Positions 1 through 64,000 of a stretch of 64,000 nt of DNA are shown piece by piece. Under the pieces are notes generated by a model. The model was not told the DNA's origin. It made no database searches and saw nothing but the letters and a program-made list of their open reading frames with translations. The DNA is from Asterella californica (lineage: Eukaryota; Streptophyta; Marchantiopsida; Marchantiales; Aytoniaceae). Position 1 is the first letter of the stretch, and every line of letters starts with the position of its first letter. The translations under genes were made by a program, and so were the position numbers. The stretch covers positions 15,609,001-15,673,000 of the forward strand of contig JAYKYS010000008.1 of NCBI GenBank assembly GCA_036924285.1. Reading direction: 5' to 3'.

Positions 1-252
1 CAACCCAGGTCTAGAATAGTTCCACCTGTATTTAGCAACCTAAGATTGACCAGAGACCTACAAAAGACTAGTTGGTTATTCAACCAACCCGTTCAACAGT
101 TATCAAATCCTCGGTGCTCATTAGTGGATAGTTTAACGAACTGGATCTGGAGACACAAATAAAGCATACAGGTCTCTAGGGAGGTTCACGTTCGGCAGTT
201 CATTGGTTAGAGATTAAGGAATCTGTTCCGAGATCTGCGGTAGAACGTTACA
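1..252 (+). repeat. 3' part of the 5' LTR (truncated by window edge)
   Basis: Matches 6184-6433 almost base for base. The visible differences are a CC insertion in the ATTCAACCAACC stretch near position 90 and a C/T change near 165. It ends in GAACGTTACA at 252, directly before the primer-binding site. Confidence 0.95.
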
Positions 253-254
253 GT

Positions 255-266
255 TGGTATTAGAGC
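255..266 (+). other. Primer-binding site (initiator tRNA-Met type)
   Basis: TGGTATTAGAGC lies two bases after the LTR end. It differs by one base from TGGTATCAGAGC, the usual plant retrotransposon site complementary to the 3' end of initiator tRNA-Met. Confidence 0.85.
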
Positions 267-302
267 AGGTTCAAGTTGAATCTTTGCTGAACACCATCGA
301 CA

Positions 303-3300
303 ATGGAAGCCGTGCCGACTGGGATGGACGAGATGCAGGCGTTTCTGAAGAAGTTGGAAGGCCGACTTGAGCAAGTGGAAGCTGAGAACAAGGTGCTTAA
401 GGCGGATTTAGCTCAAGCAAAAGCGACACAGGAGAAAGAAGCAGAGGTCCCTGTACTACAAACTGAGCAAGTCAAGGATTTAGCACTGCTGGGTGAAGGA
501 GCAGTTGATGCTACTCAAGCAGATAAGAATGAAGATGGGGCACAGAAGGCGCAAGAGAATGTTGCGGAAGGCAGCTCAGCCAAAGAAGGGCACAAGCGGA
601 AAGTGAAGTGGGCTGAACCAGCGACACCATCAGCCTTCAACGGTGAGAAAAGCTTTTCCAAGTTTGAGTTATGGGTTACTGAGATGGAGAATTACTTGGA
701 GAACTTCGATGAGCGCAGTTGGTTCACCTATGCTGTTAGTAGACTGGAAGGAGAGGCTAAGGAATGGTATGGAGGTCAACAGCGGATGAGGAGTTTGAAC
801 GGTACAACTCCTATGTCCACTTGGCCAGAGCTGAAGGATGAACTCAGAAGACATCTGGTACCGGTGGATGAAGCTACACAGTTTCGGCTGGAGCTCATTC
901 ATCTGAGACAGACAGGAAGTATCAGACAGTACCTCCAGCGATTTTCTGAGTTGGTTACTCGTTTGCACATGGTGGATCGCACCGACTTGCTGTTTCACTT
1001 GAAGAAAGGTCTGCAGGGTTTCTATGCTAGTGTGTTTGATAGCTGGGTTATGTTTCACAAGTCCGAGGACATGCAAGACTTGTTTGCATTTCTGCAAGCA
1101 GCAGAGAACACTAGGGAACGTAATTACACCGTGCAGCCCTCCAAGTTTCAGCGTGGAACAAGTGGTGGCGAGCCTAGTAGAGGATTTTGGCGCAATCCTC
1201 AAGGACAGATAACGTCCTCTCAGAGTAGAAATGGTAGAGGACGTGGTGGTGGAAGATTTGGTGCAGCGGGAAGGAGGTTTCCTCGTGGATCTCAACAGCA
1301 AGGAGTTTCTCGTGGTCCTACTCAGACACGACCTACTGGATCCTATGCATCCAATGCAGGATCCAACCAAGCTTCGACTTCAGGTGCTAGGAGCAGTGGA
1401 GCTAGCAGTGCTACACCTTCAAGGACGATCATCTGCTTTCGATGCGAACGGGACGGTCATATCGCTCGTGATTGTCCTCAACGTTCAACAACGAGCAACG
1501 TGCGTGGGTTGACAGCTGAAGAGACAACCAGTATTGAAGAACCAGTTGAGGCGACTACTGAAGCAGAGGTATGTGCTGGTGAGCATTTGGTAGAGCATGG
1601 GGATTTTCTGCCGTGGATTGAAGTGAAAATAGGAAACCACCGGTGCTGTTTGCTTATTGATACTGGAGCAGATGTGAATGTCTTGAATGAAAAACTAGTC
1701 AGGACCTTAGGGGTGACTAGAACCAAGATCATGAGCCCGTTGTTGGTAAGGTTTGTGCAAGGTAGCACAACCGTTACAGAAAAGCTCATGAGTGTTCCTG
1801 TTACTGTTGGAGGGGTAACTAGGAAGCACGAGTTTTTAGTTATGAGCTTAGGCGACACGATGGAAGGTATCTTGTCCTGGTCTTGGTTACAAGAGACCAA
1901 AGCCAAGCTAGATGTTCAAGAAGGGAACGTCATAGTCATGGATCGATGGGGCTTGGGTCAACCACATCCTTTGATCATCAAAGAGAGACCCAAGGAGCCA
2001 AACCATGCTGCTCATAAGTTCCAACGAGCCAAGGTGGCATTTCAGATCTACACGGCCAGACAGTTTGGAAAGCAGATCAAGTTGGTTGACGAAGCTTGGG
2101 TTGCAGTGATGTCTAAACCCAAGGTGGAGACGGATGAGGAAGAACGTGTTGCTGCTCTTCCTATACATCCTGATATGCAGGCATTAATTGAGAGGTATTC
2201 TCACCTAATGCCGGATCAATTACCAACAGGACTTCCTCCGAGGAGAGCCTTGGATCATGCTATTGATCTGGTTCCTGGGGCTACCCCTACTGTAGTGCCA
2301 TCAAGACGGATGTCGTTTGATGAGCTGACAGAGCTGAAGACTCAGTTGAAAGAGTTGGTAGCTCAGGGTATCTTACGACCTAGTATATCACCTTATGCTG
2401 CCCCGGTGTTGTTCGTGGCCAAGAAAGATGGTGGTATTCGCATGTGTGCGGACTATCGTGCACTCAATAAGGTTACTGTCAAGAACAAGTATCCTCTTCC
2501 TCTCATGGATGAAACCACCGATCGGTTGGCCACTGGAAGATACTTCACCAAGCTGGATCTACGTTCTGGATATCACCAGATCAGGATCAAAGAAGGAGAT
2601 GAAGAAAAGACAGCTGTAAGGACGAGGTATGGCTTGTTTGAGTATACAGTGCTGCCGTTTGGATTGTCCAATGCACCTGGTACTTTCTGCAGGCTAATGA
2701 ACGAGATCTTCAGAGATCTCTTGGATGAGAGTGTTATCGTGTACCTAGACGATATCATCATCTTCTCATCCACTTGGGATCAGCATCTAATAGATGTTGA
2801 AATGGTGTTTAAGCGCCTAGAAGAACATCAACTCTATCTCAAGAAGAGCAAGTGCTCTTTTGGACAAGAGAGTGTAGTGTTTCTAGGATGTTTGATCGAT
2901 GCGCAGGGCATTCATCCTAACAGGGCTAAGATTCGAGCCATTGTTGAATGGAAGAGACCTGAGAGTGTTCATGAGCTCAGATCTTTTCTTGGATTAGCCA
3001 CATATTTTCGGCGCTTTGTTTATCAGTTTGCGCATAAAGCCGCACCTTTGTTTGGCTTATTACGCAAGACTTCCAAGGTTGTTTGGAATCCAGCAGCTGA
3101 AAGAGCGTTTCAGGAGTTGAAACAAGCACTGACAGAGATGCCCGTGCTAGCTCTTCCAAAGATGGGAGAACCTTTCGAGGTTCACACAGATGCTTCTCAA
3201 TGGGCCATTGGAGGAGTGTTGATGCAAGGAAAGCATCCGGTGGCTTACGAAAGTCACAAGTTCTCAGAGACTGAGGCAAAATGGCCTGCTCATGAACAGG

Positions 3301-5084
3301 AGATGTTCGCAGTTATCCATTGTTTGAAGCGTTGGGAGCATTATTTGTTACCAAGCAAAGTTACTGTTGTAACGGACTGTGAGGGTAATACATACTTTCA
3401 GAGTAAACCTCGTTTGTCACGTAAACAACAGAGGTGGCAAGTGGAGCTTGCACGTTTTGATATCGAATGGCGGTATCAAAAAGGGAAGGAAAATATTCCA
3501 GCGGATTTGTTAAGCAGACGTGTCCAGGCGTTAACAACCCAGGACACAAGTGAAGAGCTTTTGGATCGAATCAGACAAGCATTGCTTGATGATCCTCAGG
3601 CTCAACGTTGGACCAGCCAACAAGGGAGAGATCCATTGGTACGTAATCTCTCATTTCGCACTGGCCTTTGGTTTTATAAGCAAACCAAGGTCTATGTTCC
3701 AGCTGGCGCTCTAAGGACACTAGTCATGCAAGAATGTCATGATTGTGAACTAGCTGGACATGGAGGACAGAATAGAACGTTACAACGACTTAAAGAGCAG
3801 TTTTATTGGCCAACCATGTTGGAGGATGTAATCAAGTACGTGCAGACTTGCTTGACATGTCAGCAACAACGAACTGAGCGGAGGAGACCTGCAGGGTTGC
3901 TGAGGCCATTGCCAATACCTGATGGGCCTTGGGAGAGCATAAGTATGGACTTATGCACAGGTTTACCCGAATCAGGAGGTTTTGATGCTCTGTTAGTTGT
4001 TATAGATCGTTTCAGTAAGCAAGCTCACCTCATCCCTTGTAGGAAAGCAGTGACGTCAAGAGGTGCCGCTGAACTGTTTATACGATATGTTTTTAAGTAT
4101 CATGGGATGCCTAAAGACATTGTTTCAGATCTGGATAGGAGGTTTGTAGCTGATTTTTGGAAGGGTTTGTTTCGAAGGCTCGGAACTACCCTCAAGTTCA
4201 GTTCCTCTTATCATCCTGAAACTGATGGTCAGACGGAAAGGACGATCCAGATAGTAGAACAAGGGTTGAGAAACTATATCATGCGAGATCAGAGTGATTG
4301 GAGCGAGCACTTGGACTTGGTGAAGTTTACATATAACAACACCAAGCACTCGAGTACAGGATTTAAACCATTTGAAGTGGTTTATCGGGGCTCTCATGCA
4401 CCTTGGACTCCTATAGCTCTGGCTACCAAGGGGCATGAAAACACAGGAAGGTCAAACCAGGATCCTCCAGATCTAGAGACTTTCATACGTGTTCAAGGTA
4501 CTGTGTTTCAAGAAGCCAAGAAACACATGGAGAAGGCACAACAACGGTATGCCAAGTATGCAAACCGTGGTAGGCAAGACGTACAGTTCGAAGAAGGGCA
4601 GAGGGTCTGGTTGAGAACCAAGAACTTCAGAATCCCAGCAGGGGTGGATTTAGCCAAGAAGCTTCTTCCAAAGTGGGCAGGACCATTCCTGATCGAGAAG
4701 AAGTTAGGTCATGTGACCTATAAGTTACATTTTCCAGCTAGCATGAAACATTATCACCCCATCATTCATGTTTCTAACTTGAAAATGTTTCGTGAAGAAC
4801 TAGAATCGTTGCCAGGAAGATATCAGAAATGGCATCCAGTGTTAGAAGCATTACCAAGAGCTGATGATCTTGAGTTGATTGAGATAGTAGATCATCGAGC
4901 ATCACCAAATCCAGATGGAGCTGGAGAACCCGTCACTCAATACCTATGTCGTTGGACAGGTAGAGTCCCGGGATTGGTAAGTGAAGCTTGGGAGTACCTA
5001 GATGATCTAGCATTGTACAAGTTTCAAGAACCACTGCGTAGATATTTTGTGAGACGACAATCTGCAGTGGTTTCTTCCAGCTAA
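303..5084 (+). CDS. Gag-Pol polyprotein of chromodomain Ty3/gypsy element
   Basis: One 1593-residue frame, start ATG at 303, encodes all retrotransposition functions. Domains in order: a lysine/glutamate-rich coiled coil (about 10-60); a gag capsid-like domain (about 110-260); an RG-rich stretch; a CCHC knuckle CFRCERDGHIARDC at 378-391; aspartic protease DTGAD at 453-457; reverse transcriptase with YLDD at 814-817; RNase H with its first Asp at 963; integrase zinc site H1146, H1153, C1183, C1186; integrase catalytic D1216, D1276, E1312 (spacing D-59-D-35-E); and a C-terminal chromodomain-like segment from about 1522 to 1585 (VDHR, then LCRWTG, then WEYLDDL). The order integrase-chromodomain is that of chromoviruses, whose chromodomain is thought to guide insertion to heterochromatin. 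No stop or frameshift is present and all catalytic residues are kept. Confidence 0.95.
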   Translation: MEAVPTGMDEMQAFLKKLEGRLEQVEAENKVLKADLAQAKATQEKEAEVPVLQTEQVKDLALLGEGAVDATQADKNEDGAQKAQENVAEGSSAKEGHKRKVKWAEPATPSAFNGEKSFSKFELWVTEMENYLENFDERSWFTYAVSRLEGEAKEWYGGQQRMRSLNGTTPMSTWPELKDELRRHLVPVDEATQFRLELIHLRQTGSIRQYLQRFSELVTRLHMVDRTDLLFHLKKGLQGFYASVFDSWVMFHKSEDMQDLFAFLQAAENTRERNYTVQPSKFQRGTSGGEPSRGFWRNPQGQITSSQSRNGRGRGGGRFGAAGRRFPRGSQQQGVSRGPTQTRPTGSYASNAGSNQASTSGARSSGASSATPSRTIICFRCERDGHIARDCPQRSTTSNVRGLTAEETTSIEEPVEATTEAEVCAGEHLVEHGDFLPWIEVKIGNHRCCLLIDTGADVNVLNEKLVRTLGVTRTKIMSPLLVRFVQGSTTVTEKLMSVPVTVGGVTRKHEFLVMSLGDTMEGILSWSWLQETKAKLDVQEGNVIVMDRWGLGQPHPLIIKERPKEPNHAAHKFQRAKVAFQIYTARQFGKQIKLVDEAWVAVMSKPKVETDEEERVAALPIHPDMQALIERYSHLMPDQLPTGLPPRRALDHAIDLVPGATPTVVPSRRMSFDELTELKTQLKELVAQGILRPSISPYAAPVLFVAKKDGGIRMCADYRALNKVTVKNKYPLPLMDETTDRLATGRYFTKLDLRSGYHQIRIKEGDEEKTAVRTRYGLFEYTVLPFGLSNAPGTFCRLMNEIFRDLLDESVIVYLDDIIIFSSTWDQHLIDVEMVFKRLEEHQLYLKKSKCSFGQESVVFLGCLIDAQGIHPNRAKIRAIVEWKRPESVHELRSFLGLATYFRRFVYQFAHKAAPLFGLLRKTSKVVWNPAAERAFQELKQALTEMPVLALPKMGEPFEVHTDASQWAIGGVLMQGKHPVAYESHKFSETEAKWPAHEQEMFAVIHCLKRWEHYLLPSKVTVVTDCEGNTYFQSKPRLSRKQQRWQVELARFDIEWRYQKGKENIPADLLSRRVQALTTQDTSEELLDRIRQALLDDPQAQRWTSQQGRDPLVRNLSFRTGLWFYKQTKVYVPAGALRTLVMQECHDCELAGHGGQNRTLQRLKEQFYWPTMLEDVIKYVQTCLTCQQQRTERRRPAGLLRPLPIPDGPWESISMDLCTGLPESGGFDALLVVIDRFSKQAHLIPCRKAVTSRGAAELFIRYVFKYHGMPKDIVSDLDRRFVADFWKGLFRRLGTTLKFSSSYHPETDGQTERTIQIVEQGLRNYIMRDQSDWSEHLDLVKFTYNNTKHSSTGFKPFEVVYRGSHAPWTPIALATKGHENTGRSNQDPPDLETFIRVQGTVFQEAKKHMEKAQQRYAKYANRGRQDVQFEEGQRVWLRTKNFRIPAGVDLAKKLLPKWAGPFLIEKKLGHVTYKLHFPASMKHYHPIIHVSNLKMFREELESLPGRYQKWHPVLEALPRADDLELIEIVDHRASPNPDGAGEPVTQYLCRWTGRVPGLVSEAWEYLDDLALYKFQEPLRRYFVRRQSAVVSSS

Positions 5085-5486
5085 GCGGTGGATTGAATCG
5101 AGTCCGAAGAGTCATGCCTAAGGGCCCTTCAAGGACACTGGAACCGAGTAGATCTGGCCAATCTGCTCGTCTAAAGGTGGAGTTGTGGTCTGCTGACTTC
5201 TTATGACTGTCGGATGTCAATCAGGTTTAGGCTGACGCTACTATGGTGTATCATAGTAAGGAGGTGGATAAAAAGAAACTGACGAGTTCACCACCTGGAA
5301 GCTAGGGTTCTGTCTCACCCGAAAGCTTCAACGGATGCTCGGTAATGGAGCATAGCCTTGAGAAAGGGCTAAATCTTACCCTGGATGGGGTACTGTTCCT
5401 CTGGATTTGAGGAAGTGTTGTTTCTAATGTGGTATTGTAGATACCGCAGTTCAGTGGAAGAACTGCGTTTAGCTGGTTGGGGCGAT
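5085..5486 (+). other. 3' untranslated region and polypurine tract of the gypsy element
   Basis: This 402-base spacer holds no convincing gene. It ends with GGTTGGGGCGAT at 5475-5486, directly before the TGTAACA start of the 3' LTR, as expected of the polypurine tract that primes plus-strand synthesis. Confidence 0.75.
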
Positions 5487-6433
5487 TGTAACACCTTTTG
5501 CTTTTTCCCCAAACCAGATGGCATTCGGGCAGTGATTAATCAAAAGTGGCAGCTGCATGGCACAAGGCAGGCTCAAGAGACTAGATAAAAGAGTGTCGTG
5601 AACCCTAAAGGAGGCCATTCTCAGTTTTTCAGTTTTGGAGAGAGAGCTCTTGGTGGTGAAGGAGGAGACTGTATTTTTCAGTGTAGTGTACATTGCCTTT
5701 GAGGTCAGAAATCAGGAGCTAGAACTGATGCACATCAAGCTCCTTGGAGAGCAGATTTGAAGAGGGACCTTGAGAGCAGACTTGGGGTGTTGATTAGATC
5801 GCTGACTTGGGGTCTGATCTGTTGAGCAACAGAAATCAGGGCGTTCAGAGTGAAAGTAGGTTCTCGGGTGAAGTCTTAGTCACAGCAGAGTTGCTGAGTA
5901 GTGAAAGATTGCCGGTCCAAGAGCGCTGCGTGACATTGTCAGCAAGTAATGCCATGTAATGTATATGAGTCCGTGACTTTCTCCATTCTGATAAGTAGGC
6001 TTGAGTTGTGTGCTAAAACTGAGTTGGGCGCATCTGGTGTCGTGTTGACTTCATTTCGGTGTAATTGCTTTGCCTTCCTACTTCCTAGCATCTACTAGGT
6101 CTCCTAGTCTTGGCGGTTGCTCCTTGTGGGTCCTGGCGTTCCGACTTGATCACCAGTAGCGGAAGCGCTGCCCAAATTTTATGCAACCCAGGTCTAGAAT
6201 AGTTCCACCTGTATTTAGCAACCTAAGATTGACCAGAGACCTACAAAAGACTAGTTGGTTATTCAAAACCCGTTCAACAGTTATCAAATCCTCGGTGCTC
6301 ATTAGTGGATAGTTTAACGAACTGGATCTGGAGACACAAATAAAGTATACAGGTCTCTAGGGAGGTTCACGTTCGGCAGTTCATTGGTTAGAGATTAAGG
6401 AATCTGTTCCGAGATCTGCGGTAGAACGTTACA
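5487..6433 (+). repeat. 3' LTR of the chromodomain gypsy element
   Basis: A 947-base LTR bounded by TGTAACACC and GAACGTTACA. Its last 250 bases match the window's first 252. Ordinary TG...CA termini are present. Confidence 0.92.
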
Positions 6434-9400
6434 CCATCCTCATGCATATTTCACCTGATCTCTGTCCACTTCATGTATTTGAGTGTCATTGTTTTTATAT
6501 GTGTTTTATTTTATAGTCTAAATCAATCAGGTGTAGTTTTGGGTGGCTCTATTGAAACTTAAATATTCAACATATCTCTCTAAGTCATTTTGAAAATCAG
6601 AGATAATTATTTCTCTGCTTCTCTTCTTGAACGATTGTCAGAGATAATTATTTCTCCTAAGCTAGAGAGTTATCTTATTAATTCCTCTAAGCTAGAGGGT
6701 TACTTTAACTTCTCGTCATATAGAGCGATGCAGGATTCGAACCAAAATCAAACTGTCTCCAAACTGAAGCAGAAAAAACTATATTTTATTATAGGTTCAT
6801 ATTACTAAGATTAAAATAGTAAAAAAGTCTTGTACTCATAGTTGTCAAGGACCTTCTTATTTCTTTTTATTAACATTAAATCCCTATCATAGCCAATTAC
6901 TGTCCAAGAATTTTTTCCCATTTTTTATGTTTATCCTCTTCCTTCTGTTTGTCCAAAGTACACTTTTGGATGCATATTTCTCGTAGCCTTCGTTGTTAAT
7001 GGACTCGTCAATTCGTGTGACGCCGGGAGGTCTAATCCTCGCAACACGCACAAAAGAAGGACCGGACGCATCTCAGTCATCTGTCGGGACTTCCACTTGA
7101 GAGTTTGGCAACTCTGCAGTTCCGGGAATACGATGAATAGTTTTGTCTTAAACCACAAGTGCGGGTATAAAAGACCCACCCTTGCACGCGTCGTCCTTTT
7201 TGTCACTGTAGCGACCCCATCTCCAGCAGCTGGAGTGTGGAAGCCTTAGTTCCCGACGGAGTGTGATAGGATTCCGGCACGTGAATATGGTGAGGTCAGA
7301 TGCGTGGACTGTCTCCGCCTCGGCTCTGAATGCACTCGATTATCGTCTACCGATGGTAGACTATGACGGCTGGTTTGAGATGACTACTCGCGAACGATGG
7401 CGGCAGCGATGTTGTCGTTTGCGATGACTTGTGTTTACTCTTTGGCTACTCTCTAGCGATGGTGACAGCGAATATTGTTCTCGTTCCGCTGGTTTTGTCA
7501 TATTGTATTTCATCTAATTTCCATAGCTTTTTTGCATCAACGTTTTTTAGCACTTGGCTCGATTTGGCTGAGATTTTCTGTACCGAAATGGTTGTGGCTG
7601 TGTGGATCGGTTGCTTTTTGGTTCACATGTCTTGAGGATGACATTGCATGATAGTGAAACGTGTCAAATCAGCAATGTGTGCGTGTGTACTTCAGTGGTC
7701 TTTGTCGTCAAATTTGGATATAAAATGATGGGTCGAGGGTTTGTAAGGCATTATATCTTAGTAGATGATTCGTGAGAGTTTCTTGGTGGTCTGCATGGAG
7801 GAGTGAAGAACTACGGGAGTATGATTATGAATGGAGGTCTGATGCCGACTCTAGATCTTCCTTTCTCAAATCCGTTTCACATCAAGCTTCATTCGCATCC
7901 ACCGCGACCATTTTTGACAGTGATTAGTTGCATATTTTGACGATAAATTCATGAGGAGGGTGATGGACTTACAGCTTCTGGTGATCCTTCCGATTGTTAC
8001 ATACAGAGAGATTTGAGATCTGACGGTGTACATTTTGTTGTGACAAAGAATGAATCTCAACTATCCAGCGAATGTTCTTTTCAACGTCTGGATCGATATT
8101 CGGTGTGACTGCAGACCAATGATCAATCATGAGGCATGGATCGTGAGGAACTTTGAGGAAGAATATTTCAACCGAGTGATAGCTTCACCGTTTTCTTTTG
8201 TTATATCTTTCATTGTAGATGTTTTCAGGTTGTAATATTGACTTTGTATTAATCTGCGACTCAATTGTTCCATTCTGGTTGAACGCTTCTGTGTAGTTAT
8301 TGTCTGCAAAGAATCTTATGACATGTCTTAGAGATTTCTGGTTTCTTCTAGTCGTATTGGTGTCTAGTGTTTCCTTGGGTGTTATAAGTCGTTCTAATGA
8401 TAAAAGTTGAGGGAAGGAAAGACAAACCAAAAGCTCTTTTTGCTCTCATTGGTCTACTTTTGGATCAATGACGTTATAGCTGATCCTCACGACTTTTTAG
8501 TGGTTTCGGAAAGAGCTTCAGAGATCCATTCACGCAAAGAAAGATATGGTTGAAAAGCACTCGACCACGGCTACAATCTTGGCTGAAGAATCGATCGATT
8601 TCATGAAATATTGAGAGCGTTATCATCAATTGAGTGGAGGGGGATGTATTCTTATCCACTACTATGTTTTAGGTCGTTTCGAGAGATTTGTGAGACGTTT
8701 TTAATAGCTGTCAATTGGGTTGAAGAGTTGACTATGAGCTGGTCGTTTCGATATCAATTTCAGCTGATTCTTGATTGGTTTGTATTGTGAACTGATCGAT
8801 TGAAGTTGGGAAGTGCATACGCGATGAGACGAATATTGCAAATTGTGAAAGTCATGAGAGATTGGCTGTTTCTCGAGTTATGGGTTGAATTTCTTAGTGA
8901 AATTTTCCAAGATTGAGTGATTCCTTATTAGTAAGATATTTGAGAAGTTTCATCTTGATTGGTCGAATAGGTTGTTAAGGGTCTTGGATCAAATATACCT
9001 GGGTCTGTAAAGCTCTTAAGTTACCACAGATTGCGATTTGATCCATATCTGAGAGTTGATTTGAGGTTTCGACCTGAAAATTATTCAAGGTAAGAGTGAT
9101 GGTCCAATAAAGCTTCTTGTGAAGTTTGATCATCATTCGTCAACCGATTTGAGAGAACTGAGGTCTCAAAGTTCAGAAAAGCTTTTGTTATTAGCAGGTC
9201 TGAGTTTCTGATCATATCTATTGTCATCTTTTGATTCATTTCGAGCAATTGCTGAGGAGTTTGTTGCTAAAACTACCATGCTTGCATACAACCCGACATT
9301 GTGAAGGTGTGAGACTAATTTCAGCTCTTTGCGGTGAAAGAGAACAGAGTCACGATGAGTCATAACCTGCTGATTGGATTTTCGGAGCTGCCAGGTACTA

Positions 9401-10255
9401 CCGTCATTGGTGCTATGTTGAGATATGAGTAGTGCTTTGAAGCACGCATGCTTTACCTTGCTGGAATGCTTAATAGATCAAGGTGTACATCAAGTTGTAT
9501 GAGGACTCTATCAAGTTTGATTGAGTGATCTTGGAGCATCTTTAAGTTGTAATAGATTGACTTGTGATGGTCGGATTGATGGGTAGCTACCATCGCTAGA
9601 AAGCTATTAAGTCATGCTTCTAGTGATATAGAGCTACTTTCAAGTCATGATACAGAGTTGAGTATTTCATATAGAAGGATCTGTTTGTAACACAATTTTC
9701 TACAACTTATACATAGTCTTTGGATCGTAGCAAGCTTTAACCTTGAATTGAAAGTGTATAAGATCACTTGTGCTAGAAGAATAGATAGAGAATATTTGGG
9801 TTGAAAGATCAAGGTTTAGAGCCAACTTGTTCAAGCCACATACCTCTACACAACCATATATCTAGTGTATTCATAGATAGAAAAACACATTATACGATAA
9901 CGTGTGATCTAGTGGACATCGAAGCTTGAGAAGACCACGTCTAATGGATAGATGAAACTACCTTTAAGAGAGTGAAAATCTCCAACAACTTTGACAATCT
10001 CACGAATTCATAGATCGGTAAGTCACTCCTACTAGACATTGGTCATGTATGGAGAGAGAGTTTGGGTCCGAGATTCTCTACTTGTTCAGTCAATTGAGAA
10101 TCAAAGATCATGTCATATAAGATATGAGAATCTACAACAGATGTCGAGATCGTGAGGACATCATCTTGTTCTTAAACACGCAATGACCCAATATCCTCTA
10201 GTTGAGAAATGTTCTAAACACAACAATACATATACAAGACTAACATCAAAATACA
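6434..10255. other. AT-rich intergenic stretch without a recognisable gene
   Basis: Only short chance-length open frames on both strands and no family motif that I can see. A somewhat GC-richer patch at about 6950-7430 contains TATAAAAG near 7164, but no coding frame follows it convincingly. From 7860 to 10250 the sequence has repeated short words (GATTGA, CTTGAG) without clear periodicity. Confidence 0.6.
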
Positions 10256-10603
10256 TTATATAAAAAACTCAAAATATTTCATTGCATAGTCTAAATTCAA
10301 GGAGTACCTCATGGCATTGTCAACTCCAAGAGCCTTGAGAATTACTAGATCCACGTAAAAGTCAATATCATCAGTCACGACAATATCTCTCTCTGGATCA
10401 TCCTCCTATGAAATTACATCTGGCTCTCTCAATCTGACCTTAGCTTCTCGTGCCAGCTGGTCTATACAGACGGCTGCAGTTGAAAACAGAAAATGAAACA
10501 CTGCGGTGTGACCAGCAGCCGATCCTAGAAGCCGCATAGTTTGCACATAGTGCAGCAATAATGATTCCGACACCCTCACTTTACCCCTAGGACCTCCAGA
10601 CAT
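10256..10603 (-). pseudogene. Unrecognised coding remnant with one in-frame stop
   Basis: Read on the reverse strand from ATG at 10603, an open frame runs to a TAG at 10406-10408 and continues in the same frame to TAA at 10256-10258, giving about 115 codons in all. The second half is acidic then hydrophobic (EDDPERDIVVTDDIDFYVDL), which looks like real protein rather than noise. I do not recognise the family. A candidate acceptor (CTTACCTAG) lies just upstream of the start on this strand, so this may be a terminal exon. Alternatively it is fortuitous. Confidence 0.3.
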
Positions 10604-13600
10604 CCTCTAGGTAAGTATCAATCCTCAATCCTGATGAGATGAACCTTGAGAGGCGTTGAATAAGCACCAAAATATGCCGTCTCATGGTGATCAAATCAAA
10701 CTTATCCGTCCAGAGATCCAAACGATAAAGTACGTGGTACTCAAGCACCACGCATGATGTACAAATAATAACTATTGAATATATGGACACACACTAATAA
10801 GTTAATCTATAACATTATCTAGAAAATACCAATCAGCTAAGTCTTAGTTCAAAAGGTTAAAAGTCTCTCCAAACTCAAATAACGATGAAAAATGTATAAT
10901 CAGAATGAGTGCAAAAAATTGCAAAAATCAAAGTGCAAAAATCAGAAAATATCTGAGAGTTGAAGAGGTGCGGGACAAAACTCCAAGAGAAAAGTGACTG
11001 ATGAGAGTGTAGGGAGTCAGATTCCAAACCGTCGCAAGGGGGAAGTACACCGGCAGGCTCTACGAGAGAAAACTCAGTTACTCGTGATTTTTCCTCACAG
11101 TCCCTTTTGGGCTCTTGTAGCGGGTCCGAAATGTCACTAATTTGAAGTGTAATCGATACGAGAACAATTTGAAATTCAAAATTTAAAGTATTCATTTTCT
11201 TTGGTTCTCATACCTCCTCCCTTCATACGATAATTCTTTACCCGTCTGAGTTCAGAATGGGACGATCCTGGTTGCATTTTGTACCTCTGTCTTCTGTGAT
11301 CATTTTGATATCCAATGAGAGAAGATTGTTTAGGACCAATTAGAGAAGATTTGATGACTATATTAGAAAAGATACTCTCTTCTCATTCTACCAGAGTCAG
11401 AATATATCATGACCCTCTTGAGTCAAGATAAGCAAGAGTCAAGAGCCGTCTTTGAGCTCTAGAGTTCAAGAGGTATGTCGCATTGCCCACGTGAGGTTTT
11501 TCAACACGACTACCTTTAGCAGCAGAATGTGGCATTTTAGCGAGACACTTCATATGTAAAATTTTCTTTCAGGCTGCATAAGCTCACAGGCAAGAAGCAT
11601 AAGATAATGAGCAAATGATGAAACTTTGTTCACGAGCATTAAGGGGTGTTAAAGTAAGAGAAAATATATTCCTTCATGGCTGAAAGGAAAAAGGCTATAA
11701 CTTTTCAACCACTAGCAATATATTGAACTGCTATTTGTTTTGGGTCGTTCTTGTAAAATGGGAGTTTGATGTTGTCATTGATTACTTTTTATTTTTATCA
11801 TTTTAGAATCATTAGTCCAAGAGTAGATTTCTCTGCTGTAAAAACAAACGGACAAAATGACAGAGGACTCAGTAAGAAAACGCTCATGGTGTTTTTCTAC
11901 GGACACGTCCGAAGGTGTCAGCAGAAACCATCCGCAACTACCTGACCAGAGTCGTAACGCCCTTGGCAACTCAAGAATATCTGAAAAAGGTTATAACTTT
12001 GACTTCCCTTATTACATTGCAGAAGGTCTGTCCGATGGTCTGTTTATGAGAATAAATTATTTACGAGTCACGAGTTTACATGCATAAGCTGCCACCTGGC
12101 ACGTGTTGTTTAGGCTCGTAAGGCCACTGCAAGCAGAACCTTCTGCTACAAAGGGTCTCTCAACAATCCTAAAGATTTCGGTGCTAAAGCTAGAGCACCT
12201 TTACTACCCATCAAAGTTTCAACTGCTCAAGAGAATAATCGTGTCATCATTTAAGGATGACACCATTATGAAAAGGAGCTATGCAAATATATATGCATTC
12301 AAACTCACTCGCGCCATAACTTTTGCTCGTGGTATGTTACCCGAATATGCATAAACAAAGTGAAAAATCAAAATCATACTAAAGTGGAAAATAGAACTTT
12401 TTTATAAATGTTTAGTGTTATCCGAGATTGGGAAGCCAGAATATATTCATAATGCTCATATACACGTAAGTTGGAACATAAAAATGATGGTAAACAGCAA
12501 AATGGAATTTTATTTATTTATGATTTAATTAACAATCCCTCCCCGTGAAAGATTTTGGTGATAATTGTCCCTCCATCTTCAGACGAGTGTTATTTCTTGA
12601 GCCTGCAAAAGTAAAACCTTCTCAGCTTTGAACGTTAACGTCCCCACTATACTTTGATACTTTTGTTGAATATGCACGCCTCCATATTAGTTATTCATTA
12701 ATCGTCTAAATTCATCCTAAGTGGTTCGGAGACTGCTTCCTTTTCATATTCCATATTGTTCTCGTCTTTGGACTTTCCGTAAGGCTTGCATCAACAAGTT
12801 TAAATTTACTTGATCGCACACACAATAAGTTTATTAGACTTGACTTCGCTCTTCTTGACTTTACATTATTTGAGCGCACCATTGACTAGTTACAGCAAGT
12901 TAAATAAGTCAAAATGTCATGTCATCAGAATGCAAGAAGTGCATGTTAGCCATCAGCTATGTATCAACACAGAAAATCTATTTTAAAATAATTTTATAAT
13001 AAATTATCAACGTATATGATTTCTTTCTTGTTTTAATACAATGTTTCTACATAACAGTAAACCTGGTTAACTTAATATTGTCAACCAAAGTTGTGGTAAA
13101 ACAATGAAAAGTTAAAAAGAATCCTACAAACGTATTAAGAATGCGGTCATGTAAATCTCGCCGTCCTCATGCCTCATAGTCCTCATGCCTCATAGTCAGA
13201 CGTTCCAGAGTCTATACTACGGGTGTAACTTTCAGGTGTATATCTTGTCCTCGTAACTTTTCCATGAAGCCGCATTCACATCGTGAGATTTCGCGTATGC
13301 GGCTCCGTCGGATTGTAAACCTTATGCTTACATCGTCTTTTGGAGTTTTTCACCGTGAATTCCACCCTCGGTGAATAGCACCGGTAGTTGACCGAACCTA
13401 AATCAAACACGATCCTCTTTGGCTCGGGATTCATGTTACCTTCTATTGCCAAGCATTGGCTATCGAAGGGTATAGTGCAGCATTAAGTATTAAATGATAA
13501 TCAGTGTTTTCAGTTATGCATATAGTTCGAATGCAGAATGAAATGAATAAGAGCTTCTGTATTCCATTTTACCACCACCAGTTGCGCCATGTTATAGTTC

Positions 13601-15766
13601 AATAGGAATGATTCGAAATTTATTTACAACAACTTTTGATTTTTTGATTGTTATAATCTGTGTCAATCAATATATCAGATATATATAACAGTCAAACCAC
13701 AATATCGTGTCTATGAAGTAATATGATTTAAAATGAAAAGGTGTTCCACTATAATTATAATAATACTATAGGCAGAAATTACATTTAGCATAATTACGAG
13801 GGATATAAATATTATCTTTTGAAATTAGAAATATGACTATATTTTACTTGTAAAGTTCTTTTAAATGATATTAGTAACAGTTATCGACATCAATTATATG
13901 AATATGTATAGTAGTTGATATCAATTTCTACTGAAATATGTAATATCAAAAATTAATATGTATTGTTCCATAAAATTACTGAACTGTGAGTAGATATCAA
14001 CCCTGATTTCCATGCCGTTCTATAAAATTAAAGTTTGAGTATTGTGAAATATTTAGTCATCCAAGAAATATTTTCTCATCATATCAGGAAAAGCTCATTG
14101 CTATCTTTCTTCTGATAGCATATATCTTTCATTAACAAAAAATGTCATTCCCGTATCCATTTCAGTTGGAATATAACTACGATAATGCAATCTTTATATG
14201 AACTGAATATCTGAAAATATTTCATTTTCATATAGATTAAGTAATTTCTGATGATTACGTACGTAACTTCTTCATAATGAGTTATATACAAGTTCATATC
14301 CATATATAAAAGAAATATGAAGTATATATAATAACTTTTATTTAAAATTATAATGAAAGTGATTATGTTCTATGAACTTTTGATCAATAAAAGATAATAA
14401 TCAGACTTGGAATAATCAAAAAAATTATTTACTGTTTACTAATATCAAAAGATCATATCTGTCTAATATCAAAACTATCATATTTTGATATGATAAACGG
14501 TAAGTTAGTCTCCTCTCTAAAACTTTTATATTTGTAATTTCTAAAACATTTTTATTTGCAAAATTACAATTATGCAAAAATGCAAACTCTCCTTAAATAT
14601 AAATTTCCAAGTTAGTCCTAAGGCAATGCACTTATCCCAAAACGACCGTATACGAAAATTCGTCTTGTATCGAGAATGATGAATTAAATTCATCACGTTC
14701 CCCGATAGCACCACCCTTGTAACTGACTGTAAGGAAGTTCCATTGTGCTTCAGTTTTGTCTGACCTATGAAGTGGCCTTGTCATATACTGCTCACGCTTA
14801 CTGTAGCGAGCGTACGTCCTGGAACAAGGACGTCTCCTGCCCTGGTAGAGTAACGCCTAAACTCGGACACCGAAACTTCGCTGAACAGACACGAACGGTC
14901 TTTCATTCCATTGTGGAAACTTAAGTACGCTGTAATTACGCGTTAGCAACACGACGATCTCGTCATCGTTCCAACTAACCGTAGCTTGGACTGCGGCCTT
15001 GGCAGGAGGCAGTCACGAGTCACGACGACCGACCTGACTCGGTTAGGTGAGGTTCTGCAAATGTTCGATTGACTAGAATTTCTCGTACAGTATTTCTGTT
15101 GGTCGGTACTCTTTACACGTCAGCGTATGTTCGGCTCTGGTGATTGGGTTTCAACCAGAACGCAATAATAATGTCCGGAAGTCCTTACGGACGGACTTCT
15201 TCAGAAGTACGGCAGATTTTCCGTTTCTCCTCTTCCCAGCGGGATTTCCACTGTAGTTAGAGTGAATTATATATGCATGTGTGTAACTTGGAGTTCTCGC
15301 TGGATGGAAGAAAGAGGACAGCAGAAGAGAAGCAGTGGGGGTGCTATTCGTACAGATAAGTCGAGCACTTTTAATATTTTTGTTTAAAAATCATCAAAAA
15401 GTTATTAAAAATCATATAAAAAGTAGAATAATTATAAGTCAAATAAATACGATGAATCAAAATATTATTTTAACTGTTAAATGTTACATGTAAACAAAAA
15501 TTTGCAGAAAATATCGCAAATAAAATGCTTGTAAATAAGACTCAAAAACTATATGAGCAGAAAATGCCAAGTTTAGAAAGAATATTAATATAAAACCAAA
15601 TATATATTTTAAATTTTCTTAATACAAAATTAAACTGCTCAGTTCTTGGGCTTTGAAGTTAAATTCATTTTATAAGAATTTTCAGATTCAGAAAATTATT
15701 TTCTCTTTTATCTTACATGTCTTTGTCTAATTGTACATGTCTTCATTTAGATCTCATATACAAATT
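10604..15766. other. AT-rich intergenic stretch
   Basis: No gene could be supported. The segment 12960-14640 is very AT-rich. Patches of higher GC at 13140-13480 and 14640-15250 have no long frame on either strand. A 17-base direct duplication containing CTCATGCCTCATAGTC lies near 13166-13200. Confidence 0.55.
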
Positions 15767-18700
15767 TCATTTCACAAGAACACTTTTATCTGGAGCACAA
15801 AATGGCCCGTGGATCCGCATTTTATCAAATGTTGCATGAAGTATATAAGCGATTAGAACAGGAAAGAAGAAAAGAAAACAGTTCATGAGGAAAATAACAT
15901 TTACGAACATATAACGGATGGTCGTTTTACAATAGGGAGTGTCAAAATTAGGAGAGAAAATTCTCTTACGTCCAGAAGGAAAAAAACCGTAGTTTATTGA
16001 AAGACAACTTTGTATAGAATCTTGAATCAATTACAGTCATGTTTGTGAATTGATATAGTTAATCTAATAAAAATTTGAAATAAAAAGCTCCAAATCTTTA
16101 CTGCCAAAATTGACAGTCAGAGTTGTGAATTGATACAGTTAATTTAATAAGAATTTGAAATAAAAACTTCACCTCTTTACTGCCAAAACTTACGACCGAA
16201 TAAAATATTTTTTTATAAGAGACATTCACGATGTTTTCTTACTTGCATCTCTAGAAATATGTGCAAAAAACATCAGCGACCTCTTGGCCGAAGTCGTAAC
16301 ACTAACAAACGGACGAAGAATATTAAGGGTGTCATTCGAGTCTTCAGTCATCGGCGGGATATAATCGAATACTTAATGACCGGACGAAGATTACACCGTG
16401 GTAACATCAATTCACCCTGGACGTGGACCGATATACATTCTCTACCGATGGTCATGAGAAGAGGGATGTGAATAACTATAACTTGTTCCGGATTACTTTC
16501 ACGGGAGAACTCCCTACGAAAATGGGTCAGCCAAGGCCGACTGGCATTCCGGACTAGGTCCTCGGATTTCACCATAATGTGGGGCAGAAAATGTTTCTCT
16601 CAAAAATGACGCCCTAGTACTGTGGCTCTACTTTCCCGAATCCCAACCTAGTCATTTTCCGATCAAAGTTGACAATGCGCGGGTCTACTTCCCGACCTAG
16701 TAATTTTCCGATAAAAGTTTTCTTCGGACAATAGACTTGGGGCCCAACGATCGGATCCGTTCTTGCTTTGGATAGCTGTTGCATAACTCTTGTAAAGATT
16801 TCCTGAGCTAGCTTGTCCCACCACAGAACATACTTTCACCTCACATACTGCAGAGGGAACCAGAAATGAATTCTTCCAGCTCTCGAAAGTTTGGGTGAGC
16901 AAACAGCTGAAAAGAAAGAATCAGCTTCAGTTTTTATTTTGAAGTTTAAACTTGGTGCAATGGTCTACGTAGTCATCCAGATGTGGGCCTCTTTTTTATG
17001 TCTTTCTGCCAGTAGCTACGGACGTCCATGAATTATTACTCCATCTTTCCCAGCTGAAAGGACAGCGCAAGTGAAAATGTGAGCCTGCTAGAGGGTGGAT
17101 GTGACAGACGATATCTTGTCTAGTGTTGGTGGGATGGTCAACTATGCTATACAGTTCTCATGAATCGTCATAGCTGGGAAGCAACAAGAAGAAGTTACGT
17201 CCAGGTGATAATGACTCACAGAGCTATACAATGCTTTTTGAGAGAGCTGTGGCCCGCATCTATCTCTATACACCATATAATTATTCTGCATTTCTTCCCT
17301 TTCCATGCCAAGCATCGATGTGGGCTTGAAACCTGAGAAAGTAGTTGTAAGATCTGTTTGATATTATGGAGCATACATGAAAAAGTATAACACCACAATG
17401 CGTCCAACAAACATTCGAGCAAATATTCGTTAAAGATATTAGCCATTATCATCCAGACGTGTCATCCTCCTTACCTTTCTCGATTCTTTCAACCAAACTG
17501 AGGAGAAGATGATACACTTTGGAATCTGTCGAAAGCTTTCTTGGGATCTTTTGACTGCCCACGGCTATCTATGCTCTTCCTCTAAGCACACATCGATCCT
17601 TGTAAGTACCCCAGCAAAGTAAGTAGCTTGATGTTACCGAAAGTGACTAACATCAGAGAGACAATTTTCAAACATCAGCGAGGAGCATATTTACATATAA
17701 ATTTGGAAATGAACAACAATACACGCAGAAATTAAAAGCGAAACACCAACCCACCTCCAAGGCACAAGCCCTCTACAGTTGGCGTGATCCTGTGCACTTC
17801 ACTGCACTGCGCATTACAAAGCCTCAACAACTTGATTAGAATAAAGATAAACACATATGTGCACTTTTCACCACGCTATTTCGAGACTTTATCAAAAGCC
17901 CTTGTTCTCCATCTTCATAACTCTACGTACTTCACATTCTCCCTCTCCAGTGGATCAACCTGTGAGCTGTCACGAACACACATCTGTAGTAATAAAAGGG
18001 GGGCCTGAAAGTCGAGCACTGCGATAGTCCTGGACTTTTCTATAAAGTCAGCGTTAATTGGTTTTTCATCCAAGTTATGGATGTCTTATTCCACGTACGA
18101 GCCTTGCTCCCCTCACGTGAACGTGTTAAGAAGAGGAAGACAAAAACCATCAGAAGTTCAGAACATATATTCCTCTCGACCCACAAGGAGTGGATTCAGG
18201 TGGGCCGCCAACTTTTAGTTTGGTTTCTGGTTACTTTCCAGTCCTACAGCTTATCTACCACATGGACTGTATGTCTTAGAAACCTGGGGAGAAAACTCCA
18301 TGAAAACATGGGATCCAACTACCTGCCACTGAATGTTCGTTCAAACTGTGATTTGGACTTCGAACCAAAGATGATTAGATCTTCATCCGGCAGTGAGATC
18401 GTATTCCCCGTTCTGAAATCAGCGATACATTAACTTCATGCATATACAAACGAACCTTTTCCTTCCCAGAAGATTATCTTCTAGCTCTACTACTTCACGT
18501 CATAGTTTTTTCTTGTAGCTACTTGGGCAAAGATGTGGTTACCCACCGCTTTCCACAGCTAGGATGCTATCGACTAGGTGCTATGGATTCACCGGGTAGG
18601 CCAGGACTTTGGGCGCTGTTCCGCAAGCACGTAAAGATGCACAGGATGCGTTATTGCGAGTACAACATATGAGCTAGATGCTTCGTGAGATTTACCATCC

Positions 18701-19070
18701 AACAGAGTTGTTGATTCAGTTCAGCGCAGTAAAGTCTATACTTATATGTTATCAACTGTGAAAGACCGGTTGCTTTTCCCCAAACACTACCTAGCCTTGA
18801 TCTGAAGTTTATTAGTAGTGTACCGTGATCATATCCAGAGCGCGCTTGTGAGCAATTAGATAAGGAATCTCATGACAAATATTGACTGATTTAGCTCTAG
18901 CTGACTCCGGTAAGGTACAGTAGTCATAAGCATGCGAGAGGAGGGTTAGAAGAGACAGAGCTATGCTGTGAAGGGACCTTTCAAACTTCTGACAACTTGC
19001 AATGATTCACCCCAGTGACAACTACCCAATAAAAATGGGAAATGAAGTCAAAGCTACAAGAGCAAGGGAT
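15767..19070. other. Intergenic stretch, short unrecognised open frames only
   Basis: Frames of 60-118 codons occur, for example 18077-18433 forward, but composition and lack of motifs give no support for a gene. It contains the 80-base tandem duplication listed separately. Confidence 0.5.
16035..16193 (+). repeat. Two-copy 80-bp tandem repeat
   Basis: The segment starting AGTCATGTTTGTGAATTG at 16035 is repeated from 16115 (AGTCAGAGTTGTGAATTG), both copies ending in TTTACTGCCAAAA. The copies differ at about ten positions, so the duplication is not recent. Confidence 0.85.
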
Positions 19071-19142
19071 AGAGTTAACGCATTGCTGTGGCCTTTCAAT
19101 TAAAAAAAAATAAAAAAATAAAAAAAGAGTTAACGCATTGCT
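19071..19142 (+). mobile_element. Tiny 5'-truncated retroposed insertion with poly(A) tail and 17-bp target duplication
   Basis: AGAGTTAACGCATTGCT occurs at 19071-19087 and again at 19126-19142. The 38 bases between them end in an A-rich run (A9-T-A7-T-A6). A long direct repeat flanking a 3' poly(A) insert is the signature of LINE-driven target-primed reverse transcription. The source RNA is not identifiable from the roughly 14 non-A bases left. Confidence 0.7.
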
Positions 19143-22100
19143 CATCTGAGTTTCCACCATCATTACCAACTGTATCTCTCGTATCTCGCTTAGAGAAAAA
19201 GTGAATTGAATGTTAGGTACATGTTCTCGGTATGGACCTTTTCTCATTGACATGGCTCCAGATGCTGCTTCAGGAAGAGCCTCTTTTCTTGTGAGGATGG
19301 CTCAGCTTTATGTCAAAAAGAATCACTGTGAATCCAGAAAAGGAAACATCCTCACTCTGAAGAAAACAACTTAGGAAGTGGAAACGAGCTGTTATTCGTT
19401 GCTTTTCTTCCTCTCTTCAGGTCGATAAGAGACTACTCACTGAGACAAACAGGACAATGAGGAGTAACAATGGGCGTAAAACAGAATATCATGGCGAGAG
19501 GAAATCCATTAATGCCTGACAAAGACAACGATTTTACGCCCTACAGCGGCTATCATCACAAAGGAATGAAGGTGAATCAGCAACAAATAGACACAAAGTG
19601 TGAACGTACTGTCCAGCCGAAAGCCAGAGGCCAGATCCAAGACTAAGATGGAGCTGGAAAGTAGGACGAAATCCCGGAGTCTTCTTGTGTTGGAATCGAA
19701 GGTCAACATAAAACAAGAGTTGCACTTTCCTCGTACACTTGATGTGCGATTCTCTAGTCAACAAAGCAATAGAACAGATCAAAAGGACATATGATCTTTC
19801 CACAAACGTACTTCCTCAACGGCAATGGATTTTAGTGACGTAACTCTTCAGTTTGTTTTAGTTGGTCAAACCTATCATCATGGGCACGGTATTCGTTTTT
19901 GGGAGGAAGTTGGTGGTATTATAGAGCGAAAGTGTGCTGAAGGAGACACCTTCACCCTACACGTGATTACCAGTTATGACACGACTCATCGAACAAAGGA
20001 GGTGACTACTTCAAGCAAACATAACAGTTTAGACCAGCACATCTATCGTCAACTCTTCGTAAAGTTTCTTAAATATGTCTCGAGTCTTGTAAATCCCTAC
20101 CTTATCACGCGAAGCTCTGCAGCATAATAATATCCACAATGACGTTTCGCTACATACTCGTGCGGATGTTAATTATCTGCAGACTCACGGCCCTTGTCTC
20201 AAAGATTCATCACAAACATTAGCAAACATTAGTGTTGGTACCAGGGAGAAGTGAAATTGTATGTATAAACCTACTTCGGTATTTCATTCAGGTCAACAGA
20301 AGTACCCAACAATCTCAGTTCAAGTTTGATTTAGGGTAAGTAGTCAAGACACATTGCAGTTTGAGACTTCAAATCTGTAATCGACGGAATGAGTCACCTT
20401 GAAAATGAGGCATTCCTTCGGTTAACAACGCTCGGAGTTTCACATGAATTGTTGAGCTGAAATAGAGACGGAGAACCCAAGCCTTGTGACACTTGGCTCT
20501 ACTCGGTTTTGTTGGCGTAAAACGACCTAACAGGAGCACGTAAACCCCTCAGCAGAGGTTTCTCTTTCTTTGTGTGTAGGGCAGCCAGGAAGCGCCTGAC
20601 CGTATTGGTTTCAAATGAGCTCCAACTATATATATATGATATTGATTGCAACTAAACTGAAGTTGAGAATTTCAGATATGAACCCTTCAAGGGTATGACA
20701 ATTACTTGTGCTAACCACATGCAAAATATGGAAATGATGCAACCGGTAGATTTACGGATATGAGGAAAGAAGCAAAGAAGGACAAGTTTGTTAAGAAGAG
20801 TTAGACATTCTACCATTATATTTTCGCTCACAGTTTGTATGAAGGGGTGTTCTGTGACATTTGAAATATAATATGCGAGCATAATAAAATGTTTGACAAT
20901 TGCGGATACATGTATTTTAAGTACACAAGTAATAAATATGTGTACATAGGAAAAAGAAAACGAAAACTTACATGGAATAATGGAAGAAGTTTCCGGTATT
21001 GGATTTATTATGAATATGTAACGGGTTGCAATGAAAGACTAATTGGATAAAGAGATCTAATCACGCACCAGAAACAAAAGTCCCATCTGTGGAGTCATGA
21101 CATGCTCCAGCGTCCCATACTTATGACGTTGGTTGGTTCATGTCCTTCGAGACTGCACTCCTTTACCGATCAATCCAAATGATTCACGTTTTGCCAAGCA
21201 TATGAGGAATGGGAGGAAGTTGCTTTCAATGCATATTTTACATCCTCTATTAGAAGATAGAGGAGGCTAATATACAAGAGTTTGATTTATTTTTTAACCT
21301 CGTTGAGAAGGGTTAGTTAATAAAGTTCTCACAGTTGTAGTTCTAGTCTTTGCCGTGTATGGATTCACGTTTCCTTTAAGGTTTTGTCTGGATGTTCTAG
21401 TGTTTTTATATCTGATTATTATATAAAATTTTATTATAATTTAGAGATAATTGGATTTTTCTTTTGAACTTGATACAGAATTATCATAAAACACTTATGT
21501 CTTTTTTGATAACAGCAAGGCGAGCACAAGTTCCCCAGAAGTTCATGTTGCATGGAAATGGACCTTACATACTAGGAAGCAATAACTTGGAAATGTCGTG
21601 ACGAAGTGACTTGAGTCTTTGTTGGAGAGTGATGCGATAAGTTAAAATGATTGAAGCGACGAGACCTTGAAAGTATCCTCGCGAAGGCGTTTCCACATGT
21701 CGGTTTTCTTTCGGAATTAAATATGCATGTAACATAAACTTTTCGGGAATTTATAACATAGTGCTAAGTAATTTTTTCTCTTAATTGAAAAGAACATCAA
21801 AATCAAAATAATTATTAATTAATAATCACAACTAGAGTTAAAAGGTGATCCAGACATAACCCATAACAAAAACACGAAAACTTAAGTAATAAATTACACC
21901 CTTGCACATTAACTTCCTCCATCAGAAGATGGAGGAGGTGAATATGCACGGATTAATATTTCATGTTTCTTGAATAAATTAGTTGACAGTTTTAACCTAG
22001 ATAGAAAAGAACTTCGATAACACAACAATTTATTTGAAATGATGGTATTATTTTTAACAAAGTGTTGATATCCAAAGAATCGTTTAAATAGTAAGTCTTC

Positions 22101-22455
22101 CTAACTGCGCACAGTTCATAACGTGGACCGAAGGGACGAAGCCTATCATTAGTCTTACAGACTAAAATATTCGCTCCAAGCCTCATTGCTTCTCTACCAC
22201 GTAGTAATATCCCGGTCGAAGATGGAGCCATAAATTCGCAGTTGAAGGTTGCAAGTTGATCCATTTGTAGTTTCTCTGGTTCACGTACTGGACGACAATT
22301 TTCCAGTATACCTTACAAGAGTAGAAAGAGGGAACAGACTATGTTGAACTTCTCCATAGTCTGGTAAGAAACCTGCCATAAAGTCTTCGTAGTACAAATC
22401 TTCTCAAAGTGATTTCACTAAAGGGTTGCAGATCATTCTCATCATTCATACGCGC
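19143..22455. other. AT-rich intergenic stretch
   Basis: No gene recognised. Two related hairpin-bearing motifs, CCTCTATTAGAAGATAGAGG near 21243 and CCTCCATCAGAAGATGGAGG near 21915, sit about 670 bases apart and could be parts of an old small element, but I see no clear ends. The forward open frame at 19825-20127 has no recognisable domain. Confidence 0.5.
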
Positions 22456-22548
22456 AGCTTTCTTCTTCCTCAGTCCCCAAAACCAACTGTCGATCCTCCT
22501 AAGTCCCATCAAGTTGAGAATTTCTTCCTCAGTCCTCATACCGGCTAG
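22456..22548 (-). repeat. Left arm of inverted repeat around the GULLO pseudogene
   Basis: The reverse complement matches 23843-23933 over about 92 bases with few differences. Both arms translate, in the direction away from the start of the shared part, to a similar peptide containing RRIDSWFWGLRKKKA, so the repeat may derive from a coding exon. I do not recognise that peptide. Confidence 0.75.
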
Positions 22549-22926
22549 TGGCAGTTTTCGCTCCCTATTGGGAAGGTGGACGATACTCCGCAATTCATGA
22601 ACTACAACGCAGGTCGGTCCAAAGTGTGTAATGTGTAGACGAAATATGATAGTGTATATAGGATAGGTCAGAATGCAGTACTGATCACCATTTGAAGACC
22701 GGAGAGTGGTAGTGAACAGTGCAGCACATTCGCGTTTTACGCTTTTATTGCCATAGTCTCTGGTTTGGTATTAACGGAGGTATTGCGTTAGTTGGATTGT
22801 TTTATAGAACTTGCATATTATTACCAGTATTCAACATGACGTGAGTGGGAGGAGCGTCGACTGAACCCATGATGCCTTCTTCAAAGATACCATATGGTAC
22901 CTTGGAAACGAATCTTAAAAAAGAAT

Positions 22927-23737
22927 TCATACGTAGGAAAACGAGGCTGAGAGGAGTTCAGAGAACAAACCAGTGACTTGGCTTTGAACGATCGATGAGA
23001 TTGGGATCAAACCGAAGAAAACAGCATGGTTTGCTCCCTCCCCAGGTGTGAAAACTGGGACATGCTTGTTTTCCCTGTAAAGAGCCATTTGCATTTCAGG
23101 AAACCAACTCACATCTCCGAATTCATACTTCTGACCGTGGACGATCAGCAGCTTTGTGATATCACTGTCATTTCTTTGCACGAGTGTTATCGACCTCTTA
23201 AACTGAGACTGAAGGGACAACGTCACCGTCGAGATTATTCCCAGCAAGCCCAAAGAGAACTTTGCGGCTCTCAGATCCGAGTCTATTTTCGTCAGTGCGA
23301 TTACCTTCGCATAGCCTTCAGAGGCAGTGGCGGGTACGACCAGCCGTATAGCCACCGACCAGCCGTATAGCCACCACGTACTCGAACACTGGCATGCCTT
23401 TACCCCACAACGAACTGCCAGGAGCGCCGGTGGAAATTACATTGGAGATCGAAAGCTCAGCCCAATATGGAGAGTGGAGAAATGCAAGCCCGAACTGACG
23501 GACGGTGTCGAAGAAAGTCGTGAGCCTCATGCCAACATCGACAGTAGTCGTCAGGCGCTTCGTATCGAAGATAATGTTGCGATCGTAGCTGCTTGTGTTT
23601 ATCAGAAGCCCATCTTCACCACGCGGACAGACAAGCTTGGGAAAATTGTGAGCGCCCTTGCTGATCACTCTGATCTTCTGCCCCGCCTTCACAGCTCATG
23701 CAACAGCTGCTACGAGCTCTGCCTCCGTGGTTGGGTA
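22927..23737 (-). pseudogene. L-gulonolactone oxidase-like pseudogene (partial)
   Basis: The reverse strand encodes a segment typical of plant L-gulono-1,4-lactone oxidases (FAD-linked enzymes of ascorbate metabolism): YPTTEAELVAAV, then KLVCPRGEDGLLI, HSPYWAELSISNVISTGA, GSSLWGKG, SLGLLGIISTVTLSLQ, FKRSIT and FTPGEGAN. This order is that of the FAD-binding domain followed by the start of the ALO domain. It is broken: TGA at 23696-23698 interrupts the first segment, and a perfect 19-base tandem duplication (23338-23356 and 23357-23375) shifts the frame after EYVVAIRLV; the second frame resumes with AIRLVVPATASEGYAKV. The N-terminus and the C-terminal half are missing. It sits between inverted repeat arms and just left of the MULE. 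Confidence 0.85.
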
Positions 23738-23842
23738 TGTGAAGTTTAAACAACTGCTGCCCGTGCTTCTAAAACCATAGTAGTGGACTGCATGTTGATA
23801 AAATGTATAGTTCGACCATCGACCACAGTCAGGACCGGAGGG

Positions 23843-23933
23843 CTAGCCGGTTGGGGACCGAGGAAGACATTTTCAACTTGATGAGACTTAGGAGGATCGA
23901 CAGTTGGTTTTGGGGACTGAGGAAGAAGAAAGC
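23843..23933 (+). repeat. Right arm of inverted repeat around the GULLO pseudogene
   Basis: Matches the reverse complement of 22456-22548 from CTAGCCGG to GAAGAAGAAAGC. With the left arm it brackets 1.3 kb that includes the gulonolactone oxidase pseudogene. The arms could be the ends of a gene-capturing transposon or an inverted duplication of one exon; no target duplication was visible. Confidence 0.75.
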
Positions 23934-23992
23934 GGTTCATATGCGTCGAGAAAAGAAACATATATTCATACGTCGAGAATGGCAGATTTTAA

Positions 23993-24165
23993 CAGAGATT
24001 TACTTGATCCACCCCCAGATAGAATCCCGGACTTGATCCACCCCCTCTTAACGATACCCTTCTTGATCAACCCCCAAACTGGCTACCGCCCGCTCTGTAA
24101 GTAACTTTACCACATGGACGTCCAGTCAGGTACTCCGGTCAGCTTTCCGAAGCTGACGTGTGATC
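23993..24165 (+). repeat. Left terminal inverted repeat of the MULE
   Basis: About 173 bases matching the reverse complement of 32923-33095 with a handful of differences. The outermost part contains three direct copies of a motif close to CTTGATCCACCCCC, a plausible repeated transposase-binding unit. Confidence 0.92.
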
Positions 24166-24318
24166 TGAACGGGAAGAAAGTTGACGTGTGACCTGACGCG
24201 GATCAGATGTCAGTTTGTGATCTCCGACGTGGTACAATGTTAGATTAATGCGCGGGAAGACAAGAAGGACTGTGCAGCAGAATGTTACATTGCGTAGAGT
24301 TTAGTGCAGCACGTTAGC

Positions 24319-24384
24319 GTTGAAGTTTTAGAGTGCTCGGCTCATATTCTCGTTGAAGTTTTAGAGTGCTCGGCTCATATTCTC
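24319..24384 (+). repeat. 33-bp tandem duplication upstream of RPA-like copy 1
   Basis: The unit beginning GTTGAAGTTTTAGAGTGC at 24319 is repeated exactly from 24352, ending four bases before the ATG at 24389. It lies where the 5' leader or promoter of the RPA-like gene would be. Confidence 0.85.
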
Positions 24385-24388
24385 ATCG

Positions 24389-25162
24389 ATGGCTGTGCAG
24401 ATTATCGCTCTTCGTGAATTTTACGATGAAATCAAAACGATTGGGGAAAATGTAGAACCACGATGGACCAGATGCACGATAGTGAAAATCGTCCGCAGCT
24501 GCAATGGTTCCATGACTTATCAGGCTTGCGCCAGATGTTTGAAAGCTACCGGAGGAGTTCCTAAACAAAAAGAATTCCTATCTCCTGGAGCAAACTCTCC
24601 AAGTCCAAGCAGTTGTTGTTCTCATGTTCGTAGTGTTCGAGCTTGGAGATTCAGTATGTCACTGATGGACTCATCAACAAAGGAATGAAAGGTTGAAGAC
24701 TGTGGTGTTTTCACAGTGTGGCAAGCCGGGAATGAACTCTTAGGCATGACAGCGACAGATTTTTCCATTTTGTCTGAAGGGGAACAGAAGGAGCTTATCC
24801 AATCTACTATTTTGCGAGGATTTTGGGAGCTGCAAATCGGTCTCAGTCGTAAAAATAGAGAACGCACAGTGTTCGCAGCGCGTAGAGTAGGATGTTCAGA
24901 AGCAATTTCTGATGTTATCGAGCGAGTTGGGATACAGTCTATTGTTTGGGACATGGACCGATTGGTGATGGAAGAACCTATAGTCATAATTAAACATGTT
25001 GATCATTGCCGGGACGTATTGACTAGGTTTCGCCAAGTTAGAGATCATATTGCAGAGGTGAAAGACCGAACTGTGGGTATGTGTGAAGAAATAAAGAATA
25101 CACTCTGTGTGTGCGAAGATGCAATTGAAAACCTCGAGAAATTATACAGTTTGTTAGAGTAG
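24389..25162 (+). pseudogene. RPA-C-like (zinc-ribbon/OB-fold) protein, copy 1, one in-frame stop
   Basis: From ATG 24389 the frame runs about 257 codons to 25160-25162, interrupted only by TGA at 24686-24688. The N-terminal part has WTRCTIVKIV, YQACARC (Cys-x2-Cys) and a later Cys-Cys pair, then RFSMSLMD. After the stop, the same frame continues with KVEDCGVFTVW and NELLGMTATDFSIL. This order (TI-x-I strand, zinc ribbon, RF-x-L-D strand, then ELLG-x-TA) is that of the C-terminal DNA-binding domain of replication protein A large subunits. A helical C-terminus follows. Copy 2 at 28653-29423 aligns across the whole length and has no stop, so the TGA looks like a single nonsense mutation. RPA-like proteins are known in plant Helitrons; I know of none established in MULEs. 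Confidence 0.7.
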
Positions 25163-25738
25163 TGAAAGAGTCTATTTTGATAACAATGTTGGGTAATATT
25201 ACGGAATAAAATATATCTTCTTCTATATATGTTGTTATCTATTTCGATAACAATGACCGATAATTTTGCGGAATAAAATGTATGTTGTTATTTTGTTTCG
25301 AATGGTTTTAGAAATGAATGCGTTTTCGAACTTCAAACGGAACAAACTGAACTTCAAAAGCTTTGATATCCTTTCTCAGACTTCCTTCAAAAAGTCGAGA
25401 GAAATTAAAGCTACTTCAAGCTTTCGATTCACTTCCTCACACCCTTTCGAGTAGGAGAGTTTCTCACGTTTCGATTCACTTCCTCACACCCTTCCAGTAG
25501 GAGAGTTTCTCACGAGAGCCAAAATAGTCGAGAGGAGAGTGGAGAAGTTCAGTCGAGAGGAGAGTCGAGAATATTCGAGGAGGAGATCGGAGAGGTATCG
25601 ATAGAGGAGAGGTTTCGAGGAGGAGATCGGAGAGGTTTCGATAGAGTGAGGCTGCGAGGTCTAAGCGAGGCTGCGAGCTTTGACTGAGTAAGGTTGTTGT
25701 AAAATTGAATTAACTCTGAGCGATTTTGAATCGCTGTG

Positions 25739-27928
25739 ATGAAAACGAGAGAAGTTCCAATTCGAGGTCGAGGCGGAGGCGTTGGAAGAGGACGAGAGGG
25801 AGGCGTTGGAAGAGGACGAGAGAGCGGAGGGTACCACGACGTACCCATCGAAGTGTCGATCGAAGTGTCGAGAGAGCGGAGAGTACCACGACGATCCTGT
25901 GAGTTAACTAGATGCTAGAAGTGCATGTGTTTATCGATTGGAATTTGTGAGTTAACTAGATGCTAGAAGTGCATGTGTTTATCGATTGGAATTTTGTTTT
26001 TCATGTTAGGGTTAGCGAAACGAACATGTTCGCGTAAGATTGGTGCAATTGGCAGAGTGGAACACGTCAGTTTCGCCTTAGACAAGAGCGATACACATGT
26101 ATCGCCCTGCGGGAGGGCGAAACATGATGTATCGCCTGTTTACTTTGCATTGAGCAGGGCGATCCATGCTGTTTCGCCCTAGTGGAGGGCGAAACAGCAT
26201 GGATCGCCCTCCCATAGAAGAAATTGTTCTTACTGGGCAGGGCGAAACAACATGTATCGCTTTCCCATAGAGGCAATTGATCGCACTGGGCAGGGCGAAA
26301 CAGCATGTTTCGCCTTGCCGGTCGTATGTGTAATCAATGGGCAGGACGATACATGTTGTTTCGCCCTTCCGGAGGGCGAAACAACATGTATCGCCCTGCC
26401 GGTCGCATGTGTTCCCATCGGGCAGGACGACACATGCTGTTTCGCGCTTCTGGAGGACGAAACATGCTGTATCGCCCTCCCATAGAAGCAATGATCGCAT
26501 TGGGCAGGGCGACACATGCTGTTTCGCCCTGCCGGTCGCATGTGTTCTTACCGGCAGGGCGATACAGCATGTATCGCCCTTCCGGAGGACGAAACATGCT
26601 GTTTCGTCCTGCCCAGTGCGATCAATTGTCTCTATGGGAGGGCGATACATGCTGTTTCGCCCTCCAGCAGGACGAAACAACATGTTTCGCCTTGCACATC
26701 GCGAATATTCTTTTCTCCCTTGACTCATAGATATTCCTTTCTCTTCGTCAATACTTGGATTGTTATGTTTACGTTTTTGGACAATTTTAATTTGTATTCC
26801 TTCTTTTTAGCTGATGAGGAAATGGAGAGCATGAAGGAAGGACCTTCATTGTTTCACTATACTCACGAGGAGGATGAACGATATCATCTTAAGTGGTGTT
26901 GGGTCGAAAAGGAGGAAATGGAGAATTGTTTACAAGGAGTAGAAGAAGAAGCTGTCGATCGACTTGGGTTACTTATTGCTCTCTCCTTTGAGTTCCCTCG
27001 TCCTGATGTGAGTTTTACTATCTTTCAACCGAGTTTTACAATGATTCTTGTGTGTTTAAAGATTCAAACATTGCTTTGACTAGCATACTTATCCTTATTA
27101 TTATGTATTTTGCAGATTCCTTTTTGTATAGAATTCATCCAGTCATATGAAGAAGAAAGTCGTCGAGCTATTGTTCAAAGATGTCATATTGTATTGGATG
27201 AGTCTTTTATCCGAGAGTCTTTAGTTTTGCCAATGGGAACATCAGTACCTCGTCCTCATCATGTGAAGAGATCTTTGATAGAGGATTGGTTTCCCACAAA
27301 AGACGAGAAGGGAAAACGATATTTACTTTGGATGTGTGAGTTTTCAGAGTGGAGACCGGTGTTCCAACTTATCAATTGTGTTCTTTTGGCTCGTAGAAGA
27401 CCAAAAGAAGTTCCGGGACATTTAGCTCTATACGTGAAAAGTAAAGTAGAGGAGAGTGAGGAGGATTACGATTGGACTGAATTCATTTTGGATTCTTTGG
27501 ATGCTGAAATCTCTTCTATGAAAAAGCACATGAACAAAGAGAAGTTGGTACGACATCCAGAAACATGGGTGGGTATGATCTTGACTCACCTCATGATACA
27601 CATCGGTATACTTCCTGAAGGAGGAAGAGTAGAATCTTCTCGGAGAATTCAACAATCATCAAGTAAGTTTTTGTTTTCAGTTCTAAAATGTTTTATGACT
27701 TTTAAAACTTAGATTTTCCAGCATGGATAAACATAGGAATTTAATGTGATTATGTTCAAGTCCTAGTTCATGACACTCTCATGGATCTTGCAGATACTCC
27801 TCCTGCTGAGCAAGATCCTCAGGCCTCTCTTCATGTTCCTCTTGATCAAGATCCTCAAGCATCACTTCAAGATCCTCAAACATCACTTCAAGATCCTCAA
27901 TCCTCTTATCATGCTCCTCCTTCATCAG
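25739..27928 (+). CDS. Spliced MULE-borne gene of unknown function (at least four exons, 3' end uncertain)
   Basis: Inferred exons 25739-25898, 26811-27007, 27116-27662 and 27794-27928. Each intron has GT...AG ends (GTGAGT/TTTTTAG; GTGAGT/TTTGCAG; GTAAGT/CTTGCAG; then donor GTAACA), and all three joins keep one reading frame, which strongly supports the model. The protein starts with an RG/GR-rich segment (VGRGREGG repeated), continues with an acidic and aromatic region (FHYTHEEDERYHLKW), a larger globular part (WFPTKDEKGKRYLLWMCEF, EHR-poor, Lys/Glu-rich), and ends in QDPQASL-type repeats. I do not recognise any family. Introns 1 and 4 carry the palindrome arrays. The last exon after 27929 could not be fixed; it must lie before about 28550. 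Function could be accessory to transposition or captured cargo. Confidence 0.6.
25899..25994 (+). repeat. 48-bp tandem duplication that doubles the intron-1 splice donor
   Basis: The unit starting GTGAGTTAACTAGATGCT at 25899 is repeated from 25947. The first copy begins exactly at the inferred exon-1 donor, so an identical donor sequence lies 48 bases downstream. Confidence 0.85.
26088..26693. repeat. Array of about 15 short palindromes (GGCGAAACA...TGTTTCGCC), intron 1
   Basis: About 15 imperfect palindromes of 22-26 bases, each like GGGCGAWACAnnATGTWTCGCCC with variable centres (ACATGCTGT, ACAACATGT, ACAGCATGT). They are separated alternately by short spacers of about 8 bases (e.g. TCCGGAGG, AGTGGAGG) and long spacers of about 30 bases. 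Long spacers fall into two types: one containing CCCATAGA...GATCGCA...GGGCAGG, the other GCCGGTCGCATGTG...GGGCAGG. One long spacer of the first type occurs inverted near 26606-26640, so larger stems are possible. The array fills most of intron 1 of the unknown MULE gene. It is not a CRISPR array: units are self-complementary and spacers are recurrent. Confidence 0.85.
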
Positions 27929-28101
27929 GTAACATATTACTAGTTGACTCACCTCTAGTTGACATTTGTATTTCTTTTGATCCTTTTGTACTAGGCGTCT
28001 TTTACTTGTTGGACTTGTTGGACTTAAATATATTTAATGAGAATTACACTTAGTATAGTTTCCTGAATGCTTCTTATTAATCCATATTTGTTTCGCGTCA
28101 C

Positions 28102-28480
28102 CAGGGCGGAACATGCTTGTACCGCCTCTGACGGGACACTCTGCGAAGGTGAAACATTTATGTTTCGTCTTCCGATATCACGAAACACTAATGTTTTGTC
28201 GCGGGAGGGCGGAACATTATTCATATCGCCTCTGGCGAGAACTCGCCAAGGATCTGGGAGGGTGAAACATCAAAGTTTCGCCTTCTGAAATCGCGGTACA
28301 TTAGTGTTTCGTCGCGGGAGGGCGGAACATGTGTGTCTCGCCTCTGGCGAGAACTCTGGGAAGGCGAAACATGGGTGTTTCGCCTCCAGCCAGAGCGAAA
28401 CTAGGAAGTTTCGCACTCCCTGGGCGAAACACTCTAGTATCGCGCTGGGTGGAGGTGCGGTACACAGTGTTTCGCCTCCA
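28102..28480. repeat. Second, more diverged palindrome array (about 11 units)
   Basis: Eleven or so units of the same design as the array at 26088-26693 (GGCGGAACATG...TACCGCC, GGCGAAACATGGGTGTTTCGCC and others), with more variable centres and spacers such as GGGAGGGCGGAAC and CTGGCGAGAACT. It lies downstream of the exon ending at 27928, so probably in intron 4 of the same gene. Sharing of the TTTCGCC core points to a common origin or a common binding protein. Confidence 0.75.
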
Positions 28481-28652
28481 GCGGGAGTAAAAGTGGTAAC
28501 TTTAACGATGATGGAGGCCAAATAATCTAACGAGGAACAAGAACCTGTATTGCTTTAGATTAAGCATTGCATAATGAAAGAAAGATAGTACAAGCTAACC
28601 ATTTACAACCGGTATCATTCCTAAAACTCTTTAAGTTTTTGTAATGCTTCTA

Positions 28653-29423
28653 CTATCTCTGATAGCTCTCCCTTCTGTTCTCGTTGGAGCTCAACAACCG
28701 CTTGCAAATCTCGAACTTACCGAGCAAGCTCGATTCAATGTCTTCTGATCTATCGACTAATGTCTGTACTCGATGGTGTAACCTCTCCATCTCTAGAACT
28801 TCAGCGTTATCCCTCAACTTCGCCTTCTCACTTCCTTCCGAAGGATAAAATGTTACACTATCCATTGCAGAAGCAAGATCTTCTATTCTGTCCTCGAACT
28901 CGTCCAATTCTGCTATTTCATGTTCCACGTCGAACACCGTATAACGATTTTGCATTGTGTTCAATCCTATTTTGAAGCGCCACTTCTTCGAACAAACAAG
29001 CCTGAAAAGTCTATCTTGCTCTTCAGATGATAATTTCTCAAAAGACTCTGCGGTCATCCCTAATAACTTTTCTCCTATACTCCAAACAACCACAATTGGT
29101 AATGCTGCTTCCTGTCGATCACAAACGCTGTAATCAATCAGTCCTAAATGAAATCGATACTGCCTCTTATTTCCCCTTTGACCACAAGCATGCCAAGTCT
29201 TTCTGCTGTCGGGCTGTACTTGACTGAAATATAACATCTTCTTAGCGGAGCTTGATGAGGTCTGCGAAGAGTCTATCACTTGCTTCAAGCACCCCGGGAA
29301 ATTGCAAGCAAAGTACGATATAGAACTCCATTTCCGATTTTTGATTATCCTTTGAATAGAAGCAACCACCCACATGCAAGGTATGTTACTGATACACTCT
29401 TCAAATTCAGCCAAGGAACACAT
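28653..29423 (-). CDS. RPA-C-like (zinc-ribbon/OB-fold) protein, copy 2
   Basis: Start chosen at ATG 29423 (MCSLAEFEE), giving 256 residues, the same length as copy 1; the open frame extends 15 codons further upstream without an ATG. Motifs: ASIQRI strand, YFACNFPGC and WHACGQ (zinc-ribbon cysteines), QYRFHLGLID, then VVVWSIGEKLLGMTAESFEKLSSEEQ, matching the RPA large-subunit C-terminal fold, followed by a long helical acidic tail (about residues 155-256, coiled-coil-like). RPA-type domains bind single-stranded DNA; here the role in the element is unknown. It is convergent with the unknown gene and codirectional with the transposase gene. The full open frame suggests selection more recent than in copy 1. 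Confidence 0.65.
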   Translation of the reverse strand: MCSLAEFEECISNIPCMWVVASIQRIIKNRKWSSISYFACNFPGCLKQVIDSSQTSSSSAKKMLYFSQVQPDSRKTWHACGQRGNKRQYRFHLGLIDYSVCDRQEAALPIVVVWSIGEKLLGMTAESFEKLSSEEQDRLFRLVCSKKWRFKIGLNTMQNRYTVFDVEHEIAELDEFEDRIEDLASAMDSVTFYPSEGSEKAKLRDNAEVLEMERLHHRVQTLVDRSEDIESSLLGKFEICKRLLSSNENRRESYQR

Positions 29424-29468
29424 TGAAACACTGAAGTAGAAAACACGACTTGGCGCAACGAATTGCAA

Positions 29469-29816
29469 GGATAGTATGCGAATAGAGTTCGCTCAACACT
29501 GAGTCAATATCGTTTGGATCGTCTCGTCCTCACTGACTCGCTCTCTAACCAGCCTCACACCAAAACAACCATATAACGCTACTACTAAAGAGCCGTTGGA
29601 AAGCTCCAATGGAGCCGTTGGACAGCTTCATTGGGTTGGAAAGCTTCATTGGATACTATGGTAACCCATATTCGAGGAAGTACAACCTGTAACCATAAAG
29701 CCCATGTTCGAGATCGGTGTGATCTGCTCAGTCCTCACTCACTTCTGCGTGTATCTGCATTGATACACGGACACAATAAATAAGAATATGAATGAATGTT
29801 TCAAGAAATTGAAACA
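29469..29816. other. Spacer between RPA-like copy 2 and the transposase
   Basis: No gene. It contains short related direct repeats around 29590-29655 (GAGCCGTTGGA, GTTGGAAAGCTTCATTGG). It must hold the 3' end of the transposase transcript and the promoter of the RPA-like gene, but no certain site is visible. Confidence 0.5.
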
Positions 29817-32516
29817 TTACAGCAAAGATATCACTCTTGGAAAGGAGTTATGTAACGAACCTGCTGGTACATCACTATTGTTGTCTGTGAAATCGAGTTC
29901 TTCATCCGAGGCCATGAAAATTACATCGTCCTCTCGATGCAATGTTGGCATGTTAGATTGATTCGATAGGTGCTCAGAGTAATTGATATCAGCTATATCA
30001 TTTCTTTGACATGTTCTAACATTGTGTCCAACCTGCTTGCACCTACTACATCTTCCAACTTGACTTTGCCTGCTACCACTAGCCGTAGTAGATGATCGTC
30101 TAGTTCTACGAATAGGAAATTCAGAGGGAAAATGAGATATTTGTTCATCTGCTACATCGAACTCCATTTCCACAGCATTAACACTATCACTACCAGTAAC
30201 AAGAGGTCCTGTGACACTCTCTTCAACAAAATCCGTTGTATTTCCTGGAACTCTAACTTGTGAGGATTGAGTATTGTTATCCATTCGCACCACTCGGTGC
30301 CTTCCTCGTCGAATTGCAATAGGAGGTGGACCACAAGTCCAAACTGGTTCTAAGTCGTCGATTACTATTGGAGGCAGATGCTGTTGTCCATAAATTGAGA
30401 ATAGTGACGAACTGTACCAAATTTGATCAACGCGTGTCATAGGATTCTCTCCCATCTCTCTGTCGAAGGTAATGACATGTCCACACGGCCATCCCATTTC
30501 TTGATATTCAACGCAAGTGCACGTCCATTCGAGTTATGTTTCACTACATGAGTTGATCCGGAACTGTGACAGCGAACTGTGGCCTCTCTAATGTTGGAAA
30601 CTTGACAAATGAATCCTTCTGCAGCTTGCTCATTCTCTGTCTGTCTGCTCCTTGCAAATTTGGTGAGTAGATTTGTCTCCTGCTCCAATTGTTGACGTCT
30701 CGTGGTAAATTGTTGCATGATGTAATACCAAATTTCAAGTAAAATTCTCAAAGGAGCATTAAAACGGATGGTCCTCAGAGCATTGTTCATACTCTCAGCT
30801 ACATTCGAAGTTACCTTCCCATATCATGGCTTCGGAAATGCACATCGACTATATCTTTCTGGCATGATACCTCGTAAATAACTAGCCAACTGCTTGCCTC
30901 GATCTCCAAAATCATCGAGTTTTCTTAAAACCTCGTTATACCTGTAACATCAAAATGCATTAAACACATCAAACAAACTATTTCTATAATTGACATAACA
31001 AGCTACACCAATTAACCAAATGCTCACAACTGAAATAAGAAACTACACCAACTAACCAAATGCTCACAAATGAGATGAAATTCTTACGCTTCTCGATTTT
31101 TAGCGTATAAACAAGCCAAAAAAGGTTTTTCGGCCTCCTTGCCAAATCTCGCCCTCACGTTGATTCTAATGTGTTGGGCGCAATGACCATGGGTCACAGT
31201 CGGAAATATCTCAGCAACAGCTTTCTCCAATCTTTTTTGTCGATCGCTGATGATGACAGTTTGAGGACTCTCAATTCCATTTATTGATTCTTTCAATAAA
31301 CCACAGAACCAAGTCCAGTTGGATGTGTCCTCTCTCGGAGCTACAGCATAAGCTAAAATGATAGCCTGGTTTGCACCATCGAGTGTGGAAGCCAAGAAAA
31401 TTTGACAAGGAAACTTACGAGACTTTGAATGACAAGCGTCAAGACATATCACTTTCTGACAGGAGCTAAAAGCATTACGAGTAGCACTGGGACAGACAAA
31501 AAAACGACTAAAAATTGTTGGATGATTTATCCATGTGCCCCAGTCTACAACAGCTAACGGATCCACATCTTTGATCTTTCTGCATACACATGGAATATAA
31601 TGAAAAGAGACTGTCTGATTACCTTCTAACCAATCTCGCGAATGCTCACGGCTTCTCCAGACTTGGTTATATGGAGCTCGTTTATTAAAACTAGTCCGAA
31701 TTTCTTCCATTAAATTCCTGATTGGGATGTTGGGATCTATTGCTACTCTGTTACACAAAACTTGTGCAAGGAATTTAGAGTTTGAGGCTGGTCCACGCCA
31801 ATAAGCTTGTTGTCCAGGACAAGTATGCTCCAGATTACACACACTAATGGTTATTCTCCCTGTGAATTTTCCTTTCTGTGCACGTACTCTCCATTTGCAC
31901 GACTGCGTTATTGACCCTTCTCTTGCCTCAACTCCAGTTCCATAAAATGTTTCTCTACCAGAGGTTAAATATCGCATCTTCTTGCCACATCGACCATTCT
32001 CAGGAACTCGCCGTGTTCTTTGGATCACAGTGACATCTTCTCGTCTTCTGCTCTCTCTCTCTCTCTGTCGTTGGGTGAACTCGTGGAAGCTACGAGGCTG
32101 ACTACTTATCAAATTTGGATCCAAGTTCTCGTTGTTTTCAACTCGCTGTTCTATTGATTTTCTGCAACGAATCCTCCCTCCATAACGACAAACGAGCACT
32201 CTGTGACTAGAATATGACTTGAGCTTGTTACAAGCTCTACTGTTCAGAAAACACCAATAATCTATAGCAAAGTCGAAATCCTTCCAGCATTGAAAATCTC
32301 CCTCAACTTCAGTGTCCCTGCGGCCTCTCTCAAGGCGTCTAATGTTTTTCCTTGAAGTACGCAGTCAGCCAGACGGGCGTCAATCATCTCTTGCTGCCAT
32401 CGCTCTAGTATCGTTTCGTCTTCTTCCTCGTCGCTTCTTGCATCTAAAAAGAATTCCCGCTCTTCATCTTCAAAATGTAATCCATCGAGTGAATCTAAAT
32501 CATTATCCTCCGACAT
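29817..32516 (-). pseudogene. MULE transposase (MURA-like) with SWIM zinc finger and zinc knuckle, disrupted
   Basis: Starts at ATG 32516 (acidic N-terminus). MULE features on the reverse strand: FQCWKDFDFAIDYW near 32280; first catalytic Asp in CLDACH (codon 31438-31440); second in IISDRQ (31243-31245); CAQH; and an intron 30942-31087 (GTAAGA...TTACAG) joining NREA to YNEVLRKL in phase. Then TSNVAESMNNALRTIR, a SWIM finger CTCVEYQEMGWPCGH near 30474-30521, and a knuckle RCSRCKQVGHNVRTC near 30010-30055. The DDE transposase would cut at the TIRs; SWIM and knuckle bind nucleic acid. Damage: a frameshift near 32300, TGA at 30824-30826 (at an Arg position before YGKVTSN, fitting CGA to TGA), and a frameshift near 30521 at the SWIM finger. 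Hence this copy likely depends on transposase from elsewhere. Confidence 0.88.
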
Positions 32517-32753
32517 TATCGCTAAGTGCTTACATGCACTGGATTTAGTGCTTAGCGCTAAGTGCTATGTCCCAGATGTCTCGCTGTTACCCCGCTGTTA
32601 CCACCATGTACTGTGCAAATCTATGTCCCAGATGCCTCGCTGTTATCACCATGTACTACTGTTCACAGATCTGCACTGTGCACAGATCTGCACTGTTAAT
32701 AGCCTTTCCTTCTTTTCCTATCAAGTACTTTGTTTTTCCTGCTGTGCAGTTCC

Positions 32754-32954
32754 GCTTCTCTTCCCGCGCACTAGTTTCTTTCCGCGTCAGGTCAGGTCAC
32801 ACGTCAGCTTTCTTCCCGTGTCAGGTTACACGTCAGCTTTCTTCCCGCGTCGGATCACACGTCAGCTTTCAGCTCAGCTTTCTTCCCGTGTCAGGTTACA
32901 CGTCAGCTTTCTTCCCGCGTCGGATCACACGTCAGCTTTCCGAGCTGACCGGAC
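32754..32954. repeat. Subterminal tandem repeats next to the right TIR
   Basis: About five units built on CACACGTCAGCTTTCTTCCCG(C/T)GTC, including a near-perfect 58-base block at 32811 repeated 70 bases later from 32881. The left end has only about two such units in inverse orientation (24150-24205). Open frames through this stretch are a by-product of the repeat. Confidence 0.8.
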
Positions 32955-33095
32955 TACCTGACTGGACGTCCATGTGGCAAAGTTACTTACAGAGCGGGCG
33001 GTAGCCAGTTTGGGGGTTGATCAAGAAGGGTATCGTTAAGAGAGGGTGGATCAAGTCCGGGATTCTATCTGGGGGGTGGATCAAGTAAATCTCTG
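32923..33095 (-). repeat. Right terminal inverted repeat of the MULE
   Basis: Reverse complement of 23993-24165 with few differences, ending in GTAAATCTCTG at 33095, directly before the target duplication copy at 33096-33105. Confidence 0.92.
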
Positions 33096-33105
33096 CAGAT
33101 TTTAA

Positions 33106-33552
33106 CAAGGACCACTCTAGTACAGAGGGAAATACGGGGCCAAGTACATTGCAAGTATCCAATAGGGGCCGAATGTGCGCTAAACTGTCAAGCGAAATTA
33201 GCGAATTGTTTATGACCGAACGGTGTGTGTCGAAGGGAATGTGTAGCAATTTCATGCACATTTCCAGATACGGTTCCCTGTGGTATAGAGTGTGATGCAG
33301 AGTGCAATGCAACCGAGAAAGATGCATTGCACTCTGCATGGAGTGAAGATCGTCGATGCTAGCAAGAACGAGATAGCCAAGGCTGCACTTGACACGCTCG
33401 GAGAATCTACACTGGTCGGGTCTTCCACGCTAAATTTGTGATATCCGTACACACCGCTTCTAACAAAATTACACCACACTTTTAAGAGAAAACGTGGCCT
33501 TGCAACTCCAGTCCTGCCGTCTTGAACCAAAGGCTTCAAAAGCAAGAGTCAT
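33106..33552. other. MULE right flank with a strong hairpin
   Basis: No gene supported. ATGCAGAGTGCAATGCA at 33295-33311 is followed after 11 bases by its perfect reverse complement at 33323-33339, a 17-bp stem. The region also lies downstream of the MAP65 3' end. Confidence 0.6.
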
Positions 33553-34858
33553 TTAGTTGCCAACCTGCCAGAACGTCGTCCCCATATCTCCCTGCAGAAC
33601 ACTAGCTCTTCGTTCTTCGAAAGAGTATTCTTCCAAAGCTGGTGTGGTGTTCTCGAGGTCTACCCATTCACCCGTCCGACCTGGAGACGATGCCGGGCTT
33701 CTATCCGCTGGTTTTCCAGGGCTACTGCCGCTGTGTCTAGATGAGGTATCCTCGGAATAATGCCCATTCGAATGCGGGGCAGCTCCAGATACTGGGAAAA
33801 GAGGGCAACGGGAACCTTGCTCACCCTTGTGCTCGTCCTTGAGGTGATGAACACCATTAGAGAAGTTGACAGATCCACCTAGTAACAAGGACGAGCATCT
33901 TTCAGAAACCTTGCCGTAACCTTCAGTTTACCTCCAGCAGGGAGACCATGAGAGCAACCATGGTGCTGAGCTCGTGGAGGACGTGATGAATACAGACTAC
34001 CACAAAAAATTGTCTGCCCATAAGAGGATGTGCACAAGTGCTTTGGTTCGGACTCTACGGTCAAGACATGAAAATGCAAACGCACAAAGCACACAGGACA
34101 TGCACCAAGGGGCAAACGTGCGACCAAGTACCTTCTGGTCTCGAACCTATGCGGCTGCTCTCGTGGACACAAAAAGACCAGGCAAATGCAATGCAGACCC
34201 GGTTGATGAAAGAAGCGTATTTACATTCAGGGAATACCGGGCCAATGGTCGCACTCGTAGGAGGGGGATTATCCAGCCTGGGGAGAGGTGGGGTCAGACC
34301 CACCTGCTGATGCAAGTGAGGCAGTGTCCTCTTTGTTTATGGCAACATAGTTCACAGGAGCTGTGGGCCGTTGTGTTAACTTGCCGCTCTTGGCTCCACC
34401 ATTTACGGAACTCAACCGAGAAGGAGTGACGCCATTCACTCTGGGCATCAGCAACTCCGAGCTATTACTGGACTGCAGCATTGCACCACCGAGGGAAAGT
34501 CTACGACTGGCTTGGGTTGCACCACCGTTCCCATTAGCTCGCAAACCACCACCAGCTTTCTTCGCACTCATTCCACCCTTGTTTGGGCTTGGACGGGAAT
34601 CGAACAGAACCTCCTGATCGTTCATAAGCTGTTCTTGCAGACGCTTCTGGTCCTGTAAGGCGACAGACAGTATATGAATTGAATATACAGGAGAGCACGA
34701 TAAAACTATGATCACTAGCGAGAACTAATTACTTCTCCTCAGAAACGACTCCGTATAACGACACGAACTATTTTAACACGTACCCTGGCTCTTCTCTTCT
34801 CCTCTTCCTTTTCTTGTCGTAGGAAATTATACTCGTCCAACATGGCAAGTAATCGGAC
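33553..34858 (-). pseudogene. 3' part of a MAP65/PRC1/Ase1-family microtubule-associated protein gene
   Basis: Three exons on the reverse strand can be inferred: 34858-34784 (VRLLAMLDEYNFLRQEKEEE, 25 codons, flanked by GATGCAG and GTACGT), 34652-34304 (DQKRLQEQLMNDQEVLF, then SRRLSLGGAMLQ and PVNYVAINKEDTASLA; a donor GTGGGT at 34303 is plausible) and 33878-33553 (GGSVNFSNG to EEYSFEERRASVLQ, TAA stop). These are the conserved end of the spectrin-like domain and the basic C-terminal tail of plant MAP65 proteins, which bundle antiparallel microtubules. The N-terminal three quarters are not upstream: tRNA-like repeats and an opposed gene fragment are there instead. The exons present have no stop, so it is a truncated fragment; function is unlikely. 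Confidence 0.8.
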
Positions 34859-34948
34859 CTGCATCGGAATTCAAGTGTAAGAGACACACGAAAGAACACA
34901 CGAGCCACGGTTAAAACGGAGTGCTGCAAAACCTTAGCACTGTGTAAT

Positions 34949-35123
34949 AGCTGTTCATCCAACAGCTCTTAAAATGTAAAAAGTAACTTAGGGACTACGT
35001 CTGAGAGATTCAGAGATTCAAACTCTCTCGGGAGACTCTATGTACTTAGCATGCACACGCCTGAACCACTCGGCCAAAGCGCCTCGGATGACAAACTACC
35101 GCGAACACATAATACCAACACGC
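34949..35123 (-). repeat. Inverted copy of the tRNA-Ser unit
   Basis: This stretch is the reverse complement of 35255-35418 with scattered changes. It includes a tRNA-Ser-like body (about 34995-35084, reverse) whose T-arm carries an 8-base duplication (GAGATTCA twice), so it cannot fold as a normal tRNA. Conserved flanks on both sides of the tRNA show that the whole locus was copied, not just the tRNA. Confidence 0.8.
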
Positions 35124-35288
35124 CTTAACCACTCGCCTTACTTTTGTGGAGAGTCGCCTTTACGCGCGTGAGCCTATCTCCCGATTCGCAGTGCTATTGT
35201 CATGTACCGCGATATGGCAGTATACACCTCAGTAGCAGCTTGATGAGAAATAGTTGGTATTATGGGTTCACTGTAGTTTGTCATCCGG

Positions 35289-35370
35289 GACGCTTTGGCC
35301 GAGTGGTTAAGGCGTGTGCCTGCTAAGTACATGGGGTCTCCCCCCGAGAGTTTGAATCTCTCAGACGTGG
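35289..35370 (+). tRNA. tRNA-Ser(GCU)-like gene, probably decayed
   Basis: Eighty-two bases with a type II tRNA layout: box A TGGCCGAGTGG, anticodon stem TGTGC/GTACA with loop CTGCTAA (anticodon GCT at 35322-35324), a variable arm, and T-arm GAGAG-TTTGAAT-CTCTC. The acceptor stem has mismatches (first and fifth pairs), and the T-loop reads TTTGAAT where TTCGAAT is expected. It is therefore a tRNA-Ser(GCU) by structure but likely a weak or dead gene. No CCA is encoded, as normal for nuclear genes. Confidence 0.65.
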
Positions 35371-35478
35371 TCCCCAAGTTACTTTTTACATCTTGGCATC
35401 CTCAGCTGTTGGATGACTTATTTAGCCTGTGATCTGACTAGCAACCTCTCCATCTGGTGGTTCTTTTCTACTCCACAG

Positions 35479-36843
35479 AACAGAGATTAAGAGATGCATA
35501 CGCGCAACTGGCAAAGAGAGGAGTCATTTTGGCTTCAAATCAGGTGCACTACAGTCTGGTGTACAGAAATCCAGAGCAAAACGGAGTGAAGAGGACATGC
35601 GACGAGCTCGGAGTTTCCCTGATAGCTTACTCGCCTCTAGGACAAGGTATGGATGGATCCTCCTGTTATACCTAATCCATTTTCAATGTAAGCAACGTAG
35701 TGCGCGTGCCGCACATTCGTTGAAGAAGTACAGCCCTCTTGTATGTGTTAAAGGCGCCCAACTTTAACACAGAAAATGTACTCTCTGAAAGGTGTCCTGA
35801 CGGGGAAATACTCGCCAACGAATCTCCCATCAGGTGAGAGGGCGAGACTTTACAACGAGCAGTTTATGACAGAGGTCCGTAACCTTTTCGAAGATTATGC
35901 TTGCGTGCCTGCCTTACATGTGGGTGTGGGTGCATTACCAAGTGATGGGAAACTTTTGATGGGGACGAAAGGAACGACAGTATTATTACTATCATAGTTA
36001 CTGAAACAAGAGACGGTTGGATGGACGGTGTCGCAAGCAGATTGACCCGTTCGTTAAGAGACTGAAAGCGATCGGCCAGCAGTGTGGAGGAAAGACACCC
36101 ACGCAGGTACGTTCCCTCCCGCACACACACACAGACACGCACTCAGTTGCCACTGTCAGTCAGCTAAAGTCGCTATTAAATTCTCATGAGAAACGCATGG
36201 AAGAAGTACGTATGAAATTTAGTGTGATCCCACAACAACCCGTTGATGGACTGGGGCTGCTCGTGACTCCCCATTACTGCTGTCGACGCCTCGTCAAAAT
36301 TACATGGCACCCCGGGGCTTGGATCATTCTCGCAGCACACTTCCGGATGACCCCGCCTTCATTCACTTCCGCTGGAGTTACTGACCATCTTCCGGACGTG
36401 CTCACTCTCCGTGTCTGTTTGTCTGTCTGACTATGTGCCGTATAGGTGGCTCTGAACTGGCTCCTAGCATAGCAATCTAGTTCCCATTCCGGCAGCGAAA
36501 TCAGCGAGTCAGGTGAGAAAATATTCTTCTATCCACCCACGCAAATTCGTACTTCGTCGTTGTCCGGGATAACTTTCTGTCACAGCTTGTGCCCCGCCGT
36601 GGAAAGTTCAGATCTGAGATTCCCGAGAATCAGCGTAGCCAATCATAAAATTAATCTTCGGACATGTCTCGGCAGATGAGAGAACTGCAGGATGTGGTCA
36701 CTGAAGTACGTGTTGACGCCTTGCAGGCCCAAGAGTTCGCCGGAGCTCTCGGGTGGAGTTTGTCCGATTCGGAGGTGGAGGAGCTCCGATCTATGGCCAA
36801 GCGCGTGAAGCCCGTGACAGGTTTCCCGGCGGAGTGGATCTAA
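35479..36843 (+). pseudogene. Aldo-keto reductase (plant chloroplast-type) 3' gene fragment, frameshifted
   Basis: Five exons are visible: 35479-35646 ([30 protein letters not shown]), 35792-35874 (GVLTGKYSPTNLPSGERARL), 36041-36106 (IDPFVKRLKAIGQ, KTPTQ), 36446-36512 (VALNWLLA, then NLVPIP in another frame) and 36727-36843 ([12 protein letters not shown] to FPAEWI and TAA). GT...AG borders flank them. This is the C-terminal half of an NADPH-dependent aldo-keto reductase barrel. The fourth exon has a small deletion that creates TAG after VALNWLLA and shifts the frame; the N-terminal half with the catalytic Tyr is absent. Thus it is a non-functional fragment. A copy of its 3' UTR lies at 54946-55158. 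Confidence 0.85.
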
Positions 36844-37033
36844 ATTCATTCGTTCATTCATTCAGTGTTGCCTTGAACCAGCGCAAGGTTTTGTTGCTGA
36901 TCGTGGCGAAGGAATGAGCAGAAAGAGAATTATTACAAGTTCGCTCGAACGAATTGTAAAGTTCCTTGGGGGAAGGACACACGGCTTTCAAAGTGCACCA
37001 TGTCAGAACGTTTCGTGATGATTCTCAGCAACC
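36834..37033 (+). repeat. AKR 3'-end segment also present at 54946-55158
   Basis: From GTGGATCTAAATTCATTCG to GATTCTCAGCAACC the sequence matches 54946-55158, apart from an extra 8-base TCATTCAG unit and small indels. It begins inside the last AKR codons, so the distant copy is a piece of the same locus. Confidence 0.85.
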
Positions 37034-37035
37034 AA

Positions 37036-37300
37036 ATACTCGTCCAACATGGCAAGTAATCGGACCTGCATCGGAATTCAAGTGTAAGAGACACACGAAA
37101 GAACACGCGAGCCACGGTTAAAACGGATTGCTGCAAAACCTTAGCACTGTGTAAGAGCTGTTCATCCAACAGCTGAGGATGCTGAGGATGCCAAGATGTA
37201 CAAAATAATTCGCGGGGAGACCCCATGTACTTAGCAGGCACATGCCTTAACCATTCGGTCAAAATGTACCGGATGACAAAATACCGTGAACACATTTTAA
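37036..37300 (-). repeat. Duplicated MAP65 exon/intron edge plus third tRNA-Ser unit
   Basis: 37036-37180 repeats 34832-34960 (a MAP65 exon 5' part and intron, with the phrase CTCGTCCAACATGGCAAG) at about 95% identity. It is followed by a degraded tRNA-Ser-like piece on the reverse strand (about 37216-37281) with the same flanks as the other two copies. This is a segmental duplication around the AKR fragment. Confidence 0.75.
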
Positions 37301-37552
37301 TAATTTGTAGATAATGTTTGTAACTAGGAAACTACTAAGACAGACACGGACCTGTGTGGGTAAACCTTTTTGGCTTCACGAATAAGCGTTTTCGTCTTGT
37401 GGCTTTACCCGACGAACTGGCCCTTCTTGGAGTCACGATTCAACGTCTGTTTGCAAACATACAGTGTTTGCATCAGAATGAGAGCCTAGATAATCGTGAT
37501 GCAGTGCTTCTGATTGTGCCTTACCGAATCCTTCTGCAGGTCTGCGATTCGT

Positions 37553-37710
37553 TGTTAAGATACTGCTTTACCATCTTGCTCTAATGCATCGTGTTTTCGA
37601 TCTATTAAGATGCAGCATTACCATCTTGGTAGAGTGGATCGTGTTTGCGATCTTTGTTAAGATACTGTATTACCATCTTGCTGTAATGCATCGTGGTTTC
37701 GATACCTTAA
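37553..37710 (+). repeat. Three-copy tandem repeat of about 53 bp
   Basis: Three units of the form TTAAGATRCTG-TTACCATCTTG...GATCGTG-TTCGAT follow each other. Divergence between units is moderate. Confidence 0.75.
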
Positions 37711-38950
37711 AATAATGAAAATAATGAATACTAATGTCATGAATTAGTATATGAATGTTATCAAGAAACAGGTTAAAACACCCTCACCCATCAACATATG
37801 TTTCTTTGCCCTCAAATGTCCCGGAACTGAACAGAAACTCCTGGACCGACAAGGCACGGATGAATCGGAAAAGTCTTCAGCTTCGGTCGATCACTTCCCC
37901 TACTCATCTACAGCTTAACCCTCTCTGTTGGGTGTTGATGAAGTCAGAGAGCTGGTTGAGGTGCATGTGACGGGAAGGTGTTCCGCTGCATGCTCTTGAG
38001 TGTATCAATGTGGTAATTAGGCTCCTGAGTGTACACCTACTCAGTGCCTATATGCATCAGTGACATTGTGGCAAATATTCTACCTCTCTTCTCTTTCTTT
38101 GTTTTATATCTTCTGCCTGCATGATAGCTCATTTCACTCGAAACTTTGCTCTATAAATTCAAAGCTCTTCAGGCACTGCTTGAGCCAATGTCGGTTGGAT
38201 CCTTCCAGAGCTCCGTAGGAAATGGATGTTTCCAGTGCTGTAACTCTAACTTATCTGCATCATCAGCTCCTCCGCTACCCATAGTCACTGAGCGGGGCAG
38301 TGGCATGAATGCCGAAGTTTCCTTAGTACTAAGAGAAGCGGGGTGTGAGGTAGATCGAGTTTGGAAGAGGCGAGGGGGGTTTTTGATCTGAAGACATTCT
38401 GCCTTTGCCAGCCAATATTACCTAAAACCTCTGTACTCTGAACTGACGCATTTACTGTATATACATCCCAGTCTTAAACCATAATTAAGTACCATGAGCA
38501 AAGCAGGTGCCTTATGAACTGACTGATGACAACCTCAAAGCACGTACCAGCTAAATTAGCTCATGTGTAGACAGACAGCCGCCTGAATGTCTCCGAAGTC
38601 CCATTATGTTTGATGCTATTACTCTACGTCATGAGTTGAATTTTAGTCTAAACTTTCACCAAGTAGCATGTCCCTTTTGCATTTTGATAAACACTGCGCA
38701 GAGCATAGGTTTCGTGAGAACTTCAAGGCTTAAGATGTAGGTACTATAGCTTCCTTTTAAATGATGCTCGTTTGCCTACCACCCTGGAGCATGTAGAAGA
38801 GATCATATGGAAGGTCTATTCTTTGACACCAATGTTATTTTATCCCGACAACATGAGACAAGTGAGATATCCACCTGAAAAACATATACAAAACATATCT
38901 TAGCTTGTTTGCAGAAGCTATCAGATTCCAGTAACCAAGAGGAAAGAGAC
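37711..38950. other. Intergenic stretch left of the copia element
   Basis: Nothing recognised. A forward open frame at 38146-38391 has no motif. The last five bases, GAGAC (38946-38950), are the target duplication of the copia element. Confidence 0.5.
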
Positions 38951-39168
38951 TGTTTGAGAACCAAATCAAGTGAATACTCTCCAGTATAGAAGATACATCA
39001 GTAAAGGGATCAGTCGACTCATCATCTCCCAAGAGGGGGTTGTTATATACTCTAACCTATGGATAAAGGTTAGTCACTAATCAGTCACTAGTCATAGAGA
39101 TGTGTCTATAGATGTGACTTATAGAGATGACTATAGATGTGACTATAGACTAGACATTATCTTTAACA
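38951..39168 (-). repeat. 3' LTR of the copia element
   Basis: Shorter than its partner by 25 bases because of fewer units of a minisatellite close to ATAGATGTGACTATAGAGATG. Confidence 0.93.
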
Positions 39169-42100
39169 CCCCCTCTTAATGTCAGTGGTACTGAATATAC
39201 ACCAAGTTCAAGTCTCAATTTTTGAAACCTGTCTGAAGACAAAGGCTTGGTGAATATATCAGCAGTTTGATCATCAGTTGTTACCCATTGAGTAACAACC
39301 TCTCCCGAAATTATTTTCTCCCTGATGAAGTGGACTTGCACTTCAATGTGCTTAGTTCTAGCATGATGCACTGGATTTTTCGCCAATGCTATTGCACTCA
39401 TGCTATCAGTCCAGATTACTGTTGGAGTGTCTTGGTTGACACCTACATCCTCCAACATCCATCTTAGCCAAATGGCCTCTCGTGCTACATTACACGGACC
39501 ACGATATTCTGCTTCAGAGGAGGATAAAGCAATAGTTGGCTGCTTTTTACACTGCCAAGTGATGGCACCTCCTCCCAGCATAAATGCTAATCCAGACATT
39601 GATTTACGATCTGTAGAATCACCTGCCCAATCAGCATCTGTAGATCCAACAAGTCCAAGTGACTTATCTGAGCTATATCTGAGCCCATAGCTGGTAGTTC
39701 CCCTGAGGTAGCGCAAAACTCTCTTTGCTGCCCTCATATGCAAAAATGTGGGAGACTCCATATTCTGACTGAGTTTGCTGACTGCAAACGAAATATCTGG
39801 TCTTGTAGTGACAGCCAGATAAATTAACTTCCCGATCAGCTTCCTGAACTCTGTTGCATCTGCCTGCTCATCATCAAAAGAAGAACTTTGCCACTCCTTT
39901 GAAATAACCATAGGAGTAGGCGCAGGCTTGCACTTCTCCATCTGGAAATCCTGAAGTATACTTTCTTTGTATCTTGCCTGAGAGAGGTATAACATTTCGT
40001 TGTGTTCCAGAAACTGAACTCCAAGACAAAAGTTGAGAAGTCCTAGATCCTTCATATCAAACTCTTGCATTAAAGCTTGCTGAATCTTCTTTACTCCTCC
40101 TTGATTACTTCCGGATATTATCAGATCATCCACGTACAGTAACAGTAACACAATACCTTGAGAAGTAATCAAAACATAGAAGTTTGGATCACCTCTTGTA
40201 GGAGAGAAGCCTTGCTGCTTCAAGAAGGTGTTGATTCTTGTGTACCAAGCTCTTGGAGCTTGTTTGAGGCCATATAATGCCTTGTGCAGCTTGCACACTA
40301 ACTGTTCACCTCCTTGACGGACAAAACCAGGTGGTTGCTGCAAGTAGATATCTTCTTCAAGAATGTCATTAAGGAATGCATTCTTAACATTTGTAAACAC
40401 TTCCAACCATGTTGTTTTGCAAGAGCACAAAGAACTCGGATGGAGTTAAGTTTTACCACAGGTGTGAAGGTCTCTTGAAAATCTTCTCCTGCAGTCTGCA
40501 AATAACCTTTTGCAACAAGGCGAGCCTTGTATCTCTCAATAGTTCCATCCGCATGCCTCTTGATCTTATAAACCCACTTACAGCCAAGTGCTTTCCTGTT
40601 TGCTGGAAGAGGTACTAGGCTCCAGGTTGCATTTTTGAATAATGCATCATATTCTTCCTGCATAGCACGTCTCTATTGCTCCTTACTGAAAGCTTCCTCG
40701 AATGTAATAGTTTCTCCATCACCTTGAGCTTCAGCCATGAGAATATAATCCTCTAGCCTTGCAGGAACCTTCCTTGTTCTGATAGGTCTCCTTGGTTGGG
40801 TAGCAAGATTCGAATATGGAGTAGTCTGATGAATGAGAGGCGAATCTGCTGTAGTTGGACCTGATTCAGTAACCTCAACTTGTGTGGGTGATGTAGGAGG
40901 TGGTTCTAGTTGAGCTTGAGGTTCTTCTTCATGGTTCTCTGAAGTGGTGTTTGGATAGAGAGAGGTGGCAGGTCAGAAAGATGGTGTTGTGAGTTTCGAG
41001 ATGAAGGGAGCTCTAAAAACACTACATCTCGACTGATGATGATCTTTCTTGCAGCACTCAATAGTCTATATCCCTTTTCTCTTGCTGGATATCCTATGAA
41101 TGTACAGATCTTAGATCTATCATCAAACTTTTGGAGTAATTTTCGAGGAGTTGAAACATATGCTTTACATCCAAAAATTCGTAGGTTAGAGAGGTCTGGT
41201 TTCTTCCTTGTGAAAGCTTCGAATGGAGTTTTGTTGTTCACAGCATTTGTTGGACTTCTGTTGAGAAGGTAGACTGCAGTATTGACAGCTTCAGCCCAAA
41301 GATCTTTTGGAAGATCTTGCTCAAGAAGAAGACTTCTTGTCATCTCCACAACAATTCTGTTCTTCCTTTCAACAACTCCATTTTGCTGTGGCGTGTAAGC
41401 TGTAGTCAACTACCGCAGTATCCCCTTCTCAGTGAAATATTGGTCAGCTGCCTTGGAAGTGAACTCTCCTCCTCTATCACTTCGTAGCTGCTTCACTTGC
41501 TGTCCAGTCTGTCTTTCCACCATGATAACAAGCTGTTGAAGATTCGAGAGTGCTTCAGACTTTCTTAACAGGAAGAAAACCCAAATGTATCTCGAGAAGT
41601 CATCAACAACCAGCATAAAGTACTTAGAACCTCCAAGCGAAATAGTCTCAGTAGGTCCACAAAGATCTGTATGTAACAGCTGAAGGATATATGTTGCCCT
41701 TGTTGCAGTAGTCTTGAAGAACTTCCTTCGAGTCTGTTTAGATCTAAGACAAACTTCACACGGGGTGTTTACAAGGGCGAGTTTGGAAACACCAAGTGCT
41801 AAGTTCTCATGAAACAACTTCTGCATTCTCTGATAGTGTAAATGTCCAAGTCGTAGATGCCATAAATGGCTCATCTCTGTTACAGCAGCTAGAACTGGAG
41901 CTACCAAGGATAAGGCTTGTAACTCATACAAGTGGTCAACCTTCAGCCCTGTAGCTACTACAGATCCTTGGTCAAGAATTGAACATCCTTGTGCATCAAA
42001 TGACAGTTGAAATCCGTTTGCAGCAAGTTTACCAACACTCAGAAGATTATGCACTACACCAAGTACAAACCAGACACCTCCAATGGTTTTTATCTGACCT

Positions 42101-43170
42101 GAAGGTAGCTTAATACGAATGTTACCTTCCCCCTGGACTTGGTAGCCCTTACCATCTCCTAGTCGAATCTCTGGTCCATTAAGAGGATGAAAGTCTTGAA
42201 ACCACTCCTTCTTTGAGGTGATATGATTTGATGCTCCAGAATCAATCCACCATTATTGATCATGAATATCTGTGTACATGGCATTGAAGAATAACTTCTC
42301 TTCATGATCAGTTGCTTGTACGAAATTACCTCTGTTGTTGGTGTTGGAACGTTGATCAAATGTCTTTTTCCTGCACTCATATGCATAGTGACCACGTTTC
42401 TTACAGTAGTTGCAGTTCCCAGGTTTAGGTTTGTTGGAGTTGCCATCTGAATCTCGTTTGTTGAATTTGCCTTTCTTGTTGTCCCAAGGCTCTTTTTGTT
42501 TTGGTTGTGAGTCTTGAGGTCTACCACGTTTATGATCTCTCCTCTTGGAGAAGAAAGCTGAGTCAGTTGTGGTAGTTGCTTGAGTTGACTTGGTTTCGAT
42601 ATTCATTGCTTCTTGCAAAGCTAGTGTTTGCAGTTCTTCAAATGAGACAGGCTCCTTGCGAACATCCACTGCTTTGACGAAGTGCTCATACGGTTCTGGT
42701 AAGCTCTGGAGCACTATAAGCACCAAGTCGTCCTCATCTATACCTCCACCCAGATTCTTCAGTTGTTGTAGCAACCCTTTGACAATATTGAAGTGCTCTT
42801 CGAGTGAGATGCCTGCAACCATCTGCAAAGTGTTTAACTTTATGTGTAGCATTCTCTTCCTCCCTCGAGCAGCTCCTTCGTGCTTCTTGGTGAAAGTATC
42901 CCAAGCATCTTTAGAGGTTTTAGCCTCCAAGATATCCATAATTCCTGAGTCTTTTATGGTCATCTTGATGATAGCAAGTGCTTGTTGATCTCTTTTGTTC
43001 CAAGCTTTGACAGCAGCTGGTGAATCGATAGGTCTTTCTTCCTCACCCAACACTATGTCCCATAAGTCGTAGTTCTGAAAAATGGCTTGAACCTTGAAGC
43101 ACCATATTGGATAGTTGGTGCTATCTAACTTATGATGATCATGAAGTAGGTTATCACTAACGTTAGCCAT
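39150..43170 (-). pseudogene. Copia gag-pol, interrupted by stops and frameshifts
   Basis: Gag begins at ATG 43170 (MANVSDNLLHDHHKLDSTNY) with a UBN2-type domain, then knuckle CNYCKKRGHYAYEC (42373-42414). TAA at 42253-42255 falls just before WWIDSGASNHIT, the protease active site. Integrase (HTDLCGP, DDFSRY, then YTPQQNGVVERKN) is cut by TAG at 41410-41412 before LTTAYTPQQ. A frameshift lies near 40960, TAG at 40673-40675 replaces the Trp of KEQ-W-RRAM, and another frameshift lies near 40410. The RT then continues with the active-site YVDD (40125-40136) and RNase H (DADWAGD, KHIEVQ..FIRE). Stops at Gln- and Trp-like positions fit C-to-T changes. The reading order is complete otherwise; no domain is missing. 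Confidence 0.92.
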
Positions 43171-43890
43171 CGATCGAAAGTAAAGTAGGTGGGAAAAAAA
43201 TCTGGAACTCCTCAAAGTGGTTGTGGAGGTGGAAGTAGTGACTATATTGTAAACCTCTATAGTCTCGTCCAGCACGGCAAAAATCTCAGAAACGCGAAAA
43301 TTGATCGTTAAGGCCTTCAAAAGTGCAGTCAAAGATCCGTTGACCAAGGGTTCCCCAAAGTGTAACTTCCTTATACGAGGTCCGTTTGGGTCGAAAGTTG
43401 AACTGTTGGAAAGCTCTTTGCAAACCCTTTTTAAAAAGATAGAGCCTTTTTAATCCCAAATCCACTCTCAGATTTGTCTAATTCACCTCCTTCCCCTCCA
43501 AAAATGCAGTCAAAGATAGTTTGACCACACCTGCACTTGTGGATCACGGTGTCGTAGCGAGAGCCTTTCCTTTGAGCAAGGGCGTACCTTCTGGCTGTGG
43601 CTAGCGATCAATGCACAGCAGAGCGACAAGTTTCATGTAGATTTCTCTCTAACTTCCTCGATAACTAAGCACTTTCTTTCTCTCAGTAAAGGGTCAAGAT
43701 AACTACACGAAAACGTTGGATGATCATGGGCACGACAAACGGGATATGTGATGACATGATCTCTCGGTAGTATTCCTCTCCGAAGTTTTTTCTCACTTTT
43801 CAGTTGAAGGTGGTGTGCTCACTCTATGTCATTTTCACTCTCTGGTTCCTCAGTCTCCTTGCTAATGCTCGTGCCTAAGCTCTGATACCA

Positions 43891-44133
43891 TGTTTGAGAA
43901 CCAAATCAAGTGAATACTCTCCAGTATAGAAGATACATGAGTAAAGAGATCAGTCGACTCATCATCTCCCAAGAGGGGGGTTGTTATATACTCTAACCTA
44001 TGGACAGAGGTTAGTCACTAATCAGTCACTAGTCATAGAGATGTGCCTATAGAGGTGACTATAGAGATGACTATAGATGTGACTTATAGAGATGACTATA
44101 GATGTGACTATAGACTAGACATTATCTTTAACA
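43891..44133 (-). repeat. 5' LTR of the copia element
   Basis: 243 bases; the unit ATAGAGATGACTATAGATGTGACTT is present in one more copy than in the other LTR. Outside this length change only a few substitutions separate the two LTRs. Confidence 0.93.
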
Positions 44134-44455
44134 GAGACGAAGCTGGTAGAAGAGGAGGTATAGCTTTCAGATCTCAACTCTGGAGAATCTTCGATTTCTC
44201 TAGATCTGAGTTTTGATGTCATGCATACTATAGAAAACTACAGATAGGTTTTTTTTTACAGATTTAGGTCGGATATGGTCTAAACAACCGACAAAACAAG
44301 TCGAAGGGAAATATGGTTCTAAACTGAAGCTCTCTTATTACAAAGCAGAGGAACATCAGTTATTTACAATGTTTTGTCTATTATCTCTGTTTAGAGCTTT
44401 AGACAGAGATATAGATAATGCTCTGTGGGTTAAGATTGATGTGCTACTCACTTTG
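44134..44455. other. Spacer between copia element and the split ORF
   Basis: AT-rich. No gene seen; the open frame of the split ORF starts just after a stop near 44455. Confidence 0.5.
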
Positions 44456-45295
44456 ATCGGCAGAGTGTTGTATCTACATTCTTGAAAATGGAAAGAGGTG
44501 TTGCAAAGTTCAATACGATTCCTACCAACAAAAAAACGATGGAGATATTGTTTACAAAATATTACGTTCGAAGGTTCTTCACGTCTTTACAAGCACAATT
44601 ACATGTCGACATGGTTTATCTAGGATCCAACGAGCTCCGTCTTTTGTTGAACATAATGTTTATCCTCGTGAAGAGTTAGATGTTACTTCTTTGTCTGACT
44701 GCTCTAAGAAACTGCTCCTTGTTTCTAGGCAAGAAATTGCAGAATCGGTATGGAAAGCAGCTAAAAGTCTCATACCTGATTATTCAAGGCTAAACACATT
44801 GGTGGAAAAAGAAGTAGCAATTGGTTCTCCGAAAGCAAGAGAGGTTAAAATGCATTGGGACATTGAAAAATATCTCCTAACTCATTTAGGATCAGTTGGA
44901 TCTTTAACTTCAGGGACAATCCAAAATTTTTGCAGGAAGATAAAAGGATATAGAGCCTTCTACCGCCCTCACTTGGAAATGTCAGATAATCAGTTCTTTT
45001 CGCATGAATTTTGTGGTGCTTTTCCACTCTATTTTAAAGCAGATTGGTACGCAGAAGAGTTTGTGGGTGAAGTCACTACTGCCGATTCATTGAGTGACTA
45101 TACTATCATAAAAGGTCCACCGAGATCACATAGAGGGGATGGTTGTAGACCTGTATACCAGATTGCAGAGAAGTTTATATTACAATCTCTTCCTCCTCAC
45201 AATCAGTTTAGGTTTGTCAGTTATGAACTCCACGATGTGAGATTTATGTCTGAATTGGTTATCCTCGGTAGAATAGGCTGTTGTCCCCCTTGGCC
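44456..45295 (+). pseudogene. 5' part of an unrecognised ORF split by a gypsy insertion (3' part 54072-54601)
   Basis: An open frame runs from about 44456 to the insertion point at 45295 and starts with Cys-rich CCIYILENGKRCCKVQY, then RQEIAESVWKAAKSL, EKYLLTHLGSVGSLTSG and FYRPHLEMSDNQFF. It continues in phase at 54072 (after the duplicated GGCC), with PEVNDVMICKVV. There is no ATG at the frame's start, so an upstream exon or decay is likely. I do not recognise the family. It could be a host gene or part of another element; the insertion ended its use. Confidence 0.55.
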
Positions 45296-46217
45296 TGTAA
45301 ACCCTCCGTGGTCCTATCGATCAACTACCCCCCCTCCCCCCGATCTCTCAACCTCCACGATCGTCATCCACGAATCGGCAACATGTCGGGCCTGTCTCTC
45401 ACTCAGGGGTCACCTCTGATGGCTTTGATGGAAGCACACCATGAACTTGAAGGGAAAATGCTGAGTTCACTCATTCATACACCCACAAACTTATCAACTA
45501 AAAATCTCCTTAAACACATCAACTAAAATCCTCCATTCTAACGACGTCTCTCAAGTTCTCACATGCTAAAAATATCCCACACTCTCTATATTACTCAAGT
45601 TGTCATTACGACAATATGAAAACAAGGATGAGGAGCTCTTCTCTACTCCTCTATTTATACATTCTAGGTTTTTACTTTGGTACCCTCCGGTAACTCAGCC
45701 GTAACTACTTTTACCGGGTTTTATTAAGATATTACTTAAGGTAAAAGCATTGATCACATGGACTTTTTACCTTTTCACATGGGCTTATTCCTTCAAAGTC
45801 AACAACTTCTAGAAGGATTCTAGAATATTCTCAAGGAATCTCGAATTTCCACCCCCCCTCTACACTAGGACCCACTAAAAAGGAAACATGTGGAATCTCT
45901 TCTTGTTTTTAATGCCCACAAAGTCCACAACTTTAATCCAACCACTAATATCAAGTCAAAAAGGAGATAAGGGATACTTTCCACCTCCTTTCTACCTTTT
46001 AGACAAGATGACAAGATAGTAGTGCTCACTCTTTAGCAAATATCTGAATTCTACCAAAAGTACAGCTAAGTTTAACCATAACTAACTTTTAGCTAGTCAT
46101 GACTAACTTGATACCTCCTAAAAGTACTTTGGCAGCAATTAAACATTCTCAACACTTAGTTAGAACTAAACACCTTACTAATAGACAAACTTTCTATGTG
46201 TAACATAGGTCGTTACA
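45296..46217 (-). repeat. 3' LTR of the second gypsy element
   Basis: 922 bases. It differs from the right LTR mainly by a poly-C length change near 45335 and scattered substitutions. Confidence 0.95.
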
Positions 46218-46230
46218 TTTTACCCCCGGA

Positions 46231-49200
46231 CTAAATTTTCGCTCCGTTTTCGGAGTGAAGAGAGAACTTTCGTCGATGAAAGAACTTCAACTTGTCATGG
46301 TTGACCCGATCGAATCTCCTTCCTCCCAACTCCTGAAGGTCATATGTGAAGTTGCTCCACACCTTATCTACAACAAAAGGACCAAAATATCTCGGAAGAA
46401 ACTTCTTCCTAGCCCTCTTGAATATGATAGCATCATACAACATAACCCAATCTCCGACTTGAAAAGGTTTTACCTCCCTCTTGCCCAATCGTTTGTCGTA
46501 ACTCTTCTTTTGATACGCCTGAGCTCGTTCCATCCGGATCATTGCTACCGCTCGGGTCTCTTCCAACTCCATGAGTTGCTCCCTTCTTGATCTAATCACG
46601 TCTTCTCCTCTCGACCTCTTCAACTTTCGTTGAATAGTTTGAAAAGTATCCAATTCGAATTGGATGGGCAACTTGGACTCCACTCCATAAACCAGTCGAA
46701 ATGGGGAGTATCCAGTAGAAGTCTTTGTTGTCGTTCGATACTCCCATAAGATAGCATGTAGCCTCTTATCCCAAGTATGTTTCGCAGTCTCAACACCAGC
46801 ATCTTTGGCGAGCATCATACAAAGTGTAAGATTGGTCTTCTCCGCAAGACCATTAGCATTTGGTTTGTATGAGGTCGTTACTCGTGGCTTGATAGAAAAG
46901 TGTTGTAGCATAGCAGTAGTCATGCTCCCTACAAACTCTCCTCCTCTATCCGAGACCAACTCTAACGGACATCCAAATCTGGTGATGATCCTCTCTCATA
47001 GGAATCTACCGACTTCTGTTTCATTAGTCTCCCTCAAAGGTCTAGCCTCTACCCACTTGGTACAATAGTCAGTGGCGACTACAATGTATCTATTGCCTCG
47101 AGGTGTCTTATTAAGAGGACCTAAAAAGTCAATACCTCATTTCTCAAACGGCCCTAATACTGGAATTGATCTTAACGGAGGTGTTCTAGTAGACTTTAGA
47201 GCAAATGCTTGACATACGTCACAAGTTTTGCAATAGTCTAAACACTCTTTGAAAATCCCTCTCCAGTGATAACCCGCATCCAAAATCTTGAAGGCTGTTA
47301 TCTTACCAGCAAAGTGACCTCCGCAAACAGTTCCGTCGTGAAACTCGTGCATTAGTTTGAATGCCTCCTTCTGACCAACTGCTCTCCTTAGTAACCCATC
47401 TGCTCCTTGATGAAACAGAATTCCCTCCACCATGGTGTAAGGTTTGCATCTCTTGATCAACGCGTTACGTTCTCGGGTATGCATACCTTCTGGAAAAGAG
47501 CCATCTACAAGGAAACTCCAGATTTCCTTGTACTCGTCCGGTATCTCCTCGATGCTTGTGATGGTCATCAGATGCTCGTCTGGAAATGAATCATCAAACG
47601 GTTCTTCTCCCTCATCATCATAAGCCCTTGACAAAAGATCAGCATTCGCATGCTTCTTCCCTGGTCTATCTTCGATCACATAATCGTATTCTGTTAGAAG
47701 GATCTTCCAACGAGCAATACGACCTTCGGCATTAGGCTTATTAAAGATATACTTTAAAGCCTTGTGATCTGTGACTATGGAAAATTTCCCTCCTAGCAAG
47801 TAGTGTCGAAATTTTTTCAATCCAAAGATCACCGCTAATCCTTCTCGTTCAGTCACGGAGTAATTCTTTTCCGCTGGAACCATCTGCATACTAGCATAAG
47901 CTATAGGATGATCATGCCCATCTCCATCTAGCTGACTTAATGTACATCCGATTGTTACATTGGAGGCATCCGTATACAGAATAAATGCTTTACTCCACTC
48001 AGGTTTAGCAAGTATAAGAGCTGTCACTAATGCCTTTTTTAGCTCCTCAAATGCTTCCTTTGCCTTCTGATCATGCACTATCAAGTCAAAATCAACTCCC
48101 TTCTTCATGTACATAGTCAAAGCTATTGCTTTGTTTGAGAAGGAAAAGACAAACCTACGATAATATCCAACCATGCCAAGAAACTGCCTCAACTTTGTCA
48201 AGTTGATCGGAAATGGAAGATCCACAATCTTCTTCACCTTCTCAAGATCTACCGCAATCCCATTCTTGGAAATGATGTGCCCTAACAGCAGACCTTCTTC
48301 GCAGCCAAAGATGCACTTCTCTGGATTTAGAGAAGCGTTGGCTTGCTCCAACCGCTGCAAAACTTTGATCACATGATCAAAGTGGTCCTCCTTTCGTCCG
48401 TACACACAAAAATCGTCAATGAAATCTCGAACAAACTTCCCTATGAATGGTTCAAACACCTTGTTCATGAACCTTTGAAACGTGGCCGGAGCATTACACA
48501 ATCCGAATGGCATCACCCGAAATGCAAATGTTCCCCAAGGAGTAGTGAAAGTAGTCAACTGTTGGTACTCCTGTGCTATCTTGATCTGGTTATACCCACT
48601 ATAACCATCACCAAAGCTATACCACTCATGACCAGCAACTTCCTCCAAAATCTCATCTATAAATGATAGAGGATAATAATCCTTCTTGGTAATTGCATTC
48701 AACTTCTTATAGTCTATGCACACTCGCAGCTTACCATTCTTCTTCTTGACAATCACAATGGGTGAAACCCATTCTGAGTTCTCCACCTCATAGATGAAAC
48801 TCGCCTCCTTCAACTTGTCTATCTCCTCCTTGACCATCATTGCCGTTGTGGGATTGACTCTTCTTTGCTTCTGTCGAACTGGCCTTGCGTGCTCCTCCAA
48901 TTCGATTCGATGAGTCTCGAGAGTCACCTCCTTCAAATCCTTGTAGCTGAAAGCAAACACATGGATATATTTTCGAAATATATCTAGGAATCTACTTTTC
49001 TCTTCTTGAGTGACATTGATACCAAACTTCAAGGTAGAGAGTCTTCTCACAATCTCTGCCTCACTCAACTCTTCTTTGTCAGGATCTTTCTCCACTGCTG
49101 GTCGAGGCAACAAGTCAATAGCACTAAGCTGATGTAATGATTCATCTCGACCAAATCCTTCTTCCTCAGACGAGGATTCTTGATCGTAAGAATCTCCGGT

Positions 49201-51117
49201 ATCTACTTCTGATACACTCTGATCATCCTCCGTATCAGATTCCCAGTAGTCACTAGTGGGTCTATCAGAGTCAGAAGTCACAACTCCAACATCCGAGAGA
49301 GGAACTATCACTCTATGATCTCTAGGCCCAATCCGTAAATATCCCTTGTGCCACCTATCAGTGGTGCGCACAGCTCTCAACCAAGGCCTACCTAGGAGCA
49401 AATCATAACTAGAGTCCTTTAACACTTGAAAGGACATCAACGTTTGAACTCCCATCACAGACACGACCACCTTCTCTAACACACCAAGAGGTCTTACCCG
49501 TTGCTTGTTAGCCATCCCCACAACAATGCTAGCCGGGCGAGTTGGTTCCATCCCCAACTTCTTCATCAACCTCTCCGATATGGCGTTGACAGCCGATCCT
49601 CCATCCACCAATACGTCAGAGACGTAGTGATCATTCAACCGGACTTCAATCTTTGAAGCCCTAGTACATACCTCTGAAGCATGCACATCCACCACACCAA
49701 CTCCCACAGACTTTGATGTCTTGCTCTTGGGTTTCTTCTTCTTGCTTCTCTTAGAACTCAGTCCTCCTCTGAGTTCCCTTCGTAAGCTGGGATTAAGTGC
49801 GATCAGTTGTCCAACAGTGATGTTGGCTTTCTGAACACCCACATCTTCAATCACATCATATCCCGCTTGGGAAGATGAAATGGTGAAATCCGCCATCCCC
49901 AGCTTCCTTCTTGGCTCCCTTGGTGTACTCGAAACATTACTGGAACGAGTACTTCTACTTGCTGACTCCTCCATGAAAACCGGTTCATCAGAAAATCGAG
50001 TTCTTTTCCTTTCTTGAGCTAAAAGCTCCACCGGTGCATGAGAAGAGTTTGAACTCTCTCCTTTCTCGTAAATGGGATCTCGTACGACATCGATAGTAGC
50101 CACCCCCTTATCTCGTCCTTGTGATGGATTTCCTCCACCCACATTCATTCTGACAGCTTCGGCACCTCTTGCTCCGTTGTTAGGACAATTTCGCTGGAAA
50201 TGAGAACCTCCACACGTCCAACAAGTGATTCCTCCAAAGTTACCTTGGTTGCCTCCAAAGTTACCTTGATTTCCTCGGTTGGGATTGTTGTCGTAACCTC
50301 TTTGACCTCCTCCTCCACCTTTGTTCCTCCATTCTCGTAACTGCACCACGTTTATCTTGAGATCCGCAAGAGTATCGGTGATGCTCTTCAGCTCAGCATG
50401 AAAATCAGAGGTGACAGTAGACATCGTTGTTGGGACAAACGGTCTTGGCACCACCGTTGGAGTAGGAGCTGACGTTGAAGCAATCACCAATTGTGATGGT
50501 GCAGGTGCGATCGTCGTGGCTACACCAGGAGTCGGAGTCGACACCAGAGCAGCATGATGAGGTTGGATGATATCTCCTTCATCCAAACTCTCTTCCATAT
50601 TTGTCGCAATCTTGATGGCCTCCGCTTTTGTTGCTGGCTTCTCGTACCTCACTTGGGTTCGAATTGAAGGCCTCAACCCTCCCACCAAGTTCTTGGTCAA
50701 CACTGCTCCAATCCCCGCCATCGTTAACTCCACATTGTCTCCACTCTTCCGTAGGACCGTCCGAAACCGTTGCTCCAACTTATCCACCCTTTCGGCATAT
50801 TGCCGAACTTTCTCGTCGTCCCGTTGCTTCAAATGAGTAAGCTCCACCATGAGCTTCTCATAACTCTCTTCTGGAAGAAATTCTTCGATGAGTGCATTAC
50901 TCAACGTCTCCCATGTGTCCTCAACTGCACCAGGTGTCTTGCTCTTCACTCGGTCTTCATACCACGTAAGAGCAAAATCTTCTAAAAACTCTGGCAGTAA
51001 CAACACCCATTCTTCCTTCCTTCTCACGTTGTTTCCGATGCAACCCCTTTTGAAGTCTCGTACAAATGGTTCTACATCTTCATTGTCCTTCCCATGAAAC
51101 ACTGGTAACTTCCCCAT
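46231..51117 (-). pseudogene. Gag-Pol of the second gypsy element, two in-frame TGA codons
   Basis: Starts at ATG 51117 (MGKLPVFHGKD). Residue landmarks: gag about 10-180; CCHC knuckle CWTCGGSHFQRNCP at 299-312; protease-like active site DGGSAV at 505-510 where most elements have DTG or DSG; RT with FIDD at 899-902 in place of Y(V/L)DD; RNase H (LYTDASN); integrase zinc site (HDGTVCGGH...CKTCDVC). TGA at 47137-47139 follows FEK and precedes GIDFLGPL, where Trp is expected. A second TGA at 46996-46998 falls in GRFL-x-ERIITRFG. The rest of integrase (VSDRGGEFVG, GLAEKTN) continues in the same frame to 46231. Both changes fit TGG to TGA. No chromodomain is visible at the end. Confidence 0.93.
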
Positions 51118-51330
51118 CTTGTAACTATTCTTTCTACCCTTCTAATTTTTGTGCAATAACTACTCGCTAAAAGAGTACGAACATCACCAATTCCATTCGC
51201 GAATAATCTACCATGGGTAAAATGAAAGGAAATGGTTGTAACAACACCTCTTGTGCCATCTCTTCTCCCAAGGTAATCATGAGCCTGAGTCGCATCACCG
51301 CCTTCTCCACCATCCGAATGACGATCTCCA

Positions 51331-51734
51331 TCACAACTCAGCTGAGTCCTCTTTTGAAGTCGACAACTTCTCCGTCTCCGCTCTTTGAGTCTCGTCCAAC
51401 TTCTCGACTACTGAAGTAAGTAGGGCGGCCACATCTACGCACTTGTGTCCTCTGGATAGATCACCCACTCCACAACTTGGACAAGGATCTTCGCCTAGAA
51501 GATGAATTGGCGCTGGTGACGATGGACCCACTCGAAGACTTAAATCAGTAAACTCCCGCTTCCCTTTAGCTCTCTCGGTTCTGATTCTAGTTGGACAATT
51601 CACTACTTTGTGTCCCAACCCTCTACAGAAATAACACCACAAGTCGGTTTCTACTCTTCTCCTCGGAGATTCTACTTGAGGTTTAGTACTAGGGTTTTCA
51701 AACTCGACGATAATCTCTCTCAAACTTTCTCAGA
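51331..51734 (-). CDS. Zinc-knuckle ORF upstream of gag in the second gypsy element
   Basis: About 134 codons, open from 51734 without an ATG, ending at 51331. It contains a CCHC knuckle CYFCRGLGHKVVNC and a second CxxC pair (CPSCGVG...GHKC). It is encoded between the 5' LTR and gag, same strand. It may need splicing or be a decayed remnant. No family recognised beyond the knuckle. Confidence 0.45.
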
Positions 51735-51945
51735 CACTTACTATGACATCTAAACCTTGAGGAAGGTTTCTAAGTCTAACTTTCCAATCTTTTAAATTTC
51801 CACTCATGTTGCACCTTCTCAACCATTAAGTGGACAAAATATCATAGAGGAAAATAATTCTACATCACTTTCTTAACTCTTCCGAGCTTTATATTGGAAA
51901 TCGTGCATTATACATGCTATACACGAAATAAAATCTAATCTAAAA

Positions 51946-52263
51946 TTAACTATCGAAGATATGATCCTCCTCACCATCGTTTGTACTCATCACAACAGAC
52001 ATCTTCAACTCACTCTTATAAGGATCCAACTCTACTTCACCAGGAGCATTCGTGGCCTCCACAGTGAATGATGCTTTCATCTCGGTTTTCTTCAAATCTG
52101 CGCCAATGGTCGCGGAAGCTTCTTGGTATAGGGTAAAGAGGGCACCCCAAGTAGTATAGATAAGTGTTCGCAACTCATCTACACTTAACTTTGGCTTCTC
52201 CGACTCCGTTCGAACTCCTAAACGTCTCTTCTTCCACCTTGGCACCCGAACTGGATTCCCCAT
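51946..52263 (-). CDS. Small basic/acidic ORF upstream of gag in the second gypsy element
   Basis: ATG at 52263 (MGNPVRVPRWKKRRLG), 105 residues, basic N-terminus and acidic C-terminus (DGEEDHIFDS). It sits first after the 5' leader, in the position of an extra ORF; function is unknown. With the knuckle ORF it might form a spliced gag extension. Confidence 0.45.
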   Translation of the reverse strand: MGNPVRVPRWKKRRLGVRTESEKPKLSVDELRTLIYTTWGALFTLYQEASATIGADLKKTEMKASFTVEATNAPGEVELDPYKSELKMSVVMSTNDGEEDHIFDS

Positions 52264-52479
52264 GAAGTATTTTCAAGACCTCCTTGTATGCCGAAACGTA
52301 TATCTCTTAGTTGGTAAGAGATCTCTCCAAGATTTTTGTGGTCTCCAGTAGCTCAACCTCCAAGCTACTAAATCATGAAGTTTCAACAGAAACTTCTCTA
52401 ATCAAAAGGGATGGTGATGACTATACAAATTTTCAGAGAACTGAAATTTGTATATTTTCACTTCCCTCATGGTTGTCAA

Positions 52480-52850
52480 CCCCCTCCACTTTGAAAAATT
52501 CTTTCTCCCTCCTCAGACCTCATCTTCTCATGATTTCTTTTGTCCTGGATAGCTTATCAGCCACTCTAAAACACTGGAAAGTTTCTCAGGAAAATAAAAT
52601 TCACAGAAAATTTGACACTGACTGTAAACTTTTTCCAGAGAACAGAATTCCTCAACTCTCACGAATAGACCCCCTCAACTTTGAAAATTCATTGCTCCCT
52701 CTCTAGACCACCTTTTCCTATGATTTCTTTTGTCTTAGATAGGTTATCAGCCAATCTAAAACACTGGAAAGTTTCACAGGAAAATAAAATTCACAGAAAA
52801 GTTGACAGCGACTGTACAAATTTTCCAGAGAGCAGAATTTCTAAACTCGC
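52480..52850. repeat. Two-copy repeat of about 188 bp in the 5' leader of the second gypsy element
   Basis: Units starting CCCCCTCCACTTTGAAAA at 52480 and CCCCCTCAACTTTGAAAA at 52668 share long blocks such as ATGATTTCTTTTGTC and AAAACACTGGAAAGTTTC. A partial third unit precedes them near 52410. Confidence 0.8.
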
Positions 52851-53130
52851 AAATTTATCTCCTCTAATAACTTTTCTCTCCTCCTTTCTCTACAACTCTT
52901 GTTGCACCCTCTTTCAACTCTCCTCAAACCCTTTCTAAGTGAACAAGATGTAAAGAATGACTTCGAAAGCGTCATATATCACTACGGGATACACGAAAAG
53001 TTCTAACGTTGCTAACATCGCATTAGCTCTCTCTCCTCCCAACGTTCTCTCCATGTGCTCTCTCATAATCTCCTTTTGTCGAATATAGAACTGAACTCTA
53101 AACATCGTTCAACGATCCCTTCAAGTGAGG

Positions 53131-53147
53131 TCCCGGCAACGGAACCA
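53131..53147 (-). other. Primer-binding site of the second gypsy element
   Basis: On the reverse strand TGGTTCCGTTGCCGGGA lies four bases inside the right LTR. It resembles the tRNA-Asp-type site of many plant gypsy elements (TGGCGCCGTTGCCGGGG) with changes after TGG; the exact tRNA is uncertain. Confidence 0.65.
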
Positions 53148-53151
53148 AAAA

Positions 53152-54067
53152 TGTAAACCCTCCGTGGTCCTATCGATCAACTACCCCCCCCGATCTCTCA
53201 ACCTCCACGATCGTCATCCACGAATCTGCAACATGTCGGGCCTGTCTCTCACTCAAGGGTCACCTCTGATGGCTTTGATGGAAGCACACCATGAACTTGA
53301 AGGGAAAATGCTGAGTTCACTCATTCATACACCCACAAACTTATCAACTAAAAATCTCCTTAAACACATCAACTAAAATCCTCCATTCTAACGACGTCTC
53401 TCAAGTTCTTACATGCTAAAAATATCCCACACTCTCTATATTACTCAAGTTGTCATTACGACAATGTGAAAACAAGGATGAGGAGCTCTTCTCTAATCCT
53501 CTATTTATACATTCTAGGTTTTTACTTTGGTACCCTCCGGTAACTCAGCCGTAACTACTTTTACCGGGTTTTACTAAGATATTACTTAAGATAAAAGCAT
53601 TGATCACATGGGCTTTTTACCTTTTCACATGGGCTTATTCCTTCAAAGTCAACAACTTCTAGAAGGATTCTGAAATATTCTCAAGGAATCTCGAATTTCC
53701 ACCCCCCCTCTACACTAGGACCCACTAAAAAGGAAACATGTGGAATCTCTTCTTGTTTTTAATGCCCACAAAGTCCACAACTTTAATCCAACCACTAATA
53801 TCAAGTCAAAAAGGAGATAAGGGATACTTTCCACCTCCTTTCTACCTTTTAGACAAGATGACAAGATAGTAGTGCTCACTCTTTAGCAAATATCTGAATT
53901 CTACCAAAAGTACAGCTAAGTTTAACCATAACTAACTTTTAGCTAGTCATGACTAACTTGATACCTCCTAAAAGTACTTTGGCAGCAATTAAACATTCTC
54001 AACACTTAGTTAGAACTAAACACCTTACTAATAGACAAACTTCCTATGTGTAACATAGCTCGTTACA
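53152..54067 (-). repeat. 5' LTR of the second gypsy element
   Basis: 916 bases, TGTAAACCC...CGTTACA, about 98-99% like the left LTR by eye. Confidence 0.95.
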
Positions 54068-54071
54068 GGCC

Positions 54072-54601
54072 AGAGGTGAACGATGTTATGATCTGCAAGG
54101 TAGTTCACACAAACCTAAGTAGAAATCTTTTGTCTCTGGCGGTGATTAGAAACGTAGAGCATTCTGATCATTTTGATCATTCGACCATAGAAAGAAAGGT
54201 CCATCTGAGTTGGATACGATTACATGCTGAATGTAATGCTAGTACTACTTATGTTTCTTCGACTACAACGGAAATATGCTCGTGGGCTATTCTGATAGAG
54301 AATGTGAGTAATGCATTTCGTATATCCAAACTCGAATGTTACCAAGGTCAGTATGTTCTTGAAGAATGGAAGACCGTTACCGAGTGGTACACTGGATATG
54401 GGTTGCATAATTATGATTTCATCTATCTCACAAGTAACGAGAGATTATCAAGAAACAGATAAGATCTTCTTGGCATGTGCTGCGAGACATTATCAAGTAA
54501 ATGTGTCAGCTTTGGTCAACGGTGCCGCTGTTGTTAAGATAAGTTATCCATCTTGTAAATTTTTTGAACTCTACCAAGTGTTAAGAGTTGTCTTTTCTTA
54601 G
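54072..54601 (+). pseudogene. 3' part of the split unrecognised ORF
   Basis: In phase with the part ending at 45295, the frame runs PEVNDVMICKVVHTNL to a stop at 54460-54462. A neighbouring frame continues sensibly (RDYQETDKIFLACAARHYQ to 54601), so a one-base shift near 54440 may have shortened it. The join with the 5' part is exact when the gypsy element and one GGCC are taken out. Confidence 0.55.
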
Positions 54602-54945
54602 ATTAAACCCATTGTAAACTTTGTAAATCTAATTTCACCATTCAGAGCTTGTTTAGTATATGTCAATGGACTACAAAGCTGCTTCGTAGTCTTCGTCTTA
54701 TAATCAAGCTATTTTTAGTAAGAATAGTTCAAGTCAGAAAAGACGTGCATCAAAAATTAAGGCGTTGTGAAGTTATTGAGAGGAAGTGCGGAAATGTCTA
54801 TAGGTAGTCAAAATCTCCCAGTTGCAGTCTTTTCTCTTATTCTTGACAGGAGCCAGTCTTCTACTCTATTGCTATGGCAAACGTGATACAACCAAGGTTG
54901 TTACCTCAGATCATTCCTTGAAAACTAACATCATCTGAGCCTCAT

Positions 54946-55158
54946 GTGGATCTAAATTCATTCGTTCATTCATTCAGTCATTCAGTGTTGCCTTGAACTA
55001 GCGCAAGGTTTTGTTGCTGATCGTGGTGAAGGAATGAGCAGAAGAGAATTATTACAAGTTCGCTCGAACAAATTGTACGAATTGTAAAGTTTCTTGGGGG
55101 AAGGACATGCGACTAAAGTGCACCATGTCAGATAGTTTCGTGATGATTCTCAGCAACC
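54946..55158 (+). repeat. Dispersed copy of the AKR 3'-end segment
   Basis: Second copy of 36834-37033, see there. No other AKR exon is seen near it. Confidence 0.85.
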
Positions 55159-57421
55159 TTCGCTTATAACACGTCAAAGAAGAGGGTAGACACACGACCC
55201 AATGAATAGAAAACAGATGGAAAGACCCCATCAAGCCTTACAAGAGAAAGAAGGACCCGAAGGACCAAGTAACTACAACTCCAAAGAGAAGAACAACGGA
55301 GCTAAGCCCCGCTATCAGTAGCTCTAAAATCACTTAGCGCATCTAGAATGTCGGACATCAGAATGTCAGTACTATTGCAAACAACAGGTGCACATGAAGT
55401 AGCATCGCCTATTGCGATTGCCCTCCTGTGGACCGCGCCTGCTAAAGCTCTCTATAGAGCAATGAAAACTCGCTGTCTAAAAAACATATTGCAGAAAGTG
55501 TGGTGCCCACAATTTACAGGATTCACGAATTTTTGAAATTTTTAAGATTAATAACTTGTTTGTATAACTGAAGAAGCGTTGTTACTTAAGATTACGGTTT
55601 CCTTAGAAGGAAGATGATCTTACGAGCTTTTTGTAATAAGAAGTTGACTTCTTCAGAAGACGACCGTCTTCCGGGAAGTGTCTTTTCGGTTGTGTCTTCC
55701 GAAGACGGAAGACGGCGGAAGACACGTATCTTCCGGAAGACGGCAACCGCGGAAGCTTCACCACGTAAGAAGTAGTGGCACCTACCAGGTAGCACCGAAT
55801 AGGTTAGGTAGGTCGGGAGGGTCGAAACCCCTAAACTACGGGGAAGATGCGCAGGAAGCGCATTAGCATATTTCAGCTTCCCACAGCAAGAGCGCTTCTT
55901 GGTTAAGAAGATCGATTCGAGAGTGAGCCTTGAGTGAGGTAGCAGCGAGGTGAAATTGAGAGAGGTCAGGATTGATTCGAAGCTAGAAGGAAGGCAAGGT
56001 CGAATTACTGAGAGCAGAAGCGTGTCGAGCTGAAGGAGTTTTCTGTGAACTCTTGGAAGCTGACATTGGAGAACGGCTGAGTGGAATCGAAGGTGGAAGT
56101 CTTGGTCGATTGAGACATAGTCATGAGCTGATGACGGAAGCAGCTTTGTGGGGTCGCATTGGAGCTGGGACCAGAGCCGAAAGCGCACGGAAGAAGAAGA
56201 CAGCTCGGGAAGCAGACAAAAGATAGTAGAGGTTCTTCTCATGTTCTATTCTCTTCCCACCGCTTCTCGCCTTTTGTTTGGTATCCCTCGCGCTTTCCCG
56301 TTTGTTTGCAGACAACCCGATCGATCAATTCCCTCCCCACGTTTTTCCTTCTAAGATATTGGGCACGGATTTCCGACAGCCATCTCCTTGCTTCTTCCCA
56401 AGTGCAATTCGAGCTTTCCTACCCATCGTCCTGGAGAGCCCAGCTATCAACTTCCCTACCCTACCATCCCTCTACTCTCGAAACCTTGAACAGAAGACGC
56501 TTCGGAAGATCTGAACATCTTCGGAAGACGTTTCTGAAACCTGACTGTCTTTGAAAGACGCTTCGGAAGCCTGACTGTCTTTGGAAGACGACTGTACACA
56601 ATTCGTATCAAGAGTGGATTTGCTTTGCTTTTGTGTTAAGAGAGGCTTGGTACGAATCCTGAGAGACTTAGTGAGTTGTTTGTTATTCTGAGAAGTTGGA
56701 AGTCGGGAACTAGGCTTGTGCCTCCCGGTCTTCCAAGCTTCTCAAATCCACATCTTCTAGAGAGACTAGAAGACTGGAAGGGCTGGCAAAATGCACGAGA
56801 AGACGTGAGGGTCCATTTCGGATCTCTTCTGTCCGACCCATAGCAGCCCATTCCTTCTTCTTCCCGAACTTAGGAGAGAGTCGTGAGAAGTCTTGCTGGC
56901 AGAATCTGGAGAGAATGGTCGAGGGTCATGTGTTCCCATCATGCAGCAAGCTTCTTCTGAGTGTGTATGAGAGGTGAGAAGTCGAAAGAATAGAGTATGA
57001 AGGTTTCGTGTCTGTTGTGAGGTTAGATTGCGATCGGAAGCCGAAGACAAGTGAGACCAGCCAAGGGAAGCCTGACTTCGAGAGGTCTTCCGAGAAAGAC
57101 ATTGAATCGGAAGCTGTCCCGGGGGTCTTCCCAGAGACCACTGTCACCGCAGGAGCCGCGATCATCTTCTGGAACTTGTTCATACGCTTTGCTTCTCGCA
57201 CATTTTTCATCTTTTGATAGGAAGTAGGATGTAATGCAAGGTGGGTTGTCTTCTGAGGAATCCATGCGAGGCCTTGTTTAGTTAGGATTGTTTAGATATA
57301 GCTCGGAAGACGAGAGCTATCTAGGAAGCACTGTTAGAATCCCGGAAGACGGAGTAGCTGTCTTCTGGAAGACTAATTTCGTCTTCTGAGAAGTAGAAGC
57401 TAGACTGTGGGCACTTGACTG
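55159..57421. other. GAAGAC-rich stretch without recognised gene
   Basis: Contains many copies of GAAGAC/GTCTTC and GGAAGACG, with small palindromes such as GTCTTCCGAAGAC around 55620-55750 and 56480-56600. Open frames here are short and mutually inconsistent. It may be leader or LTR sequence of the element to which the next ORF belonged, but I found no matching partner repeat. Confidence 0.45.
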
Positions 57422-59794
57422 AGCCTTCAGCTCACAGTAAGTGCATGTGGCTTAGTGCAACAGATTTTCAAGTATGTCGATGCATCCTCGAGGGTTGGTA
57501 TTACCGCAGCAGAATTGACCGAGGTCAAACCCTTCCTCAAGGAGTTGGGTCTCGACTTCTTCCGGTGGGATTAGAACTTCGCCGACGAGGGTCTTCTGGA
57601 GGAGGTTTGGACAGCTTTACCGCCTCGCAACCGTGTACCTGCGAAGGCAAGAGTAGCTCGAGGAAGACCATCTTCCTGGACTGAAGATTGGTGGCGCAGG
57701 GCCTTCCACAGGTCAGAATCCGTGGACCGAGGTTATTGGCTCGAGAAGAAGATCTTACCCAAGATCGTGAGTGAGTGACATGTGTCAGGAAGCACAACTT
57801 GCCTCTTCATGGAGGACAGGCAGGGAAAGAACGGATGGAAGGTAGAATCTTATCGGGAGCCGAAGAAACGACTTCTGGCGAAGCTGTTTCTGCATCTCTT
57901 TCCCAAGGGGAAATCGCAGAAGACGAGGTACCTTGGAGATCAAGACGTGGAGTTCCTGGAAGCAGTATGCGCGGAAGGAGTGCCCGTCAACTGGGGCGCA
58001 TTCTTCCACGCATATGTACAGGCGGAGCTAGCGTACTTAGGTACCTCGGCAGGAGGACACTTGACACCTTTTCTCTGTTACCTGTACGTAGCCATGGAGG
58101 ATCTCATGGAAGATCAGTTGGTGAAGTATGGACCAACAGGGCAGCATGAGGCGAAGGAGGAGACCTCGGAAGAAGACGACCGAGCAGCAGCCGTAACTCC
58201 CCCTCCCACTCTGATGCCGCAGCTGAGGCCCGGCATTCATCAGAAGACGCTTCTAGTGAGAGAAGATGACTCCAATGGGTCGAAAGACGCCACTCCTCCG
58301 AGCAAGATGGGTCCTAGAAGTGTACCTAGGAAGACCACCTCCCTCATTCATTCGGGATCGGAGTCTGACTCGCAGGAAGAGCCGCTGAGTACCCGACCGG
58401 AGCAGAAGACCGCTTCTGCAACATCAGGGAGTCTTCCGAAGACTCCAAAAGACGAAGGATGGATGGATACTCCTATTGCAATGCGAGGAAGCGCAGTAAA
58501 GAGGACCGCTTCTACCATATGGAGAGATCTTCCACCTCGGAAGATGAGAAGAGTAGCTTCTTCTCGTGCGCAGAAGCTGAAAATCATAGTGGTGGAAGAG
58601 GCATCTTTGCCTCTAGAAGACAAGGTCGACACCTCCGATCTTTATTGTGGAGATGAACATGTCTTCCGCAGGAAGAAGACTGGAAGAGTTTAGTGCCTTC
58701 TTCCACTCAGAGATCCAGCCAGCTATGGAGTTGCTGGAGAAGAGAGCGAAGGCTCAGGAGAAGCCATTACAGCCTGGATTCGGTCTGCGCACCCTGATGC
58801 GTCAGGAAGAAGAGCAGAAGAAGACAGAAGCGCTGGAAGCTAGTCTCCGCACCACAAAAAAGCTCGCAGCGAGGTACAAGACGGAAGCAGCCGCTTCTGC
58901 CAAGGAGCTGACCCAACTGAAGAAGAGCAACCAAGAGTTGCAGGCACGTTTACAGCAGCGCGACCAAGAGATTCTCCGAGTGCGGGGGAAGATCACCGCC
59001 CTCGTAGAGGAGAAGACAGGATGAAAGACGCAGCGGAAAGCCGCAGAAGCGCGAGTTGCAGCCGAGAAGATGCAGCGAGAAGTAGCGGAAGCTCGTGCGC
59101 AGGAGATACTAGCACAGTCGGTGAAAGCGCTTCGGAGGAAGTTCAACTTCACCACGGGTAGGAAGTTGCTTACCTTGGCTAGAGAGTGGGACGATGAGTC
59201 CAAGACGATGTTGGTAGAGTGCAAGGAGAGTATGTTCCGGTACTTGGATAGGTAGATAGAGGAGGTGAAGACACTCTATGGACTTCCCTCGACTCCGTCA
59301 CCGGTGACTACATATTCCCAAGTCTTATTACCATCGATCGGTGCCGACATGGAGAAGGAGGAGTTCGACCTCGCTGTGCACTTGGTAGTGACAGCGTTGG
59401 AAGCCGAGAAGACTCCGAAAGAAACCCCGGAAGACAATATGTCTTCTGGAAGACAGGAAGAAGAACCGTCTTCCCAGGTATTCCGCGTGGAGAGAGCGAC
59501 TTCCTCGGACCCCTATGAGGCCACCATGGTCCCTAGTACCGAACTAATGCTCCAGAAGAGCGAGTAAGCACCACTCGACTCCGCTTCTCAGAAGACGCTT
59601 CTGTCTTCCGAAGCCGAAGCAGAAGTCAAGGAAGAAGCAGCAGCAGCGACAGCAAGGTCAGCGAAGAACGATGAGGAGGAAGCCACCTCAGTGTTACCCG
59701 AGGTGTTCGCAGGGCTTCCTAGCTTATCAGAAGCTGCGTTAGGAGCTCCGGTAGGAGCAGATCAAGAAGAGATTGCCTCCGAGCAATCAGAGTA
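57422..59794 (+). pseudogene. Decayed retroelement-type ORF with C-terminal coiled coil
   Basis: A continuous protein can be followed through six interruptions: TAG 57572-57574, TGA 57776-57778, a frameshift between 58647 and 58693, then TGA 59022-59024, TAG 59253-59255 and TAA 59565-59567, ending at 59792-59794. The first part reads ELTEVKPFLKELGLDFF, SSWTEDWWRRAFHRSE, VPVNWGAFFHAYVQAELAYL and PFLCYLYVAMEDL, reminiscent of the uncharacterised proteins annotated as putative plant transposon proteins. A low-complexity linker follows, then a long coiled coil (about 58780-59240) and an acidic tail. No protease, RT or integrase follows. Assignment to a gag-like retroelement protein is an inference; a host origin is not excluded. 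Confidence 0.5.
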
Positions 59795-61320
59795 GATAGT
59801 AACCACAACCGACGTTGACATTTCTAAACTTAGTAGGACCGAACATGCTATCTTAAGGGTGGCAGTTTTCAGCGTAAATTTAGTTAGGATACCATGTGGC
59901 AGCATAGGTAGCGTAGGAATCGCAAAGTAGAGGGCTAAACCGGAAAAGGGAACGGCTTGCATGTGGGATGGCAGCCTTCTGACAGCGCTCATCTCTCTCT
60001 GGTGGTCGTCTCCTCTGTTTTCTCGTGGTAGATTCATAAGTAGGATCGAAGAGTAAGAAATTCAGTTCTTCATACAAACAAACATTTTACGGTGTAGACT
60101 CATGACACATTAGACAGAGTGTACACATTTGAAAGACGCACTAAGTACGTTGTTGTGTACTGTGCGCACACACACTACACCCGATGTTTGAGACATACAA
60201 ATAGACTGGGATTATACCAGAGGGGTCTGCATGCTCGTTACCAGCAGTGGTTCGAAGATGTAGATGGAGGTAGTGGACAGTTTAGGAAATGGGAACGGCA
60301 TCATTGTGCAGTCCTGTTGGCTAGACTGGTGTGTCGAGGAGTAGGAGCAAGAAGTAGAGGGAGTGAGCTTCCCAATGCCAATGTGACTTCTTCTCGGAGA
60401 ATGGATTGCTGATTTGAGTGCAGAAGCTTTGTCCATATCTTCTGGGTGGTGGATTTTCTTGGATTCACTCCCGATTGTGCATGAGAAGCGTTCTTCTTGA
60501 GTGACGGTGACTGTCAGCAGTTGTGCATATTCGCAGCTTGGCTCGTCCAGTAGAGCACTTCGGATCTACGTACGGATGGTCTTATGGGTAAGAGATCCCA
60601 GAAGACAAAGTAGTCGGAGCAGCGAGAGAAGAAGAAAGAAGCCTTCTTCTCACAACAGAAGACGACATCTTCAAGGAGAAGACGATGCAACTGTATGCAC
60701 GTTTGTTGTCTTTCTCCCCAAACTATTACAAGCAGGGATGGCTTGTTAGTCAAGATCCGGACTAAAAGCCTGTCGGAATCTTAATTTCTCCTTTTCATCT
60801 TGTTTTTTCTTGTTTGGATTTTCCCTTCTTCCCCATCTTGTCTCATCTTCCCCATCTTCTTACCTTCTTCTATTGAGCTTCCGTAAAGGTGAATGTCGTT
60901 GTAGTGCTGCAGAAAGACCATTTCCGTAGGCAGAAGCCTGGGAAGGCTACAGGGGGCATACACCATGTGATTAATCTAACCCGTTGGAATGTGAGAGAGA
61001 GTAAAGTATAACAGCCGTTGCTAGTCGACTTCTGCGAAGCAGGAATAGTCTTCTGGAGGTGTGAGAAGCCGAGTTGAACCCCCAGAAGCCGAGAATTGCT
61101 TCGAGAAGACGGTACTGAGAAGACCAGAAGAAGTGACCTGGAAGCAGGAAGCGTCTTCCCGAGCTTCTCTGTGAACAGTTGTGTGATATTTTAGTTAGTA
61201 GTTGTTTGTTTAGGTCCAGAGCACCTTTTGGCGAGTCTGGAAGACAGGTGGTTTTGTGAGAAGACGGGATTTCTAAACAAAATCCGTGTGTTTGAACAGA
61301 TCTTAGAACTTAGAGCAGCG
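59795..61320. other. Stretch between the coiled-coil ORF and the RT pseudogene
   Basis: No gene supported. GAAGAC words continue (60590-60690, 61030-61260). Short frames at 60119-60412 and 60501-60749 have no motif. Confidence 0.45.
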
Positions 61321-63574
61321 TTACTTGTGCAAATCCTCTGTGGGAACGATATCTTGTATACTAAATGAGCAAAAGGAGTAATCCTGCGACACTACATAAA
61401 AAAAGAAAAAGTGGTATCCCTGACGCCTCTCATGATAAGCTATGGCACAATCTCGAAGAAAGACGTCAAACTCCAAAGCTGTCGATCCGTATATCTCCAA
61501 GGCTAAAGGGATGAAGCGATGTCCCACCTGCCTACCTTTATACTTGGTCATCTTCGCTGCTGTCGCCATGCTTGCAACCCATCTTGAGAGATGAGTGATC
61601 ACATGTGTCGCCACTAAGCCTCGTGTCGGATCAATGACAACCACATCTGCCATTGAGACCTGATCCTCCCTCATCATGTACAGCTCAGCTCTCACTGATC
61701 CTCCCGTCTGAAGAGCATACCAACGCTCTTTCCATGTCATGTGATCGCTCTCCCATGCTAAGATAAACTTGACGTCCCTGATGACATCATGAGTAGCTAT
61801 CCGCTCTCCATCGTGAGGACAACGAGCAAGATGACGACCCAAGGTGTCCAGCGAGACACCGCACTCGCAGGTGGACAGTGTCGAAGCAACAGGCTGGACC
61901 AAGCCTAAGCGGAACCTCATTGCTGTAGAGAAGATAGTCGGTGTGAGTCGGAACACTCTGTTGCAAGGTCGAGCTAGGAGTCAAGAGCCTGCACCCTTGT
62001 CCGAACAAGAGCAGAGTCGAGCTCTAGTATCCCACTAAGAGCGCATGGAGAACCTACTCGAAGTGATATCCAGTCAGAGAGGACTGTAGTCCGTGAGATC
62101 TAGCGATAGCTAGGATATCGAATCGAGGGTGTGCCTCACGTGTCTCAAGAGTCAAACTATCTCTTGCTTCACGGAGAAACATCTATAGTAGGTAAGAACC
62201 ATCCTCCAGTTCTCTCAAATAGCTCCCAGAAACAGAGCCAAGGTGCTAAGAGGACCCAACTACTCAAAAAGGCTGCTGGAGTAGTCTCCTCCATGGATAA
62301 TAAGCCCACCCCGCCACATGATATCGACAAAGATGTCTGCCTCCGTGCGAGAGTTCCTGTCACGCAATCAAAGGTCCTCGGTCTTACGATGTCGTCAACA
62401 TCTCCATGATCCTCCTATCAAACTCTCTAAGGCGTGAGATGAAGATAAGAGATGGAGGTACTGTGCGGAGAAGTAACTAGGACGACGTGCAATGAAAGAA
62501 GAAAGGATACCAAAGGCAACATGTGGGTCCTCTAACAAATGGAGATCCTTGATATGCAAAACGTCCTCCGCAAAGACAACATCTAAGAACCGGGAGACAA
62601 AGTCCTCTATACCTACGGGTATTCTGAGGATGTGTAAACCATCTCTAGGTGTATCAAATCCCTTTGAGAGCCGGAGGTCTGACGGTATACTTATGAGCTA
62701 AGCCTTGCACTCTAACACCTTCACTCTCAGCCCTACCAAGGTCAACTGAGAGACGAGGTGATCAAAGACAACACAGACTTGGTCTGCCGGACCTACGATG
62801 TGCGTATCATCAGCTAGATATGGAAAAACACAACCTGGAGAAGTCAAGGTGATGGCCAGGAGAGCTCTATAGTGAGCTAAGACAAAGAGAGGTCCATCGA
62901 AAAAGTCTCCTTGATGAATACCTGCAGCGGAGCTGATGACTGTGCTGGTAATAAAGAGGGGAGGAAGAACCATAGAACGATCGCACGAAGGGAACGAGAC
63001 TCGTCATCCATGAGCTCCCTAAACATAGAAGTATGAGAAACGCTATTAAAAACATTTTCCACGTCCACTTGTAAGACAACCCAATCGGTATGGATGTCCA
63101 AGAGAACCTTAGTGTCGAAAGACACAGACTCACAACCTCTAGTTGTCGCAACTCCAAACTGATATGGACAAAGGTGATCTTGAAAAATATCTCGAAGCTG
63201 AAGGACAATGATACGATTGATAAGTCGTAAGAGAATCTCATCGATAGCTATCGGTCGAATCCATCCATCATCATTCGTCAATGGTCAAAAGTCTAGCTGT
63301 CCCCAGTACTTGAGCTTGGACTGAGAAATATGTTCTTGAGCTACTACTGCCGCTACCTAAAAAAGCTCCGTGAAACCACTAGAGGGATCGTCTGTCTGAA
63401 AAAATCCAGTATGGGCTCGTAGACCATCCTAGACAGACCTCCAGAAGATAGACGTGGAGCTATACACAAGACCTGGACAGACAAAGATCTATCGAGACGT
63501 AATGGCTCCTCATGCTGATAGTCCTGAACCTCAGGTGGTGGAGGATCACCCGGTGGAGAGTGAAAGAAACGCAA
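61321..63574 (-). pseudogene. Non-LTR-type reverse transcriptase, heavily decayed
   Basis: On the reverse strand pieces in several frames give, in order: GGLSRMVYEPILDFFRQ (63400-63440), DDGWIRPIAIDEILLRLINR with CPYQFGVATTRGCE and VVLQVDVENVFNSVS (63281-63040), GIHQGDFFDGPLFVLAHYRALL and FPYLADDTHIVGP (62930-62760, ADD being the RT active site), a thumb-like region (to 62420), and STCECGVSLDTLGRHLARCPHDGERIATHDVIRDV (61880-61780). This order is that of LINE-like reverse transcriptases found in many plant and other eukaryote genomes. Several stops between 62420 and 61960 and frame changes near 62930 show decay. No poly(A) end or target duplication could be identified. Confidence 0.8.
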
Positions 63575-64000
63575 CGCATCGATTGTCTATAAAGGATGCA
63601 ATCCTCTAGCAGCTATACTATACTCTCCAACCTGACTTAACATCCTACAACATCGTATGCGGACAGAAGATGAGACATCACGTGTAGAGGAAGACTCGCT
63701 CTTATCTCGTACCGCACTTACTGATTCCTCCTGTAAGACTGTCTAATCACCTTCACGGAATCTCTGACGACGGATCGTCACCTCCCGCTGTCCTCCTCTG
63801 CCACCTTGAGTATAACGAAGACATCAACGAGGAAGTAGGAGGAAAAGTAACCACGCCGCCTCGTCCTTGATATTCTGTGCCAACGTGTCGAGGAGTAGAC
63901 GGAATGCCTGCCTCATCTCGTCATGAAGAGCACGAGGTAACTGATGGAACAAACACGGACAAGAGAAACTCGTCTCAAACAATCTCAGAACAGTGTCAGA
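63575..64000. other. Window end, probably further decayed retroelement sequence
   Basis: No motif recognised. The reverse strand should hold the region N-terminal to the reverse transcriptase if the element extends that far. Confidence 0.35.

Follow-up and report, generated by a model that had tools for sequence, protein, structure and literature searches.

The window analysed here, a 64-kb stretch of the Asterella californica genome, contains a MULE of 9.1 kb at positions 23993-33095. It is highly probable that this element system consists of two RPA-like genes (A and C), a gene B composed of RG-rich, middle, coiled-coil and NIF parts, and a transposase gene D, in the family order A (RPA-like)>, B>, <C (RPA-like), <D (transposase). 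The copy in the window has these features:

23983..23992, no strand: left target site duplication, CAGATTTTAA
23993..24165, + strand: left terminal inverted repeat, 173 bp (genome search: 40 scored matches at >=93%, the best 40 of 325 candidates)
24389..25162, + strand: gene A, RPA-C-like protein, one exon (homology); in-frame premature stop at about codon 100 in the window copy
25739..25898, + strand: gene B exon 1, RG-rich N terminus (homology with the gene model of copy L023)
26089..26690, no strand: palindromic TGTTTCG/TGTATCG array, 26 motifs, in gene B intron 1 (motif count)
26811..27007, + strand: gene B exon 2 (L023 comparison, borders moved one base)
27116..27662, + strand: gene B exon 3, conserved middle domain of no Pfam family (L023 comparison, borders moved one base)
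27794..27928, + strand: gene B exon 4, with repeats (comparison with L023)
28089..28096, no strand: internal deletion junction, which removed gene B exons 5-6 with coiled coil and NIF domain (comparison with other copies)
28089..28474, no strand: second motif array, shortened (8 motifs), lying between the B and C 3' ends (motif count)
28653..29423, - strand: gene C, RPA-C-like protein whose C terminus forms a helix/coiled coil (Pfam); frameshift in the window copy
29817..32516, - strand: gene D, MURA-type transposase with a MULE domain, a weak SWIM match and, judged by eye, a zinc knuckle
32759..32957, no strand: subterminal direct repeats within the right end (repeat family D2)
32923..33095, - strand: right terminal inverted repeat (sequence comparison with the left one)
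33096..33105, no strand: right target site duplication, CAGATTTTAA, direct repeat of the left one

The terminal inverted repeats (TIRs) are long, as in MULEs, and 95% identical between left and right. The element limits claimed in an earlier note on this DNA, 173-bp TIRs and a duplicated target, have the right coordinates. Of the 17 copies, 10 are flanked at their annotated ends by an exact 10-bp target site duplication (TSD); as a control, left and right flanks of different copies were paired, and none of these 272 pairs shows one. On this basis the TSD size is 10 bp; the 12 bp offered as an alternative in the note arises because adjacent bases also agree at the window copy. The size lies within the 8-11 bp given for Mutator/MULE elements in PMC6446971. 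Two of the remaining seven copies carry a shifted repeat of 9-10 bp, and in five of the 17 our script found no TSD. The sample comprises 17 elements of one genome and covers 24 of the 40 TIR matches (the best 40 of 325 candidates); as 16 of the 40 lie outside it, shorter or non-autonomous derivatives may exist. Ten measured copies are 10.0-11.9 kb long, compared with the 9.1 kb of the window copy. Seven young copies share longest matches of 5.4-11.4 kb that are 98.9-99.7% identical in 21 of 21 pairs. The four-gene family was probably active recently.

Genes A, B and D are present in all 17 copies and C in 16, some of them partial, in a single order throughout; C is missing from one copy and nearly missing from another (13% covered). 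The search for further copies by TIR, which the earlier note had proposed, thus recovers the A-B-C-D order, and the possibility it had named as fatal to its claim, other full-length copies without these genes, turned out in favour of the claim. At the deletion site of the window copy, an additional 1.3-3.7 kb is present in 14 of the 16 other copies. The window copy is a dead, internally deleted derivative: its B lacks the second half, and none of A, C and D is intact, D carrying one stop and two frameshifts. For changes shared by at least two older copies, the nonsynonymous/synonymous ratio, given here without a significance test, is 0.18 for D, 0.17 for both the NIF part and the middle part of B (codons 116-300 for the latter), 0.30 for C and 0.59 for A, the last indicating weak constraint.

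Gene D matches the MULE transposase domain PF10551 with E 5.7e-14 and 52.8 bits (cut-off 27.6). Its SWIM match is weak, with E 0.0027 and 17.6 bits under a cut-off of 19.6, and a CxC...CxH pattern is visible in the translation. Of the "MURA/SWIM transposase" described before, the MULE domain is firm and the SWIM part stays under the cut-off. By eye, D has an intron at about 30942-31087.

The two RPA-like proteins are remote homologues. Gene C matches Rep_fac-A_C (PF08646) with E 2.6e-5 and 24.5 bits in the window and 23.2 bits in copy L023, and does not reach the curated cut-off of 28.5; gene A has no convincing Pfam match. For these reasons we term both RPA-C-like. A and C, described earlier as paralogous, are 26% identical. 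A nine-protein profile built from A, two C sequences and six proteins of other loci matches RPA70 DBD-C structures with a best E of 1e-8, and three cysteines are invariant across all nine aligned proteins. By hhalign, gene A of L023 scores 92% against the RPA proteins of a second transposase lineage (lineage 2, below) and host RPA1 scores 90% against the same proteins; for host RPA1 against A/C the probability is 4% (E 0.009). A close match to host RPA1, which would have pointed to capture, is thus not what we find, and the proposal that this MULE lineage has RPA-C-like proteins of its own gains from this distance as well as from the conserved gene order. Protein searches returned nothing at E<=1 with gene C alone and nothing at E<=0.01 with the nine-protein alignment, and gene C had no match at E<=1 among PDB sequences. 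Two AlphaFold models, the one for the RPA OB fold with pLDDT 40 and another with pLDDT 32, were both unusable.

Gene B had been described as a spliced gene without recognised family. It is a multi-exon gene, truncated here, but in other copies exons 5-6 encode a NIF/FCP1-like HAD domain, which in L023 exceeds the Pfam cut-off clearly (E 1e-13, 51.7 bits compared with 21.8). The usual catalytic motif of such domains is DxDx(T/V). The sequence reads DLNGLLV in L023 and DLNGVLV in L056, whereas a host protein at L057 keeps the canonical DLDETLV. This replacement sets gene B apart from the FCP1/SCP-like NIF phosphatases that it resembles by domain, and its NIF domain is probably no ordinary phosphatase. 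Against PDB sequences, gene B gave no match at E<=0.1, and the NIF part alone gave a single match at E 0.13 that we take as chance. Six 'FCP1 homology domain' proteins of the liverwort Riccia sorocarpa (P0001-P0006) are relatives along the length of B. They align at 36-38%, with 33-44% identity in the NIF region, and carry DLNGLLV in five proteins and DLNSLLV in one.

The palindromic motif occurs 35 times in the 9.1-kb element compared with 7 times in the remaining 54.9 kb, a roughly 30-fold higher density. Motifs were also counted in ten of the 16 other copies, and all ten have both arrays in these two positions; array length differs between nearly identical copies. Folded as single-stranded DNA, positions 26080-26710 reach a z of -24 compared with 20 shuffles.

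RPA-like genes also adjoin a second, very different transposase lineage, again MULE-type, often together with NIF. Six RPA loci, hand-picked from 46 non-host matches with one per contig, were examined, and in five an RPA gene lies together with a MULE/SWIM-type transposase (lineage 2). TIRs enclose both genes in L052, L053 and L054; none were found at L049, L050 and L051, nor was a TSD at L053. Five of the six proteins reach the PF08646 cut-off. A hydrophobic C-terminal segment is found at five of the six loci, beyond an in-frame stop at L050, and was not seen at L052. L052-L054 lack the TGTWTCG array (3, 0 and 1 motifs) and any NIF match, so neither feature belongs to every RPA-MULE.

With the element RPA as query, a NIF match lies within 4 kb of 50 of 150 RPA matches (best 150 of 515), while placing matches evenly along contigs, a control that takes no account of families or clustering, gives a mean of 0.43 and a maximum of 4 in 300 shuffles. 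By coordinates, among the matches listed, NIF-RPA pairs are convergent in 50 of 51 cases and triples are ordered transposase> NIF> <RPA in 24 of 25; these include copies of the same family and are not independent events. The lists hold the best 150 of 915 MULE, 150 of 515 RPA and 150 of 596 NIF candidates and, for the transposase, the best 68 of 1250; since these are the best-scored part, the pairing counts are lower bounds. Left out before counting were 4 host RPA1 matches of 50 in the Pfam-ranked RPA list, 10 of 150 NIF matches (high-scoring presumed host or small-contig NIF and one second piece) and 6 of 74 transposase matches, second pieces of one locus. In the Pfam-ranked lists, RPA and MULE lie within 15 kb in 7 of 46 cases (random mean 0.42, maximum 3), NIF and MULE in 7 of 140 (random mean 1.49, maximum 5), and RPA and a listed NIF match in 0 of 46 (random mean 0.47): the NIF-RPA pairs emerged only with the element RPA as query. 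The pair lies at many jumping-gene loci of one genome, which is unusual for MULEs, and we read NIF>-<RPA as a putative accessory module of these elements.

The explanation we favour, with a probability of about 0.7, is that the window's MULE is one dead member of a family active until recently, in which RPA-like and NIF proteins act on element DNA. The gene D transposase would cut and insert at the TIRs, and the RPA-like proteins would bind the DNA of the element. The NIF protein lacks the usual catalytic motif and would recognise phosphorylated nuclear proteins as an adaptor or reader instead of acting as a phosphatase. The joint target of the A, B and C products is most likely the DNA of the element itself. 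In the window's MULE family the route may be the two palindromic arrays, one within intron 1 of B and one where B and C end, with the outcome that the element is kept expressed or its transposition helped; this more specific mechanism, drawn by analogy with VANC and the VANDAL motif arrays, is tentative.

A different role for the arrays, as targets of host silencing through hairpin RNA and siRNA, or none at all if they are tandem-repeat noise, would suit their strong hairpin potential and variable length, but not their fixed positions and density; we consider it unlikely. Similarly doubtful is that the RPA-like and NIF proteins serve transposition or repair directly, the former coating single strands at excised ends or gaps, in lineage 2 possibly membrane-held via the hydrophobic C-terminal segment, and the latter modulating a phosphorylation step of host replication or repair. 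The RPA-C homology, the invariant cysteines, the hairpin-forming arrays and the hydrophobic segments agree with it; however, only one RPA domain was found per protein, A and C are no more than distant relatives of RPA, and most MULEs are not known to rely on RPA-like or NIF proteins for their movement.

Far less probable is that the additional genes are passengers caught from the host, as in Pack-MULEs, and spread without a role. Gene A is weakly constrained, and MULEs often take up host sequences according to PMC6446971 and PMC6431247, but the genes are spliced and intact, B and C have low ratios, the order is conserved in 17 copies, the genes recur with a second transposase lineage, and A/C are distant from host RPA1. 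A one-off host capture is rejected on the 17-copy gene order, the ratios, the host RPA1 distance and the pairing elsewhere. That the element is a Helitron or a Helitron/MULE chimera has hardly any probability left: Helitrons are known to encode RPA domains (PMC6431247), and a mobile element encoding an RPA-type domain is indeed the likeness, but TIRs, 10-bp TSDs and a MULE transposase are present. No RepHel was found here, with neither a Rep nor a helicase domain among the Pfam matches of the four genes, and Helitron identity of the window's family is refuted by ends and domains.

MULEs are regarded as carrying a transposase plus, at times, mudrB, VANC or Ulp1-type genes. With MuDR and other autonomous MULEs our family shares a MULE-type transposase, here with a candidate SWIM-like zinc finger, long TIRs and additional genes beside the transposase. 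The additional genes named for MULEs in the texts consulted, among them PMC6446971, are mudrB, mutB, vanB, vanC and Ulp1; here they are RPA-C-like and NIF-like. The Arabidopsis VANDAL/VANC system resembles it in having several spliced genes and dense arrays of short motifs in introns and non-coding parts, which vary from one related copy to another in the manner of tandem repeats (PMC5735166); our family has such arrays in introns and non-coding parts as well. VANDALs are termed non-TIR MULEs, whereas the window's MULE has TIRs, and their motif YAGTATTAY is arrayed in one orientation, in contrast to the palindromic TGTTTCG/TGTATCG. Our literature search found no MULE with RPA-like and NIF genes.

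For MULEs as a class, probably those of liverworts, we consider it possible, at somewhat less than even odds, that a DNA-binding protein derived from RPA and a pseudophosphatase resembling FCP1 form a dedicated module, kept across at least two very different transposases, with which the elements supply their own DNA handling or anti-silencing, in some lineages in membrane-anchored form. If true, the recurrence of the NIF-RPA pair beside two transposase lineages in one genome would be a new accessory module in a cut-and-paste superfamily. It would offer a testable case in which DNA-binding proteins and pseudophosphatases encoded by the element take part in transposition or in escape from silencing. 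For annotation it is a warning that some liverwort 'FCP1 homology' and RPA-like genes may be transposon genes.

The MULE that the earlier note placed at 23993-33095 has exactly these limits. Its terminal inverted repeats (TIRs) are 173 bp long and 95% alike, and they are accompanied by a 10-bp target duplication, CAGATTTTAA. The sequence and its genome are as follows:

C729:15609001-15673000 of genome G000, the window, in a genome of 516.7 Mb

With the TIR as query, 40 places in the genome reach at least 93% identity among the matches listed (best 40 of 325 candidates), and 24 of these 40 scored rows make up the 17 elements compared here. TIRs at both ends are present in all 17, and an exact 10-bp duplication is found at the ends of ten; as a control, left and right flanks taken from different copies agree in 0 of 272 cases. 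The RPA-like gene A, the spliced gene B and the transposase gene D occur in every copy and the RPA-like gene C in 16, being missing from the copy on C419, with A> B> <C <D as the common order. Some genes are partial: A is covered to 59% in one copy, C to 13% in another, and B to 52% in the window copy and to 57% and 60% in two others. Four copies are intact, with 99-100% coverage and no stop or frameshift in A-D, and a fifth is equally free of such damage with A covered to 97%. Among seven young copies (21 pairs), the longest matches span 5.4-11.4 kb and are 98.9-99.7% identical, which shows that all four genes spread recently and as a unit. Two young and nearly identical copies, C313:8797166 and C729:7433418, have flanks that do not match; their ends look as if they came from two insertions joined by recombination. 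In another copy (C1:20325923-20343865), the transposase gene is interrupted by roughly 9.6 kb of inserted DNA. Downstream of the window element, 39153-43449 and 46234-51141 hold long retrotransposon-type open reading frames, which by eye resemble those of copia and gypsy elements.

The copy in the window is dead and lacks part of the element. Its gene A contains a premature stop, C is frameshifted, and D carries one stop and two frameshifts. At 28089-28096, 14 of the 16 other copies carry an extra 1.3-3.7 kb, and both deletion endpoints, compared with the reference copy L023, lie at a TGTTT stretch. Because this sequence is missing, the last two exons of B are gone from the window copy. In several near-identical copies the stretch absent from the window measures 1658, 1789 or 1920 bases. 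These lengths are spaced by 131, which is the unit length of a tandem repeat located there. The motifs TGTTTCG and TGTATCG occur 35 times in the element, compared with 7 times in the remaining 54.9 kb of the window. They form two arrays in all ten further copies counted, one in intron 1 of B (20-40 motifs) and one at the 3' ends of B and C (28-56). The arrays vary in length among near-identical copies. Folded as single-stranded DNA, the array of the window is much more stable than 20 shuffled sequences (z -24). According to PMC5735166, VANC of VANDAL21 binds short motifs, which lie in introns and further non-coding stretches as dynamic tandem repeats. This system would be the closest working model for the arrays, as a likeness and not as membership.

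Coding changes were counted against the codons of the young copies, and those present in two or more older copies were taken as shared. The nonsynonymous to synonymous ratio of shared changes is 0.59 for A, 0.29 for B, 0.30 for C and 0.18 for D, on small counts (15 synonymous and 16 nonsynonymous changes in C). Within B it is 0.17 for both the middle and the NIF part and 0.96 for the first 115 codons. Changes seen once give 0.55, 0.66, 0.44 and 0.70 for A to D. These ratios would agree with B, C and D having been constrained as coding genes in the source lineage before the individual copies decayed; for A, constraint is weakly suggested.

In L023, gene B has six exons with GT-AG borders and encodes 644 residues; an RG-rich N terminus is followed by a middle domain, repeats, a coiled coil and finally the NIF domain. 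The second Asp of the NIF motif would be needed for catalysis. The motif reads DLNGLLV in B, compared with DLDETLV in the host SCP-type protein L057, and DLNGVLV at L056, another NIF locus of this genome, which aligns with B at 44% and shares the position of an intron with it. A search of 5.8 billion proteins with the NIF part of B gave eight at E<=0.01, six of them from Riccia sorocarpa. These six align with B along its length and are 33-44% identical in the NIF region, which weakly suggests that the host, too, is a liverwort. P0007 and P0008, from the flowering plants Protea and Telopea, match the NIF part with E values near 1e-4; the DLNGLLV motif recurs in P0007. The domain may derive from host proteins of this kind.

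RPA-like genes also stand beside a second MULE-type transposase lineage (lineage 2). The Pfam RPA-C family has 50 matches in the genome, four rows of which are host RPA1, and six non-host loci, L049-L054, were sampled. At five of the six (L050-L054) the RPA gene is adjoined by a transposase different from D and very distant from it (hhalign 0.2%). It matches Pfam MULE weakly, at best with 26.1 bits (cut-off 27.6), and in L054 it has a SWIM match over the cut-off. TIRs enclose both genes at L052, L053 and L054, and none were found in L049, L050 and L051; the ends of L052 have a repeat that would fit a target duplication of roughly 10 bp, and no target duplication was found at those of L053. The TGTTTCG/TGTATCG array is absent from the three lineage-2 elements counted. 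The RPA protein has a strongly hydrophobic C-terminal segment at L049, L051, L053 and L054, and at L050 past an in-frame stop; none was seen in that of L052. These tails would be of membrane type, and tail anchoring would be unusual for a DNA-binding protein. Just upstream of the lineage-2 element, L053:1128-2964 is related to the transposase of the window family, at about 80% identity.

C matches Rep_fac-A_C of Pfam under the curated cut-off, A does not match it, and the two are 26% identical. Nine proteins, namely A, C in two versions and six encoded at other loci, were combined in a profile that hits RPA70 DBD-C structures with a best E of 1e-8; three cysteines are invariant across all nine. 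With profiles of two sequences only for A/C and six for lineage 2, hhalign gives 92% for A and 78% for C against the lineage-2 RPAs; host RPA1 reaches 90% against the latter and 4% against A/C (E 0.009, corresponding region). By these values host RPA1 looks more distant from A and C than the other element-type RPAs do.

By coordinates, NIF and RPA genes are also paired elsewhere in this genome. We used the best 150 of 596 candidates for NIF, most of them running from model position 1 to about 71-104 as expected of one exon, the best 150 of 515 for the RPA gene of L053 and the best 68 of 1250 for its transposase. A NIF match lies within 4 kb of 50 of the 150 best RPA matches (random mean 0.43, maximum 4, 300 shuffles), and a lineage-2 transposase within 12 kb of 50 of the 150 (random 0.56). 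Among the matches listed, 50 of 51 NIF-RPA pairs are convergent and 24 of 25 triples read transposase> NIF> <RPA, counts that are from coordinates only and in which many loci are copies of one family. In lineage 1, the window family, NIF> and <RPA likewise converge, a second RPA gene is present and the transposase is on the other side. For a further 24 RPA-transposase pairs no NIF match is listed within 6 kb, as is the case for L052-L054, and the Pfam-ranked RPA list gives RPA-NIF pairs for 0 of 46. At C102:34730797-34741676 and C32:4832964-4839148, two RPA-NIF units are inverted relative to each other, with about 6 kb between their NIF matches, an arrangement resembling a palindromic or nested element, and C43:6352660-6734342 holds five RPA-NIF pairs in 0.4 Mb.

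Among the papers listed in searches of the open PMC library, no title or abstract start describes a MULE that carries RPA or NIF genes. The main text of a 2019 MULE survey (PMC6446971) has no 'replication', 'phosphatase' or 'RPA', and a 2026 gene-capture review (PMC13317346) has neither 'RPA' nor 'phosphatase'. We conclude that the window MULE, in itself a dead copy, belongs to a multi-gene family, and that the NIF-RPA accessory gene pair of this MULE family is unexpected and recurrent.
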